Assembly: GCA_945883625.1 (NCBI GenBank)
Contig: CAMCXW010000001.1
Location: forward strand, 1 to 64,000
DNA: 64,000 bases
Origin: Spirosoma fluviale
GTDB lineage: Bacteria > Bacteroidota > Bacteroidia > Cytophagales > Spirosomataceae
Direction of reading: 5' to 3'
Shown here: piece by piece, positions 1 to 64,000 of the stretch
Layout of the letters: the number at the start of each line of letters is the position of its first letter
Numbering within the stretch: position 1 is the first letter of the stretch
Notes under the pieces: generated by a model
Told to the model about the DNA's origin: nothing
Databases searched by the model: none
The model's input: only the letters and a program-made list of their open reading frames with translations
Translations under genes and position numbers: made by a program

Positions 1-28
1 ACTCTTAATTCTTCACTCTTATTTCTCA
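1..28. repeat. 14-bp tandem repeat, two units, cut by window edge
   Basis: Two adjacent 14-mers, ACTCTTAATTCTTC and ACTCTTATTTCTCA, match at 11 of 14 positions. They end 11 bp before the -7 element of wecB. More units may lie to the left of the window. The sequence is low-complexity pyrimidine-rich, so chance is possible. It is listed because two other short-period repeats in this window also lie next to promoters or in intergenic gaps. Confidence 0.4.
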
Positions 29-39
29 ACTCATTTCCT

Positions 40-47
40 TATCTTTG
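40..47 (+). promoter_or_regulatory. -7 element of the wecB promoter
   Basis: TATCTTTG fits the Bacteroidota -7 consensus TAnnTTTG and is followed by TCCCCATCATT, a start-region sequence seen almost unchanged at 20867. No clear TTG -33 box is visible. The start codon of wecB follows 29 bases later. Confidence 0.55.
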
Positions 48-76
48 TCCCCATCATTTCCTACAAAGATTTCTAA

Positions 77-1192
77 ATGAAAGTAATTCAGGTAGTCGGC
101 GCACGGCCAAATTTCATGAAAGTCGCACCGCTGCATCGCGCGATTCAAAATCTTGCCAACTGGACTTCCAAAATAGTACATACCGGGCAGCACTTTGACG
201 CTAAAATGAGTGATGTTTTCTTCACGCAACTTGAATTACCCAAACCCGATTTCTTCCTAGGTATCGGCGGAGGTACCCATTCCGAAGTAACAGCCAAAAT
301 CATGTTGGCCTTCGAACCTATTTTATTAGCGGAAAAACCAGATCTTGTCATCGTCGTTGGTGATGTCACCTCCACCCTCGCTTGTACCCTCGTCGCCATC
401 AAAATGGGCATTCCATTAGCGCACGTGGAAGCTGGACTCCGTTCGGGAGACCGGTCCATGCCTGAGGAAATTAATCGGATTTTGACTGATTCTGTGGCCA
501 ATTACCTATTTGTTACCGAACAAAGTGGCATCGACCATTTGAAAAATGAAGGGGTACCCGACGAAAAAGTATTCTTTTCGGGTAACGTGATGATCGATTC
601 ACTTGTGCGCTACCAAGAAAAAGCAAAAACCAGCCCAATTTTAGAAGACCTTGGTCTAACGTCTAACGTCCAGCGTCCAACGTCTTATATAGTCATGACT
701 ATGCACCGCCCGGCCAACGTCGACACGGAGCAAGGACTGAAATCCATTTTACGCCTCATTGAATTAAGTACCTCGCAAACCAAAGTCGTTTTTCCCATCC
801 ACCCACGTACGCGTGCCCACATGGATAAATATGGTTTAAGTGAACAACTGAATAATAACCCGAATTTAATTTTAACCGAGCCTTTAGGCTATTTGGAATT
901 CATCCAATTGATGAGCCATGCGCAAGCGATCTTAACCGATTCCGGTGGTATTCAAGAAGAAACCACCTACCTCGGGGTACCTTGTTTGACATTCCGTGAT
1001 TCCACCGAAAGACCTATAACCGTGACGATGGGAACGAATCAGTTGTTGGCCGACTTAGATCCAAATAAAACATATCAAGCCCTACTAAGCATCTTGCAAG
1101 GACATTGCAAACAAGGTCAAATACCCCCACTTTGGGATGGAAAAGCCGCGGAACGTATCGCACAAACATTAGACGAAATCTATAAAGCCTAA
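77..1192 (+). CDS. wecB: UDP-N-acetylglucosamine 2-epimerase (non-hydrolysing)
   Basis: Cytoplasmic enzyme that converts UDP-GlcNAc to UDP-ManNAc for surface polysaccharide synthesis. At 371 residues it is the usual family length. Family motifs are in order: GARPNFMK (8-15), HTGQH (35-39), HVEAGLRS (116-123), MHRPANV (209-215) and DSGGIQEE near 291. The ATG at 77 is the only sensible start. Its stop codon overlaps the start of the next glycosyltransferase (TAATG), so the three genes form an operon that probably continues a glycan locus to the left. Oddity: codons for residues about 194-204 (LTSNVQRPTS) are made of a 7-bp-period repeat that also fills an intergenic gap at 51.8-51.95 kb; it looks like an in-frame insertion just before the MHRPANV strand. 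Function is probably kept, since all motifs remain. Confidence 0.95.
   Translation: MKVIQVVGARPNFMKVAPLHRAIQNLANWTSKIVHTGQHFDAKMSDVFFTQLELPKPDFFLGIGGGTHSEVTAKIMLAFEPILLAEKPDLVIVVGDVTSTLACTLVAIKMGIPLAHVEAGLRSGDRSMPEEINRILTDSVANYLFVTEQSGIDHLKNEGVPDEKVFFSGNVMIDSLVRYQEKAKTSPILEDLGLTSNVQRPTSYIVMTMHRPANVDTEQGLKSILRLIELSTSQTKVVFPIHPRTRAHMDKYGLSEQLNNNPNLILTEPLGYLEFIQLMSHAQAILTDSGGIQEETTYLGVPCLTFRDSTERPITVTMGTNQLLADLDPNKTYQALLSILQGHCKQGQIPPLWDGKAAERIAQTLDEIYKA
655..689 (+). repeat. GACGYTR 7-bp-period repeat copy inside wecB
   Basis: By eye this 35-mer matches 51920-51954 at 32 of 35 positions on the same strand. It consists of 7-bp units (AACGTCY on this strand; GACGYTR on the other). It keeps the wecB reading frame and encodes a short polar stretch between two conserved regions of the enzyme. 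Confidence 0.8.
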
Positions 1193-2460
1193 TGTCAAAA
1201 GCGCTCAATATCGTCCTCCTTTCCTACCACAACCAAAATGGGGGTGCGGGAATTGCTGCAGGCCGGCTCCAACAAGCGCTTCAAAAAGCAGGACACAACG
1301 TCACTTACTTGGTCCAAGAAAAATCTGGAGATGACGCATCGGAATTAATTCGAACAGGCCTTTGGTGTAAACTTTGGAACTGGATTCGTTTCATCATGGA
1401 ACGCCTTTATTTTCTTCCAAGTGAAAAAAGTAAAGCCATTCGATTTCTATTTAATACAGGATTATTTGGGCAGGATATCAGCCGACACCCCGCCATTAAA
1501 AATGCGGATATTATTCATTTGCATTGGGTCAACTTTGGTTTCTTGTCCATCAATAACATTGCGCAACTACTCAAACTTGGAAAACCCGTTGTTTGGACCT
1601 TACATGATATGTGGGCTTTTACAGGAGGCTGTCACCATAGTGGAGAGTGCGAGAACTTTCAAACCAATTGTGGGTCGTGTAAATTTGTCAATAAACCCGA
1701 GCGCTGGGATATTTCACATCGCATGTGGGCGCGTAAAATCTATGCGTTCGACCACCCCAATTTACACATCATTACCTGCAGCGACTGGCTAAAATCGCGT
1801 GCAGAAAGAAGCACCATTCTTGCCTACCACAAAATTGAATCGGTCCCAAATGCAATCAATACAGAAAACTTTCAACGCATTAGTGATGCCAAAAATATAC
1901 TTCAACTCAACCCCTCAAAACACTACATTCTTTTTGTAGCGATGCGAGTGAATACGCCAACCAAAGGGTTTGGTTACCTAAAAGACGCACTAGAAATTTG
2001 GAAAAACGAAAACCCAGAAGCAGCTAAAAACACCGAATTGTTGCTTGTGGGTAATGTCTTAGACACCTCCGAAATCAAGGCACTTCCCCTACTGGCAACG
2101 AGCTTGGGGCACATCGCTGATCCAACGAAAATGCGTTCGGTTTATTCCGCAGCCGATGTATTTATTACACCGTCTTTGGAAGAAAATTTACCCAACACCA
2201 TCATGGAAGCGATGGCCTGCGGAACACCTTGCGTCGGCTTTCACGTAGGCGGCATCCCCGAAATGATTGACCATAAAATCAACGGCTATGTCGCAGAATA
2301 CTTGTCGGCAAAATCACTCGCCTCCGGAATCCAATGGTCACTGAACCACACACCTAATGAGGCTGCACGTGAAAAAGTAATGCATAGCTATCAGGAAGAT
2401 ATTATTGCTAAAAAGCACAGCGATCTCTACCTCAAATACCTCTCGGATGGCCAAGCTTAG
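1192..2460 (+). CDS. Family 4 (GT-B) glycosyltransferase
   Basis: Predicted cytoplasmic retaining glycosyltransferase of 422 residues, transferring a sugar from a nucleotide donor to a glycan acceptor; the sugar is not readable from sequence. The N-terminus has the glycine-rich acceptor loop NGGAGIAAGRLQQAL. The C-terminal donor lobe ends in the GT4 signature EENLPNTIMEAMACGTP (about 327-343). A Cys/His-rich segment near residues 147-163 (CHHSGEC then CGSC) resembles a structural metal site seen in related Bacteroidota transferases; that role is an inference. The start overlaps the wecB stop and the 3' end overlaps the next transferase by 14 bases, indicating translational coupling. Confidence 0.88.
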   Translation: MSKALNIVLLSYHNQNGGAGIAAGRLQQALQKAGHNVTYLVQEKSGDDASELIRTGLWCKLWNWIRFIMERLYFLPSEKSKAIRFLFNTGLFGQDISRHPAIKNADIIHLHWVNFGFLSINNIAQLLKLGKPVVWTLHDMWAFTGGCHHSGECENFQTNCGSCKFVNKPERWDISHRMWARKIYAFDHPNLHIITCSDWLKSRAERSTILAYHKIESVPNAINTENFQRISDAKNILQLNPSKHYILFVAMRVNTPTKGFGYLKDALEIWKNENPEAAKNTELLLVGNVLDTSEIKALPLLATSLGHIADPTKMRSVYSAADVFITPSLEENLPNTIMEAMACGTPCVGFHVGGIPEMIDHKINGYVAEYLSAKSLASGIQWSLNHTPNEAAREKVMHSYQEDIIAKKHSDLYLKYLSDGQA

Positions 2461-3211
2461 CATAATCACGATTACGTACCAGGCAGAGAAATTTCTGGAA
2501 CGCACCATCCAAAGTATCTTGGAACAGGGGCACCGACCTGAAATTGAATATGTTATTGTGGATGGAGCTTCCACGGATGGAACGCTTGCGCTAATTGATA
2601 CATATCGGAAAGACATAGATCATGTAATCTCAGAAAAGGATCGCGGAATATATGATGCCATGAATAAGGGTCTTCAGGTAGTCAACGGTGAATATGTCCT
2701 TTTTTTGAACGCGGGAGACACTTTTGCAGCTAAAAATACATTAGAGCATTTACTAAAATCGCTGGATTCAAATCCAGATATCCTCGTAGGAGACGCCATG
2801 TTTGTTGACATGCATGGACAGGAAATAGGCCTGCGAAGCGTCGTGACTCCCCACCGTATTCCAGCCAAACTTACTTGGAAATCATTTAAAAAAGGCATGG
2901 TTATTTGCCATCAATCCTTTATTGTCAAACGTGACCTCGCCCCTCGATTTAATCTAGAATACCAATTAAGTTCGGATATCGACTGGGAAATCAAATGCCT
3001 TAAATTGAGCCAAAAAACGATGCAGTTGGCTGAGCCAATTTGTCAATACCTCATGGGAGGTGCCTCTGTACAAAATCTAAAAAAATCTTGGAAGGAACGT
3101 TTTCATGTCATGCAAAGCCATTTTGGTTTACTACAAACGATCCTTGCGCACGTATGGATTATATTTCGCGGAATCCGATTTGCCCTGAAGAAAGGTGGTA
3201 AATATTGGTAA
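2447..3211 (+). CDS. Family 2 (GT-A) glycosyltransferase
   Basis: Inverting GT2 transferase of 254 residues, start taken at ATG 2447 because MAKLSIITITYQ is the normal first beta-strand. An upstream in-frame start at 2405 would add 14 residues lying inside the preceding gene. Seen: VDGASTDGT nucleotide-binding loop and GIYDAMNKG, typical of WcaA-like enzymes that modify surface glycans, then a DxD-like LNAGD. A hydrophobic, basic C-terminus suggests membrane association. It overlaps the upstream GT4 gene by 14 bases, and the next gene begins 4 bases after its stop. Donor and acceptor are unknown. Confidence 0.88.
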   Translation: MAKLSIITITYQAEKFLERTIQSILEQGHRPEIEYVIVDGASTDGTLALIDTYRKDIDHVISEKDRGIYDAMNKGLQVVNGEYVLFLNAGDTFAAKNTLEHLLKSLDSNPDILVGDAMFVDMHGQEIGLRSVVTPHRIPAKLTWKSFKKGMVICHQSFIVKRDLAPRFNLEYQLSSDIDWEIKCLKLSQKTMQLAEPICQYLMGGASVQNLKKSWKERFHVMQSHFGLLQTILAHVWIIFRGIRFALKKGGKYW

Positions 3212-3215
3212 ACAT

Positions 3216-3872
3216 ATGAAATTTCAACTCATTCTATTTTTATTGTTTATTTCTTTGGCGCCTACAAGCGGCCAAAAATTTCGCTTTGCCACCAGCCTTG
3301 GTACAAGTTATATTAACTGGTCTCAGAATCAAGTGAGTTTAACTACGAGTGCTGCTTTACAATTTCAAAAACCGGGTAAACCAACGCAACTATACGGTCA
3401 TTTACAAGTCATCGGAAATATGCAAAGCACACGCATAGGCGACCAAAGCGTGGCCTTTCGAGGGGGAAAGGGAGAAATTGGTGTGAACCAATTTACGAAG
3501 ATTGGCTTATTTGCAACCACAAGTGTTTATAGTTTGAGCATGGCAAAAAAGACGATCACTGCGAACAAAGACTTCCTTTCAGATGAGAAATTTTCACTTC
3601 ATGGATTACGCGCAGGACTTGGTTTTAAATCGAATGGAAAAGTAAAGACGACAGCTCAGGTCAAGGTTTTTAAACCTTTTTTAGCCAAGGTGAGTTTACA
3701 AGGCTGGGAAAACGAACAAAGTACCACACCAGATAATCCAATAGGTTATCAGGCTAGCGTTGAATTCCGACTAACCGACTGGTCTTTCGGAATTAACTAT
3801 GAAAACATTCGGTATGGGGGAACTTATGCCAACTTAAAACTAACAAGCGCCCAAGTAACTTACTTTTTTTAA
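3216..3872 (+). CDS. Predicted outer-membrane beta-barrel protein, unknown function
   Basis: A 218-residue protein not assigned to a named family. It starts with a clear signal peptide (MKFQLILFLLFISLAPTSG, then QKF). The body is alternating polar/hydrophobic strands rich in Gly, Thr, Tyr and Phe, ending in VTYFF, as expected for a small beta-barrel closing on an aromatic residue. I chose ATG 3216 over the in-frame GTG 3195 because it sits directly before the signal peptide and leaves the GT2 gene intact. The TonB-dependent receptor gene starts one base after its stop, so the two are probably co-expressed outer-membrane proteins. Confidence 0.75.
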   Translation: MKFQLILFLLFISLAPTSGQKFRFATSLGTSYINWSQNQVSLTTSAALQFQKPGKPTQLYGHLQVIGNMQSTRIGDQSVAFRGGKGEIGVNQFTKIGLFATTSVYSLSMAKKTITANKDFLSDEKFSLHGLRAGLGFKSNGKVKTTAQVKVFKPFLAKVSLQGWENEQSTTPDNPIGYQASVEFRLTDWSFGINYENIRYGGTYANLKLTSAQVTYFF

Positions 3873-3873
3873 T

Positions 3874-5808
3874 ATGCTTCTTTCTATTTTGATTAGCTTA
3901 ATGAGTTTCAATGCTGACAGTACAATCAAAACGACTGAGCTAAATGAAGTAGTCGTTCGTGTTTTTGAACAAAAAAAATCCTCCTTTTCAAGTCCCGATG
4001 CCATTGCTATTTTGAATGCGCAAGACTTGACTCGTACAAATAATACTAGCTTCGTGACCTCACTAAACATGCAAGCCGGTGTGCGGATGGAAGAACGATC
4101 ACCAGGCTCGTACCGCATGGCAATTCGTGGAAGTGCGCTTCGTGCACCGTTTGGCGTACGCAATGTAAAGGTATATTGGAATCAAATGCCCCTAACGGAT
4201 GCCGGAAACAATACCTATTTGGCATTGATTGACCCAGATTTTTTCAATGAACTAACGATAATCAAAGGGCCAAGTGGCGGATTGTACGGTGCCGGAACAG
4301 GTGGGGTCATGCTATTCAACAGTCCAAGTGCCACGCAGAAAAAAATCATTCATCAGCAGGTTGCCAATAGCCTTGGAGGCTATAAACAAAGCTGGGATTT
4401 ACAGACAAATGGGCATCGCGTATATGCGAGTTATTGGAATCAAGAGGGCTACCGGAAACAATCAGATATCAATAAACAATGGATTTCGTATGAATTTCAC
4501 AAAGAATTAGGTCGAAATACACAACTGGATATAGTCACATACCTTGGCCGCGTTACCTACCAAACACCCGGAGGTCTTACCTTAAAGCAATTCCAAACTG
4601 ACCCCCGACAAGCTAGGCCAGCTGGAGGCCCATTTTTAAGTGCGGCGGACCAACAAGCCACATTCCGATTACAAACTTTTGGCGCAGGAGTTCAACTGAC
4701 TAGTCGGTGGAATGAACATTGGAGTGCGACAAGTAATCGGTCGATGCAACTAAATTTTATCGAAAACCCAACCATCCGTAACTATGAAATTCGGAAGGAG
4801 CTCAATTTTAGTAGTCGCAATGTCATTCACTACAAAAATGATAACCTCAGCCTAGACGGTGGCCTTGAATTCCAAACAGGCGTATTTGATAGCCAAACCT
4901 TTGGAAACAAAAAAGGAACTAAAGACACACTTCAGATCACGCAAAATACCACCTTGCAAAATGCCAGTTTGTTTCTGCAAGGAGAATATAAAATTAATAA
5001 TTCCTGGCATCTGACCCTGGCCGGAAGTTACAATCAATTTTGGACGGAGTTTATCGGCAATGAAGGTATCTTTTCGCCACGCATCGCCCTATTACACAAT
5101 ATAACACCACGGCAAAACCTAGTTGTCAAAGTCGTTCATGGATATTCTCCTCCTAGTCTGGGTGAAATTCGCCCATCTGCGGGCATCATCAATAGATCCC
5201 TTCGCGCAGAAAAAGGCTGGAACAAAGAGGTGAGTTGGCGCGGCAAATCCAAATACCTGCAATGGAACCTGAGCATATACCAATTTGACCTGGATGAAAC
5301 CATTGTGATTCGTCGGGCCGCTGATGGGTCTGAATATTTTGATAATGTGGGTAAAACACGCCAACAAGGAATCGAATTGAGCCATGTGTGGAAAATAGGG
5401 CAGAATCTTGAGCTAACTAATGCGGAAACGATTCAAAACTTTCGCTTTGTCAACTATCAAATTGCGGGTAAAAACTTCTCTGGAAACCGCTTGACGGGAA
5501 CGAGTCCATTCCAACATGCGAGTACGGTGAGTTATGCGATTTCGCAATGGATTCGTTGGCATATTCAATACACCTACACGGATAAAATTTACCTAAATGA
5601 TGCCAATACGGACCAATTACCAGCGGTTCATTTATGGAATTCGAAGGTAGAGTACCAGCGTGGAAAATGGAATGTTTGGCTAAGTGCGGAGAACATAGGC
5701 GATACGATGTACACGTCAGGACCTGATTTAAATGCATTAGGCGGACGTTATTATAATACGTCGGCAGGTCGCAATTTCAGTTTGGGACTTAGGATTACCT
5801 TTAACTAA
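3874..5808 (+). CDS. TonB-dependent outer-membrane receptor
   Basis: A 644-residue receptor of the siderophore/FecA-like type. After a short hydrophobic leader (MLLSILISLMSFNA) there is a TonB-box-like region (TELNEVVV), then a plug domain (about 35-150) with MAIRGSALRAP and the conserved VYWNQMPLTDAG, IIKGPSGGLYG and GGVMLFNSP segments. The rest is a 22-strand-type barrel with SPPSLGEIRPS and a final aromatic strand (FSLGLRITF). It has no carboxypeptidase-like N-domain and no SusD partner, so glycan uptake of the SusCD kind is unlikely. Metal chelate or vitamin uptake is more probable but the ligand is unknown. Its stop overlaps the convergent response-regulator stop (CTAA). Confidence 0.9.
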   Translation: MLLSILISLMSFNADSTIKTTELNEVVVRVFEQKKSSFSSPDAIAILNAQDLTRTNNTSFVTSLNMQAGVRMEERSPGSYRMAIRGSALRAPFGVRNVKVYWNQMPLTDAGNNTYLALIDPDFFNELTIIKGPSGGLYGAGTGGVMLFNSPSATQKKIIHQQVANSLGGYKQSWDLQTNGHRVYASYWNQEGYRKQSDINKQWISYEFHKELGRNTQLDIVTYLGRVTYQTPGGLTLKQFQTDPRQARPAGGPFLSAADQQATFRLQTFGAGVQLTSRWNEHWSATSNRSMQLNFIENPTIRNYEIRKELNFSSRNVIHYKNDNLSLDGGLEFQTGVFDSQTFGNKKGTKDTLQITQNTTLQNASLFLQGEYKINNSWHLTLAGSYNQFWTEFIGNEGIFSPRIALLHNITPRQNLVVKVVHGYSPPSLGEIRPSAGIINRSLRAEKGWNKEVSWRGKSKYLQWNLSIYQFDLDETIVIRRAADGSEYFDNVGKTRQQGIELSHVWKIGQNLELTNAETIQNFRFVNYQIAGKNFSGNRLTGTSPFQHASTVSYAISQWIRWHIQYTYTDKIYLNDANTDQLPAVHLWNSKVEYQRGKWNVWLSAENIGDTMYTSGPDLNALGGRYYNTSAGRNFSLGLRITFN

Positions 5809-6530
5809 GGGCGTGTATGGTTTAATATTTCCATCAGTTCCGCACCATGTGCATCACTGACTGGAATATCGTAGGTCCCTATCTTAATTCGCAATTGCTT
5901 AATGGATTCAATCCTACGCAAGTTGACAATAAATGATTTATGCACCCGCATAAATCCGTGCGGACCCACTTTCGCCTCTAAGCCTTTCATGGTCATTTTG
6001 GTTAAGATGGGTCGCTTCTCTCCTTCGATAAATATCTTCACATAGTCTTTTAAACCTTCGATGTGCGTGATTTGTGGAATCGTGATACGCACCAGAGAAT
6101 ATTCCACATTGGCAAAAAAGAAATCTTCCAATGGTTCAACAGGAATTGTAGCTGGACTCGTATGAGATTGTTGGAACAAATGATACGCCTTATTCGCGGC
6201 TAATGAAAAGCGCTCCAGACTCGTAGGTTTCATTAAATAATCCACTGCGTCCAACTGGTAACTTTCAACTGCGTAATTGTCATAAGCTGTAACAAAGATT
6301 ACCAGAGGTCGTTTGTTGAGTGCTTGCAAAAATTGAGTGCCTAACATACCCGGCATTTGAATATCAAGAAAAATCAAATCTACTTCGTGTGTTTGCAAAA
6401 CCTCCATGGCATCGAAGGCATTTTTACAGGATGCGACTAACTCGAGAAATGGTATTTGGCGCACATTTTCCTCTAATAATTTTCTCCCCATATTTTCGTC
6501 GTCCACAACGATGCACTTCATCTTTTCCAT
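5805..6530 (-). CDS. LytTR-family response regulator
   Basis: Two-component response regulator of 241 residues. Receiver domain at 4-120 with acidic pocket VVDDE, phosphoacceptor D56 in IFLDIQMP, TAYDN (Thr81) and K101 in YLMKP. The C-terminal LytTR DNA-binding domain (about 145-238) includes ISQITHIEGLKDYVKIF-like and FMRVHKSFIVNL elements. It follows the sensor kinase gene by 3 bases, so the two are partners. The stop overlaps that of the convergent receptor gene. LytTR targets are usually imperfect direct repeats; none was identified with confidence. MEKMKC could also start at the second Met (6521). Confidence 0.93.
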   Translation of the reverse strand: MEKMKCIVVDDENMGRKLLEENVRQIPFLELVASCKNAFDAMEVLQTHEVDLIFLDIQMPGMLGTQFLQALNKRPLVIFVTAYDNYAVESYQLDAVDYLMKPTSLERFSLAANKAYHLFQQSHTSPATIPVEPLEDFFFANVEYSLVRITIPQITHIEGLKDYVKIFIEGEKRPILTKMTMKGLEAKVGPHGFMRVHKSFIVNLRRIESIKQLRIKIGTYDIPVSDAHGAELMEILNHTRP

Positions 6531-6533
6531 GAT

Positions 6534-7592
6534 TTACTTTGTTTGATGTAAGCTGATTTCTAAGACTACACGGAAAATTTCGCCTGTATTTGTCACATCA
6601 ATATGATGTTTTCCAGGATACAATAATTCCAAGCGGCGCAAAACATTTTTCATACCTATACCCGAACTAGCTTCTTTTGACTCGTCTTTTAGTTGGCCTA
6701 TTTGATTTTCCACTCGAAAATTTAAATGACCATTGTCAATGCTGAAATTTACATTAATCGTTGGATTTTGAACGAATGAAACACCATGTTTAAACGCATT
6801 TTCCACGAATGGAATAAGGAGCATCGGTTCGATGGTACAAGCCCGCATCGCACCATTAATCTGAAAATCAATCGCTACATCGCCATCGAATCGCATGCGC
6901 TGTAAGTCAATGTAATTGCGTAAATATTCCAACTCGCGTTCTAATGGAACCATACGTTGGTCTGAATCATAGAGCATATAGCGCATTAAGGACGAAAGTC
7001 GAATGGTTACATCCTCCGCTTGCTTATCCGCTTTGGTGCGAATCAAGTACACAATGCTATTCAAAATATTGAAAATAAAGTGTGGGCTAATTTGCGAGCG
7101 TAAAAATGAAAGTTCCGATTTCAATTGTTCACTAAATCGCTCTTCGCGCTTACTTTCAAAGTCAATGAATTCCAACAATAACCCATACGTGGACCCGATT
7201 GCGGAAATCATAATTAAAGGAAACATGCCGCGAAAATCAAAGAATTCCTTATGCACATCAAACGGCATATAGTAAATATGATACAGTGACTGAATGCCAA
7301 AAAACAAGGCAATAAATAAAAACAAGACGCCAAAATAGACAAAAACACCCCATCGCTTAAACACAATAGGGACAAGCAATAAGGTGATAATGTAAAAGAG
7401 CGGAACGATGGTTAATAGCTCCAACCAAATATGTTCAGAAAATTCAGGATCTTTAATCGGACCAGATTCGCTATGATGATCTTGGTGTGCTGGACTTATC
7501 AAAGGCAACCCAATCCACAAACCCCACAGAATGAGATTAAAAAGGACCTTAAACGTCAGCTTAGTTTTCGGAATATTCCAGGCGAGCCACAT
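6534..7592 (-). CDS. LytS-type sensor histidine kinase
   Basis: Integral-membrane kinase of 352 residues. Four hydrophobic segments (about 16-33, 57-78, 83-104, 123-143), separated by a His/Glu-rich periplasmic stretch near residues 35-55 (SPAHQDHHSES), lead into a short coiled coil. The His_kinase domain follows, with phospho-acceptor H171 in ISPHFIFNILNSI, and then an HATPase lid with LLIPFVENAFKHG. This is the small LytS/YehU layout without a cytoplasmic sensor domain. The His-rich loop suggests metal or pH sensing, which is only inference. It heads a two-gene operon with the response regulator. Confidence 0.92.
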   Translation of the reverse strand: MWLAWNIPKTKLTFKVLFNLILWGLWIGLPLISPAHQDHHSESGPIKDPEFSEHIWLELLTIVPLFYIITLLLVPIVFKRWGVFVYFGVLFLFIALFFGIQSLYHIYYMPFDVHKEFFDFRGMFPLIMISAIGSTYGLLLEFIDFESKREERFSEQLKSELSFLRSQISPHFIFNILNSIVYLIRTKADKQAEDVTIRLSSLMRYMLYDSDQRMVPLERELEYLRNYIDLQRMRFDGDVAIDFQINGAMRACTIEPMLLIPFVENAFKHGVSFVQNPTINVNFSIDNGHLNFRVENQIGQLKDESKEASSGIGMKNVLRRLELLYPGKHHIDVTNTGEIFRVVLEISLHQTK

Positions 7593-7610
7593 ACATTAAA
7601 ATTAGTATTA

Positions 7611-7618
7611 CAAAGCTA
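7611..7618 (-). promoter_or_regulatory. -7 element of the histidine kinase operon
   Basis: On the minus strand this reads TAGCTTTG, matching TAnnTTTG, 18 bases before the kinase ATG. No well-spaced TTG was found upstream. Confidence 0.45.
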
Positions 7619-7667
7619 GCCATAAGCTACCAAATTGAAAACTCAAAATACCACACATCAGATTTCG

Positions 7668-7692
7668 TAGACCAAGTCTTATTTTTGGTCTA
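7668..7692. promoter_or_regulatory. Inverted repeat TAGACCAA-N9-TTGGTCTA
   Basis: A perfect 8-bp dyad lies 76 bp upstream of the kinase start, in the 232-bp gap between nuoJ and the kinase gene. It could be an operator for the kinase operon. It could also be a secondary terminator for leftward nuo transcripts, though no T-run follows on the minus strand. Confidence 0.4.
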
Positions 7693-7779
7693 TCATAAGC
7701 AAGAAATATACGAATCGCTACATTGTCAACGTTAGTCAACTAAAACAAGTAAACGGCGATTGATCTACCCTTATAAAAC

Positions 7780-7811
7780 AAAAAAGCGAGCCCTTTCGAG
7801 CTCGCTTTTTC
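7780..7811 (-). terminator. Terminator closing the nuo operon
   Basis: AAAAAGCGAGC and GCTCGCTTTTT form a strong stem with a short loop, starting 13 bases past the nuoJ stop. T-runs flank it on both strands. It implies that the leftward nuo transcript ends at nuoJ. Confidence 0.85.
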
Positions 7812-7824
7812 TATAAAAAATAGC

Positions 7825-8346
7825 TTAAAAGTTACGTTCCCCTGCTTCTCTTTTACCTAAAAGTACAGCACCCACCATCGCTACGAAGAACAAGATTGAT
7901 ACCAATTCAAATGGTAATAAATATTCTGAATACAAGATCTTACCCAAGTTTTCCACCATACCTGTCTGCGATGAAAACCCTACTGCTTCGGCGGTGGGAG
8001 ATGGCATGTTATTCTTATGAAATGCGGCGATAAATATCACCAAAAGCACGCCTGATACAATAACACCAGCTAATTTAGTCAAGGGTGATTTCGAATCAGG
8101 TTTGTTCTTACGCAAATCCAACATCATGATGACAAACAGAAATAAAACCATGATGGCTCCTGCATAAACAATGATATTCACCGCCATCAAAAACTGAGCG
8201 TTTAATAACACGTAGTGCCCTGAAATGCAGAAAAAAGTAAAGACCAAATACAAGACCGAGTGAATCGGGTTTTTGGCTAACACAACCATCAGGGCGCTTA
8301 GCAGCGTCAAACCTGATAAAAAGTACCAAATATATGAAATATCCAT
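7825..8346 (-). CDS. nuoJ: NADH-quinone oxidoreductase subunit J
   Basis: Membrane subunit of complex I (173 residues) with about five transmembrane helices. The third helix has the conserved YAGAIMVLFLFVIMMLD pattern with its pi-bulge region. I used the ATG at 8346 (MDISYIWYF) because upstream in-frame starts would run into nuoI. It is the last gene of this operon; the terminator follows 13 bases later. Its usual neighbours nuoK, L, M and N are absent from the window although complex I needs them. Confidence 0.95.
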   Translation of the reverse strand: MDISYIWYFLSGLTLLSALMVVLAKNPIHSVLYLVFTFFCISGHYVLLNAQFLMAVNIIVYAGAIMVLFLFVIMMLDLRKNKPDSKSPLTKLAGVIVSGVLLVIFIAAFHKNNMPSPTAEAVGFSSQTGMVENLGKILYSEYLLPFELVSILFFVAMVGAVLLGKREAGERNF

Positions 8347-8353
8347 AGGGTTA

Positions 8354-8872
8354 TTATTTCCAACCATCACGCAAATAGCGCTGATCCATTTTTTCAACTA
8401 ATTTATCTTTGCCATAAATGACTTCGTCCCGTGAATTAAATACAGGGACCATGGTATCGTGGCGTAAGAAGATGGCTTCCTTCGGACAAGCTTCCTCGCA
8501 CAACCCACAGAAAATACAACGCAACATATTGACCTCGTAAACTTTGGCATATTTCTCCTCACGGTATAAGTTCTCCTCTCCTTTTTTACGTTCTTCAGCC
8601 ACCATCGAAATAGCTTCCGCCGGACAAGCAACCGCACATAATCCACAAGCCGTACAACGCTCAGCACCCTGCTCGTCTCGCTTTAAGATATGTTGGCCAC
8701 GGTAAATAGGCCCCAAATATCGTGTTTGCTCCGGATAACGAATCGTTACCGGCTTCGAGAAAAAGTGCTTTAGCGTGGTTGCCATTCCGCCAACAATCGC
8801 CGGAAGATACATACGCTCAGCTAAGGTCATTTCACCCTGCTCGATTACCTTTGTTTTAGTGCTTAATTTCAT
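8354..8872 (-). CDS. nuoI: NADH-quinone oxidoreductase subunit I
   Basis: Peripheral-arm ferredoxin-like subunit (172 residues) carrying clusters N6a and N6b. Two classical 4Fe-4S motifs are visible, CTACGLCAVACP and CIFCGLCEEACP, each continued by P-E/K-A hydrophobic turns. It passes electrons from the NuoG side towards NuoB. It sits 4 bases downstream of nuoH and 7 bases before nuoJ in a tightly packed operon. Confidence 0.97.
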   Translation of the reverse strand: MKLSTKTKVIEQGEMTLAERMYLPAIVGGMATTLKHFFSKPVTIRYPEQTRYLGPIYRGQHILKRDEQGAERCTACGLCAVACPAEAISMVAEERKKGEENLYREEKYAKVYEVNMLRCIFCGLCEEACPKEAIFLRHDTMVPVFNSRDEVIYGKDKLVEKMDQRYLRDGWK

Positions 8873-8876
8873 ATAC

Positions 8877-10001
8877 CTAAGCTAATTTTTTCTTTCTAAA
8901 GATCGCGTCATTCAAGAATAAACCCGCAATTAAAATCACAACTCCTGCAATTCCTGCAAGTATCGGTTGGCCTATTAAAATACCAAATCCCGTCACCACC
9001 ACATTAAACATCGCCAACGGAATCAAACCTGTCCAGCCTAAACCCATTAATTGGTCATACCGGAAACGTGGAAGCGTCCAGCGCACCCACATAAACACAA
9101 ATACAAATAATAAAGCTTTGCCAATTAATGCACCCATGCCAACGAAAGCAGCTACAGTTGTACCAAATTGTCCAGCAACAAATGCATATCCCGGATAGTC
9201 ATATCCACCGAAAAATAAAGTCGCCATAACCGCTCCCGAAATAAACATGTTGATGTATTCCGCGAATAAATAAAAACCAAGTTTCATCGACGAGTACTCC
9301 GTATGATACCCACCAATTAATTCCGTCTCACACTCCGGTAAGTCAAATGGCGTACGATTACATTCCGCAAACGAACAAATCAAGAAAATCAAAAAGCCCA
9401 AAGGCTGCTGTAAAATATTCCAATGACCAGCTTGTTGGGTTTCTACAATTGTCTTCGTTGACAATGAACCTGTCAACATCAAAATCGCGATGATCGACAT
9501 ACCCATCGCTAATTCGTACGAAATGTTTTGCGAGGCCGCACGAATAGCTCCCAAAAGCGAATACTTGTTATTCGAAGCCCAGCCTCCAATCAAGATTCCA
9601 TAAACTCCTAGAGATACAATTCCAAACACCCACAGAATACCAATATTCACATCGATACCTTGTAAATCAAATGTCACACCTGCCACCGTTACCGTATCTC
9701 CGAAAGGGACAACGGCTGAAGTCATGAGTGCTGTCAACATTGACAAGCATGGGCCTGCAATAAACAACCATTTATTTGAGTTAGCCGGAATAAAATCTTC
9801 CTTCATAAACATCTTAACCGCATCAGCTAATGGCTGCAAGATTCCAAAAGGACCCGCACGATCTGGACCGATTCGATCCTGCATAAATGCAGCAATCTTC
9901 CGCTCAAAATAGGTGGAATAGGCCGCAATACCGAGGGTAATTGCGAATACAATTCCTACGAAGATGGCTTTGGCCGTAAATACATCATTCAATAATTCCA
10001 T
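8877..10001 (-). CDS. nuoH: NADH-quinone oxidoreductase subunit H
   Basis: Membrane-arm subunit (374 residues, about eight to nine helices) that forms the quinone chamber with NuoB and NuoD. Seen: QDRIGPDRAGPFGILQPLADAVK in the first loop and FDLPECETELIGGYHTEYSS, the highly conserved acidic loop, followed by RWTLPRFRYDQLM. Length is slightly above the usual 325-350 because of N- and C-terminal hydrophobic extensions. It is coupled to nuoG by a 3-base gap. Confidence 0.97.
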   Translation of the reverse strand: MELLNDVFTAKAIFVGIVFAITLGIAAYSTYFERKIAAFMQDRIGPDRAGPFGILQPLADAVKMFMKEDFIPANSNKWLFIAGPCLSMLTALMTSAVVPFGDTVTVAGVTFDLQGIDVNIGILWVFGIVSLGVYGILIGGWASNNKYSLLGAIRAASQNISYELAMGMSIIAILMLTGSLSTKTIVETQQAGHWNILQQPLGFLIFLICSFAECNRTPFDLPECETELIGGYHTEYSSMKLGFYLFAEYINMFISGAVMATLFFGGYDYPGYAFVAGQFGTTVAAFVGMGALIGKALLFVFVFMWVRWTLPRFRYDQLMGLGWTGLIPLAMFNVVVTGFGILIGQPILAGIAGVVILIAGLFLNDAIFRKKKLA

Positions 10002-10004
10002 AGC

Positions 10005-11030
10005 TTATTTCTTTGCGGGCAAAATTGATTTAATTTCTATTGAACTGCGATCGCGGTTATCATCGATTTGCTTGAAATCACGCGCAGCTTGTGCAATTGG
10101 GAATGCTGGGTGAATCAAATTCGCACCATATTTATTGGCTGAAATCACCGAATGTCTAGACACTTCCGTAGGTCCTTCAATTACCCAATCCGAAGTTTTC
10201 TTCCGATCAAAACGACATGTGTTGCAAATGAATTCCTTCAATTCACCCCACTGATTCTTGCGACCCGTTACCCGAATCACCTCGTCTCCACGGTACCATA
10301 AGGTTACATTCCCTGAACATTTGTCACAAGAACAATGAGCATCCATCGGCTTAGAGAACCAAACACGGCTTTTGAAACGATACGTTTTATCTGTCAAAGC
10401 TCCCACTGGACATACATCAATTACGTTTCCTGAGAAATCATTATCAATTGCCTTCTCGATGTACGTACTAATTTCTGCATGATCTCCCCGGTTCATCACC
10501 CCATGCACACGGCCATCTGTAATCTGATCCGCTGTGTAGACACAACGGTAGCACAAGATGCAACGATTCATGTTTAACTTGATGTTTTCACCTAGGTCCA
10601 CCGGCTCGAAGGTATTGCGTTCTTCGACCGTACGGGTAGAAGAAACCCCATGTTCGAAAGAGAAATCTTGCAAATGACACTCACCCGCTTGGTCACACAC
10701 TGGACAGTCCAACGGATGATTTAATAATAAAAATTCAACAATTCCCTTGCGTGTTTCTAGCACGGCCTCATTTACCGTGTTTTCCACAATCATGCCATCT
10801 TGAACAGCTGTGATACATGCCGGAACTAATTTAGGCATCGGACGTGGATCCTTCTCAGAACCAGCCGTCACTTTGACTAAGCATGCACGACATTTGCCAC
10901 CTGAACCTTGAAGCGGTTCATAGTAACACATAGCTGGAGGCGCAACCTCAGGTCCGATCATTCGAGCGGCTTGCATGATGGTTGTTCCCGGTTCTACATC
11001 CAAGGTGATGTTATCAATCGTTACTTTCAT
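10005..11030 (-). CDS. nuoG: NADH-quinone oxidoreductase subunit G, short form
   Basis: Iron-sulfur subunit of the NADH arm, 341 residues against 700-900 in most bacteria. The N-terminal 2Fe-2S ferredoxin has C35, C47, C50 and C72 (cluster N1b). The His-containing N5 motif is H105-C109-C112-C118. A 4Fe-4S module follows with CILCYRC and DVCPVGALTDK (N4). A further CSCDKC with a late CNTC near residues 231-279 resembles the first part of the molybdopterin-oxidoreductase fold. The large catalytic-remnant domain is then missing, with no frameshift visible. A short NuoG is, to my knowledge, common in Cytophagales, so it is likely functional. Upstream lies a glycosyltransferase instead of nuoF. 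Confidence 0.93.
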   Translation of the reverse strand: MKVTIDNITLDVEPGTTIMQAARMIGPEVAPPAMCYYEPLQGSGGKCRACLVKVTAGSEKDPRPMPKLVPACITAVQDGMIVENTVNEAVLETRKGIVEFLLLNHPLDCPVCDQAGECHLQDFSFEHGVSSTRTVEERNTFEPVDLGENIKLNMNRCILCYRCVYTADQITDGRVHGVMNRGDHAEISTYIEKAIDNDFSGNVIDVCPVGALTDKTYRFKSRVWFSKPMDAHCSCDKCSGNVTLWYRGDEVIRVTGRKNQWGELKEFICNTCRFDRKKTSDWVIEGPTEVSRHSVISANKYGANLIHPAFPIAQAARDFKQIDDNRDRSSIEIKSILPAKK

Positions 11031-11039
11031 AATCTATCA

Positions 11040-11062
11040 TCTAACAGGTTCGCACCTGATGT
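11040..11062 (-). other. Small hairpin between glycosyltransferase and nuoG
   Basis: TAACAGGT and ACCTG(ATG)TTA pair with a small bulge around a GCGA-type loop in the 31-base gap. There is no T-run, so this is not a clear terminator. It may be an mRNA processing or stability element, or chance. Confidence 0.25.
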
Positions 11063-12216
11063 TATTGCTCATTTAATTCCGAAAAGCGCTGGATAAAGTT
11101 CGTTGCCGAATATCCCAATGCCTTTTCCTTCAATTCCTTTCCTAAGGCCTCACGTTCTGCCAAAGGCCACGCTAAAACCGCTTCAATCTTGTTGGCCGCA
11201 TGCGCCTCATCCGTATACTCCACCAACAACTCTGGATGCGATGCCAAAAAATCATTGACTCCACCCGCACCTTTAAATCCAATAATCGGCGTGGCCGCAT
11301 ACCCTGCTTCTAACATCACCAGCGGAAATGGATCCTCCCGCGATGACAAGAAAAACAAGTTGGCCATATCAAAATACGGCTTTGTTGTCGGTTGCTTGGA
11401 TACCAAATGCAAGCGATTTTCCGTATCCCAGTTGGCCTTCTCAGTCTTCAAATCAGCCGAAAAGGGCTCATTTCCAACGCCCACCCAGACCACATGTAGG
11501 TTTGGATTTCGTGAAATTAATAGCTCGGCAACACGCACAAAAATATCCGTTCCCTTGCGCCATTCCGCTAGTCCGCAGCCTAAAACAACTAGCGCATCCA
11601 TCGGAATTCCCAATGCCTTACGTTGCTCTTGTCCACGATCCTGCTGTTGTTTAGGCAATTCCACAATAGGTGGCAAAATCGCCAAATTCCCATTTGGAAC
11701 CGAATACGTTTCATGCAAGACTTGTTGGACCTGCGCTGAAACGGCATAAACGCGCCGACAATCATTTCTCAAAAACGCCATGTCTTCTTTCGAAGCATAC
11801 ATTTTTAGCGAAAAATCAAGCTCATGTATATACGCCTCGAAAGGCACATTCAGAGTGCTAAATCTCCGCATTAAACCCAAAGAAGCCACCGTATTTCCTA
11901 AAACCAAATCAAACTTTTCGCACTGAAAACGCGTCATTAATCGCTTGATTTCAGAATCAGTTGGTTCCCGATTTACCCGTTCCTCACGTTTGAGCAACGG
12001 TATTTTTTTTACCCATTTGGCCAATCGGCTAGGACCTTTCTCCCAAACCAAGACCTTAGCGTATTTTTGATACGTTTTGAGCAGCACACCCCCGCTTGCC
12101 AACAATAAATAGGGTTTATTACCCCGAGCTGCCTCCGCTTTAATCCAATGTAAAAGTACTAATTGCGCACCTGCGCGGTTGGCATCATGACCCACAAATA
12201 AGACCTTGTTTGCCAT
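11062..12216 (-). CDS. Family 4 glycosyltransferase embedded in the nuo operon
   Basis: A 384-residue GT-B transferase. Seen: N-terminal FVGHDANRAGAQLVLLHW, a common acceptor-loop start in GT4 proteins; ILPPIVELP linker; GCGLAEWRKGTDIFV donor-lobe start; and SSREDPFPLVMLEAGYAATP, the GT4 EX7E-type signature. It lies between nuoF (9 bases upstream) and nuoG (31 bases downstream), on the same strand and without its own visible promoter, so it should be transcribed with complex I. It has no evident role in respiration. The simplest reading is an inserted passenger gene for cell-surface glycan synthesis. Base composition is not obviously different from its neighbours. Confidence 0.88.
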   Translation of the reverse strand: MANKVLFVGHDANRAGAQLVLLHWIKAEAARGNKPYLLLASGGVLLKTYQKYAKVLVWEKGPSRLAKWVKKIPLLKREERVNREPTDSEIKRLMTRFQCEKFDLVLGNTVASLGLMRRFSTLNVPFEAYIHELDFSLKMYASKEDMAFLRNDCRRVYAVSAQVQQVLHETYSVPNGNLAILPPIVELPKQQQDRGQEQRKALGIPMDALVVLGCGLAEWRKGTDIFVRVAELLISRNPNLHVVWVGVGNEPFSADLKTEKANWDTENRLHLVSKQPTTKPYFDMANLFFLSSREDPFPLVMLEAGYAATPIIGFKGAGGVNDFLASHPELLVEYTDEAHAANKIEAVLAWPLAEREALGKELKEKALGYSATNFIQRFSELNEQ

Positions 12217-12225
12217 GAAACTAAC

Positions 12226-13566
12226 TTAGTTAGACCAACTAGCCCCTGGGCGCATATACACCGCACCTGGTTTTGTTGCCTCTTCTGGGTGCGTAATATG
12301 CCATTCAAATTCATCTCTAAAGTGACGGATCGCCGCAGCCACAGGCCACGCCGCTGCATCACCTAACGGGCAAATCGTGTTTCCTTCGATTTTCTTAGCT
12401 ACGTCAACTAACAAATCGATGTCCTCACTTCTTCCTTTACCTGTTTCAATACGCTTGATTACCTTATCCATCCAGCCAGTACCTTCGCGGCATGGGGAAC
12501 ATTGTCCACATGACTCATGGTGGTAAAAACGCGCGAAAGTTAAGGTATTGTGTACGATACAAGTTGTCTCATCCATCACGATGAATCCACCGGAACCTAA
12601 CATGGTACCTGTCGCAAATCCACCTTCCGAAAGTGACTCATACGTCATTAAACGTTTCTCACCTGCATCAGTCGTTAAAATATTATCTGCCGATAAAATA
12701 GGCACGGAAGATCCCCCTGCCACAACAGCCTTTAATTTATGTCCATCACGGATGCCTCCGCAATATTCGTCTGAGTAGATAAATTCCTCTACGGTAATTC
12801 CTAATGGAATTTCATAGACACCTGGTTTTTTGATATGACCTGATGCAGAAATTAATTTAGTTCCTGTACTTCTCCCTACTCCAATTGCTGCATACGCATC
12901 TCCCCCGTTATTCACGATCCATGAGGTTGCTGCAATGGATTCTACGTTATTCACGACCGTTGGGCATTGCCACAAACCTTTCACCGCCGGAAATGGTGGC
13001 TTATTACGTGGATTTCCACGCTTACCTTCTAATGATTCCAACAAAGCCGTTTCCTCACCACAGATATACGCACCGCCACCTGGCTGCACAAAAAGGTCTA
13101 AATCATAGCCAGACCCTAAAATATTTTTTCCTAACAATCCTTTGTCATAAGCCTCCTGAATGGCTTTTTCGAGGATATTAATGACATACATTAACTCTCC
13201 GCGCACATAGATGTAGGAAGTATTTGCTCCCAAAGCAAAGCTGGAAACGATCATTCCTTCGATCAAGGTATGAGGAGATTTCATCATCAAATAATGATCC
13301 TTAAACGTCCCTGGCTCCGACTCATCTGCATTGCAAACTAAGTAACGAGGCACACCTTCTGGCTTCGCCAAAAATGACCACTTCATACCCATCGGGAAAC
13401 CTGCACCACCACGACCACGTAAACCTGATTTTTTAACTTCTTCCGTTACCTCATCTGGCGTCATCGTTTTGATCGCTTTCTCCACCGCCTTATACCCTCC
13501 ATTTTTCATGAAAACGTCGATGGTCTCAATTCCTGGTACGTCAATATGTTGCGTTAATATCTTCAT
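12226..13566 (-). CDS. nuoF: NADH-quinone oxidoreductase subunit F
   Basis: NADH-binding flavoprotein (446 residues) that takes hydride from NADH to FMN and passes electrons to cluster N3. Seen: GLRGRGGAGFPMGMKW (nucleotide site), NADESEPGTFKD, the glycine-rich GGGAYICGEETALL, and the N3 cysteines in SCGQCSPCREG plus a downstream NTICPLGDAAAWP. It is 7 bases downstream of nuoE. Its downstream neighbour is the inserted glycosyltransferase rather than nuoG. Confidence 0.97.
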   Translation of the reverse strand: MKILTQHIDVPGIETIDVFMKNGGYKAVEKAIKTMTPDEVTEEVKKSGLRGRGGAGFPMGMKWSFLAKPEGVPRYLVCNADESEPGTFKDHYLMMKSPHTLIEGMIVSSFALGANTSYIYVRGELMYVINILEKAIQEAYDKGLLGKNILGSGYDLDLFVQPGGGAYICGEETALLESLEGKRGNPRNKPPFPAVKGLWQCPTVVNNVESIAATSWIVNNGGDAYAAIGVGRSTGTKLISASGHIKKPGVYEIPLGITVEEFIYSDEYCGGIRDGHKLKAVVAGGSSVPILSADNILTTDAGEKRLMTYESLSEGGFATGTMLGSGGFIVMDETTCIVHNTLTFARFYHHESCGQCSPCREGTGWMDKVIKRIETGKGRSEDIDLLVDVAKKIEGNTICPLGDAAAWPVAAAIRHFRDEFEWHITHPEEATKPGAVYMRPGASWSN

Positions 13567-13573
13567 CCTCGGC

Positions 13574-14059
13574 TTATTTGCTTAATTCATCAATAATCTC
13601 ATCCACTTTCTCATTCGTCAAATGCATGTGGTACTTCTCGCGAATTTGGAATACAGGACCCCATCCACAAGCAGCTAAACATTCCACTTCTTTGATCGTA
13701 AACTTCCCGTCTTTCGTCGTCTCTCCCGTTTGGATTCCCAAACGCTTTTTCAAGTGGTCATATACTTCAACGCCACCCATGAGACAACAAGGACCAGTCC
13801 GACAATACTCAATCACATGCTCGCCCACTGGCTCTAAATGAAACATGGTGTAGAAAGACGCGACCTCATATACTTCGATCGGGCTAATCGAAAGCAAAGT
13901 TGCCACATAATCCATCACGGCTGGAGAGCACCATTTCCACTCCGCTTGCGCAAGGTGAAGGATGGGCAAAATGGCCGACTTCTGTTTCTCGTCCGGGTAA
14001 CGTGCAATAATTTTTTTAATTAAATCCAGCGTTTCTGCTGGGAAAACAATGTTGCTCAT
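13574..14059 (-). CDS. nuoE: NADH-quinone oxidoreductase subunit E
   Basis: Thioredoxin-fold 2Fe-2S subunit (161 residues, cluster N1a) that pairs with NuoF. The cluster cysteines are in EYCRTGPCCLMGG and VECLAACGWGPVFQI. The family helix ASFYTMFHLEPVG precedes them. Four bases separate it from nuoD. Length is typical. Confidence 0.97.
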   Translation of the reverse strand: MSNIVFPAETLDLIKKIIARYPDEKQKSAILPILHLAQAEWKWCSPAVMDYVATLLSISPIEVYEVASFYTMFHLEPVGEHVIEYCRTGPCCLMGGVEVYDHLKKRLGIQTGETTKDGKFTIKEVECLAACGWGPVFQIREKYHMHLTNEKVDEIIDELSK

Positions 14060-14062
14060 GTC

Positions 14063-15298
14063 TTAAGTATCTAACTCTCCCGCAATAACATTCATAGATG
14101 ACATCGTCACAATGGCATCCGATAAACTAGTTCCTTTGATCATCTCAGGGAACGCTTGGTAATAAATAAAGCCTGGTCGGCGGAATTTCAAACGATACGG
14201 CGTCCGTCCTCCATCTGAAACCAAATAGAAACCTAGCTCGCCATTTCCTCCCTCAACCGCGTGGTACACTTCACCTACCGGCGCATCGATTTCGCCCATC
14301 ACAATTTTAAAGTGATAGATCAATGCTTCCATGTTGTGATATACATCCTGCTTTTCTGGCAAATAATAATGTGGCGCATCCGCGTGATACGGACCTGCAG
14401 GCAAATTATCCATGGCTTGTTGGATAATGCGTAAACTTTGCCACATCTCCTCCTCGCGAACTAAGAAACGATCATACGTATCACCCTTTGTTCCTACTGG
14501 AACATCAAATTCAAAATCTTCATAGGATGAATATGGATTCATCGCCCGAACGTCGTAATCAACACCGGCAGCACGCAAATTTGGCCCTGTAAATCCGTAG
14601 TTTAACGCGCGTTCAGCGGAGATTCCACCCACGTTTTGCGTACGATCCATAAAGATTCGGTTACGCATCACTAAGCCTTCAAATTCCTTTAAGGCAGCTG
14701 GTAATTCTTTCAATAACTTCTGGATTTTCTCTATGGCCACAGGCGTAAAATCACGCTCCATACCACCAAAACGACCCATATTTGTTGTCAGACGTGCACC
14801 GCACATCTCCTCATAAATCTCATAAATAAATTCACGCCACTGATACACATACAAGAAACCTGTCAAGGCTCCCGTATCTACTGCAAGAATGGAATTACAA
14901 ACAATGTGATCCGTTAAACGCGCTAATTCCATCATGATCACACGCATGTATTGCGCACGCTTTGGAACTTCAATGCCCAATAATTTCTCGACCGTCATAT
15001 GCCAGCCCATGTTGTTGATCGGCGCGGAACAATAGTTCATCCGATCCGTCAAGGTGGTGATTTGGTAGAAAGGGCGACGCTCTGCGATTTTCTCGAAGGC
15101 GCGGTGGATGTAACCTACCGTTTGTTCTGCGTCCACAATTGTTTCTCCATCCATCGTTAAAATGTTTTGGAAAATCCCGTGGGTTGCAGGGTGTGTAGGC
15201 CCCAAATTCAGCGTAGAAAGCTCATTTACATAAGGACCGCCTTTTTGCGTCTTATCTAAACCAACGTTGGGGTTTTGTACTAAGGCTATTTCAGACAT
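14063..15298 (-). CDS. nuoD: NADH-quinone oxidoreductase subunit D
   Basis: 49-kDa-type subunit (411 residues) that forms the quinone site with NuoB. Seen: LGPTHPATHGIFQ, the conserved N-terminal quinone-site loop, GYIHRAFEKIAERRPF, the DRMNYCSAPINNMGW segment, and the C-terminal D(A)-type SSMNVIAGELDT ending close to the hydrogenase-like Asp. NuoC and NuoD are separate genes here, not fused as in E. coli. Confidence 0.97.
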   Translation of the reverse strand: MSEIALVQNPNVGLDKTQKGGPYVNELSTLNLGPTHPATHGIFQNILTMDGETIVDAEQTVGYIHRAFEKIAERRPFYQITTLTDRMNYCSAPINNMGWHMTVEKLLGIEVPKRAQYMRVIMMELARLTDHIVCNSILAVDTGALTGFLYVYQWREFIYEIYEEMCGARLTTNMGRFGGMERDFTPVAIEKIQKLLKELPAALKEFEGLVMRNRIFMDRTQNVGGISAERALNYGFTGPNLRAAGVDYDVRAMNPYSSYEDFEFDVPVGTKGDTYDRFLVREEEMWQSLRIIQQAMDNLPAGPYHADAPHYYLPEKQDVYHNMEALIYHFKIVMGEIDAPVGEVYHAVEGGNGELGFYLVSDGGRTPYRLKFRRPGFIYYQAFPEMIKGTSLSDAIVTMSSMNVIAGELDT

Positions 15299-15307
15299 GT
15301 CTAGTTA

Positions 15308-15808
15308 TTATCGTCCAAATAATTCATCAATTTTATCGTGACGCGTCGCATCCTCTAATGGATACTCTTTACGCATCGGATGGTAATCCATCTCATCCAT
15401 ATTCAGGATACGTGTCAAATTCGGGTGGCCATCAAAAATGATCCCGTAAAAATCAAACGCCTCACGCTCCATCCAATTCGCTGCTGCATATAAGTCGGTG
15501 ATTGTTGGGAAATGTGGTGCTTCAATAGGCGCATACGCCTTAATCCACAGACGCACATTATTCTCCAAACTGTGCAAGTGGTAAATCACCCCAAGTTCTT
15601 GCCCCTTCGCATCTGGAAAATGAATCCCTGCTAAGTCAGTCAAAAACTGAAATTTAAATACCGGATGCGCATATAAAAAGTGAATCATCGGAACGATGGT
15701 CTCCACCGTCGTAGTCACTTGTAAAATCCCATGCGATTCGCCTATGCCAAAAACATCATCTGCCCCAAATTGAGCAAGTAGCGCATCTGTAATTTGTTGG
15801 TTTTCCAT
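15308..15808 (-). CDS. nuoC: NADH-quinone oxidoreductase subunit C
   Basis: 30-kDa-type peripheral subunit (166 residues) that scaffolds NuoD and NuoI. The conserved C-terminal block is present: NWMEREAFDFYGIIFDGHPNLTRIL, then DYHPMRKEYPLED. It lies 4 bases after nuoB and 9 bases before nuoD. No catalytic residues are expected. Confidence 0.96.
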   Translation of the reverse strand: MENQQITDALLAQFGADDVFGIGESHGILQVTTTVETIVPMIHFLYAHPVFKFQFLTDLAGIHFPDAKGQELGVIYHLHSLENNVRLWIKAYAPIEAPHFPTITDLYAAANWMEREAFDFYGIIFDGHPNLTRILNMDEMDYHPMRKEYPLEDATRHDKIDELFGR

Positions 15809-15812
15809 GTTA

Positions 15813-16364
15813 TTATTCGATACCGTATGAGGCCAGCAACGCCTTGTACTCAGGCTCGTTTCTGCGGCGTGTAGTTTCTTTTTTGGCTAATTCTTGGATT
15901 TGCATAAAGCCATCTAAGATTTGCTCGGGACGTGGTGGGCAACCAGGCACATAAACATCCACTGGTATTATCCGGTCTATTCCTTGCAAAACTGAATAAG
16001 TATCAAAAATACCACCTGAGCAAGCGCAGGCACCTACAGATAATACCCAACGTGGCTCAGCCATTTGTAAATACACTTGCTTAAGCACTGGTCCCATTTT
16101 TTTAGAAATCGTACCCATCACCATCAACACGTCGGCTTGACGCGCAGAAAAGCTCAAACGCTCCGCACCGAACCGGCCGATATCATAATGAGATGCCATG
16201 GTGGACATAAATTCAATCCCACAACATGAGGTAGCGAAAGGTAATGGCCAAAGGGAGTTGGCACGTGCTAGGCCAACTAAACTATCTAAACTTGTTGCAA
16301 AAAAACCTGCTCCCTCTATTCCAGGAGGCGCTTCTGCGACGTTTACTGTTGATGAATCACTCAT
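15813..16364 (-). CDS. nuoB: NADH-quinone oxidoreductase subunit B
   Basis: PSST-type subunit (183 residues) that carries terminal cluster N2 next to the quinone site. Tandem cysteines in TSCCGIEFM, a later GACACSGG and VPGCPPRPEQIL are the expected four-cysteine pattern. The first 25 residues are a poorly conserved extension ahead of LVGLARANSLWP. NuoA starts upstream with a 46-base gap, longer than elsewhere in the operon. Confidence 0.97.
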   Translation of the reverse strand: MSDSSTVNVAEAPPGIEGAGFFATSLDSLVGLARANSLWPLPFATSCCGIEFMSTMASHYDIGRFGAERLSFSARQADVLMVMGTISKKMGPVLKQVYLQMAEPRWVLSVGACACSGGIFDTYSVLQGIDRIIPVDVYVPGCPPRPEQILDGFMQIQELAKKETTRRRNEPEYKALLASYGIE

Positions 16365-16410
16365 ATTACTTAGTTGTTGAACTCTTAAAACAAACCCATA
16401 ACCGGATTGT

Positions 16411-16779
16411 TTATTTCTCCCACTTTAAAATTCCTTTTTTGATAACGTATATAAAACCGATTAACAACAAGCCCATAAATACAAGCATATCGTAAAATCC
16501 GGTCCAAGATAATTCTTTGAAATTAACGGCCCATGGATACATAAATACAATTTCGATATCAAATAGGACGAATAAAATGGCTACCAGGAAATACTTAACC
16601 GAGATCGGCGTACGCGCATCCCCCACCGACTCAATACCACACTCAAATGTGTCATCTTTCTTAGCCGAATGCCTTTTCGGGCCCAACGAATGCGTGGCAA
16701 CCATCGTGGCAACAATAAAAGCTAATGCAGCAAGTAATTGAACAAATACGGGAAGAAAGTCCTGTGGTTGATAATTCAT
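16411..16779 (-). CDS. nuoA: NADH-quinone oxidoreductase subunit A
   Basis: Small membrane subunit (122 residues, three helices) at the arm junction. Seen: KDDTFECGIESVGDARTPISVKYFL, the conserved loop with its Cys, and FDIEIVFMYPWA in helix 2. ATG 16779 (MNYQPQDFL) gives the standard length; an upstream in-frame start at 16815 would place translation inside the leader. It is the first gene of the operon. Confidence 0.95.
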   Translation of the reverse strand: MNYQPQDFLPVFVQLLAALAFIVATMVATHSLGPKRHSAKKDDTFECGIESVGDARTPISVKYFLVAILFVLFDIEIVFMYPWAVNFKELSWTGFYDMLVFMGLLLIGFIYVIKKGILKWEK

Positions 16780-16842
16780 ATAAGGCCTACTAAAATGAAG
16801 CCGCAATTTACGCACAGAAATCTAAAATAGAAGAATTTTTCA

Positions 16843-16850
16843 CAAAAATA
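16843..16850 (-). promoter_or_regulatory. Candidate -7 element of the nuo operon
   Basis: The minus strand reads TATTTTTG (TAnnTTTG), 63 bases before the nuoA ATG. No TTG at normal spacing is visible, so the call rests on the -7 box alone. The 208-bp nuoA-guaB gap holds this and the guaB promoter. Confidence 0.4.
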
Positions 16851-16910
16851 CTTTGGTAAAAATCCATAAAATATAGTGTCAACTTTCATTAAAATGATTT
16901 TTCACTCAGA

Positions 16911-16943
16911 TTGCTCAAAATTCGAAAAAATCCTGTAATTTTG
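16911..16943 (+). promoter_or_regulatory. guaB promoter
   Basis: TTG at 16911-16913 and TAATTTTG at 16936-16943, separated by 22 bp, fit the Bacteroidota -33/-7 pattern with slightly wide spacing. The start codon lies 44 bases downstream. No purine riboswitch fold was recognised in the short leader. Confidence 0.5.
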
Positions 16944-16987
16944 TCCGGCAAATAAGAGTAGTTACATGCTCCATATCTTTATTTGCT

Positions 16988-18457
16988 ATGCTTGATTCCA
17001 ATAAATTTCTTTTTGAGGCCTTAACGTACGATGACGTATTGTTGTTGCCCGCGTATTCGGAGGTTTTACCTCGAGAGGTAAGTACACAATCACGCTTGAC
17101 ACGAAACATCTCCTTAAATATTCCCATCGTTTCAGCTGCGATGGATACGGTGACAGAAGCAGCTCTAGCCATTGCTTTAGCGCAAGAAGGGGGAATTGGT
17201 ATTATTCACAAAAACATGACGATTGATCAGCAGGCTGCACAGGTTCGCAAAGTAAAGCGATCTGAATCTGGTATGATCATTGACCCTGTTACGTTAAAAG
17301 ACGATCAAACTTTGGGTGATGCGCAACGCATCATGAAAGAATTTAAAATTGGCGGCATCCCTGTGATTGACGACAATGGTCATTTAGTGGGGATTTTAAC
17401 TAACCGCGATTTGCGTTTCCAAAAGCAAACTTCGCGCCCGGTGGCCGAGATAATGACCAAAGACAATTTGATCACGGCCAAAGAAGGAATCAGCATGGAA
17501 GAAGCTGAGAGCATATTGCAAGAATATAAAATCGAAAAACTTCCGATCATTGATAAAAACAGCAAGTTGATAGGTTTGATTACCTACAAAGATATATTGA
17601 AGCGTAAATCTCACCCATTGGCATCCAAAGATTCCTTAGGCCGTTTGCGTGTTGGAGCGGCGGTGGGCGTTACACCTGATTTACTCGATCGGGTACAAGC
17701 TTTAGTGACTGTGGGCGTTGACGTTATCTCCATTGATACGGCTCATGGGCATTCCAAAGGGGTAATCGACGCGTTGAAATCGGTCAAAAAAGCATTTCCA
17801 AATTTGGACGTTATTGTGGGGAATATTGCCACGGGTGAAGCAGCCCTTGCCTTGGCAAAAGCGGGCGCGGATGCGGTCAAAGTGGGTGTGGGTCCAGGAA
17901 GTATTTGTACGACGCGAATTATTGCGGGTGTGGGTATGCCTCAATTAACGGCCGTTTATGAAGCAGCGAAGGCATTAGCGAAATTTGATGTGCCGGTTAT
18001 TGCGGATGGTGGAATACGTTATTCGGGTGATGTGGCCAAAGCAATTGCTGGTGGCGCAAGTACGGTCATGATTGGATCCTTGTTGGCGGGTACGGATGAA
18101 GCACCTGGTGAGATGATTATTCTAGAGGGACGTAAGTTTAAATCTTACCGTGGGATGGGTTCTTTGGAGGCCATGGAAGATGGATCGAAAGATCGTTATT
18201 TCCAAGATGCGGAAGATGATATTAAAAAATTAGTTCCGGAAGGAATTGTGGGCCGTGTCCCTTTCAAAGGTTCGGTGACTGAGATTTTATACCAAATGGT
18301 CGGCGGATTAAAAGCCGGCATGGGATACTGCGGAGCTTCTTCTATTGAAATTATGCAGCAAGCCAAATTTGTTAAAATTACATCTGCTGGGGTGAAAGAA
18401 AGTCATCCACATGATGTGAGTATTTCTAAGGAAGCGCCAAATTATTCGGTTAAATAA
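16988..18457 (+). CDS. guaB: Inosine-5'-monophosphate dehydrogenase
   Basis: Catalyses NAD-dependent oxidation of IMP to XMP, the committed step of GMP synthesis. A 489-residue TIM-barrel protein with two inserted CBS domains (about 95-205, including [21 protein letters not shown]). Catalytic Cys is in [11 protein letters not shown], followed by the phosphate loop [11 protein letters not shown] and the flap region [10 protein letters not shown]. Length and motifs are standard. It stands alone, with a terminator directly after it. Confidence 0.98.
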
Positions 18458-18462
18458 ATGAT

Positions 18463-18492
18463 AAGGCCTCGTTCATCGCGAGGCCTTTTTTT
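18463..18492. terminator. Bidirectional terminator between guaB and hemE
   Basis: AAGGCCTCG and CGAGGCCTT form a perfect 9-bp stem around a 7-base loop. A T-run follows rightward and an A-run precedes it, so it can serve both convergent genes. Its right end touches the hemE stop codon. Confidence 0.85.
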
Positions 18493-19522
18493 ATGCTTGG
18501 TAATTTTGAATCGTATCCACGAAACACTGAACTTTATCGGGGTGAATATCTGGATAAACGCCATGACCTAAGTTGGCAATATAACGCTGCGTACCAAAAG
18601 CCTTCAACATCGCCTTCGTTTCCGCCTCTACTGTTTTGAAATCACCATATAGCGCGCATGGATCTAAGTTGCCTTGTAAGGTTTTATTGGGGCCCACAAT
18701 GTTACGTGATTCTTCAATATCCATATTCCAATCCAATCCGATTGTCGCGCAGTTTAATTGCGCCATTTCTGCACGGGCAAAGAAAGCTCCTTTGGCAAAA
18801 AGTGTTACGGGAACATCCAAAATAGCATCACAAATTTGCTTCAGGTAAGGAGTAGAAAAAGTACTGTATTGAGCTGGGGATAATATTCCTGCCCATGAGT
18901 CAAAGATTTGAAGTAAGTTGGCCCCTGCCCCTACCTGTGCTTTCAAATAAGCAATGGTCGAATCTGTAATTTTTTGCAATAGGGCATGCGCTAACGCAGG
19001 GTCAGCGTAAAGCATTTTTTTCGCTTGTGAGAATGTTTTCGAACCTTTTCCTTCGACCATGTAGCAGAAAATGGTGAAGGGTGCACCGGCAAAGCCAATT
19101 AATGGAACGCGTCCGGCTAATTCTTTTTTGACGATTTTAATGGCGTCCAAAACGTATTTTAAATCTTCTTCGGGATTTGCGTCTCGAATTTTGGCTAAAT
19201 CTGCTTGGGAACGAATCACCTCTGGAAAAACTGGTCCTTTTTGTTCCTCCATCAAATAGGGCAAGCCCATCGCTTCTGGAACAACGAGGATATCGGAAAA
19301 GATAATCGCAGCATCTACACCAAACCGGTCGACCGGCTGTAAAGTCACCTCGGCTGCTAGTTCCGGATTCGTGGCTAGACCAATAAATGAACCGGCTTTC
19401 GCACGTACTTCTCGGTACTCAGGTAAAATCCGTCCCGCTTGTCGCATCACCCAAACAGGGACACGTTCTACAGGTAAGCCTTGCGCGGCACGAAGCAGGA
19501 GGTCGTTTTGAAGTTTTTCCAT
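18491..19522 (-). CDS. hemE: Uroporphyrinogen decarboxylase
   Basis: Decarboxylates the four acetate side chains of uroporphyrinogen III to give coproporphyrinogen III in heme synthesis. 343 residues. Seen: the signature [17 protein letters not shown] near the N-terminus (substrate-binding Arg residues), [13 protein letters not shown] with its catalytic Asp, and [17 protein letters not shown] place the start at ATG 19522 (MEKLQND). The frame stays open for 41 more codons upstream, but only because it runs through the 15-bp repeat array, giving a meaningless GLFSS-like repeat, and it would span the promoter. Transcript probably leaderless: the -7 box ends 8 bases before the ATG. Confidence 0.96.
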
Positions 19523-19530
19523 ATCGAGCA

Positions 19531-19538
19531 CAAAGGTA
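19531..19538 (-). promoter_or_regulatory. hemE -7 element, start site at or near the ATG
   Basis: The minus strand reads TACCTTTG, identical to the ysxC -7 box on the other side of the repeat element. Only 8 bases separate it from the hemE ATG, so the mRNA should have little or no leader. The -33 position falls inside the left 15-bp array and has no TTG. Confidence 0.6.
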
Positions 19539-19547
19539 AAAGAAAAT

Positions 19548-19629
19548 AGTCCGCAGGGAAAGAGTCCGGAGGAAAATAGTCCGAAGGAAGAGAGTTCGGA
19601 GGGGATTAGTCCGAAGTCCGAAGGGATAT
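19548..19629. repeat. Left inverted array of 15-bp repeats
   Basis: AGTCCGNAGG-type units begin at 19548, 19563, 19578, 19593 and 19608 (exactly 15 bp apart), with a 7-bp partial unit and a last one at 19615. Example unit AGTCCGGAGGAAAAT. The shared 10-base core AGTCCGGAGG is the reverse complement of the core in the right array (20051-20215). Confidence 0.93.
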
Positions 19630-19679
19630 CAGTTTGTCGATACAATAGAAAGCAGAAAAATCGTTTGATAAATAAACGT

Positions 19680-20048
19680 ATGCGTGTTTCTAAATTTGAG
19701 GACCTACTTGTTTGGCAAAAGTCTATTGACTTAGCAATTATAGTTTACAAACTATTTGAAAAGAATCAGGATAGGGGGTTTAAAAATCAAATTCAAAGGG
19801 CATCCGTTTCAATTGCAAATAATATCGCTGAGGGCTTTGACCGAAGCTCGGATAAAGAGTTTAAACGGTTTTTATTTATAGCATTAGGCTCCGCAAGTGA
19901 AGTACGTTCAATGTATTATCTGGCATTGAAACTTAACTATGTTTCCACGGAGGAATATATAAAATGCAATAATAGCTTAATTGAAATCTCAAAAATGTTA
20001 AATGGTCTATCTCGATCTCTTAACCGAAACGAAGTAAAGTATCTTTAA
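19680..20048 (+). CDS. Four-helix-bundle protein, 23S rRNA intervening-sequence (S23/IVP) type
   Basis: A 122-residue intact member of the family known from open reading frames inside 23S rRNA intervening sequences and related to the Avd accessory protein of diversity-generating retroelements. Seen: [19 protein letters not shown] (helix 1), [19 protein letters not shown] (helix 2), [19 protein letters not shown] (helix 3) and the hydrophobic helix-4 segment. The molecular role of this family is not established; basic pentamers that bind nucleic acid are reported for relatives. ATG 19680 begins MRVSKFEDL; a TTG five codons upstream is possible. No reverse transcriptase, variable repeat or rRNA is nearby. 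It lies between two inverted 15-bp arrays. No -7 box was found. Confidence 0.9.
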
Positions 20049-20050
20049 GC

Positions 20051-20215
20051 CTCAGGACTTATCTCCTCCGGACTCCTTCCCTACGGACTTCACCCCTACG
20101 GACTTCACCCCTACGGACTAACCCCCTTCAGACTACCTCCCTTCAGACTACCTCCCTCCGGACTAACCCCCTCCGGACTAACCCCCTCCGGACTACACCC
20201 CTCCGGACTTCGGCC
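20051..20215. repeat. Right inverted array of 15-bp repeats
   Basis: Eleven units of exactly 15 bp, with GACT at 20056, 20071 and so on to 20206. Consensus CTCCGGACTAACCCC. Neighbouring units are often identical pairs: 20081 and 20096; 20126 and 20141; 20156 and 20171, a sign of recent unit duplication. The last unit runs into TTCGGCC plus a T-run, which could end transcription of the four-helix-bundle gene. Confidence 0.95.
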
Positions 20216-20224
20216 TTTTTTTCT

Positions 20225-20232
20225 TACCTTTG
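20225..20232 (+). promoter_or_regulatory. ysxC -7 element, start site at or near the ATG
   Basis: TACCTTTG followed by CCCCCACC and the ysxC ATG, only 8 bases away. The expected -33 position lies in the last unit of the right 15-bp array and lacks TTG. Confidence 0.6.
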
Positions 20233-20240
20233 CCCCCACC

Positions 20241-20858
20241 ATGGCCCAACTATCCGCGCGCTTTATTACAAGCAACACCGATTTTAAGAATTGTCCACCT
20301 GCTCGCTTCCCTGAATTTGCCTTCATTGGCCGATCAAATGTGGGTAAATCCTCATTGATTAATTCGCTTACCTTTCACAAAGGCTTGGCGAAAACATCAC
20401 AGACTCCCGGCAAAACCCAACTCATCAATCACTTTATGATTGACGACAAATGGTACTTAGTCGATTTGCCAGGATATGGTTTTGCCAAAGTAAGTAAAGA
20501 AAAGCGCAGGGATTTTGAGAAAATGATCTTTGACTATTTGACCAACCGCGCAAGTTTAACCTGCCTATTTGTATTAATTGATATCCGCCTCAAGCCACAA
20601 GCTGTGGACATCGAATTTATGAATCGCATGGTCGAGGCTGAAATACCTTTTTACATTGTTTTTACTAAAGCCGATAAACTGTCGCAAAAACAAGTAAACG
20701 AAAGCGTAGATGCCTACACCAATTTCTTGCTTGAAAGTTGGGACGAACTACCTAAATTCTTTATTACCTCGGCTGAAAAACATGTAGGTCGCGAAGAAAT
20801 TTTAGCCAGCATTGATGAATTAATTAAATCATCTCCCTATAAAGTAGGTAAATCTTAA
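20241..20858 (+). CDS. ysxC: Ribosome-biogenesis GTPase YihA/YsxC (EngB)
   Basis: Essential TRAFAC GTPase that assists late 50S subunit assembly. 205 residues. G1 GRSNVGKSS, G2 region SQTPGKTQ, G3 DLPGYG, G4 TKADK and G5 ITSAE are all present in order. The ATG at 20241 (MAQLSARF) starts just before the conserved region and fits a near-leaderless transcript. The next gene has its own -7 box overlapping the end of this one. Confidence 0.97.
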   Translation: MAQLSARFITSNTDFKNCPPARFPEFAFIGRSNVGKSSLINSLTFHKGLAKTSQTPGKTQLINHFMIDDKWYLVDLPGYGFAKVSKEKRRDFEKMIFDYLTNRASLTCLFVLIDIRLKPQAVDIEFMNRMVEAEIPFYIVFTKADKLSQKQVNESVDAYTNFLLESWDELPKFFITSAEKHVGREEILASIDELIKSSPYKVGKS

Positions 20859-20866
20859 TACTTTTG
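20859..20866 (+). promoter_or_regulatory. -7 element of the DUF5606 gene
   Basis: TACTTTTG just after the ysxC stop codon, followed by CCCCCATCATT, nearly the same start region as at wecB (48-58). The ATG is 23 bases downstream. Confidence 0.5.
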
Positions 20867-20889
20867 CCCCCATCATTAGCTAAACATAC

Positions 20890-21390
20890 ATGGAATTATT
20901 GAATGAAGTTGCCCACATCTCTGGTAAACCTGGGTTATTTAAAGTGTTAAAGCCAACAAGAACCGGTGTAATCGTTGAAACGCTAGACGCTGCCAAACAA
21001 AAGTCAGTGGTTAGCGGCCAAACACGTATCTCCGTACTGAAAGACATCTCGCTTTATTTGGCAGATCACCAAGACAGCACACTTCCATTAGCAGATTTGT
21101 TTTTGCAAATTCATGCTAAATTCAATGGCACACTACCAATAGAGCCTAAAAAAGCGAACGATACCGAACTATATGCCGCCCTTGCCGAAGTAGTTCCTAA
21201 TTATGACGCTGATCGCGTTTTCGCTTCCGATATCAAGAAAATCCTTAATTGGTACCTAATTTTATTCACATTTGTTCCCGAACTTTTCCCTGCCAAAGCT
21301 GCTAAAGCACCTAAAGCTGAAAAAGAAGAAAAGGAAGTAAAAGAAGTGAAAAAACCAGCCGCAAAAAAGGCCGATAAAAAAGCTAAGTAA
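20890..21390 (+). CDS. DUF5606 domain protein
   Basis: A 166-residue Bacteroidota-specific protein of unknown function. The N-terminal 50 residues (ISGKPGLFKVLKPTRTGVIVETLD, then VSGQTRISVLKDISLYL) form the family's small beta-rich domain. Residues about 55-130 are mostly helical. The tail from 137 on is Lys/Ala/Glu-rich (KAAKAPKAEKEEKEVKE-like) and probably disordered, suggesting nucleic-acid or ribosome contact as an inference. It follows the ribosome assembly GTPase gene and precedes a GNAT gene by 9 bases. Confidence 0.85.
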   Translation: MELLNEVAHISGKPGLFKVLKPTRTGVIVETLDAAKQKSVVSGQTRISVLKDISLYLADHQDSTLPLADLFLQIHAKFNGTLPIEPKKANDTELYAALAEVVPNYDADRVFASDIKKILNWYLILFTFVPELFPAKAAKAPKAEKEEKEVKEVKKPAAKKADKKAK

Positions 21391-21399
21391 TTCCGGCAA

Positions 21400-21888
21400 A
21401 TGCAGGAGGCTATCCAAATACGAGCCATTGCCCCAGAAGACAATCGCGCACTCGCACAGGTTATTCGAACAGCCTTGGCTGAATTTGGTGCAAATAAACC
21501 GGGAACGGTCTATTTCGACCCTACGACAGATGCTCTGCATGAACTTTTTCGTACGCCAGGCTCAGCCTATTTTGTGGCTATACAAGCAGATCAGCTACTT
21601 GGTGGATGTGGCATTTTCCCCACAGAAAACCTGCCAGACGGCACCTGCGAACTCGTTAAACTATACATTGATAAATCATCCCGTGGACAAGGTTTAGGCA
21701 AATTACTCCTCGAAAAGTCCATGAACTGGGCAAAAGAAAATGGATATACCCACGTCTATCTCGAGTCCATGCCCGAACTATCCAAAGCTGTTTCCATCTA
21801 TAAAAAATTGGGATTTATGGACCTAACTGGGCCATTAGGCAACAGCGGACATGACGGATGCGATATCTGGATGATCAAAACTTTATAA
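21400..21888 (+). CDS. GNAT-family N-acetyltransferase
   Basis: Acetyl-CoA-dependent acyltransferase of 162 residues with unknown acceptor. Motif A is clear: VKLYIDKSSRGQGLGKLLLEK (about 87-107) with the RGQGLG pyrophosphate loop, and motif B YLESMPELSKAVSIYKKLGF. The domain fills the protein. It starts 9 bases after the DUF5606 gene, so the two are probably cotranscribed; a strong terminator closes the unit. Confidence 0.88.
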   Translation: MQEAIQIRAIAPEDNRALAQVIRTALAEFGANKPGTVYFDPTTDALHELFRTPGSAYFVAIQADQLLGGCGIFPTENLPDGTCELVKLYIDKSSRGQGLGKLLLEKSMNWAKENGYTHVYLESMPELSKAVSIYKKLGFMDLTGPLGNSGHDGCDIWMIKTL

Positions 21889-21920
21889 AAAAAGACCTCG
21901 AATTTCTTCGAGGTCTTTTA
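21888..21920. terminator. Terminator between the GNAT gene and cytochrome c gene
   Basis: AAAGACCTCGAA and TTCGAGGTCTTT form a long stem with a short loop and flanking A and T runs, so it can act in both directions on the convergent genes. Confidence 0.88.
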
Positions 21921-21940
21921 ATTTGAAAGAGTTTAAATTC

Positions 21941-22267
21941 CTATTTCAAAGAATTAATGTACTTCGCTAATTTCACCGCATCTTCCTTGGGCACATTAGC
22001 CATTGGAGCCATTGGCGGATAACCTGGCCAGTTAGACGGCTGAGGTTTTGCAATTAAGGCAACGATCTTATCCACGGAATATTTCTTTTTTGCCACATCC
22101 TTATAAGCAGGGCCCACTAAACGCGTATCCACTTTATGACAAGCAAAACACGTATATTTTTGCATTAATGGCTTAATATCAGCTGGAAAATCTTCCGCTT
22201 TCGCTTCGAAACCAAAGGCAACAGCAGCTAACGCCACAGACATAATTAATTTAGAGTAAGTTTTCAT
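21941..22267 (-). CDS. Small periplasmic c-type cytochrome
   Basis: 108 residues: signal peptide (MKTYSKLIMSVALAAVAFGFEAKA), then one class I cytochrome c domain. The heme motif is C40-F-A-C43-H44, and M86 or M89 in YPPMAPMANV is the likely axial Met. VDTRLVGPAYKDVAKK is typical of cytochrome c551/c552-like proteins. ATG 22267 starts exactly at the signal peptide; the longer in-frame start at 22288 is less likely. It is monocistronic, and its redox partner is not evident from the neighbours. Confidence 0.92.
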   Translation of the reverse strand: MKTYSKLIMSVALAAVAFGFEAKAEDFPADIKPLMQKYTCFACHKVDTRLVGPAYKDVAKKKYSVDKIVALIAKPQPSNWPGYPPMAPMANVPKEDAVKLAKYINSLK

Positions 22268-22360
22268 ATAGTATAATTCGTTAAACACTCAGGCCTAAGC
22301 CAATTTAATTACTAAGCATTTGTAATCTGAATCGCAAATTAATAGATTAAATCTAATTTA

Positions 22361-23185
22361 CTATCCCTTTTTCACAGAATCCACGGCATTTCGTACACTT
22401 CCATGGGTTTCAAGCAAATTTGCTGCTATTTCCTCCGACACACCCGTTGCCTCGCATACCATCCGAATCGCACGCAAAACTAATTTGTGATTGCTCAATT
22501 GCATGTCAACCATCTTATTGCCCCGCACCTTTCCTAAGCGAATCATCACCGTCGTCGAAACCATATTCAACACTAATTTCTGTGCCGTTCCCGACTTCAT
22601 GCGCGTACTTCCCGTGACATATTCAGGGCCAACCAACACCTCGATAGGGTAATTAGCTTCCGCAGCAATCACGCTTCCACCATTGCAAACAATACATCCA
22701 GTCAAAATTCCGTGCGCATTGGCCGCCTTCAATCCACCCACCACATAGGGTGTCCGACCAGAAGCCGCAATCCCAATCACCGTATCCAAAGGACCAATTC
22801 CAAACGCTTCCATATCTTTCCATGCTTGATCCGGATCGTCCTCCGCATTCTCCACTGCCTTACGAATTGCTCCATCCCCCCCCGCAATAATACCAATCAC
22901 TAAATCAAATGGCACTCCATACGTAGGTGGACATTCAGAAGCGTCCACAACTCCTAGTCGGCCTGAAGTGCCCGCACCAATATAAAACAAGCGACCCCCT
23001 TGCTCCATCCGAGGTACAATTTGATTAACCAAAGCCTCAATCGCTGGAATGACTTTTTCAACAGCAAGAGGCACCGTCTTATCTTCAGCGTTCATTTGGC
23101 GCAAAAGCGTGTCTACCGATTGCTTATCTAAGTCTTCGTAATGAGAAGCTGATTCCGTCGCCAGCAAAGTTAAGTTTTCAGCCAT
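22361..23185 (-). CDS. murQ: N-acetylmuramic acid 6-phosphate etherase
   Basis: Cleaves the lactyl ether of MurNAc-6-phosphate to give GlcNAc-6-phosphate and D-lactate in cell-wall recycling. 274 residues forming a single SIS domain. Seen: YIGAGTSGRLGVVDASECPPTYGV (sugar-phosphate loop with the catalytic Glu region), GIAASGRTPYVVGGLK and GSTRMKSGTAQKLVLN. It is three bases downstream of the peptidase gene, so cotranscription is expected. No MurNAc transporter or AnmK is adjacent. Confidence 0.96.
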   Translation of the reverse strand: MAENLTLLATESASHYEDLDKQSVDTLLRQMNAEDKTVPLAVEKVIPAIEALVNQIVPRMEQGGRLFYIGAGTSGRLGVVDASECPPTYGVPFDLVIGIIAGGDGAIRKAVENAEDDPDQAWKDMEAFGIGPLDTVIGIAASGRTPYVVGGLKAANAHGILTGCIVCNGGSVIAAEANYPIEVLVGPEYVTGSTRMKSGTAQKLVLNMVSTTVMIRLGKVRGNKMVDMQLSNHKLVLRAIRMVCEATGVSEEIAANLLETHGSVRNAVDSVKKG

Positions 23186-23188
23186 TTG

Positions 23189-24559
23189 TTAGTTCGATAA
23201 TTTTGCCAAATTCGCAAAGAAATGTGGAATCGTTTCAATTCCTTTATAAAAATTAAATAAGCCGTAATGCTCGTTTGGCGAATGAATTGCATCCGTATCT
23301 AATCCAAATCCCATCAGTATCGACTTCATACCTAATTCCTTCTCAAATAAGGCAACAATAGGAATACTACCCCCTCCACGTGTAGGAACGGGCTCTTTCC
23401 CAAACGTCGTCGCTAACGCATCTGATGCCGCTTGAAACGCAATACTATCGGTTGGCATTAAATATGCCTCTCCACCATGGTGTGCTTTAACTGTCACTTT
23501 CACCCCTTTTGGCGCAATCGACAAAAAATGCTTCGTAAACAATTGCGTAATTTCTTCAGAACGCTGATTAGGCACTAATCGCATGGAAATTTTTGCATGA
23601 GCCATCGATGGCAAAACCGTCTTGGCTCCCTCGCCCGTATACCCACCCCAAATACCATTCACGTCTAAAGTAGGCCGAATTGAAGCACGCTCAATCGATG
23701 AATACCCTTTTTCACCATAAACCGTTTGAATCCCTAAATCTTTCTGATACGCATCCAAATCAAATGGGGTCTGTCCCATCGCCGCTCGATCTGCCGCACT
23801 CAGATCAAGTACTTCATCATAAAATCCTGGAATAGTGATGCGATTAAATTCATCATGCAGCGAAGCAATCATTTGGCATAAAATATTAATTGGATTCGCA
23901 ACCGCTCCTCCATATACGCCAGAATGTAAATCACGATTAGGCCCTTGAACCGATACCTCCATGTAACTCAAACCACGTAAACCCACATCGATCGACGGGG
24001 TATCATTGGCAATAATGGCCGTATCTGAAATGAGAATAACGTCAGCTGCCAGTAACGCTCTGTTTGAGGAAACGAATAAACCTAGATTATCAGATCCTAC
24101 TTCTTCTTCACCTTCGATCATAAATTTAACGTTGCAGGTCAACTCACCGCTGGCATGCATCGCCTCGAAGGCTTTGATGTGCATGAAAACTTGACCCTTG
24201 TCATCACAAGCACCACGAGCGAAAATTTTCCCATCTTTAATAATTGGCTCAAATGGGGGATTGTCCCATAAATGTAAGGGATCAGCTGGCTGGACATCGT
24301 AATGGCCATAAACCAAAACAGTAGGCGCAGCAGGATCAATCATTTTCTCCCCATAGACAATTGGAAAACCAGCCGTCTCTTCCAAACGCACATGATCAGC
24401 TCCTACTTTACGTAAACTTTCAGCGACCCATTCGGCCGTTTGACGAACAGAATCGGCATATGCTGGATCAGCAGAAATGGATGGAAGACTTAAAAATTCA
24501 AGTAATTCTGCCAAAAAACGATCGTGATTGGCCTGTATAAAATCTTGTGTATTTTTCAT
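23189..24559 (-). CDS. M20-family dipeptidase/carboxypeptidase
   Basis: Zinc-dependent cytoplasmic peptidase of 456 residues, related to carnosinase-type dipeptidases. Metal and catalytic motifs: VYGHYDVQPA (His, Asp), RGACDDKGQ, the EGEEEVGS acidic pair, LHSGVYGG in the dimerisation lid, and the late HSPNEHYG. ATG 24559 (MKNTQDFIQANHDRFLAELL) is preferred; an upstream in-frame ATG at 24586 adds nine residues. It is coupled to murQ, so the pair may process wall-derived muropeptides, but the substrate is not fixed by sequence. Confidence 0.92.
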   Translation of the reverse strand: MKNTQDFIQANHDRFLAELLEFLSLPSISADPAYADSVRQTAEWVAESLRKVGADHVRLEETAGFPIVYGEKMIDPAAPTVLVYGHYDVQPADPLHLWDNPPFEPIIKDGKIFARGACDDKGQVFMHIKAFEAMHASGELTCNVKFMIEGEEEVGSDNLGLFVSSNRALLAADVILISDTAIIANDTPSIDVGLRGLSYMEVSVQGPNRDLHSGVYGGAVANPINILCQMIASLHDEFNRITIPGFYDEVLDLSAADRAAMGQTPFDLDAYQKDLGIQTVYGEKGYSSIERASIRPTLDVNGIWGGYTGEGAKTVLPSMAHAKISMRLVPNQRSEEITQLFTKHFLSIAPKGVKVTVKAHHGGEAYLMPTDSIAFQAASDALATTFGKEPVPTRGGGSIPIVALFEKELGMKSILMGFGLDTDAIHSPNEHYGLFNFYKGIETIPHFFANLAKLSN

Positions 24560-24594
24560 GGGTTGTCGGCGGAATTGAATGTACATTCCATCGA

Positions 24595-24602
24595 CAAATA
24601 TA
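24595..24602 (-). promoter_or_regulatory. -7 element of the peptidase-murQ operon
   Basis: The minus strand reads TATATTTG, 35 bases before the peptidase ATG, in the 61-bp gap after plsY. No convincing -33 TTG. Confidence 0.45.
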
Positions 24603-24620
24603 AAAAAATAAAATCAAGCT

Positions 24621-25259
24621 TTACTTTTTAGCGGGGATAAGGTACATGCGATTTTCGGTACCTTGAAAAATTCGAACAATGTTCATTCGATGTGTAAAAA
24701 CAACGAGTACGGCGATGAAAACACCAAAGTAAATAATCGCAGGTTCCACAGGTCCAAAAACACCTAAACTAAGTAAAATCGGAAATAAAATAGAGGCAAC
24801 CATTGACCCAAGGGATACATAATGAGAGATCCCAAAAACAATTAAAAATATCAAAATACTGGCAATTGCTGCTTCTGGGTGCAAAGCTAGTACCATGCCC
24901 AAGGTTGTTGCCACACCTTTACCTCCTTTGAAATTGCAAAATACAGGAAGCAAGTGACCGATGATCGCAAGGAAACCGAAAAATATTTTAAGCATCACAC
25001 ACGTTTGCCAGTCGACCTGGTGCATGTAAAACAAAATAGAAGCTAGACTGGTGGCCAAAAAACCTTTAAGCGCATCAACAAATAACACAATAGAACCTGC
25101 TTTTTTGCCTAATACACGAAAGGTATTGGTCGCACCCGCATTTCCACTCCCGTGGAGTCTAATGTCAATGGCATGATACGTATTTCCATACCAAATAGCC
25201 GTGGGAATAGATCCTAGTAAATAACTCAATAAAGAAAGACCGGTAATAATTAAAATCAT
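24621..25259 (-). CDS. plsY: Glycerol-3-phosphate acyltransferase PlsY
   Basis: Integral-membrane enzyme that acylates glycerol-3-phosphate with acyl-phosphate, the product of PlsX (encoded at 35998 here). 212 residues, five to six helices. Motif 1 LGSIPTAIWYG, motif 2 GSGNAGATNTFRVLGKK and motif 3 CNFKGGKGVATTLG are all visible. It has its own promoter and no operon partner on either side. Confidence 0.96.
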   Translation of the reverse strand: MILIITGLSLLSYLLGSIPTAIWYGNTYHAIDIRLHGSGNAGATNTFRVLGKKAGSIVLFVDALKGFLATSLASILFYMHQVDWQTCVMLKIFFGFLAIIGHLLPVFCNFKGGKGVATTLGMVLALHPEAAIASILIFLIVFGISHYVSLGSMVASILFPILLSLGVFGPVEPAIIYFGVFIAVLVVFTHRMNIVRIFQGTENRMYLIPAKK

Positions 25260-25293
25260 AAATCGGCAATAAAATAGCTATTTAGCAGTAAAT

Positions 25294-25324
25294 CAAATAT
25301 AGGTTGCTAAACTGCTAAAATCAA
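25294..25324 (-). promoter_or_regulatory. plsY promoter
   Basis: On the minus strand TTG (25324-25322) is separated by 20 bp from TATATTTG (25301-25294), a good Bacteroidota promoter. The leader to the ATG is about 30 bases. The rest of the 115-bp gap is AT-rich with no further feature seen. Confidence 0.6.
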
Positions 25325-25374
25325 ATAGTTGAAAAAAGTTCTTGAAAAGTTTAAATTTTGGTCTTTATAATATA

Positions 25375-27897
25375 CTAAAAGTGAAAATTTATCGACCCCA
25401 TCAAACGAAATAGATCTGGATTACCATGATCCAAGTAACTCAACCGATGGAATGCTTGCAATCTAAAAAGTTTGAAAATATTATCGATTCCGTAACCCAC
25501 TTCAACAAAAGCTTTTTTAGGATCCAAGGAATCAAAATCGTAGCGATCCAGGTAGCGCGAGTCCATAGGCCGATTAACCTCTTTCATGAGCTCTCGATTT
25601 GACGTTCGTTGGCTACCATAAAGCACGTTTGCGCTCGCAATAAACCTCCATTTTAATTTTTTAATGAGGGGTATCCGATTGAAAAATAAACCTTCAAAGT
25701 TGTGATTGTATTGCAACGAAGCGAAGCGGTCACTGACAAATTCAAAATAGTTCATGGTGGAAAATGCACTCCGAACAAACATAAATGTCTCATTCCCCAA
25801 ATGTGGAAATAAGAGCGGGGCAGGAAGATTGGAAGGGGTGTATCCGGCCAAAAGCGTGTAATCAGATCGACCGTATTTCCCGAATCTAAACGTTTGGTAT
25901 GCTTTAATTGTAAATCGCTGATAGTTGAAATCGCCACCTAATAAGCCCCTAAAGCCTTGCTGATACCGAAATGTAAGCACCGGGATGCGGCGGGTAGCCA
26001 GCGTGACTTTCTCATTCCCATTTAAAATAAAGGTTTCATTTTTAGCAAAACGTGCCTCTAGTGTAAAAAATGTATCATTATAATGATCCTGCACGGGCGA
26101 TTCCATTCCTAACTCGGGTTGGAGTCGGTATTGAAAACGGAATAAGGGAACAAAGGAACGCATGTTCATGGAGCCAGTTAACCGAAAACCCCGAATAAAT
26201 TCAGTGGAAAAAAATGCTTCCGAGTCTCTCCTAAAAAATGCCCCTGAAAATGAACCCCAACGCGTAAATGCATAAAATAATTTATTGTCTCCAATCAGAT
26301 CTGGGGTTAATCCAACACGCTCTAATTCATAACTATGCTTGATTCCAGCCACCGTCCATTTACTTTTGGTGAATAAATAATTCACCTCCCCTGAATATTT
26401 GGGAATCAAATCCTTGGTACCAAAACTGGCGTGCCCTCTAAAAATCCAACTTGAATCAAATAGCGCATTTGTCCGAAAACCCAAGCGCACCCGAGCCCCC
26501 TCAACTTGATTAATCGCCAAACCTGAAATATAGGGCCCCACATCCATATCATTAAATTTACGATAACCACCCAGTACGACATCAGCAATCTCCACGTAGG
26601 TTCGCACGGCGGGCACCGACTTCACCGAATCAATCATCGAAAAAGCAACTAAGTCTTGTCGGCTTAGCGACTCATGACGCGCATTTTTCCAGTATGTTGG
26701 ATTCGCATCCCGCGCATCCTCCGCCACCTCGGATGTTCGATCATAAAAATTTAACGGATGCGGCTTATTGATCACAAAATCTTTATTGGAGATATACATC
26801 TTCAACAACATCCCGGCAGAGCCCTTCGAAATTTCCTCAAGATCAATCAAGAAACGTGTCCGCGCTGGCAACCATACGCCATCAGATGTTTGCTCAAGCT
26901 CTTGCGAAATCTTTACTTTTTCAATAAAATTAAGGTTGGCCGCTTTCCCCACGGTGGCGTCAATTTGCGTTAAAGCAAAGTGCGTTGTATCAATCCACAT
27001 TTGACCAGTGTACGTTAAATCTGCGGCGTTTTTGGGTTCAAATTCAATTTGATAACATACCCTTCCTTCTACTTGTACCGTGTCTAGCAAAAAATACTGA
27101 TACGTTTGCCTCCATTGTTCCCCAATCGGGCTAGCAAAATCCTTACCAAAAAAGCTGATGAAGTTTTGATAAAAATTATAATTCGTCACCAAATTTCCGC
27201 CAACAAGTTGGGAAATAAGTCCCCCATCGCCAATGCCCACTCCTTTGATGTTTGTTTTTAAAATATGCTCTCTGCGGCGACGAGGCGATTCGAGGTAATA
27301 AAATTTACTGACAGTTTCCGTGATGTAGGTGGGAATCACCAACTTACCATCTTCTCCGGCCTGCTGCTCAAATTTTATAATTGACGAAGCAATAGCTTGC
27401 ATCATTTTTTTCCCTTTGAACTTTTCGGAAATATTATCCACATCCAACTCCATTTTCGCGTATGAATCATATTCATAGGCCGAGAGTTGGACGCGATCAT
27501 TGCGGAATTTTTGTGCCTGAACAGCGCGTAAAATACGAAAAGCAGGGTTCTCCCCTGAATACACTTTTACCTCTGTTAAATTAGATGAACTGGGATTTAC
27601 TTGAAAATCTACTTCATGTATGCCGGGAGATTGGGAGACTGATTTGACCCGTCGGGTATACCCCACCATCGAAACAAACAAAGAATCAGCAGCTACGTTA
27701 GATTGAAAGGAATAAACCCCTTGAAAATTAGTTGTACCTCCGCTATTCACCCCCTTGATTCCTACAGACGCAAAGGGAATTGGATCTCCCGAATCTGCAT
27801 CCGTTACTAATCCCTTATAGACAAATTGAGCCTTTACATGGGAAGCGAGGAGAAGAAAAATAAACACTAGCCAACGGCTATTGCGACACAAAATCAT
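25375..27897 (-). CDS. DUF5686 outer-membrane protein with carboxypeptidase-like regulatory domain
   Basis: An 840-residue predicted outer-membrane protein. Signal peptide MILCRNSRWLVFIFLLLASH, then a carboxypeptidase-D regulatory-like beta-sandwich (about 26-110: GLVTDADSGDPIPFASVGIKG), then the DUF5686 region to the end. Many amphipathic strands end in GSINFHF, consistent with a barrel and its aromatic terminus. The family is common in Bacteroidota and its function is unknown. I chose ATG 27897 at the signal peptide; the TTG at 27933 overlaps the rdgB stop. It is downstream of rdgB and the FKBP genes on the same strand and may be the last gene of that operon. Confidence 0.87.
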   Translation of the reverse strand: MILCRNSRWLVFIFLLLASHVKAQFVYKGLVTDADSGDPIPFASVGIKGVNSGGTTNFQGVYSFQSNVAADSLFVSMVGYTRRVKSVSQSPGIHEVDFQVNPSSSNLTEVKVYSGENPAFRILRAVQAQKFRNDRVQLSAYEYDSYAKMELDVDNISEKFKGKKMMQAIASSIIKFEQQAGEDGKLVIPTYITETVSKFYYLESPRRRREHILKTNIKGVGIGDGGLISQLVGGNLVTNYNFYQNFISFFGKDFASPIGEQWRQTYQYFLLDTVQVEGRVCYQIEFEPKNAADLTYTGQMWIDTTHFALTQIDATVGKAANLNFIEKVKISQELEQTSDGVWLPARTRFLIDLEEISKGSAGMLLKMYISNKDFVINKPHPLNFYDRTSEVAEDARDANPTYWKNARHESLSRQDLVAFSMIDSVKSVPAVRTYVEIADVVLGGYRKFNDMDVGPYISGLAINQVEGARVRLGFRTNALFDSSWIFRGHASFGTKDLIPKYSGEVNYLFTKSKWTVAGIKHSYELERVGLTPDLIGDNKLFYAFTRWGSFSGAFFRRDSEAFFSTEFIRGFRLTGSMNMRSFVPLFRFQYRLQPELGMESPVQDHYNDTFFTLEARFAKNETFILNGNEKVTLATRRIPVLTFRYQQGFRGLLGGDFNYQRFTIKAYQTFRFGKYGRSDYTLLAGYTPSNLPAPLLFPHLGNETFMFVRSAFSTMNYFEFVSDRFASLQYNHNFEGLFFNRIPLIKKLKWRFIASANVLYGSQRTSNRELMKEVNRPMDSRYLDRYDFDSLDPKKAFVEVGYGIDNIFKLFRLQAFHRLSYLDHGNPDLFRLMGSINFHF

Positions 27898-27929
27898 CCT
27901 GTAGTTATATTTACTAAATTTCAATTTGA

Positions 27930-28532
27930 TCAATGTCCCTCAAAAATCTGGTCATCCAAAACAAATTTTTTGAATTTCTGAAGGGCACGAGCACGATGTG
28001 CTATTTGATTTTTTTCGGCCAAACTTAACTCTGCGAAGGTTTTCGTAAGTCCTTCTGGAACAAAAATTGGGTCATATCCAAATCCATTAGATCCCCGTTG
28101 CTCCGCTTCAATATGTCCTTGTATCTCGCCTTCAAATACATAGAATTTACCCTGATGATGCAATGTCAAAATTGTAACAAACCGTGCCTGACGATTATCA
28201 GAGCCAGATAACACCTCCAACAGCTTCGCCATATTCGCCGAATCACTTTTGTGCTCACCTGCATAGCGTGCAGAATAAACACCTGGAGCTCCTCTTAAGG
28301 CCTCCACTTCCAATCCTGAATCATCCGCCAAACACGTAATTCCTCCAAAATTTTGCGCAATATATTGTGCTTTTTGCCTCGAGTTTTCAGTTAAGGTTTT
28401 TCCCGTCTCCGGAATCTCTACAGCTAAGCCTAAATCAAAAACCGTCCGAAAATCAAAAAGATCTCCTAAGAGATCCTTGATTTCATCTATTTTATGCCTG
28501 TTTTGTGTCGCTAAATAAATAATTGGTTTCAT
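27930..28532 (-). CDS. rdgB: XTP/dITP pyrophosphatase (RdgB/HAM1 family)
   Basis: Removes non-canonical purine triphosphates (XTP, dITP) from the nucleotide pool. 200 residues. Seen: LATQNRHKIDEIKDLL at the N-terminus, TCLADDSGLEVEALRGAPGVYSARYAGE (catalytic Asp and specificity loop) and the C-terminal GFGYDPIFVPEG and AHRARALQK. Five bases separate it from an FKBP lipoprotein gene upstream. Length and motifs are standard. Confidence 0.96.
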   Translation of the reverse strand: MKPIIYLATQNRHKIDEIKDLLGDLFDFRTVFDLGLAVEIPETGKTLTENSRQKAQYIAQNFGGITCLADDSGLEVEALRGAPGVYSARYAGEHKSDSANMAKLLEVLSGSDNRQARFVTILTLHHQGKFYVFEGEIQGHIEAEQRGSNGFGYDPIFVPEGLTKTFAELSLAEKNQIAHRARALQKFKKFVLDDQIFEGH

Positions 28533-28537
28533 TATCC

Positions 28538-29428
28538 CTAGGGCGCAATAACCGAAATTTCAAAATACAAAGGAGAATAGCCCGGTATCGCCGAGTTCCC
28601 TGCTGTACCATAACCCAATGAATATGGAATTATAACGGCTGCTTTCTCCCCAGCACGCATCTTTTTCAATGCCTCTGTAAATCCAGGAATCAAATTATTT
28701 TGACTCAAGACAAAAGGGACCGTTGGGGTTCCTAACGTCCCCGACCCAAAAATAGGATTGTAAACAAATGCACCTGATACATCTGAATGAACATAACTGT
28801 AAGACAAACGACCCGTGTAATTTACTAAAACAGGCGCATCAGCTGATACAGCAGCACCTGTTGGATTCGCTACTAATTTCTTAAAAACTAGACCGTTACT
28901 CAATCTTTCCGGATTTTCAATACCGTATGTTTTTTCAATCAAGGCAATTTGAGCCGCCTCATTTCGAATGGCATCAATGGTCAACTCCAGAACAATGACC
29001 GAAAATGCAGGTACATCACCCAATTGGGAACTCCCAAAAGCCAAAGCTGACGGGATTACAAACAAACCACTTTCCCCTTCATTGAGCAAACTTAAAGGCA
29101 AACTAAATAGCGATTGAGATGTATTGACACCCCAAACAAGTGATCGATTAATGTTTTTAGTTCGGGAAGTGGAATCGATTATTTTACCATCCAACAAGCT
29201 CATTTTGTAATGAAAAGTAACTAGCTCGCCTACAATTTTTACATCAACTCTTAGAGTAGGGGTTTGATAGTGCAACCCTTCAGGACTCTTTTTCAAGGTT
29301 AAATTCTTGAGCTTGATGTATTCTTGAATCTCAACCTCATTCTTATTCGAAGGGTCTTCTGGCGTTTCGAGCGTACAGCTACTAAATAAAACGGAACAGA
29401 TACATACTAAACCAAAAATATATTTCAT
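28538..29428 (-). CDS. Lipoprotein with two FKBP-type domains (third of a tandem set)
   Basis: A 296-residue predicted lipoprotein: signal MKYIFGLVCICSVLFSS with lipobox Cys in FSSC. Two FKBP-fold regions follow. The first (about 65-155) is degenerate; the second (about 185-296) keeps VLVNYTGRL, IPGFTEALKKMRAGEKAAVIIPYSLGYG and the terminal YFEISVI. Peptidyl-prolyl isomerase activity is plausible only for the second domain. It follows its paralogue by 5 bases and precedes rdgB by 5 bases. FKBP lipoproteins such as GldI act in gliding motility in some Bacteroidota; this is not evidence that these do. Confidence 0.88.
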   Translation of the reverse strand: MKYIFGLVCICSVLFSSCTLETPEDPSNKNEVEIQEYIKLKNLTLKKSPEGLHYQTPTLRVDVKIVGELVTFHYKMSLLDGKIIDSTSRTKNINRSLVWGVNTSQSLFSLPLSLLNEGESGLFVIPSALAFGSSQLGDVPAFSVIVLELTIDAIRNEAAQIALIEKTYGIENPERLSNGLVFKKLVANPTGAAVSADAPVLVNYTGRLSYSYVHSDVSGAFVYNPIFGSGTLGTPTVPFVLSQNNLIPGFTEALKKMRAGEKAAVIIPYSLGYGTAGNSAIPGYSPLYFEISVIAP

Positions 29429-29433
29429 CTACT

Positions 29434-30285
29434 TTATTGAATTTTGGCAACGTAAATTTCAAAAACTAAGGGTGTAAAGCCAGGAATGGTCGTACTCGAT
29501 CCTTTTTCACCATATCCAAGAGAAGACGGGAAAACGAGAACAGCTCGCTCGCCAAGACGCATCTTGGCAACACCTGCTGAAAAGCCTTTAACCGTCTGCG
29601 AACTACCTATCGTCACAGAGAAGCTATCTGTACGCGCCATATTTCCATCAAATGCAATTCCATTTAATAAACGGCCTGTATACTTCAATTTAACTACTTT
29701 CCCGGACGCAGGAACGTCACCTGTTCCAGGAGTCAAACTAATGTAGCGTAAGCCATCAGCAGTTCTTTCCTTAACTGTATATTTCTTTGCTGCAATATAT
29801 TCTTCGATGCGATCATTTTGACTGCGAACAGAATAATTCTTTATAACCACCTTCACAGGCGTAAATGCAGGAAGCCCATCAAAAGATTGTGATGTACCCG
29901 GTAAGCCCATAACAGCCTCTTCTCCATCCTTTAGATAGGACATCAAACGCCCAAAAATGGGATTCAAATACCCAAATTGGTACACCAAAGGATCCTTTGG
30001 ACTTTCAATAATCTGACCTGTTAGCAAATTTGAAAGTTCATAGTGCATTTGAAGCGTATCTGCCTTGGAGGCTAGTTCGCCTGTGGAATTTGTTTTAGTC
30101 AGCGCGTAATAAGCGCCATTTTCAATCGCAATAGGAGACTGATTTTGTTTCGCAAAAAAAGCTAAAATTTGGGCCTGATTTTCTTTGGCCTTTACTTCAT
30201 CTGCTAATTCCACATTGGACAAACACGAACTCATCGTCCAAACGGCAAGAATTGCCCAAAACCCTTTTTGAATACTACCTATCAT
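29434..30285 (-). CDS. Lipoprotein with two FKBP-type domains (second of a tandem set)
   Basis: 283 residues from ATG 30285 (MIGSIQKGF), chosen because it places the signal peptide and lipobox (MSSC) at the N-terminus; a longer in-frame start at 30324 adds a basic stretch of 13 residues. A degenerate FKBP region occupies about 60-150. The C-terminal FKBP domain has VVKLKYTGRLLNGIAFDGN, VKGFSAGVAKMRLGERAVLVFPSSLGYG and a terminal VFEIYVAKI strand. It is expected at the periplasmic face of a membrane, perhaps as a folding catalyst or chaperone for outer-membrane proteins. It clearly arose with its two neighbours by tandem duplication. Confidence 0.88.
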   Translation of the reverse strand: MIGSIQKGFWAILAVWTMSSCLSNVELADEVKAKENQAQILAFFAKQNQSPIAIENGAYYALTKTNSTGELASKADTLQMHYELSNLLTGQIIESPKDPLVYQFGYLNPIFGRLMSYLKDGEEAVMGLPGTSQSFDGLPAFTPVKVVIKNYSVRSQNDRIEEYIAAKKYTVKERTADGLRYISLTPGTGDVPASGKVVKLKYTGRLLNGIAFDGNMARTDSFSVTIGSSQTVKGFSAGVAKMRLGERAVLVFPSSLGYGEKGSSTTIPGFTPLVFEIYVAKIQ

Positions 30286-30334
30286 AATCTTTTCTAAACG
30301 AAAAAAACGTTTCTTTCGTATCAATCAAAATTAA

Positions 30335-30353
30335 GGGGGAACAAATCTCCCCC
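30335..30353 (-). terminator. Weak hairpin between two FKBP genes
   Basis: GGGGGA and TCCCCC form a 6-bp GC-rich stem around a 7-base loop. On the minus strand TTAATTTT follows. It may partly terminate transcription after the first FKBP gene and lower expression of the two downstream copies. Confidence 0.45.
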
Positions 30354-30361
30354 TCAACAAT

Positions 30362-31225
30362 TTATTTTTTGCTCAATACTTCAACCTCAAAAACTAAAAC
30401 TGAATTAGCTGGGATTGGACCACGACCTTGATCACCGTAGGCCATTTGAGAAGGAATAACAAAAACTCCTTTTCCGCCTGCCTTTAATAAAGTTAACGCT
30501 TCGTTAAAACCTGGGATCATCTGACCTAAAGGCATTTCTGTATTTGAACCCTTATCAAATTCTTTTCCATCTAAAAATGTGCCACGGTAGTTAACCATCC
30601 ATGATTCTCCCATTTTAGGCGATGCACCTTGACCTGGCTTTTCAATACTTGCAAGCAATCCTGAAGCTGTTTTGGTAAATTTCTTACCTGATTTAGCCAC
30701 GTATGCATCAATCATAGCAGGTTGTTGGGCAAGTAGTTTAGCAGCATCTGCTTTCGCTTTCTCTGCTTGGCCAGCCATTTCTTTTTCAAATTCAGCCTTT
30801 GATTGAACTTTCAAAATCTTTACCGTATACTTTAAATCAGTCCCCGGCTTCAAGAATGGAGGCAATGGAGCTTGTACTGTTTTCGCCAAGCTATCGATCG
30901 GAACCAAAATTGTGGCCGAATCCCCAATAGACAATAAACGAAGTCCATTTTCAAATGTACCCTTAAATGCTCCTGGAGCAGCTTGCGGTGCCTGAACCAT
31001 CCCTTTTCCTGGTTGGCCATCCTTACGCGTATCTTGCAAAACAGAATCAGCGCCATTTTTGATCACCAAATCAAACGTAATGATGTCCCCATCTTTCAAC
31101 TTTTTAGCATTGTTGTCATGACTGTGGATTTGAATTTTTACTCCTTCAATTACTTCTACTTTATCCTTGGTACAAGCTGTCATTAAAACAGTAGCAGAAA
31201 ATAGGACTCCTAAGATTTTACGCAT
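30362..31225 (-). CDS. Lipoprotein with two FKBP-type domains (first of a tandem set)
   Basis: 287 residues: signal MRKILGVLFSATVLMTAC with lipobox Cys, an N-terminal FKBP-like region (about 35-145), a charged Ala/Lys helix (EKEMAGQAEKAKADAAKLL) and a C-terminal FKBP domain with MVNYRGTFLDGKEFDKG, MIPGFNEALTLLKAGGKGVFVIPSQMAYG and FEVEVLSK. The long linker helix is like that of the dimeric MIP/FkpA chaperones, which suggests chaperone activity as inference. It lies 17 bases downstream of the DHH gene. A weak hairpin separates it from the next FKBP gene. Confidence 0.9.
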   Translation of the reverse strand: MRKILGVLFSATVLMTACTKDKVEVIEGVKIQIHSHDNNAKKLKDGDIITFDLVIKNGADSVLQDTRKDGQPGKGMVQAPQAAPGAFKGTFENGLRLLSIGDSATILVPIDSLAKTVQAPLPPFLKPGTDLKYTVKILKVQSKAEFEKEMAGQAEKAKADAAKLLAQQPAMIDAYVAKSGKKFTKTASGLLASIEKPGQGASPKMGESWMVNYRGTFLDGKEFDKGSNTEMPLGQMIPGFNEALTLLKAGGKGVFVIPSQMAYGDQGRGPIPANSVLVFEVEVLSKK

Positions 31226-31242
31226 GATTTCGTTGTTTATTT

Positions 31243-32271
31243 TTATAAATTTTTAACTCGATTAATTTCAGAAAGGTACAAAGGTAACACTTCTAGCAAT
31301 TTTTCCTTCGCTTCTGTCAAACCGCCAGAAGAAAATCGTCCGCCAGACGCATTTTTATGTCCACCACCCTCAAAATAAGTAGCGGCAAATTGGTTCACTG
31401 CAAAAGGCTCAATCGACCGAAAAGATAGCTTTACACCATCTGGACGCTGAATCATACAAATAGACCAAATTGCTCCGGCCAACTGTAAGCCATAATTCAC
31501 AATGCCTTCCGTGTCACCAGGTTGCGAATGAAATAGTTTTTGATCTTCCTCCGTAATCCACATAAAGGCTAAATGATAATCAGGTAAATATTCCAAGCGG
31601 TTTGCCAGCACATGACCCATAAAGCGCAAACGTTGCAAACTCGCCGAATCAAATACCTTGCGATGAACCGCGTTTGTATTCACTCCTATTTTAATCAACG
31701 CTGCAACAACTTCGTGCACATGTGCTGTCGTATTTGGATGTCGGAATGATCCCGTATCCGTCATAATTCCCGAATATAAGCATGACCCCATATCCGTATC
31801 AATTAAGGCTTCGTCGCCCCATTCTTGAATCAAATCAAAAATCAACTCACAGGTAGACGCCGCAACTGTCCGATGATAATAATAATCGGCAAAATCCTCC
31901 GGATCCAAGTGATGGTCAATAACTACCTTCTGGCAACGAGCCGCTTCGACCCATTTCGCCAAGCCATGCAAACGCTGCATGCCCGAGAAATCAAGGCAAA
32001 AAATCCAATCCGCCGACTGTATCAATCCGTCAATTTGAACCTTGTGTAAAATATTTTCAAAATCAAGTATATCAGCAGCGCCAGGCATCCACAATAGATT
32101 TGCCGATAACCCGGAAGGAACAACAACAATTGCATCTAAACCCTTCTTAATCAAATACTTCTGCCAGGCTAATGTAGAACCAATGGCATCAGAATCAGGA
32201 TTAAAATGCGTCGTAATAATAACTTGTTGGCCCGGAACTAAGGCAGCACGTAGTGCAGAAATTGATGACAT
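31243..32271 (-). CDS. DHH-family phosphoesterase, NrnA-like nanoRNase/pAp phosphatase
   Basis: Predicted cytoplasmic manganese-dependent enzyme that degrades 2-5-nt RNA or pAp; c-di-nucleotide breakdown products are also substrates in relatives. 342 residues. Seen: [16 protein letters not shown] (motif I), CLDFSG, the DHH motif in [23 protein letters not shown] and the C-terminal DHHA1 motif [13 protein letters not shown] 32271 ([11 protein letters not shown]) is the proper start; the frame is open for 69 codons further but this would run through the ndk promoter. It heads a leftward unit with the FKBP genes. Confidence 0.93.
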
Positions 32272-32295
32272 AAAGTTGGATAAAGTGCTTATGAT

Positions 32296-32326
32296 TTGGG
32301 CGTTCGCAAAGTTAAAGATAAATTTG
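32296..32326 (+). promoter_or_regulatory. ndk promoter
   Basis: TTG at 32296-32298, 20 bp spacing, TAAATTTG at 32319-32326: a textbook Bacteroidota promoter. The leader is about 15 bases to the ATG at 32348. It overlaps the divergent promoter of the DHH gene. Confidence 0.65.
32307..32314 (-). promoter_or_regulatory. -7 element of the DHH gene
   Basis: The minus strand reads TAACTTTG, 35 bases before the DHH ATG. It sits inside the spacer of the ndk promoter, so the two divergent promoters should compete for RNA polymerase. Confidence 0.5.
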
Positions 32327-32347
32327 TTGAAAAGTAATAAAAACGAG

Positions 32348-32767
32348 ATGCCAACAAACAGAACTTTTACCATGATTAAACCCGATGCCATTGTAGATGG
32401 ATTTACGGGACCTATCATTGAACAAATTGAAGCCGCGGGATTTAGAATCGTCGCGATGAAAAAAGTGCACCTGAGCATGGAAGAAGCAGGAAAATTTTAT
32501 GAAGTTCATCAAGAGCGCCCATTTTACGGTGAGCTTTGTGAGCACATGTCTTCCAATCCAATCATTCCCATGGTCTTGGAAAAAGAAAATGCCATAGAAG
32601 AGTTTCGAATACTAATCGGAGCAACAGACCCAGCCAAAGCGGCAGAAGGCACAATTCGTAAGCAATTTGCCCGCTCAATAGGATCAAACGCGATTCATGG
32701 ATCTGATTCGGACGCAAATGCAGCAATCGAAGGAGCTTTCTTCTTTACGCCCACTGAACTTAAATAA
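32348..32767 (+). CDS. ndk: Nucleoside diphosphate kinase
   Basis: Transfers the gamma-phosphate between nucleoside triphosphates and diphosphates. 139 residues, standard for the family. Seen: [17 protein letters not shown], the [11 protein letters not shown] region, and the active-site His in [12 protein letters not shown]. The start at ATG 32348 (MPTNRTF) follows the promoter; earlier in-frame codons lie antisense inside the DHH gene and are not used. It ends 2 bases before the stop of the convergent glycosyltransferase gene. Confidence 0.97.
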
Positions 32768-32769
32768 GC

Positions 32770-34389
32770 CTATTTGTGCTTGTAGAATAAAAAACCATTC
32801 TCTTCCTTGATCAAAATCAAGTTGGGATGGTACTTGTAGCGATCCTCGGCATTCGTCTTCATCACCAAATAGGTGGGACGATCTGTCGAGGATTGTTTCA
32901 TTAACTCCTCACCCGACGGACTATACGCCTGCTTTTGAAAATACAGTAGGTGCGCGAAAGATTTGAAGCCAACTGGCTCGATGTAGACCTTTTGACCTAC
33001 ATGCGAAATGTAAAAATCTAGCGGTGTTGCCTGCGTATATCCCTCAATTTTGGGAACGACTATGGCCATGTAAGCCATAATTATACTAACTCCAGCTCCC
33101 ATCAAACGCATGATATGTTTAAATTGTATTTTTTTTTGCCAAACCGTAACTAACACCACAAGCCCCAAAACCATGCCAATTACAACTTCCCAGCCCTCCC
33201 AATAAACGGGAGCTTGTAAATTACCCTGCACAAAAACATCTTTGATATACACGCTGTAAGCGCCTGCATGCATCCCAATCCAAGGGACAAGCGTTAAAAC
33301 CAAGGCTAAAATTACCCCAACGCAAGTTAGAAAAATCGTATACCCACGCTTCCATGTCCAATCTCCCGTGGACCAATCATGCAAAACGAGCGCAGAGAAA
33401 TAAGTTAATGGCAACCAGCACATACTCGAGTAATGCACAATTTTAGTCTTGACTAGGCTGAACAAAATCAACACAACCCAAAACAAAACTTGCATCCATT
33501 GACTTAAACTAGCTGGTTGATTTCGCGAAAATAACCGCGGACCCGCCCAAATCGAAATGGGAAAACAACCCAAGAGTAAAACAAAAAAATGATAATAAAA
33601 CGGTTGGCCATGACCGGCATCACCGGTCGTCAACAAGCGTATTTGATAAGCAAAAAAGTCAAGCAAAATTCCCCATCCGAAATGCCAAACAATCAAGGCG
33701 TACCACGTGACAAAAAGGGCAATTGCCAGTATTGCGGCCAATATTACTCCGGAAAACAATCGTTTGAAATTGGCAAAAACCTCAGCCCGATGAATCAAAG
33801 CAAAAACAAAAATCGTCAACACCCACAGTAAAAGTGCCACGGGGCCTTTGGTCAACATACCTAATCCGATGCATATACCGGCCCAGAAAGCAGGTTGAAA
33901 GGAATTGGGATTCGCGTAAAACCGACTTATCAAATAAACGCCCGAAAAAATAAAAAGATTAAATAGCGGATCAATGATACCTGAACTTGCATAAACGTGT
34001 GGCGTGATGGCTGCCATGTAGGAAAATGCCCAGAGGTGGCCCATGCGTTCGGACACATGCTTCGACCCGATTCGATAAACGACTAATAAGGTTGCGATGC
34101 CAATTATTGCATTTGGAAAGCGAGCAGCAAATTCCATGGACGTCCATGCCGATTCCGTAAATGTGCCAAAAAACTGAAAACTCAACACTTGAAGCCACAT
34201 GAACAAGGGTGGCTTTTCCCAAAACGGCTGAAAGTTAATTTGTACGCTGAGGTAATCACCGCTGACCAACATCTCACGCGCTGATTCCGCAAAATTAATT
34301 TCGTCCCAATCAAATAAATGCGACGCCCCTAAGAAAGGAATAAACACGATTGCCCCAATAATCGACCACATTAAATAGGGTTTACGCAT
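32770..34389 (-). CDS. Polyprenyl-phosphate-dependent glycosyltransferase (ArnT/GT39-GT83 type)
   Basis: Integral-membrane GT-C enzyme of 539 residues with about 11-12 helices. After the first helix comes the catalytic loop FDWDEINFAESAREM, with the acidic pair expected of ArnT/PMT-type enzymes, then a loop with FWEKPPLFMWL. The C-terminal 100 residues form a soluble periplasmic domain. It probably transfers a sugar from an undecaprenyl-phosphate carrier to lipid A or another surface molecule; the exact donor is unknown. The start is overlapped by 8 bases with the PAP2 gene stop, so the two are coupled. An upstream Met at 34401 is also possible. Confidence 0.88.
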   Translation of the reverse strand: MRKPYLMWSIIGAIVFIPFLGASHLFDWDEINFAESAREMLVSGDYLSVQINFQPFWEKPPLFMWLQVLSFQFFGTFTESAWTSMEFAARFPNAIIGIATLLVVYRIGSKHVSERMGHLWAFSYMAAITPHVYASSGIIDPLFNLFIFSGVYLISRFYANPNSFQPAFWAGICIGLGMLTKGPVALLLWVLTIFVFALIHRAEVFANFKRLFSGVILAAILAIALFVTWYALIVWHFGWGILLDFFAYQIRLLTTGDAGHGQPFYYHFFVLLLGCFPISIWAGPRLFSRNQPASLSQWMQVLFWVVLILFSLVKTKIVHYSSMCWLPLTYFSALVLHDWSTGDWTWKRGYTIFLTCVGVILALVLTLVPWIGMHAGAYSVYIKDVFVQGNLQAPVYWEGWEVVIGMVLGLVVLVTVWQKKIQFKHIMRLMGAGVSIIMAYMAIVVPKIEGYTQATPLDFYISHVGQKVYIEPVGFKSFAHLLYFQKQAYSPSGEELMKQSSTDRPTYLVMKTNAEDRYKYHPNLILIKEENGFLFYKHK

Positions 34390-35017
34390 TATGTTTGACA
34401 TCATTCTCATTTGGTTTATACAGCATAAAATAATACACAAGTGCAGAACTTAAAAAACCAATCCCCGCACCGAATGTGACATCAATCGGAAAATGCTGCA
34501 TCAGGTAAATCCGTGAATAAGCGACTCCTATGGCCGCAAGTGCCATAAATAGTCCCCAAAGACGCGATTTGCCCAATAAAGCAAACCAAAAAAACATAAA
34601 CCAAGCTGCGGAAGTATGTCCCGAGGGAAAGCTATTTTGCGTGTGAACGTCCACCCCTGGAACTAGATACCAGGATAAATGTAGGTTAGCAAAATAGGCA
34701 ATTGGCCGCAAGGCATTCGGGAAAATCAGATGCTTAATTCCTTGAATAATAAGCGTAGAGACGGCATATGAAGTCAAAAAAGGGACAAAAAAAACTCGTT
34801 TTCGATTGTAAAAATAGATGGCTAGGGCTATCGGCAAGAAAACCTCAGCGAGTGACGTAAAGAAACGAAACATATAATCCGCCCAAAGTGCATGATGCGA
34901 ATTCACCCATGTCATTTGATCAAGCCGCGTAGATGATATTAAAACTACCATACATAGACATTCAAAAGCCATAAAGGCTACACTAAACGTCCATAAAGAT
35001 TTTTTCGACTGGGTCAT
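34382..35017 (-). CDS. PAP2-family membrane phosphatase
   Basis: 211 residues with about five to six helices. The three phosphatase motifs are visible: C1 GIKHLIFPNALRP, C2 SFPSGHTSAAW and C3 SRIYLMQHFPIDVTFG. Candidate substrates are undecaprenyl pyrophosphate or lipid A phosphates at the outer face of the inner membrane. Overlap with the ArnT-like gene suggests the pair works in lipid A dephosphorylation and glycosylation, or in recycling the polyprenyl carrier. This is inference from context. Confidence 0.9.
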   Translation of the reverse strand: MTQSKKSLWTFSVAFMAFECLCMVVLISSTRLDQMTWVNSHHALWADYMFRFFTSLAEVFLPIALAIYFYNRKRVFFVPFLTSYAVSTLIIQGIKHLIFPNALRPIAYFANLHLSWYLVPGVDVHTQNSFPSGHTSAAWFMFFWFALLGKSRLWGLFMALAAIGVAYSRIYLMQHFPIDVTFGAGIGFLSSALVYYFMLYKPNENDVKHNA

Positions 35018-35062
35018 CTGTTCAAAGGTCGTAAGATTTTATGAAAAAGGTAAGCGTCTTAC

Positions 35063-35092
35063 TTGCTGTTTCCGAAAATTTACCTAATTTTG
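35063..35092 (+). promoter_or_regulatory. Promoter of the yceD-rpmF unit
   Basis: TTG at 35063-35065, 19 bp spacing, TAATTTTG at 35085-35092, followed 28 bases later by the yceD ATG. All elements fit the Bacteroidota consensus. Confidence 0.65.
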
Positions 35093-35120
35093 CATTCCTT
35101 TTTTTAGCACAAGCCGTGTC

Positions 35121-35663
35121 ATGAAAGTATTAGAAGCGTACCAGATACCCATCATTTCATTAGAAGATAAAGCGTATCAATACACTTTTAGCGGGAATGA
35201 TACATTTTTTGCAGCTTTTGAGCAGGATTGGGTAGAGAAAGGCACATTTAATGTGACGGTTGACTTAACGAAGTCGGCCTTAATGATTCAAGTTCAGTTA
35301 CAGATTACGGGTTCAATAGAATTGACTTGTGACCGATCGCTGGAGCTCTTTGATTATGCACTTGCGGTGAATGAGAAACTTATTTTTAAGTATTCAGACC
35401 ACAATGAGGACATGGGGGACAATTTATTTTTGTTGGACCGCAAAGAACCCAAATTAAACTTATCGCAAGATATATTTGATTTTATTGCGTTAGAGGTTCC
35501 TATGAAGAAATTGCATCCGCGTTTTTTAGTAGAAGGAACGGATACTGAAAGAGATGAATTTATTTACACGACAGATCGTGCGGATGCAAATCAAACGAAG
35601 TCGGCAGAGGAAGCAACGGACCCACGCTGGGCTGCACTTCAAAAATTAAAAGATTTAAAATAA
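35121..35663 (+). CDS. DUF177/YceD-family protein
   Basis: 180-residue protein of the YceD family, found next to rpmF across bacteria and implicated in 23S rRNA or ribosome maturation. Seen: VQLQITGSIELTCDRSLELF (here a single Cys in the position of the usual CxRC-type motif), then the acidic DNLFLLDRKEPKLNLSQDIFDFIALEVPMKKLHP and a C-terminal DPRWAALQKLKDL. It is 18 bases upstream of rpmF. The Bacteroidota version keeps the C-terminal block better than the Cys pair. Confidence 0.9.
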   Translation: MKVLEAYQIPIISLEDKAYQYTFSGNDTFFAAFEQDWVEKGTFNVTVDLTKSALMIQVQLQITGSIELTCDRSLELFDYALAVNEKLIFKYSDHNEDMGDNLFLLDRKEPKLNLSQDIFDFIALEVPMKKLHPRFLVEGTDTERDEFIYTTDRADANQTKSAEEATDPRWAALQKLKDLK

Positions 35664-35681
35664 AATTAATTAACAAATACG

Positions 35682-35873
35682 ATGGCACATCCTAAACGAA
35701 AAATCTCTACTACGCGTCGTGATACGAGAAGAGCGCATGATTTCGGAACTCCTAAGCATTTAGGCGTAGACCCACAAACAGGCGAAACTCACCTGTATCA
35801 CCGTGCACACGTGCATGAGGGAAATTTATATTACAAAGGTAAAATGATTGTAGAAGGATATTCTGCACGTTAA
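35682..35873 (+). CDS. rpmF: 50S ribosomal protein L32
   Basis: 63 residues, basic: [20 protein letters not shown] then the [21 protein letters not shown] core. This is the Cys-free (zinc-independent) form of L32, since the usual four cysteines are absent. It lies between yceD and the fatty-acid genes plsX-fabH, an arrangement conserved across bacteria. Confidence 0.97.
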
Positions 35874-35884
35874 TTTTGCTTGGA

Positions 35885-35907
35885 TCAAAAAAATCAGTTT
35901 TTTTTGA
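35885..35907 (+). terminator. AT-only hairpin after rpmF
   Basis: TCAAAAAAA and TTTTTTTGA pair around TCAG, with a T-rich 3' arm. The stem lacks GC pairs, so it is weak at best. plsX beyond it has its own -7 box. Confidence 0.3.
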
Positions 35908-35958
35908 GTTTTGCCAAAAAGTCCCGTTAAAATACTATTTATTGACTAAAATTAATAC

Positions 35959-35966
35959 TATTTTTG
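35959..35966 (+). promoter_or_regulatory. -7 element of the plsX-fabH operon
   Basis: TATTTTTG followed by TCC, 31 bases before the plsX ATG. The only TTG nearby (35942-35944) gives a short 14-bp spacing. FapR, which controls these genes in Firmicutes, has no recognisable site here. Confidence 0.45.
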
Positions 35967-35997
35967 TCCTTAGATTTAGTATTTAAACACCTAGTAA

Positions 35998-36942
35998 ATG
36001 AACATAGCAATCGACGTAATGGGCGGGGATTATGCCCCCGAAACAATAGTTGATGGGATTCTTTTAGCGATTTCAAATTTAGCCCCGGAAGCAGTTATTC
36101 TTGCGGTTGGCCCAACGGATATACTAAATACATTATTGGCTGAACGCGGATATGCGGGCGGTCAGATTCGTATTATTCACGCGGATCAAGTTATTGAAAT
36201 GGGAGAACATCCCACCCGAGCATTAGCACAAAAGCCCAATTCCAGCATCGGAATTGGGTTTGCGCTTTTAAAGGAGGGCAAAGCCGATATTTTCGCATCG
36301 GCCGGAAATACGGGTGCCATGATGGTAGGCTCCTTATTCTCTGTCAAAACAATCGAAGGAATTCAGCGTCCTGCTATTGCCGGATTTATCCCACAGACGG
36401 ATGGCACACATTCGGTGATGTTGGATATTGGGGCGAATGCCGACTGCAAACCTGAAATGCTCGCTCAGTGGGCGGTATTAGGTTCAGCTTACGCAGCGGC
36501 CACACGCGGAATTGAAAGTCCACGCGTCGGATTATTGAATATAGGCGAGGAAGAGCAAAAAGGTTCCACGTTGACGCAAGCGACCTATGCTTTACTGAAG
36601 GCAAACGAAAAATTAAATTTTGTTGGTAATTTAGAGGGGAAAGATATTTTCCGCGGGAAAGCAGATGTGATTGTCACGGATGGTTTTACCGGTAATATTG
36701 TCCTTAAAATGGGTGAATCCATTTACAACATCATGAAAGAAGAGGGCATGATGAACGAATTTGTGGATCGTACTAATTACGAGAATTACGGAGGAAGCCC
36801 TATTATTGGCATCAATGGAAATGTTATTATTGCCCATGGGGCTTCAAGTCCAAAGGCCATTATGAACATGATTAAATTATGCCAAAACATAGTAAAATCG
36901 AATGTTTGCCAAAAAATTAAGGCAGCCGTCGAAAACAACTAA
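35998..36942 (+). CDS. plsX: Phosphate acyltransferase PlsX
   Basis: Makes acyl-phosphate from acyl-ACP for PlsY in phospholipid synthesis. 314 residues. Seen: the N-terminal IAIDVMGGDYAPE, ADIFASAGNTGAMMVGSLF and DVIVTDGFTGNIVLKMGES, then the C-terminal VIIAHGASSPKAIMNMI. It is 6 bases upstream of fabH, the normal plsX-fabH pairing. Confidence 0.97.
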   Translation: MNIAIDVMGGDYAPETIVDGILLAISNLAPEAVILAVGPTDILNTLLAERGYAGGQIRIIHADQVIEMGEHPTRALAQKPNSSIGIGFALLKEGKADIFASAGNTGAMMVGSLFSVKTIEGIQRPAIAGFIPQTDGTHSVMLDIGANADCKPEMLAQWAVLGSAYAAATRGIESPRVGLLNIGEEEQKGSTLTQATYALLKANEKLNFVGNLEGKDIFRGKADVIVTDGFTGNIVLKMGESIYNIMKEEGMMNEFVDRTNYENYGGSPIIGINGNVIIAHGASSPKAIMNMIKLCQNIVKSNVCQKIKAAVENN

Positions 36943-36948
36943 TACGAT

Positions 36949-37950
36949 ATGTCAAATAAAATAAGCGCAGCCATAACGGGCGTAGCCGGATACGTCCCTG
37001 ATTATGTGCTAACGAATGAAGAGTTAGAAAAGTTAGTAGATACAAATGACGAGTGGATTACCTCCCGCACAGGAATTAAAGAGCGTCGCATCTTAAAAGG
37101 TGAAGGACAAGGGACTTCTGTCATGGGAGCCAAAGCGGTAGAAGAATTACTTCGGAAAACGAATTCAACTCCTGAGCAAATTGATTTATTGATTTGCGCA
37201 ACGGTAACTCCGGACTACTTATTTCCGTCGGCATCCAATCTGATTTGTAGGTCGGTAGGCATCAACGAAACAGCATCTTTCGATTTAGCAGCAGCATGTT
37301 CTGGATTCTTAAATGCACTAGCTGTTGGCTCTGCATTCATCGAAGCTGGCCGTTACAAAAAGGTCATTGTCGTTGGCGCAGATAAAATGTCGGCCATCGT
37401 TGATTACACTGACCGCACCACGTGTATTCTTTTTGGTGATGGTGCAGCCGCAGTGCTATTGGAGCCCAATACAGAAGGTTTAGGCGTTCAAGATTTCATC
37501 TTGAAATCTGATGGTGAAGGCTGTGAAAGTTTAATGCAAAAAGGTGGCGGTAGCGCTTACCCTCCAACGCATGAGACTGTTGAGCAAAAACTACATTACA
37601 TCCGTCAGGAAGGACAAGCTGTTTATAAATTTGCGGTGACGCGCATGGCGAATGTTTCCGCGGAGATAATGGAGCGCAATGACTTAGTGGGCGATGACAT
37701 TCGGTTTTTGGTGCCACATCAGGCCAACAAACGGATCATTGATGCCACGGCGAGTCGGATGGGCATCGGTGAGGAGAAGGTTATGTTGAATATCCAAAAA
37801 TATGGCAATACGACTGCGGCGACGATTCCATTATGTTTATGGGATTATGAAAGTCAATTAAAAAAAGGAGATAAATTAATTTTGGCGGCCTTTGGTGGCG
37901 GCTTTACGTGGGGTTCCGCTTACATAACGTGGGCATACGATCCAAAATAA
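36949..37950 (+). CDS. fabH: 3-oxoacyl-[ACP] synthase III
   Basis: Starts type II fatty acid synthesis by condensing acetyl-CoA (or branched acyl-CoA) with malonyl-ACP. 333 residues, thiolase fold. Seen: DEWITSRTGIKERRI, catalytic Cys in FDLAAACSGFLNAL, His in VPHQANKRIIDA and Asn in KYGNTTAATIPL. Branched-chain primer use is common in Bacteroidota but cannot be read here. Followed by efp after 13 bases. Confidence 0.97.
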   Translation: MSNKISAAITGVAGYVPDYVLTNEELEKLVDTNDEWITSRTGIKERRILKGEGQGTSVMGAKAVEELLRKTNSTPEQIDLLICATVTPDYLFPSASNLICRSVGINETASFDLAAACSGFLNALAVGSAFIEAGRYKKVIVVGADKMSAIVDYTDRTTCILFGDGAAAVLLEPNTEGLGVQDFILKSDGEGCESLMQKGGGSAYPPTHETVEQKLHYIRQEGQAVYKFAVTRMANVSAEIMERNDLVGDDIRFLVPHQANKRIIDATASRMGIGEEKVMLNIQKYGNTTAATIPLCLWDYESQLKKGDKLILAAFGGGFTWGSAYITWAYDPK

Positions 37951-37963
37951 TCAACAAAACACA

Positions 37964-38527
37964 ATGGCAACTACAGCAGATATTAAAAATGGCATGGTGA
38001 TCAAGTACAATGACGATTTGTTTTCAATCATTGAATTTCTTCATGTAAAACCAGGAAAAGGTCCGGCATTTGTTCGGACTAAATTACGCTCATTGAGCTC
38101 TGGAAAAGTATTAGATAACACCTTTAACTCAGGTGTGGCTATCTATCCGGTGCGCGTTGAGCGCAGAAAATTCCAATTTATTTACAAAGACGAATACGGC
38201 TATAACTTTATGGACCAAGAGTCTTTTGAGCAAATCCTCCTAAATGAAAATCTATGCGTCATGGCCGATTTGATGAAAGAGGGTCAAGAAGTTGAGATTT
38301 TGATTAATACGGAAAATGATTCCGCACTTTCTTGCGAATTGCCTCCATTTGTTGAATTGAAAGTTACGTATACGGAACCAGGCGTACGCGGAGATACGGC
38401 GAACTCGCCTAAAAAACCAGCTACAGTGGAGACAGGGGCAACAATTACGGTTCCTATCTTTATTGAGCAAGATGAATTAATCAAAGTAGATACAAGAACT
38501 TATTCATACGCGGAGCGCGTCAAATAA
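37964..38527 (+). CDS. efp: Translation elongation factor P
   Basis: Relieves ribosome stalling at polyproline stretches. 187 residues with a KOW-like N-domain and two OB folds. The tip loop HVKPGKGPAFVRTKLR carries K32, the position that is modified in some bacteria; no EpmA or EarP gene is nearby. The C-terminal TVETGATITVPIFIEQDELIKVDTRTYSYAERV is the family signature. It links fabH with accBC, an order common in this phylum. Confidence 0.97.
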   Translation: MATTADIKNGMVIKYNDDLFSIIEFLHVKPGKGPAFVRTKLRSLSSGKVLDNTFNSGVAIYPVRVERRKFQFIYKDEYGYNFMDQESFEQILLNENLCVMADLMKEGQEVEILINTENDSALSCELPPFVELKVTYTEPGVRGDTANSPKKPATVETGATITVPIFIEQDELIKVDTRTYSYAERVK

Positions 38528-38534
38528 TTTTATA

Positions 38535-38542
38535 TACATTTG
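38535..38542 (+). promoter_or_regulatory. Candidate internal -7 element before accB
   Basis: TACATTTG in the 50-base efp-accB gap, 35 bases before the accB ATG. No -33 TTG is visible, so it may only supplement readthrough from upstream. Confidence 0.4.
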
Positions 38543-38577
38543 TCAAAGTAAAAACGGTCACCTATTAATAAACCGAA

Positions 38578-39030
38578 ATGGATACGAAAGAAATACAACG
38601 ATTGTTAGATTACATCGCAAAATCTCCCTTAGCGGAAGTGAGCATTGAAACTGAGGGTTTAAAAGTTTCAGTGAAAAAAAATAGCGCGGTTGCTCCAGTA
38701 GTAACAGTTGCTGCTGCTCCAGCTCCAGTAGCTGCAGCACCGGCGGCGGCGGCACCAGTTGCTCCAGTGGCGGCGCCGGTTGCCGACAACCTATTTACAG
38801 TCAAATCCCCAATGATAGGCACATTCTATCGTGCAGCTGGTCCAGATAAAGATAATTTTGTGGAAGTTGGCACAGAAATCGCACCCGGAAAAACCTTGTG
38901 CATGATTGAAGCAATGAAGTTATTCAACGAAATTGATTCAGAGATTTCTGGAAAAATCGTGCAAATTTTAGTGGAAAATGCAAGCCCAGTGGAGTTTGAC
39001 CAACCATTATTCGTAGTAGAAAAAGCTTAA
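38578..39030 (+). CDS. accB: Biotin carboxyl carrier protein of acetyl-CoA carboxylase
   Basis: Carries biotin between carboxylase and transferase subunits. 150 residues: N-terminal helical segment (1-36), a flexible Ala/Pro/Val linker (about 37-69, many APVAAAP repeats), then the biotinyl domain. The biotin lysine is K114 in [12 protein letters not shown]. It is co-transcribed with accC. The linker length is typical. Confidence 0.97.
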
Positions 39031-39089
39031 TTATGAGCCTGCCGCATACCCCGTTTGGATTAAGTATGCATACAGACAAATCAAATTAT

Positions 39090-40433
39090 ATGTTTAAAAA
39101 AATACTCATTGCAAATCGAGGTGAGATCGCGTTACGCATCATTCGTACCTGCAAAGAAATGGGCATCAAGACAGTTGCTGTTTTTTCAACTGCTGACCGG
39201 GAAAGTTTACACGTTCGCTTTGCGGATGAGGCCGTGTGTATTGGACCCCCGCCAAGCCGTGATTCATACCTCAGCATTCCAGCCTTAATTTCCGCAGCTG
39301 AAGTGACAGGTGCAGATGCCATTCACCCAGGCTATGGTTTCCTATCTGAAAATGCAGAATTTTCGCGCATTTGTTCCGAGCATAGCATCAAGTTTATCGG
39401 CGCATCCGCGGAAATGATCAACCAAATGGGCGACAAAGCCACCGCTAAGAATACGATGAAGAAAGCGGGTGTACCCGTTATTCCTGGTTCAGATGGTTTG
39501 TTGGACACCGTCGAAGAAGCTATTGAATTAGCTAAATCGATTGTTTATCCAGTCATCATCAAGGCTACTGCCGGTGGTGGCGGTCGTGGAATGCGTATTA
39601 TTCGCGAAGAATCTGAATTTCGTAAATTATGGGACGATGCCAAAATGGAAGCAGCAGCGGCATTTGGTAACGACGGTATGTACATGGAGAAATTCGTGGA
39701 AGAGCCACGTCACATCGAAATCCAGGTGGTAGGTGATAAATTTGGAAAAGTATGTCACCTCTCCGAGCGTGATTGTTCCATCCAGCGTCGTCACCAAAAA
39801 TTATGTGAAGAAACACCTTCTCCTGCTTTAACAGATGAATTACGTACTAAAATGGGAAATGCGGCCATCGCAGGCGCAAGCGCAATTGGCTACGAAGGCG
39901 CAGGTACCATCGAATTTTTAGTGGATAAACACGGTGATTTCTACTTCATGGAAATGAATACCCGTATCCAAGTGGAGCACCCAATTACGGAAGAAGTAAC
40001 CGATTTCGATTTGATAAAGGAGCAAATTAAAGTAGCTGCTGGGATTCCGATTTCAGGACAAAATTACTTCCCGAAATTATATGCGTTAGAGTGCCGGATT
40101 AATGCAGAAGATCCAGCCAATGGATTCCGCCCTTCTCCAGGTAAAATCACAAATTTACATCTTCCTGGTGGTCATGGGGTACGTATAGACTCGCACGTAT
40201 ATTCAGGCTACACTATTCCACCCAACTACGACTCCATGATTGCGAAAGTGATCGTGAGTGGTCAAAGTCGGGAAGAAGTGTTGCTTCGTATGAAGCGTGC
40301 TTTACAAGAATTTGTAATTGAAGGAGTAAAAACAACAATTCCATTCCACATTAAGCTGATGGATGACCCTGGTTTTAAATCAGGTAAGTTCACGACGGCA
40401 TTCATGGATACCTTCGATATGAGTGGTATCTAG
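39090..40433 (+). CDS. accC: Acetyl-CoA carboxylase biotin carboxylase subunit
   Basis: ATP-dependent carboxylation of biotin on AccB. 447 residues, start taken at ATG 39090 ([16 protein letters not shown]), the universal N-terminus; in-frame codons from 39033 add 19 non-conserved residues. Seen: [20 protein letters not shown]-grasp loop [30 protein letters not shown], and [16 protein letters not shown] with catalytic Glu and Arg. A terminator follows. Confidence 0.97.
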
Positions 40434-40454
40434 TGTTTAAAAGCACTTTTGAAG

Positions 40455-40480
40455 AAGGAGGCCTCGGTCTCCTTTTTTTA
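40455..40480 (+). terminator. Terminator after accC
   Basis: AAGGAG and CTCCTT stem, with GCC/GGT strengthening the top, followed by a run of seven T. It separates the fatty-acid unit from the ribosomal-protein unit. Confidence 0.75.
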
Positions 40481-40504
40481 TTCACAAATAATTTAGAATC
40501 AGGC

Positions 40505-40535
40505 TTGGATATTAGTTCTTGAATTTCTAAATTTG
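40505..40535 (+). promoter_or_regulatory. Promoter of the rplM operon
   Basis: TTG at 40505-40507, 20 bp spacing, TAAATTTG at 40528-40535. The start site near 40541 gives a leader of about 110 bases before rplM, long for this genome. Confidence 0.6.
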
Positions 40536-40540
40536 CACTC

Positions 40541-40651
40541 CCATTTTTCGATTGAATGCCCGTTTGAAAGATAAAATAGGTCATAATCAAATCCTTAAGG
40601 CAAATTCCGTGGTCTTGGTGGAAATGATTCAACAGTTAAACATTAATACTA
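40541..40651 (+). promoter_or_regulatory. Long 5' leader of the rplM-rpsI unit
   Basis: About 110 untranslated bases precede the GTG start of rplM. Ribosomal-protein leaders are often autoregulatory RNA elements. I see short complementary pieces but no stem I would defend, so this is marked only as a candidate. Confidence 0.3.
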
Positions 40652-41095
40652 GTGGATACTTTAAGTTACAAAACGATCTCTGCCAATAAAGCTACGGTTC
40701 AAAAGGACTGGGTGGTAGTAGATGCAGAAAACCAAATTTTAGGACGTCTTTGCTCAGAAATCGCGAAAATCATTCGTGGTAAGCACAAGGCTTCGTATAC
40801 GCCTCACGTAGATTGTGGTGATCAAGTAATTGTCATCAATGCGGAGAAAATTCGTTTGACAGGTAAGAAAATGACTGACAAGGTTTACATCCGTCACACG
40901 GGGTATCCAGGTGGTCAGCGTTTTGCAACACCACGCGAGGTTTTAGTTAAAAACCCAAGAGGCGTTGTTGAAGCAGCTGTAAAAGGTATGTTACCTAAGA
41001 ATCGTTTAGGACGTTCTTTGTTCAATAACTTATTTGTGTACGCAGGATCAGCGCATCCACATGCAGCACAGCAACCTAAAGAAATCAAGTTTTAA
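40652..41095 (+). CDS. rplM: 50S ribosomal protein L13
   Basis: 147 residues. Start is GTG at 40652, giving [13 protein letters not shown], the usual N-terminus in Cytophagales; no ATG is available upstream in frame. Seen: [27 protein letters not shown], and [28 protein letters not shown]. It is 12 bases upstream of rpsI, as in nearly all bacteria. Confidence 0.97.
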
Positions 41096-41107
41096 CGGAC
41101 ATTTAAA

Positions 41108-41497
41108 ATGGCAGAAATAACAAGTAAAATCGGTAGAAGAAAGACGGCAGTAGCGCGTATTTCGATGACACCAGGTAAAGGCCAAATGAAAATTAATGGC
41201 CGGACATTAACGGATTACTTCCCTTCTGAGATTCTTCAGATTGTGGTAAACCAACCGTTCGCATTAACGAACACGGTCGGTTCTTTTGACATTACAGCCA
41301 AAATTGATGGCGGTGGTATCAAAGGTCAGGCTGAAGCGCTTCGTATGGCGATTTCACGTGCACTTCAAACGCAAGATGCTGAATTACGTTCTCCTTTGAA
41401 AAAAGAAGGATTCTTAACGCGTGACCCTCGTATGGTTGAGCGTAAGAAACCAGGACGTGCGAAAGCTCGTAAGAGATTCCAATTCTCTAAGCGTTAA
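41108..41497 (+). CDS. rpsI: 30S ribosomal protein S9
   Basis: 129 residues, ending in the invariant basic tail KARKRFQFSKR that reaches the P-site tRNA. Seen: IGRRKTAVARISMTPGKGQMKING and DGGGIKGQAEALRMAISRAL. It pairs with rplM. A terminator-like hairpin separates it from rpsB. Confidence 0.97.
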   Translation: MAEITSKIGRRKTAVARISMTPGKGQMKINGRTLTDYFPSEILQIVVNQPFALTNTVGSFDITAKIDGGGIKGQAEALRMAISRALQTQDAELRSPLKKEGFLTRDPRMVERKKPGRAKARKRFQFSKR

Positions 41498-41506
41498 AAA
41501 GAGTTC

Positions 41507-41556
41507 GTGGGAAAGGCTTGTCTGTTGCCGATGCCTTTTCCACATTTTTATTTTTC
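41507..41556 (+). terminator. Terminator or attenuator between rpsI and rpsB
   Basis: GTGGGAAAGGC and GCCTTTTCCAC form an 11-bp stem with one G-T wobble around a 15-base loop, then ATTTTTATTTTT. It lies 9 bases after the rpsI stop. No consensus -7 box lies between it and rpsB (closest TATTTTTC at 41549), so rpsB-tsf may depend on partial readthrough. Confidence 0.65.
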
Positions 41557-41575
41557 ACATTCTTAAACAACCAAA

Positions 41576-42385
41576 ATGGCACAATTAAGCTACAACGACT
41601 TGCTTGACGCAGGCGTTCACTTCGGTCACTTGACACGTAAGTGGGATCCAAAAATGGCTCCATACATCTTTATGGAGAAAAATGGTATCCACATCATTGA
41701 TCTTAACAAAACTATTTCTAGCCTTGAAGAAGCATCTGCAGCAATGCGTGCTATCGTACGTTCTGGTCGTAAGATCATGTTCGTTGCGACGAAGAAACAA
41801 GCGCAAGAAATCGTAACAACAGAGGCAGATAAATTAAAGATGCCATACGTAACTGACCGTTGGTTAGGTGGTATGTTGACAAACTTCGCGACTGTACGTA
41901 AGTCAATCAAGAAAATGTCAAGCATCGACAAGATGTTAAAAGACGAAGTTATCGTGAAAACTCTTGCGAAACGCGAGCGTTTAATGATGACGCGTGAAGA
42001 GGAAAAATTGAAGCGTGTGTTAGGTGGTATCACCGAATTGACACGTCTACCAGCGGCATTGTTCGTGATTGACGTGAAGCGTGAGCACATCGCTGTATCG
42101 GAAGCAAAGAAATTGGGTATCCCAGTTTTCGCTATGTGTGATACAAACTCTAATCCTGAATTAGTTGACTACCCAATCCCAGCGAATGATGATGCGTACA
42201 AATCGATTGCAGTGATCGTAAAATCCATCAGCCAAGCGATTGAAGAAGGTTTATCTGAGCGTAAGCAAGATAAAGACGACGCGCGCATCGCAGAAGAGGA
42301 AGAAGCAAAACGTTTATTAGACGCAGATGCACAAGAAGCAGCTAAGGTAGCTGCCAAATATGAAAAAGAAGCAGAACAAGAATAA
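41576..42385 (+). CDS. rpsB: 30S ribosomal protein S2
   Basis: 269 residues. Seen: LLDAGVHFGHLTRKWDPKMAPYIF, TDRWLGGMLTNFATVRKSIKK and FVIDVKREHIAVSEAKKLGIPVFAMCDTNSNPE. The C-terminus (about 228-269) is a charged Glu/Ala/Lys helix, longer than in E. coli and likely flexible. It is 14 bases upstream of tsf, the near-universal pairing. Confidence 0.97.
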   Translation: MAQLSYNDLLDAGVHFGHLTRKWDPKMAPYIFMEKNGIHIIDLNKTISSLEEASAAMRAIVRSGRKIMFVATKKQAQEIVTTEADKLKMPYVTDRWLGGMLTNFATVRKSIKKMSSIDKMLKDEVIVKTLAKRERLMMTREEEKLKRVLGGITELTRLPAALFVIDVKREHIAVSEAKKLGIPVFAMCDTNSNPELVDYPIPANDDAYKSIAVIVKSISQAIEEGLSERKQDKDDARIAEEEEAKRLLDADAQEAAKVAAKYEKEAEQE

Positions 42386-42399
42386 CTAATATTCCAATT

Positions 42400-43233
42400 A
42401 TGTCAATTACAGCCGCAGACGTTAATAAATTACGCCAAATGACTGGCGCCGGAATGATGGATTGCAAGAAAGCTTTGATAGAAGCCGATGGCGACTTCGA
42501 AGCAGCCGTAGATATCCTTCGCAAAGCAGGTCAAAAAGTAGCCGCGAAACGTGCCGACAATCAAACGAATGAAGGTGTTGTTTTAATCGCGATGAACGCT
42601 GACCATTCAAACGGTAAATTAATCGCCCTTGCATGTGAGACTGAGCCAGTTTCAAAAGTAGATGCTTTCAACGATTTAGCTAAAAATATCTTAGATGCTG
42701 CTGTGAAATCTCACGCTCCATCTGCACATGATTTATTAGCTGAGCCTTTAGCTGATGGCCGTTCTATAGAAGGACACATCATCGACCTAACTGGTAAAAT
42801 TGGTGAAAAAATCACGTTAGCAGCTTACGAAAATATCTCAGCTGAAAAAGTAGTTTCTTACATTCACTCCAACAATAAAATCGGTGTTTTAGTAGCATTC
42901 GAAAATGTTCAAGGTGCCGATGTTCAAGAAGTAGGTAAAGATATCGCGATGCAAATCACGGCTATGAAGCCAGTTGCTTTGGACAAAGACGGCGTTGATG
43001 CTGAAACAATCGAACGCGAAATCGAGATTGGAAAAGATCAAGCACGTCAAGAAGGAAAGCCAGAGGCTATGTTGGAGAAAATCGCTGTAGGTAAATTAGA
43101 GAAGTTCTATAAAGAACAAACTTTATTGAACCAACAGTTCGTAAAAGATTCATCTATTACGATCCGTCAATATGTAGAATCAACGCAAAAAGGTCTTACG
43201 ATCGCGTCATTCAAACGTATCGCTTTGGTATAA
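42400..43233 (+). CDS. tsf: Elongation factor Ts
   Basis: Nucleotide exchange factor for EF-Tu, 277 residues. N-terminal UBA-like domain VNKLRQMTGAGMMDCKKALIEADGDFEAAVDILRK, with the TDFV-like contact region replaced here by VSKVDAFNDL in the core domain; the Bacteroidota form ends in the QQFVKDSSITIRQYVES dimer region. A strong terminator follows. Confidence 0.97.
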   Translation: MSITAADVNKLRQMTGAGMMDCKKALIEADGDFEAAVDILRKAGQKVAAKRADNQTNEGVVLIAMNADHSNGKLIALACETEPVSKVDAFNDLAKNILDAAVKSHAPSAHDLLAEPLADGRSIEGHIIDLTGKIGEKITLAAYENISAEKVVSYIHSNNKIGVLVAFENVQGADVQEVGKDIAMQITAMKPVALDKDGVDAETIEREIEIGKDQARQEGKPEAMLEKIAVGKLEKFYKEQTLLNQQFVKDSSITIRQYVESTQKGLTIASFKRIALV

Positions 43234-43252
43234 TTCAGCCAATAATAAAATC

Positions 43253-43284
43253 AAAAGACCAGCCGAAAAGCTGGTCTTTTTTTT
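43253..43284 (+). terminator. Terminator after tsf
   Basis: AAAAGACCAGC and GCTGGTCTTTT, an 11-bp perfect stem with loop CGAAAA and a T-run. It isolates the translation genes from murD, so the division cluster must start from its own promoter in the 100 bp that follow (best candidate TACGTTTA at 43358, one mismatch). Confidence 0.9.
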
Positions 43285-43381
43285 GTGTAAAAAATCAATC
43301 AGATGCCGCAAATCTCGTTTGAAAAAATGACATACATTTTCTAAATTGTAACCAAATTACGTTTAGTCAAAATCAGCGCGC

Positions 43382-44716
43382 ATGAGCCATATAGTCATTT
43401 TGGGAGGAGGAGAAAGTGGCGTTGGCGCGGCATTACTAGCCCAATCAAAAGGCTTTAGCGTTTTTCTTTCCGACCAAGGAAAACTAAAAGAACATTACCA
43501 AGATCAATTACGCAGTCAAGCCATTCCTTTCGAATCCGAAAAGCATACCGTATCCGAAATTTTAAAAGCGGACGAAATTATCATCAGCCCGGGAATACCC
43601 GAAAAAAGCGAACTCGTACAAACAATCAAAAAACAAGGAATACCACTCGTTTCTGAAATTGAATTCGCCGCGCGTTACACAAAAGCAAAATTGATCGCCA
43701 TCACCGGAAGCAACGGCAAAACAACCACAACCCTACTCACCTACCACTTGCTCAAAGAGGCCGGATTCAACGTAGGATTAGCAGGTAATATTGGTCAAAG
43801 TTTTGCCAAACAAGTAATGGAAGATTCCTTCGACTATTATGTACTCGAAATATCCAGCTTTCAACTAGATCGCTGCTTTGATTTCAAACCGGATGTGGCT
43901 GTACTCATCAACATCACGCCTGATCACCTCGATCGCTACGACTATAAATTCGAAAATTACATTCACTCCAAATTTCGAATCTTCCAAAATGCGAACACGC
44001 AAACCGCGTGTATCTATTGGGGAGACGACGAAGTGATCCAACAATACAAGGAATTAATTCCTGCAGCAGTAGCGCACCAGCGGGTCATTCATTTTGATAA
44101 ATCGTCTGGCGCAGCAAATATCACGGATGATGCGATTCAGTTTGCGTTTGGCAAGATTGTACGAGCCACTGCCCCGATTCAAGGACCACATAATGCCATC
44201 AACATGGCCGCTGCCGTTTTAGCAGCTACCGAAGCTGGCGTAGCTTGGTCGGATATTCAAGCAAATCTAGGATCGTTTCAAAATGCACCACATAGATTAG
44301 AACCTTGCGGTAATTGGCATGGAATTCAATTCATCAATGACTCGAAAGCAACCAATGTGGACGCTGTATTCTATGCACTAAACTCATTTAAAAAGAAATT
44401 AATTTTGATCATTGGTGGCGTAGATAAAGGCAACGAATATGACGTCCTAAACGATTTAGTCAAGTCAAAAGTGAAAGGTATGATTTGCCTTGGGACAGAT
44501 AATGCTAAATTAATGGCACATTTTGGCGACCGAGTACCTAAGATCATGTCGACAGATTCGTTGGAAACTGCCGTGTCAACGAGTATGCAATGGGGCGAAT
44601 CAGGCGATATCGTACTCCTTTCTCCTGCATGCGCTAGTTTTGATTTATTTAAAAATTACGAAGACCGCGGGGATCAATTTAAGGCGACCGTTAACCGATT
44701 AACTCATGGAAGCTAG
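43382..44716 (+). CDS. murD: UDP-N-acetylmuramoyl-L-alanine:D-glutamate ligase
   Basis: Adds D-Glu to UDP-MurNAc-L-Ala in cytoplasmic peptidoglycan synthesis. 444 residues. Seen: Rossmann start VILGGGESGVGAALLA, ATP loop AITGSNGKTTTTLLTYHLL, NITPDHLDRYD and FINDSKATNVDA, then LLSPACASFDLFKNYEDRG. Its stop overlaps the ftsW start by 11 bases. It is the first gene here of a partial dcw cluster; murE and mraY, normally upstream, are absent. Confidence 0.97.
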   Translation: MSHIVILGGGESGVGAALLAQSKGFSVFLSDQGKLKEHYQDQLRSQAIPFESEKHTVSEILKADEIIISPGIPEKSELVQTIKKQGIPLVSEIEFAARYTKAKLIAITGSNGKTTTTLLTYHLLKEAGFNVGLAGNIGQSFAKQVMEDSFDYYVLEISSFQLDRCFDFKPDVAVLINITPDHLDRYDYKFENYIHSKFRIFQNANTQTACIYWGDDEVIQQYKELIPAAVAHQRVIHFDKSSGAANITDDAIQFAFGKIVRATAPIQGPHNAINMAAAVLAATEAGVAWSDIQANLGSFQNAPHRLEPCGNWHGIQFINDSKATNVDAVFYALNSFKKKLILIIGGVDKGNEYDVLNDLVKSKVKGMICLGTDNAKLMAHFGDRVPKIMSTDSLETAVSTSMQWGESGDIVLLSPACASFDLFKNYEDRGDQFKATVNRLTHGS

Positions 44717-45887
44717 AATAACAAATTTTATCAAAACCCGTTTAGCAGGCGACTACCAAATTTGGTTCATCGTTTTTTTGCTCAATATTTTTGGACTACT
44801 CATTCAATTTTCTGCCAAAGGAAAAATGTTCATGGGCGGCCCTATGGTCCCCATTTTAAACATTGGGAAATCAATATTTTTATTAGCTGGTTCCTTTGCC
44901 TTAATGTCCTGGATATCGCGCCAAAACTATTTGAAAGTCGCTAAGTACAGTAATATCTTCCTGATTTTCTCTTGGATTCTTATCCTAATTGCCTTCTTTT
45001 TCGGCGAAAACAAAGGTGGGGCGAGCCGATGGATCGACCTCGGATTTATCAGTTTTATGCCCTCAGACATGGCTAAACTTTGCTTAACCATGAGTTTAGC
45101 TAAGATATTTTCAACCCGACAGGCTGATCAAAGTTCCTATAACATCGGCGTAATCACCGTTATTTTAATCCAAATAGGTATCACTTGCTTTTTGGTTATG
45201 CTATCCAATTTCTCTACGGCAATCCTAATTTTCTTAACCAGTATTGTTCTTATGATCTTTGGCCGCGTACCCTTTAAATCCATATTCCTTATCATGGGAA
45301 TCGTCGGATTTATCGCAGGCTCCGTTGTTACACTAGGCATTGGACAGCGCGCTGCCACCGTAAAAGCACGTTTGGCAACGTACGCACAAAGAACATTATC
45401 TAACACAAATGGCCTTAAAAACCTGGAGGATAAAGATGAAAACTACCAACTAAAACGAAGTTGGTACGCCATCGCAACGGGCGCGCTTATTCCTAAAGGC
45501 CCCGGAAATAGTCAATACAGATTCATCTTATCACAAGCAGAATCGGATTTCGTTTACGCCATTATTTTAGAGGAATATGGGCTCATTATGGGCTTGGCCA
45601 TTCCACTCCTATTCTTGTGGTTTATGTGGCGAGGCTCATCCGTTATTCGCTATAGCGGTAAACCACTAGGTGGTCTACTATCAGCGGGTTTGACATTTTC
45701 CATTGTGATTCAAGCCTTCATTAATATGCTTGTGGCCGTAGGTGCTGGACCGGTAACGGGCCAACCGATGCCCATGATTTCTGCGGGAGGCACGTCACTT
45801 TTATTTACTGCCATTAGTATTGGCTTAATTTTATCCATCAGCCGCGACAAGGAAATGGAAACAAAAGACCTTAAATCCGTTATTTAG
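44706..45887 (+). CDS. ftsW: FtsW, SEDS-family peptidoglycan glycosyltransferase
   Basis: Division-specific SEDS polymerase that works with a class B penicillin-binding protein. 393 residues, about 10 helices. Seen: GASRWIDLGFISFMPSDMAKLCL (helix with catalytic-region residues), QAESDFVYAIILEEYGLIMG with the conserved Glu-rich loop, and GQPMPMISAGGTSLL. Position between murD and murG identifies FtsW rather than RodA. Its stop shares a G with the GTG start of murG. Confidence 0.95.
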   Translation: MEARITNFIKTRLAGDYQIWFIVFLLNIFGLLIQFSAKGKMFMGGPMVPILNIGKSIFLLAGSFALMSWISRQNYLKVAKYSNIFLIFSWILILIAFFFGENKGGASRWIDLGFISFMPSDMAKLCLTMSLAKIFSTRQADQSSYNIGVITVILIQIGITCFLVMLSNFSTAILIFLTSIVLMIFGRVPFKSIFLIMGIVGFIAGSVVTLGIGQRAATVKARLATYAQRTLSNTNGLKNLEDKDENYQLKRSWYAIATGALIPKGPGNSQYRFILSQAESDFVYAIILEEYGLIMGLAIPLLFLWFMWRGSSVIRYSGKPLGGLLSAGLTFSIVIQAFINMLVAVGAGPVTGQPMPMISAGGTSLLFTAISIGLILSISRDKEMETKDLKSVI

Positions 45888-46996
45888 TGGGAATCAAACG
45901 AATCATCATTTCTGGAGGCGGAACCGGTGGACATATATATCCTGCGATCGCCATCGCAACGGCACTGAAAGACCAAGACCCCTCCCTCGAATTTCTATTC
46001 GTGGGTGCCGAAGGCAAAATGGAAATGGAAAAAGTTCCCAAAGCCGGATTCAATATTCAAGGATTACCTATCGTTGGAATCAACCGCCAACACATGGCTA
46101 AAAACCTATTGTTTCCCTTTAAGCTGATTCAAAGCTTGCGTAAAGCCTTTCAAATTATTGCCGAATTCAAACCAGATGTGGCCATTGGTGTAGGCGGTTA
46201 TGCCTCTGGACCCATGTTAATTGCCGCTTGGATCAAAGGAATTCCATTTTACATTCAAGAACAAAATTCGTTCGCTGGTATTACCAATAAAGCACTAAGC
46301 AGCAAAGCAAGACATATTTTTGTCGCCTACCCCGGTATGGAAAAATTCTTCGGAAAAGATAAAATGACACTCTCCGGAAATCCAGTCCGCAAAGACCTTA
46401 TTGACCTGACTGGGAAAAAAGAAAAAGGAGCCTCGTTTTTTGGACTAGATCCGAACAAAAAAACGATCCTGGTCATCGGTGGAAGTCAAGGCGCACGAAG
46501 CATCAATCTGGCCATCCAGCAAGGATTAGCGGATGTAGCGGAAGCAGATGTTCAGTTAATCTGGCAAACAGGGGTGTCGTTCGAAAATGAGGCAAAAAAG
46601 GCCTCAGTAGCAACTAAAGGACTCAAAAGCTATGTTTCGGCCTTTATTTATGAGATGGATTTAGCGTATGCAATGGCCGACTTAGTGGTTTCCCGCGCTG
46701 GGGCGCTCAGTGTTTCTGAAATTTGTTTGGCAGGTAAACCAAGTATTTTGGTTCCTTTCCCAAATGCCTCCGAAGATCATCAAACTGAAAATGCAAAAAG
46801 TCTGGTTACCAATGGAGCAGCACGTTTAGTCGTAGATAAAGACGCACAAGCTGATTTGGTTCCTACCGCATTAAAGACATTGAAAAATACAGAAGTATTA
46901 ACGGAACTGGGACTACAAAGCTTAGCCATGGGTAAACCTTACGCAGCCACAGAAATCGCCCAAGCCATCTTAAACGAAATGAACGCATGCGCATAA
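45887..46996 (+). CDS. murG: MurG, lipid II synthase
   Basis: Transfers GlcNAc from UDP-GlcNAc to lipid I at the inner membrane. 369 residues. Starts at GTG 45887, overlapping the ftsW stop (TAGTG). Seen: IISGGGTGGHIYPAIAIA, GVGGYASGPMLIAAW, EQNSFAGITNK, and GGSQGARSIN in the donor lobe, then FPNASEDHQTENAKSL. All family motifs are present. Confidence 0.97.
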   Translation: MGIKRIIISGGGTGGHIYPAIAIATALKDQDPSLEFLFVGAEGKMEMEKVPKAGFNIQGLPIVGINRQHMAKNLLFPFKLIQSLRKAFQIIAEFKPDVAIGVGGYASGPMLIAAWIKGIPFYIQEQNSFAGITNKALSSKARHIFVAYPGMEKFFGKDKMTLSGNPVRKDLIDLTGKKEKGASFFGLDPNKKTILVIGGSQGARSINLAIQQGLADVAEADVQLIWQTGVSFENEAKKASVATKGLKSYVSAFIYEMDLAYAMADLVVSRAGALSVSEICLAGKPSILVPFPNASEDHQTENAKSLVTNGAARLVVDKDAQADLVPTALKTLKNTEVLTELGLQSLAMGKPYAATEIAQAILNEMNACA

Positions 46997-48366
46997 ACGT
47001 TTCCATGGCCGACTTAAAACAAGTCTACTTTCTAGGCATCGGAGGTATCGGGATGTCGGCCATCGCCCGCTGGTTCTTGCACAATGGATATCCGGTTGCT
47101 GGCTATGATAAAACCGAAAGCCCGCTAACGCGCACGCTATCAAGCGAAGGAATGGTCATTCACTATGAAGATTCTGTAGACCTGATTCCCGTAATCTGCC
47201 TAACTGAACCTGATTCATGTTTATTTATTTATACTCCGGCAATCCCAGCCAACCACATTGAAAAGAATTATTTGTTGGCCGCCAACATCCCCTTATGGAA
47301 ACGTTCCCAAATTTTGGGTTGGATCACGGAACAAATGCCAACGCTTGCTGTCGCAGGTACTCATGGAAAAACTACTACGTCATCGTTATTGACCCACTTA
47401 TTGGTTCATGCAAAGCAAAATGTAACGGCATTTCTAGGTGGCATTACCCAAAATTATGGAACAAATTTCATTCCAAATCAAGGACGTGAAAACATGGTTT
47501 GCGTGGTAGAAGCGGACGAATATGATCGCTCATTTTTGACATTGCATCCTACGGCTGCGGTCGTAACATCGACGGATGCAGATCATTTAGACATTTACGG
47601 TGGGGCTGAACAGGTACTAGAATCGTTCCAATTATTTGTCGACCAAATCAAACCGGGTGGATTCTTTATCCAAAAATCAGGTTTGACACTCGTTTCTGAT
47701 GAAAAAGATTACACCTTTGGCATTAATCAAGGGGATTATCAAGCAACAAATATTCGCATTGAAAACCACCGCATGGTGTTTGACATGCTTTACCCAGGTG
47801 GTCAAATAACGGATATTCCAATGCGCATTCCTGGCTTTCATAACATAGAAAATACGTTGGCAGCAAGTGCCTTAGCCATGCATCACGGCGTGGGTCCGGC
47901 AGATATAAAAGCAGGAATTGCGTCCTTTAAAGGTGTGAAGCGTCGCTTTGAATACCATGTGGAAACGGAAGAGCATGTAATGATTGATGATTATGCGCAT
48001 CATCCTACAGAAATTAGTGCTTGTCTAACTTCAGTCAAAGCCTTATATCCAGATGAAAAAATTGTTGCTGTTTTCCAGCCACATCTTTTTTCAAGGACAC
48101 GTGATTTTTTAGAAGATTTTGGTACGAGCTTGGCGATTGCTGATGAAGTATTTTTGTTGGATATCTATCCAGCACGCGAATTGCCAATTCCCGGAGTTAC
48201 ATCTGAATTGCTTTTGAGTAAAATCCCAATGGAAAAAAAATGTGTCATTGGCAAAGAAGACTTCATTCAGCACATGCAATTAGAAAAACCGCGACTATTA
48301 ATCACGATGGGAGCAGGAGATATCGACTTACTTTTGAATGATTGTAAATTGGCCTTAACTTCGTAG
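46987..48366 (+). CDS. murC: UDP-N-acetylmuramate:L-alanine ligase
   Basis: Adds the first residue of the stem peptide. 459 residues. Seen: FLGIGGIGMSAIARW, AVAGTHGKTTTSSLLTHLL, VVEADEYDRSFL and the later MIDDYAHHPTEISA. ATG 46987 overlaps the murG end by 10 bases; the in-frame ATG 47005 (MADLKQVYFLG) would instead leave an 8-base gap and a more usual N-terminus. Sequence alone does not decide between them. Confidence 0.96.
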   Translation: MRINVSMADLKQVYFLGIGGIGMSAIARWFLHNGYPVAGYDKTESPLTRTLSSEGMVIHYEDSVDLIPVICLTEPDSCLFIYTPAIPANHIEKNYLLAANIPLWKRSQILGWITEQMPTLAVAGTHGKTTTSSLLTHLLVHAKQNVTAFLGGITQNYGTNFIPNQGRENMVCVVEADEYDRSFLTLHPTAAVVTSTDADHLDIYGGAEQVLESFQLFVDQIKPGGFFIQKSGLTLVSDEKDYTFGINQGDYQATNIRIENHRMVFDMLYPGGQITDIPMRIPGFHNIENTLAASALAMHHGVGPADIKAGIASFKGVKRRFEYHVETEEHVMIDDYAHHPTEISACLTSVKALYPDEKIVAVFQPHLFSRTRDFLEDFGTSLAIADEVFLLDIYPARELPIPGVTSELLLSKIPMEKKCVIGKEDFIQHMQLEKPRLLITMGAGDIDLLLNDCKLALTS

Positions 48367-48367
48367 C

Positions 48368-49159
48368 ATGAGTCCCTCCACAAATTTTAAAATACAGCGT
48401 TTAAAAAAGCTCCTGAGTATTGTTATACTCATGGGATTAGCGATTGCCGCTGTCATCTATGAGGAGATTAGCTATAATGATGTTACCTGTACTGGAATTG
48501 TAGTTAAGTTAGACTCAGAAAATGAAAAACCCCTGTTGGGTAAGCAAGATATTAACTTGATGGTCACAAATCAGGGAAGCGATTATTTCCTAAATAAGCC
48601 ATTGAATGAGATATCGTTGCATCAAATAGAGCAACGCGTAAAGCGGATCCCGCTCGTAAAATCGTGTGAAGCGCATCATGATTTTAGTGGAAAAATAATT
48701 ATTTCAGTAAAAGAATATAGCCCTATTGCCCGCATTTTGCGTTTTACAACGGGCGCTTCGAATTTACGAGATCAGTATGTGACGCAAGAAGGCCGACTAA
48801 TCGCTACGAGTGATTTGTTCACCCCACGAATTTTGGTTGTATCTGGCCCATTCTTTAAGGATAGTCGGCGCGACCTACGTGACGAACGTGGAAAAACACT
48901 TTTACCTTTTTTTGAATTCATACATAAAGATGAATTTTGGAAAGCTCAAATCGCACAAGTTATTGTTGCCGAAGATGGCGGTATTATCATGGTGCCGACC
49001 ATGGGGAAAACATATATCGACTTCGGTTTGCCGATACACATCGAGACAAAATTCAAAAAGCTAGCTTTATTTTATAAGAAAATCATCCCAAATAAAGGTT
49101 GGGATACCTACTCATGGGTACATCTAAAATATAAGAATCAGGTAATTTGTGATTATTAG
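48368..49159 (+). CDS. ftsQ: FtsQ/DivIB-like cell-division protein
   Basis: Bitopic divisome protein linking early and late assembly. 263 residues: a short cytoplasmic basic stretch, one transmembrane helix (LLSIVILMGLAIAAVIYE, about 15-33), then a POTRA-like domain with LNEISLHQIEQRVKRIPLVKSCEAHHDFSGKIIISVKEYSPIARI, and a C-terminal beta domain with YVTQEGRLIATS and ending in VHLKYKNQVICDY. Identity rests on the fold pattern and on lying between murC and ftsA; sequence conservation in this family is low. Confidence 0.9.
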   Translation: MSPSTNFKIQRLKKLLSIVILMGLAIAAVIYEEISYNDVTCTGIVVKLDSENEKPLLGKQDINLMVTNQGSDYFLNKPLNEISLHQIEQRVKRIPLVKSCEAHHDFSGKIIISVKEYSPIARILRFTTGASNLRDQYVTQEGRLIATSDLFTPRILVVSGPFFKDSRRDLRDERGKTLLPFFEFIHKDEFWKAQIAQVIVAEDGGIIMVPTMGKTYIDFGLPIHIETKFKKLALFYKKIIPNKGWDTYSWVHLKYKNQVICDY

Positions 49160-49228
49160 TCATTTTAGGTAATTTCAAAACTAAATCGCCTTTTGGGGGC
49201 GTGTTCATTCTACAATACATTATATTTT

Positions 49229-50542
49229 ATGCGGAACGATTTGATCATTGGACTCGATATTGGTAGTTCATTTATAAAGGCTGTAGCAGGCAAGCAAAAT
49301 GCACAAGGTTTATTAGAGATTGTTGCGACAGGAAAAGCTTCTACGACAGGCTTTATTTTACATGGTGAAATCGTCAATATCAATAAAACTTCGGCCGCTA
49401 TATCTGAGGCAATTAATCAAATCGCGGTAGCACTTCCCGGGAAGACTAAAGAGTATTATTTCTCATCCAACTTGTCTGGCAGTCATATCAATGTAAGTCC
49501 TTATACGATTACGAAACAGCGTAAAAATACATCTGATCCGGTAACTGTAAAGGAGATTTTAGAGATTACGGAGGAGGCAAAAAAATCAATTTCGGAGAAG
49601 AATCCGTGTGTATTACACACATTACCGATCGGTTTTGTCGTGGGTTCTTTGCCTGAAACTTTGGATCCTATTGGCCAAGTGGGCGCACGACTGCAAGGAG
49701 ATTTTATGGTGATTACCGCACGTCAAGATAAATTCGATTTATTCCGAAAAACCTTAGCATCTGCTGAGTCTGATCACATTAAAGGGGGTAATTTATATTT
49801 TAGTCCATTAGCAAGTTCTAGTTCCGTTTTAAGTGCAGAGGAAAAGCAGCAAGGGGTTGTATTAGTGGATATCGGCAGTGGAACGACTGAAATAAGTATT
49901 TTTCAAAATAAGCGATTGAAGCACGCCACCGTTTTAAACTGGGGTGGAGATCGCATAACTGAAGATATTAAAGTGGCTCTTGATGTGACCTTAGAGCATG
50001 CAGAAGCACTCAAGGTTAATTTCGGTTCTGCCTTACAAAAATTAATTGAGATCAATGAAGTTGTCATGATTCCAGGCATGGCGGGACGTAAACCGACGCC
50101 TGTTTCAGTACGGAATTTGGCGATAATTATTGAGGAGCGCATGAAGGAATTAGCAGCAATTATTGTTGCTGAAATTCAAAAAACAACGAATATCACCCCA
50201 TTACGTGGCGGTATCGTCCTTTGCGGCGGCGGAGCAACCTTACCATATATCGATGAATTATTCCAAAAAGTTACGGAGCTTGAGACGCGCGTCGGCATAC
50301 CTAATGCCACCGCCTCAGACGAAATCAAGGACCCATCTTACGCTACATCGGTAGGTCTTGTCCAAGTTTATTTTGACCAACTTGAAAATTCAGATGATTC
50401 AGCGCCTGAGACAAGTTCTCAGTCTGAGTATAGCACAGTAAATGGGAATTCAACGAAGCAAAAACCACCATCAATTAAATCGATTTTTGGTAGACTAGTG
50501 GAATCGCTTGTTGGCAGTGATGAAGAAGGCGGAGAATATTAG
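49229..50542 (+). CDS. ftsA: Cell-division protein FtsA
   Basis: Actin-like membrane anchor for FtsZ. 437 residues from ATG 49229 (MRNDLIIGLDIGSS); upstream in-frame codons from 49193 are not conserved. Seen: phosphate-1 loop GLDIGSSFIKAVAG, the SHS2 insertion, VLVDIGSGTTEISIF (phosphate-2) and GGIVLCGGGATLPYIDELF (adenosine). A charged Ser/Glu-rich C-terminal extension (about 380-437) ends in GSDEEGGEY; the usual amphipathic helix is probably in SIKSIFGRLVESLVG. ftsZ, nearly always next, is missing; a convergent helicase gene overlaps the stop. Confidence 0.95.
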   Translation: MRNDLIIGLDIGSSFIKAVAGKQNAQGLLEIVATGKASTTGFILHGEIVNINKTSAAISEAINQIAVALPGKTKEYYFSSNLSGSHINVSPYTITKQRKNTSDPVTVKEILEITEEAKKSISEKNPCVLHTLPIGFVVGSLPETLDPIGQVGARLQGDFMVITARQDKFDLFRKTLASAESDHIKGGNLYFSPLASSSSVLSAEEKQQGVVLVDIGSGTTEISIFQNKRLKHATVLNWGGDRITEDIKVALDVTLEHAEALKVNFGSALQKLIEINEVVMIPGMAGRKPTPVSVRNLAIIIEERMKELAAIIVAEIQKTTNITPLRGGIVLCGGGATLPYIDELFQKVTELETRVGIPNATASDEIKDPSYATSVGLVQVYFDQLENSDDSAPETSSQSEYSTVNGNSTKQKPPSIKSIFGRLVESLVGSDEEGGEY

Positions 50543-51768
50543 TCCTTTTTTCGCCACGGTTTTTTCTTGCCTCCTTTGTTGAAACCTCCACCTGAAAAAG
50601 CAGGCTTTTTTGTCTCTGGGGAATAATCTGGAACAGGGCCAAATTCTTCTGGAACCGGTGATTTGGTTACTTCTTTTTCCAATAAGCGTTCAATCGCGGC
50701 GAATTTCCGTTGCTCAGCTTCTGTAATTAATGTGTAGGCAGTACCTTTTGTCTGCGCGCGGGCTGTTCGACCAATCCGGTGAATGTAATCTTCCCCGTCA
50801 TTTGGTACATCATAATTCACGACTAATTCTATTTCATCGATATCAATACCCCGGCTTAATATATCCGTTGCCACCAAAATCTTGGTCTTCTTATTCCTAA
50901 AATCTTGCAATACTTGCTCGCGTACTTCTTGCTCCAAATCCGAATGAATTTCCTCAACCGAGAACCGTGCACGCTTTAAGTCGGCCGTCAACGATTTTAC
51001 ATTCTGCTTGCGAGAACAAAAAACAATCACACGGGTATAATCTTGGCGTTTCAATAAATGTTTCACCAAAGGACTTTTTTGATTTTCATACACCACAAAG
51101 GCTTCTTGAACAATGGCCTCTGGGGGTTTTGAAACTGCGATATTTACTTCGACAGGATTTTGCATCAACTTACGAGCGAGGTCGCGCATTTTAGGCGGCA
51201 TGGTCGCTGAAAACAAGAGATTTTGACGCACCTTGGGTAAATGTCCCGTAATTTTCATTAGGTCATCGTGAAAGCCCATGTCCAACATCCGGTCGGCCTC
51301 ATCAAGTACCAAATATTTTACATGGGACAAATCGACATACCCCATATTTAAATGGGCAATCATGCGGCCAGGCGTACACACAACGAGATCTACCCCAGAC
51401 GTCAACGCATTTTTTTCTGTTGTGAATGAGTTTCCATCACCACCACCATAAACTGGCATGCAACTAACATTAGTGAAGTAACCCAAACCTTCCATATTCC
51501 CAGCGATCTGCACGGCAAGTTCTCGGGTTGGCACAATAATCAATGCATTGATATGCGCATCTGAATGATCTTCAGTTAAGATTTTATGGATGATCGGTAA
51601 TAAAAAAGCGGCTGTCTTTCCTGTACCTGTCTGCGCCGAAGCTAAGACATCTTGCCCAGCTAAAATCGGCTTCATCACCTGCTCTTGAACCGGCGTGGCT
51701 GTTTTATAGCCCATGGAATCAATACCCTCTAATAATCTTTCGGCTAAGCCAAGTTCTTTAAATGTCAA
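50539..51768 (-). CDS. rhlE: DEAD-box RNA helicase, RhlE-like
   Basis: ATP-dependent RNA helicase of 409 residues. Motifs in order: Q motif FKELGL and TPVQEQ, I SAQTGTGKTAAF, Ia PTRELAVQ, II VLDEADRMLDMGF, III SATMPP, V ATDILSRGIDID, VI HRIGRTAR. The C-terminal tail is Gly/Lys-rich (SGGGFNKGGKKKPWRKKD), good for RNA binding. The start is TTG at 51768: no ATG fits the Q motif, and a stop codon lies three codons further up. The start is just 15 bases from the 7-bp-period repeats that fill the upstream gap. It shares stop bases with ftsA (TTAG). Confidence 0.94.
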   Translation of the reverse strand: MTFKELGLAERLLEGIDSMGYKTATPVQEQVMKPILAGQDVLASAQTGTGKTAAFLLPIIHKILTEDHSDAHINALIIVPTRELAVQIAGNMEGLGYFTNVSCMPVYGGGDGNSFTTEKNALTSGVDLVVCTPGRMIAHLNMGYVDLSHVKYLVLDEADRMLDMGFHDDLMKITGHLPKVRQNLLFSATMPPKMRDLARKLMQNPVEVNIAVSKPPEAIVQEAFVVYENQKSPLVKHLLKRQDYTRVIVFCSRKQNVKSLTADLKRARFSVEEIHSDLEQEVREQVLQDFRNKKTKILVATDILSRGIDIDEIELVVNYDVPNDGEDYIHRIGRTARAQTKGTAYTLITEAEQRKFAAIERLLEKEVTKSPVPEEFGPVPDYSPETKKPAFSGGGFNKGGKKKPWRKKD

Positions 51769-51782
51769 AATGAATTATTTAA

Positions 51783-51913
51783 GACTTTAGACGCTGGACG
51801 TTGGACCTTAAACCAATGACAACATGTAAAATCATATGAAATAAATTAGACTTTAGACGTTGGACGCTGGACGTTAGACCAAGTGAAACATGTAAAATCG
51901 TTTGTAAAAATTT
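51783..51913. repeat. 66-bp direct duplication containing GACGYTR units
   Basis: Two similar blocks begin with GACTTTAGACG at 51783 and 51849. Each holds a run of 7-bp units (GACGTTG, GACGCTG, GACGTTA), a connecting piece with AACATGTAAAATC and an A/T-rich tail. They occupy most of the 180-bp gap between rhlE and gmhA. Confidence 0.85.
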
Positions 51914-51919
51914 AATACT

Positions 51920-51954
51920 TCTAACGTCTGACGTCTAGCGTCCAACGTCTAATA
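51920..51954. repeat. Inverted copy of the GACGYTR repeat, overlapping the gmhA stop
   Basis: The reverse complement of this block matches the second direct block (51854-51879) apart from one extra unit, so the two could form a long hairpin with a loop of about 40 bases. It also matches 655-689 in wecB at 32 of 35 positions. The gmhA stop codon (51949-51951) lies inside it. Confidence 0.85.
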
Positions 51955-52527
51955 ACCCATTTCCTTTTCAATCAACTGAATCAGAATATGAATCACTTTA
52001 ATATGAATCTCTTGAATGCGATCTGCGTAACCAAAATGGTCCACGCGCACTTCGAATACGTTTTCGAAGGAGGCCAACTGACCGCCATCTTTTCCCGTTA
52101 GTAAAACGACAGCCATGCCTTTGGCTTGCGCAGCTTTTACAGCTTCAATGATGTTTACAGAATTACCGCTGGTTGATAGTCCAAACAACACATCACCCGC
52201 ATTTCCTAATCCCTCAATAAACCTAGAGAACACATAATTATACCCAAAATCATTACTTACACAGGATATATGCGAAGGATCCGAAATCGCCATCGCAGCC
52301 AAAGCTGGTCGGTTTTCTCGGTAACGGCCCGACAACTCCTCCGCGAAATGCATGGCATCGCAATGGCTTCCACCATTTCCACAAGCAATGATTTTTTTGC
52401 CTTGTTGGAGTGCGCCAACCAAACATTTTGCTGCATTTTCGATGGATTGAATTTTAGCTGGATTACTAAAAAACTGATCTAAAACTTGTTGGGCTTCCTG
52501 AAGATTGGCTTGAATAATATCTTTCAA
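51949..52527 (-). CDS. gmhA: Sedoheptulose 7-phosphate isomerase
   Basis: First step of heptose synthesis for LPS: sedoheptulose-7-phosphate to D-glycero-D-manno-heptose-7-phosphate. 192 residues, SIS domain. Seen: [26 protein letters not shown] (phosphate loop, His and Glu at the active site), [17 protein letters not shown] and [14 protein letters not shown]. Its stop codon is supplied by the inverted GACGYTR repeat copy, so the last residues (EMGY) may have been trimmed or replaced when the repeat arrived. No other heptose gene is close by. Confidence 0.93.
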
Positions 52528-52544
52528 CTGCTTTTAATTTTGCA

Positions 52545-52552
52545 CAAAGATA
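52545..52552 (-). promoter_or_regulatory. -7 element of gmhA
   Basis: Minus strand TATCTTTG, 17 bases before the gmhA ATG, in the 33-base gap after the TPM gene. Confidence 0.5.
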
Positions 52553-52560
52553 GTCATTAT

Positions 52561-53307
52561 TTAAAAATCCCCACCGGCTCCGCCACCACCGAAATCTCCG
52601 CCTCCAAATCCGCCAAAATCAAATCCGCCGCCGCCTGAAGAACCTCCCCGATCAAAGCCCCCTCCACCAAAGAAAACAGGAGGGAAAAACATTCCACCTC
52701 CATGTGAGCCAGGACCAGAACCACCATTGCGGTTACGATACGCGTTAATTAAAGTAAGAACTACAAAAACAAGTACAATGATAACAACAACCGGAATTCC
52801 TTCTGAATCAGTAGAACCCTCTGACTGGAATTGTCCAGAGGCGCGTTGCATCATCTCAGTCGTCGCTACATCCAACCCGCCGTAATAATCACCCCGTTTA
52901 AAATAGGGTTTCAGAATTCGATTAATGATTCGTTTACACGTTGCATCCGGTAAAACATCCTCAATTCCACGTCCCGTCACAATCCGAATCTTCCGATTGT
53001 TCATAGAGACCAAAATCACTACGCCGTTATTCTTATCTTTTTGGCCAACTCCCCACGTTTTACCAATCGCAATCGCGTAATCGTAGGGATCTGAATTACC
53101 TATTGTGGGGACCAATACAATCGCAAATTGTGTGGAAGTAGTATCCGCATAACCGCGTAGCTTTTGTTCCAATTGTTGGACTTCATCCGACTTCATTAAA
53201 CCAGCCTGATCTAATACATAACCATTGGGTTTGGCAGGAATATCCTGTCCGAAAACCTGCAGATTAATTAATATCAAGCCAATATATAACCAAACTCTAT
53301 TCCCCAT
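52561..53307 (-). CDS. TPM-domain membrane protein, YgcG-like
   Basis: 248 residues. N-terminal signal/anchor (MGNRVWLYIGLILINLQVFG), a TPM domain (about 25-155: YVLDQAGLMKSDEVQQLEQKL, FAIVLVPTIG, GWGVGQKDKNNGVVILVS, GRGIEDVLPDATCKRII), one transmembrane helix (VVVIIVLVFVVLTLI) and a striking Gly-rich tail of about 55 residues with GGGGFD and GGFGGGDFGGGGAGGDF. TPM proteins of this kind follow LemA in many bacteria; activity is unproven, with phosphatase and membrane-stress roles proposed for relatives. The ATG at 53307 overlaps the upstream gene by 11 bases. Confidence 0.9.
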   Translation of the reverse strand: MGNRVWLYIGLILINLQVFGQDIPAKPNGYVLDQAGLMKSDEVQQLEQKLRGYADTTSTQFAIVLVPTIGNSDPYDYAIAIGKTWGVGQKDKNNGVVILVSMNNRKIRIVTGRGIEDVLPDATCKRIINRILKPYFKRGDYYGGLDVATTEMMQRASGQFQSEGSTDSEGIPVVVIIVLVFVVLTLINAYRNRNGGSGPGSHGGGMFFPPVFFGGGGFDRGGSSGGGGFDFGGFGGGDFGGGGAGGDF

Positions 53308-53722
53308 ACGAAAGCTCATCCGACAATTCATTCACATCTTCCCGTTGGTACGGAAAATAAACAGCTAAGGCCTCTCCAATACGGCGAACGCCTAAAGCAA
53401 GACCCGCACCATACTCGTTTTTAGCTAATAAAGGACGCATCTCATCCCGAATGGTTTCCCAAAATTCGACAGGAACGTTTGCATCAATTCCTTTATCTCC
53501 TATGATCGAGAACTTCCGATCTTTGACAGCTAAATACACCAAAACACCATTCTGCAAATCAGTTTGGTGCATGCCTAATTGAAAAAAGAGCACCTTCGAT
53601 CGCTCGATTGGGTGCCCTTCGCAATGACTTTCCACATGCACACGAATCTCTCCAGAAGTCTTTTTTTCGGCCTCCTGAATCGCTTGAATAATTTCCGCTT
53701 CGTGTGTTGCGCTTAACTGCAT
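53297..53722 (-). CDS. Small TPM-domain protein
   Basis: 141 residues, a TPM domain without signal peptide or Gly tail: TSGEIRVHVESHCEGHPIERSKVLFFQLGM, QNGVLVYLAVKDRKFSIIGDKGIDANVP and the C-terminal YGAGLALGVRRIGEALAVYFP. It is probably cytoplasmic or peripheral. ATG 53722 is chosen because it follows the lemA stop by one base; in-frame codons further up overlap lemA. Middle gene of a lemA-TPM-TPM operon. Confidence 0.88.
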   Translation of the reverse strand: MQLSATHEAEIIQAIQEAEKKTSGEIRVHVESHCEGHPIERSKVLFFQLGMHQTDLQNGVLVYLAVKDRKFSIIGDKGIDANVPVEFWETIRDEMRPLLAKNEYGAGLALGVRRIGEALAVYFPYQREDVNELSDELSYGE

Positions 53723-53723
53723 C

Positions 53724-54317
53724 TTATTTCTTCTCGTCGAAATTAACCTCAGGTGCTTTTTCAGAACCTGCCTCCGCTTGGAAAAATCCTTTCTCAGCAA
53801 AACCAGAGAACGAAGCAATTAAATTGCTTGGGAAGGTTACTATGATGGAATTGTAGTTTTTTACCGACGTATTAAAGCGATCACGCTCTTCTTTGATGCG
53901 GTTTTCAGTACCCTCCAATTGTGCTTGCAATTCAGAGAAATTTTCTGTTGCACGCAATTGTGGATAATTTTCTGTCACTACCAAAAGTCGAGATAATGCT
54001 CCACTCAAACTACTTTGAGCCGCTTGAAATTTTTGTAAATTTTCTGGACTCAAATCTTTCGCATCCAATTTCATTTGTGTAGCCGATGCACGCGCTTGAA
54101 TTACCGCAGTCAATGTCGACTTTTCAAAATTAGCTACTCCCTGTACGGTTTTAACCAAATTAGGAATCAAATCCGAACGTCTTTGGTACGCACTCTGTAC
54201 ATTTGCCCAAGAAGCCTTTACTTCCTGATCACTTGTGGCCATGCTATTTCTCGATCCAATCCCCCAAAAAATCACCAAAGCAATTACGCCTAAACCAATC
54301 CAAATTTTCTTATTCAT
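53724..54317 (-). CDS. LemA family protein
   Basis: 197 residues. A single N-terminal transmembrane helix (about 4-20: IWIGLGVIALVIFWGIG) with a very short outside end is followed by long alpha-helices: VKASWANVQSAYQRRSDLIPNLVKTVQG, LTAVIQARASATQ and the terminal FNTSVKNYNSIIVTFPSNLIASFSGF. The role of LemA is not settled; genes of this family sit with TPM proteins, as here, which suggests a membrane-associated complex. Confidence 0.94.
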   Translation of the reverse strand: MNKKIWIGLGVIALVIFWGIGSRNSMATSDQEVKASWANVQSAYQRRSDLIPNLVKTVQGVANFEKSTLTAVIQARASATQMKLDAKDLSPENLQKFQAAQSSLSGALSRLLVVTENYPQLRATENFSELQAQLEGTENRIKEERDRFNTSVKNYNSIIVTFPSNLIASFSGFAEKGFFQAEAGSEKAPEVNFDEKK

Positions 54318-54348
54318 CGTTTTAAAAATTAAAGGTTTTTTGTACCCG

Positions 54349-54356
54349 CAAAGATA
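54349..54356 (-). promoter_or_regulatory. -7 element of the lemA operon
   Basis: Minus strand TATCTTTG, 31 bases before the lemA ATG. The rest of the 137-bp gap up to the oligopeptidase gene has no other clear feature; TTATCTTG at 54444 is only a poor match for a rightward promoter. Confidence 0.5.
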
Positions 54357-54454
54357 TGCATATAAACAGTTTCCCTACGAATTTTTCCATCAAAATGCTT
54401 TTTCAAGGATAAACGTTCCTTTTCCCTCCATAAATTTATTTTTATCTTGCCGCC

Positions 54455-56515
54455 ATGTTACAAAATAAACCAAATCCTCCGCAAGCAACTGAAATTCCAC
54501 ACGTATTAACGATACATGGTGACTGCCGACAAGACCCCTATTTTTGGCTAAATAATCCTGAAAATCCCGCAGTCATCGACTACCTCACGCAAGAGAACGC
54601 GTATACCGAAAGTGTACTCAAGCCTACAGAAGCATTACAAAACGAGTTATTTGAGGAAATGAAGGGACGGATGGTTGCCGACGAGCAATCTGTTCCCTAT
54701 TTCAATGGCAAAGACTGGTTCTACCACCGCTACGAAACCGGTGGCGAATACCCACTCTACTGTCGGAAAAAAGGGAATCTAGACGCGCCAGAGGAAATAC
54801 TTTTGCATGGGAACCAACTCGGAAAAGACGAAGCGTACTTCGCCGTAGGCGGTTTGGCATTATCCGATAATGACCAAATTCTGGCTTATGCCACCGATAC
54901 GGTGAGTCGGCGCAATTACACGGTTTACTTTAAAAATATGCTAACGGGTGAATTACTCGCCGACAAGATTGAAAATACCGAAGGGGGATCCTATGCGTGG
55001 TCGGCAGATTCAAAATACTTCTTCTACCTACTGCGTGACCCACAAACTTTACTGGCCTCCAAGGTACTCCGCCATCAAATAGGGGCCGATTCCTCGCAAG
55101 ATGTGCTCGTTTATGAGGAAAAGAACGAGGAATGTTACATGGGGCTGAGCAGGAGCAAGTCGAAGGAATATATTTTTAGTGTGTCGAGCCAACAAGGCGT
55201 TTATTCGGAATACAGGATATTAAAGACAGATAACCCAACGGGGTCTTTCGAGGTATTTCAGCCAGGCGAACGTGGATTGGAATACTTTATTGAACACCAG
55301 GCGGATCGTTTTTTGATTCGAACAAATTTTCAAGAGGCGACCAATTTTCAATTAATGGCTTGTGGGGTGCACGGCAAAACGGACAAGTCTAAATGGCAAA
55401 CCGTGGTTGCCCATCGCCCCGATGTTTTCCTAGAGGATTTTGATGCAACGACAGAATGGATTGCCTTGGAAGTTAAGACAAATGGACTATCCCAAATTCA
55501 ATTCATTCTGGGGGATTCGAACGAATTCATCCGCATGGATGAAGCTATTTTTCAAGTCAATATTGGCATAAATACCCATTATCGGAGTCATACCCTTCGG
55601 TATAATTACACGTCTTTAACCTGTCCAAATTCAGTTTTGGAATACGATGCAACTACTAAAATATCAACCTTGTTAAAGGAGGATCGGGTACTTGGGGGAT
55701 TTGATAAGAACGCATATGAGTCAGAACGCCTCTGGGCCACGGCGCGGGATGGCGTAAAATTGCCTATTTCGTTGGTCTACAAAAAAGGCTATCAAAATGG
55801 CCCCTTATTACTTTATGCCTACGGTTCGTATGGCTACAGCATGGATCCCTATTTTTCCTCCAGTCGGTTATCACTTTTAAACCGGGGTTTTGCTTTTGCC
55901 ATCGCGCACATTCGAGGCGGGCAGGAAATGGGACGGCACTGGTATGAGGACGGGAAAATGATGCAAAAAATGAATACGTTTACTGATTTCATTGATTGCG
56001 GGAAACATTTAATTTCAACGAACAAAGTAGATGCCAAACGTTTATTCGCACAAGGCGGATCTGCGGGAGGGATGTTGATGGGCGGAATCATCAACATGGC
56101 ACCCGAATTATTTGCGGGAGTCATTGCTGCAGTGCCATTTGTGGATGTGGTCACGACGATGTTGGATGAAACGATACCGTTGACAACTGGCGAGTGGGAA
56201 GAATGGGGAAATCCGAAAAATGAAGAACATTACCACTACATGAAATCGTATTCACCGTATGATAATGTGGTCGCACAAGATTATCCGCATCTTTTCGTCA
56301 CCACGGGATTACACGATTCGCAAGTACAATATTGGGAACCTGCCAAATGGGTCGCAAAACTGCGAAAATTAAAAACCAATGATACGATCTTATTGCTCGA
56401 CTGTGATATGTCGGCCGGCCACGGTGGCGCCTCCGGACGTTACAAGCGCTTCAAGGATATTGCTAAAGATTTTGCGTTTTTGATTGGTATTAATGAGACG
56501 ATCGTTGCGCGATAA
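54455..56515 (+). CDS. ptrB: Oligopeptidase B (S9A prolyl-oligopeptidase family)
   Basis: Cytosolic serine peptidase that cuts short peptides after Lys/Arg. 686 residues. N-terminal beta-propeller (about 70-400) and C-terminal alpha/beta-hydrolase. The catalytic Ser is S536 in AQGGSAGGMLMGG; Asp in TGLHDSQVQYWEPAKW; His in DMSAGHGGASGRYKRF. HVLTIHGDCRQDPYFWLNN and DDPYFWL-like opening match oligopeptidase B. No signal peptide. Its last 26 bases overlap the convergent prmC gene. Confidence 0.93.
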   Translation: MLQNKPNPPQATEIPHVLTIHGDCRQDPYFWLNNPENPAVIDYLTQENAYTESVLKPTEALQNELFEEMKGRMVADEQSVPYFNGKDWFYHRYETGGEYPLYCRKKGNLDAPEEILLHGNQLGKDEAYFAVGGLALSDNDQILAYATDTVSRRNYTVYFKNMLTGELLADKIENTEGGSYAWSADSKYFFYLLRDPQTLLASKVLRHQIGADSSQDVLVYEEKNEECYMGLSRSKSKEYIFSVSSQQGVYSEYRILKTDNPTGSFEVFQPGERGLEYFIEHQADRFLIRTNFQEATNFQLMACGVHGKTDKSKWQTVVAHRPDVFLEDFDATTEWIALEVKTNGLSQIQFILGDSNEFIRMDEAIFQVNIGINTHYRSHTLRYNYTSLTCPNSVLEYDATTKISTLLKEDRVLGGFDKNAYESERLWATARDGVKLPISLVYKKGYQNGPLLLYAYGSYGYSMDPYFSSSRLSLLNRGFAFAIAHIRGGQEMGRHWYEDGKMMQKMNTFTDFIDCGKHLISTNKVDAKRLFAQGGSAGGMLMGGIINMAPELFAGVIAAVPFVDVVTTMLDETIPLTTGEWEEWGNPKNEEHYHYMKSYSPYDNVVAQDYPHLFVTTGLHDSQVQYWEPAKWVAKLRKLKTNDTILLLDCDMSAGHGGASGRYKRFKDIAKDFAFLIGINETIVAR

Positions 56516-57338
56516 GCATGCGATCGTTACCGTGAAAATCTTTAACTAATTGAATATTTTCAAATCCTTGAGCTTCCGCAAGTGCTACGTTTTGTGCGCC
56601 AAAAGCCCGGTTGATTTCAAAACAAAGATATCCTCCAGGCATTAAACGCGCCTGAGCCATCTCGCCAATCACCCGATAAAATTTCAATGGATCTGCATCT
56701 GGAACAAATAAAGCAAGATGGGGTTCGTGGTCTAACACATGTGCTTCCATCTCAATTTTTTCACTTTCCAATACATAGGGTGGATTTGAAACAATGATAT
56801 CCCACATTTGGTCTACTTTTTCCCAAGCAAAAACATCCTGTTGCTTAAAAATTACGCGGGCTCCTAATTGTTCCGCATTCTCTTGTGCTTTTTCAATCGC
56901 CTCGGATGCCACATCCCACGCTGTCACCCGCGCGTGCGGCGCCTCTAAAGCTAGGGTAATTGAGATGCAACCAGATCCGGTTCCTACATCAAGTATATGT
57001 TTTTCTTTATTGCCTATTTGCTTTAAAACCTGACTCACTAATTCCTCTGTTTCCGGCCGTGGAATCAGCGTAGCGGAATTCAAGGAAAATAGTCGGTCGA
57101 AAAAATAAGCCTTCTCTGTCACGTATTGTAGGGGTACCCCGGCGGATAAGCGCGCTAAATCAGCTGCAAAATCAGCCGGCTCCTCCACCACTTTATCCAT
57201 CAGAATTTCCAAGGTATTCACACCACACTTCATGCTCAAATAAGCATGTGCAATAGCCCTCGCCTCTACAACGGAATATTTAAAAACAATTGCTTGTTGG
57301 ATTTGTTGAGATAATGCGTTTACTGATACAAGAAACAT
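56490..57338 (-). CDS. prmC: Release factor glutamine methyltransferase PrmC
   Basis: Methylates the Gln of the GGQ motif in release factors 1 and 2. 282 residues: an N-terminal helical domain (1-90) and a Rossmann methyltransferase. Seen: PLQYVTEKAYFFDRLFSLNSATLIPRPETEEL, SAM loop ILDVGTGSGCISITLA and the catalytic VSNPPYVLESE. The 3' end overlaps the oligopeptidase gene by 26 bases in antiparallel orientation. prfA is not in the window. Confidence 0.95.
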   Translation of the reverse strand: MFLVSVNALSQQIQQAIVFKYSVVEARAIAHAYLSMKCGVNTLEILMDKVVEEPADFAADLARLSAGVPLQYVTEKAYFFDRLFSLNSATLIPRPETEELVSQVLKQIGNKEKHILDVGTGSGCISITLALEAPHARVTAWDVASEAIEKAQENAEQLGARVIFKQQDVFAWEKVDQMWDIIVSNPPYVLESEKIEMEAHVLDHEPHLALFVPDADPLKFYRVIGEMAQARLMPGGYLCFEINRAFGAQNVALAEAQGFENIQLVKDFHGNDRMLIAQRSSH

Positions 57339-57367
57339 ACGATTAATTTCGTTTGTCTGTGGGATGA

Positions 57368-57400
57368 AGCTTTGCCAAACCTTACAGGATTGGCAAAGCT
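57368..57400. promoter_or_regulatory. 11-bp perfect inverted repeat, candidate operator
   Basis: AGCTTTGCCAA at 57368-57378 and its exact reverse complement TTGGCAAAGCT at 57390-57400. Half-sites are 22 bp apart start to start, two helical turns, right for a dimeric regulator. It ends 18 bp upstream of the promoter for the sugar-oxidation genes and lies between divergent genes, so it is not a terminator. Confidence 0.6.
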
Positions 57401-57417
57401 AAGGAACAATAAGTTAT

Positions 57418-57447
57418 TTGGCAACGTGAAAAAATATCCTATATTTG
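57418..57447 (+). promoter_or_regulatory. Promoter of the sugar-oxidation operon
   Basis: TTG at 57418-57420, 19 bp spacing, TATATTTG at 57440-57447, with the first ATG 22 bases downstream. Good consensus on both boxes. Confidence 0.68.
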
Positions 57448-57468
57448 AAGCGTAAAATTTAATTAACT

Positions 57469-58032
57469 ATGAACTTAAACAGACGGAAAGCCCTTGAACG
57501 GCTTAGCATCTTGATGGGTGGCATGATTTCTGCCCCCGCTTTGGCTGGTATTCAGGGACAAAAATCGCATCCCACTTTTGTGCAATTCAATGCTACACAA
57601 GAATCACTCGTAGCTGAAATCGCCGACATTATCATTCCTACAACCGATACACCAGGAGCTAAAGCGGCTGGCGTGGAAAAATTCATATTGCGTGTCGTGC
57701 AAGATTGTTACCCAGAAGCAAGCCAAAAAGTATTTGCAACTGGTTTGGCAAAATTAGATGCCGATTGTCAATCACGTTTCGGAAAGGGCTTTACTGAATC
57801 AAGCATTACCCAGCGTAAAGACGCACTAACAACATGCATGTTAGAATCCGATGCCGCACGAAAAACGGCAAAGGGCCAACCGACCTTCTTCTTCATGATT
57901 AAGGAATTGACAACCACTGGTTATTTTACATCTGAAATCGGAGCAACCAAAGCATTGGATTACCTTTCGATTCCAGGCAAATTTGACGGCTGCATGCCAT
58001 TATCTCCAACTCAAAAAACGTGGGCACTATGA
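57469..58032 (+). CDS. Gluconate 2-dehydrogenase subunit 3-like protein, Tat-exported
   Basis: 187 residues. The N-terminus MNLNRRKALERLSILMGG has a twin arginine (R5-R6) before a hydrophobic stretch ending near APALA, a plausible Tat signal. The body (LVAEIADIIIPTTDTPGAKAAGVEKFI, then FFFMIKELTTTGYFTSEIGATKALDYL and the CMPL end) is the subunit 3 family. These small subunits escort a GMC flavoprotein through the Tat system. Its stop overlaps the GMC start (ATGA), confirming coupling. Confidence 0.92.
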   Translation: MNLNRRKALERLSILMGGMISAPALAGIQGQKSHPTFVQFNATQESLVAEIADIIIPTTDTPGAKAAGVEKFILRVVQDCYPEASQKVFATGLAKLDADCQSRFGKGFTESSITQRKDALTTCMLESDAARKTAKGQPTFFFMIKELTTTGYFTSEIGATKALDYLSIPGKFDGCMPLSPTQKTWAL

Positions 58033-59741
58033 ATCTGAATATTGACGCAATCAAAGCCATGACCTATGACGCTATTGTGATAGGATCTGGCGTTTCTGGT
58101 GGCTATGCCGCTAAAGAATTAACCGAAAAAGGCATGCGAGTTCTTGTCCTGGAAAAAGGCAAGAAATTCGACCACGTTACTGCCTACGAGCCTAGCTATA
58201 AAGATCCATGGGATTTTAAATACAATGGTCTATTGACCAATGAGCAAAAAGCGTCTCACCCTAAACTTTCCCGCGACTATCCCTACAACGAGATGACCGA
58301 GAAATATTGGATGAACGACTCCGATGCCCTTTACAAAGAAGTTAAACGATTCGACTGGTTCCGTCCCGATATCGTAGGAGGAAAATCCATCATGTGGGGT
58401 CGCCAAACCTACCGCTTATCTGACATTGACTTTGAAGCTAATCTAAAGGACGGCATCGCGGTTGACTGGCCAATTCGCTACAAAGACATCGCCCCTTGGT
58501 ATTCATACGTAGAAAAACACGTAGGTATCTCAGGTGAAGCTTTGGGATTACCACAATTACCCGATTCTGAATTCTTGAAACCAATGGACATGTACTGCGT
58601 AGAAAAAGAAGTACGCCAGCGCATTGAAAAGAATTTCCCAGGTCGGAACATGACGATTGGTCGGGTGGCCAACTTATCTGAAGCCAAAGAAGCTCAATTA
58701 AAAATTGGTCGCTCAGCGTGCCAGTATCGTAATAAATGTAGACTAGGTTGTCCTTACGGTGCCTATTTCAGTACGCAATCATGTACGTTACCTCCTGCAG
58801 CTAAAACAGGCTTGTTGACACTTCGCCCAGATTCCATCGTTTCTGAGATCTTGTTTGACAACGCAAAACAAAAAGCGACAGGCGTTCGTGTGATCGATTC
58901 TGTAACCAAAGACGTCCGTGAATATTTTGCAAAAATCATCTTTGTTTGCGGATCTACCGTAGCAACTACCGCTTTGTTACTAAACTCAAAATCATCCCGT
59001 TTCCAAAATGGATTAGGCAATGATTCAGGTGAGTTAGGGCACAATTTAATGGATCACCATTTCAAAATTGGCGCATCAGGAACTTGGGAGGGTGATGAAG
59101 ATAAATATTACATTGGCCGACGGGCGAATGGAATTTACATACCACGCTACCGGAATATCGGAAATGACAAACGCGATTACCTTCGTGGATTTGGATTCCA
59201 AGGAGGTGGATCAAGAGCTAGTTGGAATCGCGGTGCAAATGACATGAGTTTTGGCGCTGATTACAAAGATACGATGACGAAACCAGGCCCATGGATGATG
59301 AACTTAAGCGGATTCGGAGAAACACTTCCGTATCACGATAATAAAATGTATTTGGATCCGACAGATAAAGATAAGTGGGGAATTCCACTTGTCGTTTTCG
59401 ATGCTGAATTCAAAGAAAATGAGAAAAAGATGCGGAAGGATATGATGGAAGATGCCAAAGAGATGTTAGAAAGCGCAGGCTTGAAAAACGTTCGCGCATT
59501 CGACAACGGTTCTTACCCAGGTATGGCTATCCACGAAATGGGAACAGCACGTATGGGCCGCGATCCTAAAACCTCTGTGTTAAATGGAAATAACCAATTG
59601 CACGGCGTAAAGAATGTATTCGTAACGGATGGAGCTTGTATGACCTCAACGTCATGTGTCAATCCTTCACTGACTTATATGGCCTTAACCGCTCGAGCAG
59701 CTGATTTCGCAGTCAAAGAAATCAAAAAACGTAATCTTTAA
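58029..59741 (+). CDS. GMC-family FAD oxidoreductase (sugar/3-keto-glycoside dehydrogenase type)
   Basis: 570 residues. FAD dinucleotide motif GSGVSGGYAAKEL (19-31); a Cys-rich patch (CQYRNKCRLGCPYGAYFSTQSC region, around 230-250) typical of gluconate/glucoside dehydrogenase large subunits; AIHEMGTARMG with the catalytic His; and the C-terminal CVNPSLTYMALTAR. No signal peptide of its own, so export with the Tat-bearing subunit 3 is expected. Relatives oxidise the C3 hydroxyl of glycosides or the C2 of gluconate; the electron acceptor, usually a cytochrome c, is not encoded in the cluster. Start ATG 58029 overlaps the upstream stop. Confidence 0.93.
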   Translation: MNLNIDAIKAMTYDAIVIGSGVSGGYAAKELTEKGMRVLVLEKGKKFDHVTAYEPSYKDPWDFKYNGLLTNEQKASHPKLSRDYPYNEMTEKYWMNDSDALYKEVKRFDWFRPDIVGGKSIMWGRQTYRLSDIDFEANLKDGIAVDWPIRYKDIAPWYSYVEKHVGISGEALGLPQLPDSEFLKPMDMYCVEKEVRQRIEKNFPGRNMTIGRVANLSEAKEAQLKIGRSACQYRNKCRLGCPYGAYFSTQSCTLPPAAKTGLLTLRPDSIVSEILFDNAKQKATGVRVIDSVTKDVREYFAKIIFVCGSTVATTALLLNSKSSRFQNGLGNDSGELGHNLMDHHFKIGASGTWEGDEDKYYIGRRANGIYIPRYRNIGNDKRDYLRGFGFQGGGSRASWNRGANDMSFGADYKDTMTKPGPWMMNLSGFGETLPYHDNKMYLDPTDKDKWGIPLVVFDAEFKENEKKMRKDMMEDAKEMLESAGLKNVRAFDNGSYPGMAIHEMGTARMGRDPKTSVLNGNNQLHGVKNVFVTDGACMTSTSCVNPSLTYMALTARAADFAVKEIKKRNL

Positions 59742-59743
59742 TT

Positions 59744-59768
59744 AAATGGGCTTCGGCCCATTTTTTTT
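59744..59768 (+). terminator. Terminator with TTCG loop after the GMC gene
   Basis: AATGGGC and GCCCATT close a TTCG tetraloop, followed by eight T. It lies only 6 bases before the next start codon, so the SMP-30 gene is reached by readthrough or by an unseen promoter. Confidence 0.85.
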
Positions 59769-59773
59769 GTACC

Positions 59774-60763
59774 ATGAAAAAAATATTAGGAACCATAGGC
59801 CTCATGACATTAGGACTAAGCGCAATGGCACAATACCCAACAATAGGGAAAATCCACCGCTATGACGCGGCACTGGATGCCTTAATAGACACAACAGCCA
59901 AAATAGAAATTGTGGCTAAAGGATTTACGTGGTCGGAAGGTCCCGTTTGGGTGAAAAAAGAAGGGTATTTGCTCTTCACAGATGTACCCGAAAATACCAT
60001 TCATAAATGGACAGAAGCCAAAGGACTCGAGGTTTTCCTCAAGCCGTCAGGTTACACGGGATCGGGCGTTTACTCAGAAGAGCCCGGAGCAAATGGATTA
60101 ATCATTAATTTGAAAGGCAATTTGGTCTCATGTGAACATGGGGATCGTCGGATTGCCGAAATGCCCCTAAAGCGTCCCGATCAGAAAAAAACATTGGCGC
60201 ACCTGTTTGAGGGCAAGCAACTAAACAGCCCAAATGATCTCATGCAAAAGAAATCAGGCGACTATTATTTTACAGATCCACCCTACGGATTGCCTGGCCG
60301 AGGAAAACCAGAACCTGCCAAAGAACTTGATTTTCAAGGCGTATATCGAATCAATACGAAAGGGGAAATCAGTTTACAGATCAAGAACTTAGGCCGACCG
60401 AACGGTCTGGCATTCAATCCTGATGAAAGCATTTTGTATGTGGGAACCTCCGAACGCCCGACGCTCATTAATGCCTATCCAGTGGATAATGAGGGGAATT
60501 TAGGCGAAGGTAAATTGTTTTTTGATGCATCAGAATTGGCTAAGCAAGGTATACGAGGTGGCTACGATGGCATGAAAGTGGACGCAAAAGGAAACGTCTG
60601 GACTACGGGTCCAGGGGGCGTTTTGATCATCAATTCATCCGGAAAATTACTAGGCCGAATCGCGACAGGAAACGGAAATTCCAATGTGGCTTTTGGTGGA
60701 GCGGATGGAAAGTATTTATTCATCACCTCCGACATGAACTTACTTCGTGTAAAAATAAAATAG
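59774..60763 (+). CDS. SMP-30/gluconolactonase-family lactonase
   Basis: Predicted periplasmic sugar lactonase, 329 residues. Signal peptide MKKILGTIGLMTLGLSAMA. Six-bladed propeller with the metal-site pattern: FTWSEGPVWVKKEGYLLFTDVPENTI (Glu), NSPNDLMQKKSGDYYFTDPPYG (Asn), RPNGLAFNPDESILYV (Asn) and DGMKVDAKGNVWTTGPGGVLI (Asp). It would hydrolyse the lactone formed by the upstream dehydrogenase. A terminator hairpin lies directly upstream of its start codon, which is unusual. Confidence 0.92.
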   Translation: MKKILGTIGLMTLGLSAMAQYPTIGKIHRYDAALDALIDTTAKIEIVAKGFTWSEGPVWVKKEGYLLFTDVPENTIHKWTEAKGLEVFLKPSGYTGSGVYSEEPGANGLIINLKGNLVSCEHGDRRIAEMPLKRPDQKKTLAHLFEGKQLNSPNDLMQKKSGDYYFTDPPYGLPGRGKPEPAKELDFQGVYRINTKGEISLQIKNLGRPNGLAFNPDESILYVGTSERPTLINAYPVDNEGNLGEGKLFFDASELAKQGIRGGYDGMKVDAKGNVWTTGPGGVLIINSSGKLLGRIATGNGNSNVAFGGADGKYLFITSDMNLLRVKIK

Positions 60764-60785
60764 GGGGCTTATGCCCCCTATTTCT
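60758..60785. terminator. Bidirectional terminator
   Basis: AATAGGGGGC and GCCCCCTATT enclose TTAT. It is flanked by A-rich sequence on the left and TTTCTTTAT on the right, serving the convergent SMP-30 and DUF1080 genes. Confidence 0.85.
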
Positions 60786-61493
60786 TTATAATTCTTTAAT
60801 CTTAATATTTCGGTACCAAACTGGATTTCCGTGATCCTGCAAAGCAATACGTCCTTGCATATTCACACCAAAACCTGGCATCGTTTTGAATTTAGAGCCG
60901 GCAACCATCGCCTTCCAATTCGCATCATCCGTGCGTGTCTCCACTACTTTTGATCCATTCAAATATAATTGCAATAAACCGCGATTGTTCACAATACGTG
61001 CCGTATTCCACTCACCTACAGGCTTAGTGACATTGACAGATGATTTGATTAAATCATACAAATCACCCGAATTATGCTTGTTGATTTTCCCATCTGGATG
61101 ACCTGCATCGTCTAAAACCTGCATTTCAGGTCCTGTATTATAGGTACTGCGGTACTTTATCGGATCTTCCGTTACATTGAAAATGATTCCACTATTGCCG
61201 TTTGGAGAAATTTTCCAATCCACCGAGAAATCATAATTTACATAGGCCGCATCCGTAATTAAATCACCGCCGTCTTTTTTAGCTAAATCAAAGCCAATAA
61301 CACCTTCCATAATTGTCCAAGAGGCACCTACTTTACCGGGTTTGCCGTAGGTATGCCAACCGTCAAATGTTTTTCCGTCAAACAATAATTTGAACCCAGC
61401 TTTCTTTTCTTGCCTCGAAAGCGTGTTTACTGATTGCCCGAATGCCATCAAACCCGATGCCATACAAGCACAAAATAATATCATTTTTTTCAT
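60786..61493 (-). CDS. DUF1080 protein, 3-keto-glycoside hydrolase-like, secreted
   Basis: 235 residues from ATG 61493 (MKKMILFCACMASGLMAFG signal peptide); an in-frame codon at 61520 is less likely. One concanavalin-like beta-sandwich: FKLLFDGKTFDGWHTYG, then SWTIMEGVIGF, VDWKISPNGNSGIIFNV, TGPEMQVLDDAGHPDG and IALQDHGNPVWYRNIKIKEL. The family includes hydrolases of 3-keto-disaccharides. Next to the GMC dehydrogenase this fits oxidation followed by cleavage of glycosides; the substrate is inferred, not shown. Confidence 0.9.
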   Translation of the reverse strand: MKKMILFCACMASGLMAFGQSVNTLSRQEKKAGFKLLFDGKTFDGWHTYGKPGKVGASWTIMEGVIGFDLAKKDGGDLITDAAYVNYDFSVDWKISPNGNSGIIFNVTEDPIKYRSTYNTGPEMQVLDDAGHPDGKINKHNSGDLYDLIKSSVNVTKPVGEWNTARIVNNRGLLQLYLNGSKVVETRTDDANWKAMVAGSKFKTMPGFGVNMQGRIALQDHGNPVWYRNIKIKEL

Positions 61494-61579
61494 GTGAATA
61501 AATAAGTTTTTGAACTGCAATACTAAAAAAAGAAATCAATACTTGTATCCCTCGACCCAATAATTCCAGAGAAACCCTC

Positions 61580-61611
61580 CAAATTTATTTGTAAATTGCA
61601 CGCTTATTCAA
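61580..61611 (-). promoter_or_regulatory. Promoter of the DUF1080 gene
   Basis: On the minus strand TTG (61611-61609), 21 bp spacing, TAAATTTG (61587-61580). This gives a leader of about 80 bases. The -33 box lies 8 bp from the rimO start codon. Confidence 0.45.
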
Positions 61612-61618
61612 TAAACGT

Positions 61619-62941
61619 ATGAAAACCAAAGTAAGTCCGAAGCCATCCATTAACATCGTAACACTCGGTTGTTCGAAGAATCTCGTTGATTCCGAAGTAT
61701 TATTTACGCAGCTAAAGGGCAACGGCATTGAAGTTACACACGAAGCCAAAAAAGATACCGCAAACATTGTCGTTGTCAATACATGTGGATTTATCGATAC
61801 CGCCAAACAAGAATCAATTGATACCATTTTACGCTATGCAGATGCCAAAGAAGCAGGCAAAATCGACAAATTGTATGTAACAGGCTGTTTATCACACCGT
61901 TACAAAGATGATTTAGAAAAAGAAATTCCAATGGTCGATTCGTTCTTTGGGACAAATGAATTACCTCGTTTATTGAAAGCATTAAAAGCTGATTATAAGC
62001 ATGAGCTGGTAGGCGAGCGTTTATTAACCACCCCAGCGCACTATGCCTATTTGAAAATTGCAGAAGGCTGCGATCGCCCATGTAGTTTTTGCGCCATCCC
62101 ATTAATGCGCGGCGGACACGTGTCGCGTCCCATGGCTGAATTAGTCAAAGAAGCGACGTCATTAGCTAAAAAAGGAACAAAAGAATTAATCCTTATAGCC
62201 CAAGATCTGACTTTTTACGGATTGGATTTGAAGGGTGAAGGAAAATCAGGCCGACAATTAAAAGAATTGTTGGAACGTTTATCCGACGTTCAAGGCATCG
62301 AATGGATTCGCCTACAATACGCATATCCAGCAGGTTTCCCGATGGAGATTTTACAAACGATGGCTGAGCGTGAAAATATTTGCAACTACCTAGACATGCC
62401 ACTTCAAAGTGGATCCGATGCCATGTTGAAACACATGCGCCGTGGAATCACGCGTGAAAAAACGGAGCAACTTATCACAGATATCCGCGATAAAGTGCCT
62501 GGAATCGCCTTGCGAACTACGCTAATCTCTGGTTATCCGGGCGAAACGGAAACTGATTTCGAAGAAACCTATTCCTTCGTAGAACGGATGCGTTTTGACC
62601 GATTAGGGATCTTTAATTATTCACACGAAGAAAATACCCATGCGTATCTAGTGGAAGATAATGTGCCTGAAGAAGTGAAGCAAGAACGTTCTGATGAGAT
62701 TATGGCGCTCCAACAAGGCATTTCAGAGGAACTGAATCAAGCTAAAATCGGAAAAACCTTTAAAGTGATGGTGGACCGGAAAGAGAGTGGTTTCTTCGTA
62801 GGTCGAACGGAGCATGATTCCCCAGAGGTGGATAATGAAGTCTTAATTCTAGCCGCACAATATGCCCGACAAGGAGATTTTGTTCAGGTGAAAATCAACA
62901 AAGCAGAGGAATTTGACTTATACGGTGATATCGTTTCTTAG
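61619..62941 (+). CDS. rimO: Ribosomal protein S12 methylthiotransferase RimO
   Basis: Radical-SAM enzyme that adds a methylthio group to an Asp of ribosomal protein S12. 440 residues. N-terminal UPF0004 cluster cysteines C18 (TLGCSKN), C56 (NTCGFI) and C90 (TGCLSHR); radical-SAM C151-x3-C155-x2-C158 in GCDRPCSFC; C-terminal TRAM domain with ESGFFVGRTEHDSPEVDNEV. The short LGCSKNLVDSE opening separates RimO from MiaB. The stop overlaps that of the convergent ThiF gene (TTAG). Confidence 0.96.
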   Translation: MKTKVSPKPSINIVTLGCSKNLVDSEVLFTQLKGNGIEVTHEAKKDTANIVVVNTCGFIDTAKQESIDTILRYADAKEAGKIDKLYVTGCLSHRYKDDLEKEIPMVDSFFGTNELPRLLKALKADYKHELVGERLLTTPAHYAYLKIAEGCDRPCSFCAIPLMRGGHVSRPMAELVKEATSLAKKGTKELILIAQDLTFYGLDLKGEGKSGRQLKELLERLSDVQGIEWIRLQYAYPAGFPMEILQTMAERENICNYLDMPLQSGSDAMLKHMRRGITREKTEQLITDIRDKVPGIALRTTLISGYPGETETDFEETYSFVERMRFDRLGIFNYSHEENTHAYLVEDNVPEEVKQERSDEIMALQQGISEELNQAKIGKTFKVMVDRKESGFFVGRTEHDSPEVDNEVLILAAQYARQGDFVQVKINKAEEFDLYGDIVS

Positions 62942-64000
62942 TATCGCGGAATGGATTTATCCACTTCCCGTGACCAAGCATCTATCCCACCAGCCACATT
63001 CAGTAGATTCGAGAAGCCTTGCGCTTGCAAATGTTTGAGCACATACATGGAGCGCATGCCATGATGGCATAAAACGACTCCTTTAGCTTCCCTAGGAATT
63101 AGACCTATTTGCAGCGAATTCATCGGCATTTGAATCGAGCTAGGTAAACTAGCTAAATCCCACTCAAACGGCTCCCGAACATCCAGTATAAATTGAATAT
63201 CGCCCGTTTGTAAACGGGTAGAAGCTTCCAAAGCGGAAATTTCAATGACCTCGACATGTTTGGTCGGGAAAATTTGTTCAACCGCATTTGCAGATCGTTC
63301 CATCCGAAACAGCTGCATGCGCATGCTGCGGACGTCCCAACGAAGCAACTGATTTTGCGCGGGGGAATCCATGCCACTCAAATAAAATATAGCTTCTTTA
63401 GCTTGCATTAAACCCAACATCCCCGGTAAAAAACCAAGTACACCTGCCTCGTCGCAGTTTGGAATCTCACCAGCACTAGGTTCTTCTGGAAATAAACAAC
63501 GGTATGTAGGGCCCGTTCCAAATGCATTACAAACCGCCAATTGCCCTTCCCACGTATGAATCGCCGCATAAACAAATGCCTTACCAAACTTCACGCAACT
63601 ATCATTAATTAAGTAACGCGTTTCAAAATTATCTGTGCAATCAATGACGAGATCGACATCGTTAACAAGCGTATGATTTTCCAACGAAAATTTCGCTGCA
63701 ATTGCCTCCACAGACACATGCGGATTCAAGGACTCGACAAAAGCTTTGGCTAACAACGCCTTCGATTGCCCCACCTGATCCGTTCGGTAGATGGTTTGTC
63801 GGCCTAAATTACTCAACTCCACATCATCATGATCCACAATCGTTAGTTGGCCCACCCCAGCCGCAGCCAAGTAAGGAATGACCGCCACACCCAAACCCCC
63901 AGCCCCAATAACTAACACATAGGCATTTTTAAGGCGTACTTGCTTGGCTGCATCCCATTCAGGAATAGCGAGTTGTTTTTGGTATCGATTGGTTTCTTCG
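62938..64000 (-). CDS. ThiF/MoeB-like E1 adenylyltransferase with rhodanese domain, 5' end off the window
   Basis: The frame is open to the right edge, so at least 354 residues, with the start outside. Translation of the edge gives RYQKQLAIPEW, the normal N-terminal helix. Nucleotide loop VLVIGAGGLGVAVIPYLAAAG, SNLGRQTIYRTDQVGQSKA, and a Cys region CLFPEEP then NCDEAGVLGFLPGMLG. The C-terminal rhodanese (about the last 100 residues) has FILDVREPFEWD and active-site VLCHHGMRS. It activates a sulfur-carrier protein (ThiS/MoaD) C-terminus and may pass sulfur via the rhodanese Cys. Thiamine versus molybdopterin cannot be decided without the neighbours. Confidence 0.92.
   Translation of the reverse strand, partial: EETNRYQKQLAIPEWDAAKQVRLKNAYVLVIGAGGLGVAVIPYLAAAGVGQLTIVDHDDVELSNLGRQTIYRTDQVGQSKALLAKAFVESLNPHVSVEAIAAKFSLENHTLVNDVDLVIDCTDNFETRYLINDSCVKFGKAFVYAAIHTWEGQLAVCNAFGTGPTYRCLFPEEPSAGEIPNCDEAGVLGFLPGMLGLMQAKEAIFYLSGMDSPAQNQLLRWDVRSMRMQLFRMERSANAVEQIFPTKHVEVIEISALEASTRLQTGDIQFILDVREPFEWDLASLPSSIQMPMNSLQIGLIPREAKGVVLCHHGMRSMYVLKHLQAQGFSNLLNVAGGIDAWSREVDKSIPRY

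Follow-up and report, generated by a model that had tools for sequence, protein, structure and literature searches.

The window, as we call the whole 64,000-nucleotide stretch analysed here, raises the question of how a short repeat that lies mostly between genes came to be read as part of an enzyme. The initial annotation had noticed that 35 bases of wecB (655-689) match 51920-51954 on the same strand. It had proposed that an otherwise intergenic repeat entered this coding region without breaking it. The match was recovered at 32 of 35 positions (91%), and the frame is the one claimed, the array encoding LTSNVQRPTS between DLG and YIVMTMHRPANV. The observation is confirmed, and it is larger than first stated.

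Results

A heptad array read in frame within wecB

WecB matched the TIGR00236 equivalog at 325.6 bits (cut-off 210.15, span 1-365), and the protein has a single match in the source genome (G000), none other being found there. Residues D96, E118, E131 and H210, which we take to be the catalytic Asp, the two Glu and the His (positions as in E. coli), are invariant in alignments A1 and A2. The protein is 89% identical to that of a Cytophagaceae MAG (L194), 86% to that of another MAG (L195) and 80% to that of Aquirufa beregesia (L196); judging from these identities, we refer to the genus of G000 as the Aquirufa group. The features discussed below are collected in Table 1.

Table 1. Coordinates of the features in the window, and related loci in the genus.
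Feature	Position	Strand	Basis or remark
Short tandem repeat adjoining wecB upstream	1..32	.	TRF period 14; ACTCTTA-like heptads by eye
wecB, non-hydrolysing UDP-GlcNAc 2-epimerase	77..1192	+	ORF; TIGR00236; PF02350
In-frame heptad array in wecB	654..687	+	TRF 654-685; profile match; loop comparison
Left arm, short-repeat array, GGACT core, period 15/30	19542..19616	.	TRF; inverted pairs
PF05635 gene (23S rRNA-intervening sequence protein / four helix bundle)	19665..20048	+	PF05635; TIGR02436
Right arm, inverted relative to 19542-19616	20050..20210	.	TRF; inverted pairs
DEAD-box helicase gene	50539..51768	-	ORF; PF00270, PF00271
Dispersed array, same heptad as wecB, between gmhA and the helicase gene	51780..51810	-	pattern and model matches
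Second array	51846..51879	-	inverted pair; model match
Third array, the partner copy of the initial annotation	51926..51952	+	minus strand starts with the gmhA TAG stop
gmhA, sedoheptulose 7-phosphate isomerase; 3' end bears the array	51949..52527	-	ORF; NF001628 over cut-off
Genus PF05635 loci with inverted arrays	L166 (G000, GTCYARC), L178 (G019), L103 (G023), L122 (G014), L402 (G036, beside wecB)

TRF resolved the wecB array into 4.6 units of GTCTAAC, namely GTCTAAC twice, GTCCAGC, GTCCAAC and a partial GTCT, which belong to a family written GTCYARC. An array made of GTCTAAC alone is interrupted by stops in all six reading frames, and one of GTCCAAC in none. In wecB, both the reading frame and the unit variants of the array are such that no stop arises. 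Its loop falls between a helix ending at residue 191 and a strand starting at residue 205, and the AlphaFold model of WecB (mean pLDDT 90.9) has its sole stretch below 50 at residues 198-200, within the repeat. The loop of G000 has the base length plus 5 residues. Against the three solved relatives shown, a 5-residue gap opens at the loop in the two best alignments and none in the third. The expectation that relatives need only a short loop was borne out, since 25 of the 27 A2 sequences besides P0001 and the two nearest rows have the base length; the A2 sequences L203 and L218 have a loop a few residues longer. Close WecB homologues do not have a common unrelated loop of equal length.

The heptad is dispersed through the genome

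The G000 assembly comprises 2.3 Mb in 86 contigs and is 88.8% complete. A 17-base repeat pattern (at most 3 mismatches) matched the window 12 times against 0.19 expected, and none of 100 shuffles reached 12. In the whole genome, a like pattern (at most 2 mismatches) gave 142 + 185 = 327 overlapping matches and its reversal gave 0. Applied to 150 of 395 candidates, a 35-position sequence model derived from 23 arrays, that of wecB among them, found at least 110 matches (E ≤ 0.01), with the wecB array 11th among the matches listed. By either search, the repeat has many further copies.

The matches merge into at least 76 arrays at 50 sites. Placement was judged against open reading frames of at least 100 codons, with a gene-end distance of 40 bp. 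Among arrays no more than 40 bp from the 3' end of a gene, 54 have the TAG-bearing strand in the sense of the gene and 2 have it opposite (p = 4e-14). Of the remaining arrays, five have only a 5' end nearby, 14 have another position and one lies at least 40 bp inside an open reading frame. This one is the array of wecB, so that the repeat is indeed otherwise nearly intergenic, but another array overlaps the end of a NuoI-like open reading frame. Some genes terminate at the first TAG of an array, for example gmhA in the window. Of neighbouring arrays, 21 pairs are facing, 1 pair is divergent and 4 pairs share one direction; many dispersed arrays thus stand in facing pairs able to form hairpins. 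The arrays have no fixed length, and a comparison of 43 array starts gave no common left edge. A CTTGG edge common to wecB and one intergenic array had been considered as a sign of the donor; it was dropped, and nothing was made of it, because those 43 starts have no common edge.

Among 390 genomes searched, GTCYARC repeats were also frequent (25-82 matches) in G051, G082, G136, G261 and G267, which belong to other genera; the remaining non-congeneric genomes had no match or at most 7. The reversed control (CTGCRAY heptads) gave 132, 24 and 10 matches in G052, G213 and G325 of the same order, which are apparently independent heptad families.

The WecB loop varies across the genus

The genus sample consisted of G000 and 37 other genomes (38), and the wecB loop was read in 29. 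The loop has 18 residues in 11 genes and is longer in 18, with additions of 5 (three genes), 7 (six), 14 (four) and 21, 28, 30, 34 and 56 residues (one each). In an alignment of 28 WecB sequences, it is the sole inner site with large indels. Because a 7-bp unit must keep the frame, expanded loops would be expected to be multiples of 7 residues (three heptads, 21 bp), and 13 of the 18 are. The three loops with 5 additional residues are the GTCYARC ones, those with 30 and 34 hold palindromes, and in loops with GACT-type heptads growth is by 21 bp. Heptads are absent or weak in the +7 or +14 loops of G016, G028, G032, G018 and G025, and the +14 loop of G029 carries a palindrome.

Twelve of the 29 loops were typed by eye; 16 were left untyped and that of G036 is a further type. 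In all 12, the repeat of the loop also occurs elsewhere in the same genome: GTCYARC in G000, G022 and G031 (3/3), SGACTNN in G011, G012, G002, G027, G019 and, at base length, G035 (6/6), and a palindrome in G001, G010 and G029 (3/3). The agreement between loop and genome type has p values of 0.005, 0.001 and 0.06, respectively, which are not corrected for kinship, and the agreement is partly kinship. The six SGACTNN genomes have 4-75 matches each, 1-8 of them in the wecB loop and the remainder elsewhere; the loop of G035 reads as GACTAGC units. For the loop repeat of G036, a pattern gave 25 matches in that genome (16 in wecB) against 3 for the reversed control, and looser matches were found on two other contigs.

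On a tree calculated without the loop, its length changed at least 15 times, and changes between base and expanded state numbered at least 5. The sister pairs G000/G006 and G031/G035 differ in the loop. G006 has a loop of base length, and G000 differs from it by the replacement of a stretch together with 15 additional bp, not by a clean insertion. All six members of one clade (G005, G015, G017, G020, G024 and G033) have the base length. In 14 of the 29 wecB genes, no segment elsewhere in the gene equals the 7-bp periodicity of the loop. The gene of G035 contains an N run and was left out of this judgement, a score of 28 elsewhere in it being an artefact of that run. The base-length loops of G006 (16 of 28) and G014 (14 of 28) already exceed the remainder of the gene in 7-bp periodicity; some of the pattern can therefore be explained by growth in place.

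The dispersed palindrome, GACGCGAAGTATCGCGTC, was seen in 19 of the 38 genus genomes (at most 1 mismatch) and in frame in three WecB loops; loci that carry it are L091, L090, L036 and L170 (5513-5530).

A RAYT-type transposase was considered as the driver of the heptads and rejected. PF01797 was found in 12 of the 38 congeners and in none of the heptad-rich ones (G000, G003, G006, G011, G012, G014, G019, G022 and G031). The search of G000 for RAYT (Y1_Tnp, PF01797) gave 0 matches at E ≤ 0.001 in an assembly that is about 89% complete, which makes absence there uncertain. Weak Y1_Tnp-like matches, C-terminal in the model (from position 31 or 40-41 as far as 121), were seen in G001, G004, G009, G010, G029, G032 and G034. 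These genomes all have the palindrome, which may be kinship. A weak PF01797 match of similar frame length, covering 6-119, was seen in G017, a genome without the palindrome.

Heptads at a non-coding site and in other proteins

The gap between gmhA and the helicase gene holds three arrays (Table 1). A stretch of 25 nt in the second (51855-51879) is the exact complement of wecB 661-685, and the gap 51769-51960 folds with z = -6.5. Compared by eye, the gap contains GTCYARC-type arrays with differing unit numbers in G000, G003, G006, G022 and G059, and other heptads at the same place in G031 (AGAGTTA) and G035 (GACTAGC). The AGAGTTA heptads of G031 resemble the short repeat upstream of wecB in the window. 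The two genes fall on separate contigs in G014 and G017, and G011 gave no gene match there. As in WecB, the place is kept and the heptad is swapped.

A NuoI-like iron-sulphur protein, which scores below the NuoI cut-offs, has a tail of KPAFKPSFKPK units. Its tail was read in 30 genomes, the repeat-rich G022 and G031 not being among them. The 7-bp score of the tail linkers is 28-35 of 42 in G000, G003, G006, G059, G011 and G035, all six of which have GTCYARC arrays, and at most 18 of 42 in the other 24. NVQRPTS, the peptide word of the GTCYARC loops of WecB, also occurs in the tail of G006. We counted L155 as coding because its repeat tail follows conserved iron-sulphur domains.

Besides wecB, four open reading frames carry in-frame arrays; these are located in a tail, in an internal loop, in a linker or behind a signal-like start. 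In addition to the NuoI-like protein, heptads are in frame in an AMP-binding enzyme, an AcrB-like/OEP open reading frame and a TonB receptor of G019; the four G019 open reading frames were drawn from 14 loci of that genome, not from the whole of it. The rule used to call open reading frames may have placed the starts of L170 and L187 too far upstream; L187 was accepted as coding on account of the conserved TonB-receptor domains further on in its frame. In this TonB receptor (L187, 2305-4434), two heptad families are in frame after a signal-like start, and by eye every third unit seems to avoid an in-frame TAG. The loop of the AMP-binding enzyme has the base length in G007, G012 and G030, is 7 residues longer in G008 and 14 in G019, and contains an N run in G021; by eye, the other 23 orthologues have no such loop. 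Both the NuoI-like tail and the AMP-binding loop behave like the WecB loop.

A PF05635 gene between inverted arrays

A second, related kind of short-repeat array in the window encloses a PF05635 gene (Table 1), whose protein matches the family at 119.6 bits (8.4e-35, cut-off 33.8) and also matches TIGR02436. Of its inverted arms, 19547-19616 and 20111-20180 agree at 76% over 70 nt, and 19548-19587 and 20050-20089 at 83% over 40 nt. The gene lies between hemE (TIGR01464) and yihA/ysxC (TIGR03598), not inside a 23S rRNA gene. Begun at its first TTG, the hemE open reading frame (18491-19645) would include the left repeat arm; its true start is probably a later ATG. Different heptads were seen in the hemE-ysxC neighbourhood of G014, G019 and G023.

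Among 402 loci, five more PF05635 loci of the genus were found, each between inverted arrays; they were chosen for their arrays and hence are no independent evidence. For G000 and G019, the repeat of the arms is the dispersed repeat. L256 (a Bacteroidales MAG) and L234 (an Ignavibacteriales MAG, with the PF05635 gene lying in two frames), two loci chosen for WecB, have inverted heptad arms at a PF05635 gene. Phage records gave no PF05635 match, and a single-sequence query of viral contigs gave 39 pattern matches, none of which was confirmed.

We also examined plasmid genes picked without regard to repeats. The window PF05635 protein matched 24 plasmid records, of which 17 were examined; H5, H10, H12, H13, H16 and H19 were omitted as equal in score and identity to an examined record, and H24 because it matched in part only. 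Each of the 17 genes exceeds the PF05635 cut-off, the split gene of L418 being counted as one unit. Control genes were the 151 other coding sequences with flanks inside the stretches, minus 32 whose flanks touch a PF05635 unit. Inverted arms (score at least 14, between 250-bp flanks) were found at 11 of the 17 PF05635 genes, the other 6 having no inverted match, whereas such arms occur in 1 of 425 random intervals and at 3 of the 119 control genes (p = 8e-10), and heptads on at least one side at 16 of 17 against 29 of 425 intervals and 13 of 119 other genes (p = 4e-12); the records are mostly cyanobacterial and some are related, so that they are not fully independent and these p values are too small. 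In the PF05635 flanks, the mean best score for period 7 was 22.4 of 28, and periods other than 7 and 14 scored 13-15. Exceptions are the Picosynechococcus copy (period 8), the Stanieria copy (mixed) and the window copy (15). Eight of the 17 proteins also match Pfam bAvd, below its cut-off. Some of the cyanobacterial genes (plasmids L403-L419) were seen inside operons, between cas6 and cas4 (L404, L410), between the genes for Cas10 and Cmr3 (L408) and between two ribonucleotide reductase genes (L407).

Discussion

We consider it probable that wecB holds, in frame, a copy of a dispersed 7-bp repeat, and that a tolerant WecB loop has been rewritten repeatedly by repeats of its own genome through template exchange, followed by slippage under selection for the frame, the arrays perhaps being gene-less derivatives of PF05635 elements. 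In this freshwater bacterial group, dispersed heptads have apparently entered one tolerant WecB loop again and again, by replacement and by growth in place. The earlier interpretation of a dispersed repeat inside a coding region is supported, and stands strengthened; its entry without breaking the gene holds, but the single insertion gives way to a loop refilled repeatedly.

In the mechanism that we propose, the WecB stretch between residues 191 and 205 tolerates extra residues and for this reason has, as its pattern shows, been rewritten repeatedly in different species. The shared loop and genome types suggest that the new sequence is copied from short repeats dispersed in the same genome. 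Entry would most likely occur by template exchange (gene conversion) from a dispersed array rather than by cut-and-paste transposition, into a loop whose codons may already resemble the incoming array. The array in the loop would then grow or shrink by slippage. Loop lengths in steps of three units (21 bp, 7 residues) are consistent with selection for the frame, and the stop content of the units with selection for those that lack in-frame stops, such as GTCCAAC. The dispersed arrays themselves may derive, gene-less, from an element that in its full form is a PF05635 gene between inverted arrays, a causal role to which their association points. No genome pairs differing by one array alone were seen, and no event was caught in the act.

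Part of this pattern could arise without any donor. By purely local slippage, the codons of DLGLxTSDY would happen to be GACT heptads, and the likeness to dispersed arrays would reflect a common mutational bias. The 7-periodic base-length loops of G006 and G014, the GACTAGC units of G035 and the 21-bp growth of GACT-kind loops are all in keeping with this. However, the GTCYARC loops of G000, G022 and G031 consist of a different heptad that is dispersed in those genomes, their NVQRPTS recurs in the NuoI-like tail of G006, and slippage would not produce the dispersed palindrome found in G001, G010 and G029, so we regard purely local slippage as rather unlikely. The palindrome loops of G001 and G010, which hold units found elsewhere in their own genomes, might instead suggest a one-off insertion into wecB of a discrete mobile unit with defined ends. 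This is very unlikely, as the stretch is replaced and 15 bp longer relative to G006 rather than cleanly inserted, the heptad arrays have neither a fixed length nor a common left edge in 43 starts, and the gmhA site shows changes of unit number and swaps of motif instead of a clean unit.

The arrays in proteins might also be kept for a protein function, for example as a variable linker, and their occurrence in four further open reading frames (tail, inner loop, linker and after a signal-like start) would fit such a role. We think this extremely unlikely, since 11 of the 29 genes, including all six of one clade, have the base-length loop, and the sole low-confidence stretch of the predicted AlphaFold structure is at this place. 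Chance or an assembly artefact, for which the fragmentation of the genome into 86 contigs might speak, has a practically negligible probability: the pattern counts exceed the shuffled and reversed controls, which already refutes it, and the pattern recurs in other assemblies, such as G012 and G019 with about 10 contigs each. Repeated rewriting of the loop by dispersed repeats is the reading that we retain.

Several known systems resemble these arrays in part. Cyanobacterial STRRs are heptanucleotide tandem repeats. Rickettsia palindromic elements have a defined palindromic unit of about 100-150 bp, which is inserted in frame at tolerated places in proteins, and 23S rRNA intervening sequences contain a PF05635 gene between complementary arms. 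Like the Rickettsia elements, the heptads have in-frame copies in unrelated proteins (wecB and the NuoI-like tail; in G019, the AMP-binding enzyme, the AcrB-like/OEP open reading frame and the TonB receptor); unlike them, they have no fixed palindromic unit or length, a palindrome being present only in the loops of G001, G010 and G029. The window PF05635 gene, with its domain above the cut-off, lies between complementary arms as in the intervening sequences, but it stands between protein genes and its arms are short tandem arrays.

In the parts of the published reports consulted, TAACTGA repeats are described from Beggiatoaceae, Cyanobacteria and some Bacteroidetes, some inside open reading frames and there mainly at protein edges, and in a Beggiatoaceae genome mostly just upstream of start codons (PMC4679880); GGGNATC heptad repeats are described from Xanthomonas and Nostoc (PMC4692102). 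The arrays studied here share with heptanucleotide repeats, as those parts present them, the 7-bp units, the many dispersed copies and a mostly intergenic position with some copies in open reading frames. They differ in lying at 3' ends, often in facing pairs, in having a unit that differs by species, and in the recurrent refilling of one internal loop of an enzyme. REP/REPIN sequences, in the sections seen, lie downstream of genes, between convergent open reading frames and in inverted pairs, occasionally inside genes (PMC3733652). The 3'-end location (54 versus 2) and the inverted pairs (21 versus 1) agree with that description, but the unit here is a non-palindromic heptad instead of a 20-40 bp palindrome, and G000 has no PF01797 match. 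Borg tandem repeats, according to the portion available, change rapidly and make disordered protein stretches, with in-frame unit lengths divisible by three (PMC9879509). Rapid change and disordered stretches are found here as well; unlike in that account, the unit is 7 and only triples fit the frame. Dispersed repeats read in frame are a kind already known.

The association of PF05635 genes with inverted arrays is the most novel part of our findings. In the part of the literature covered, which included no preprints, we found no report linking PF05635-like proteins with heptamer or tandem repeats, and none on tandem repeats in Aquirufa. PF05635 resembles Avd of diversity-generating retroelements, which is needed for retrohoming, as stated in the section seen (PMC10053308); the same paper cites Xcc0516 of Xanthomonas campestris, a protein of the PF05635 type with a known structure. 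We infer from the association that PF05635 spreads the arrays, and it may prove categorically new if the protein acts on them. A broader proposal, possible but held tentatively, is that a widespread element exists whose complete version is a PF05635 gene with inverted short arrays, mostly of 7-bp units, on its two sides. Its protein would act with the RNA or DNA hairpin of the arrays to copy them; the heptads of cyanobacteria, Xanthomonas and Bacteroidota would be gene-less offspring, and in-frame arrays such as that of WecB would be spill-over.

Genome-wide repeat turnover thus leaks into proteins in a form that can be counted, as at least 15 length changes of one loop in 29 genes. The association furthermore links two unexplained things, the spread of bacterial heptanucleotide repeats and the role of PF05635/Avd-like proteins outside retroelements.
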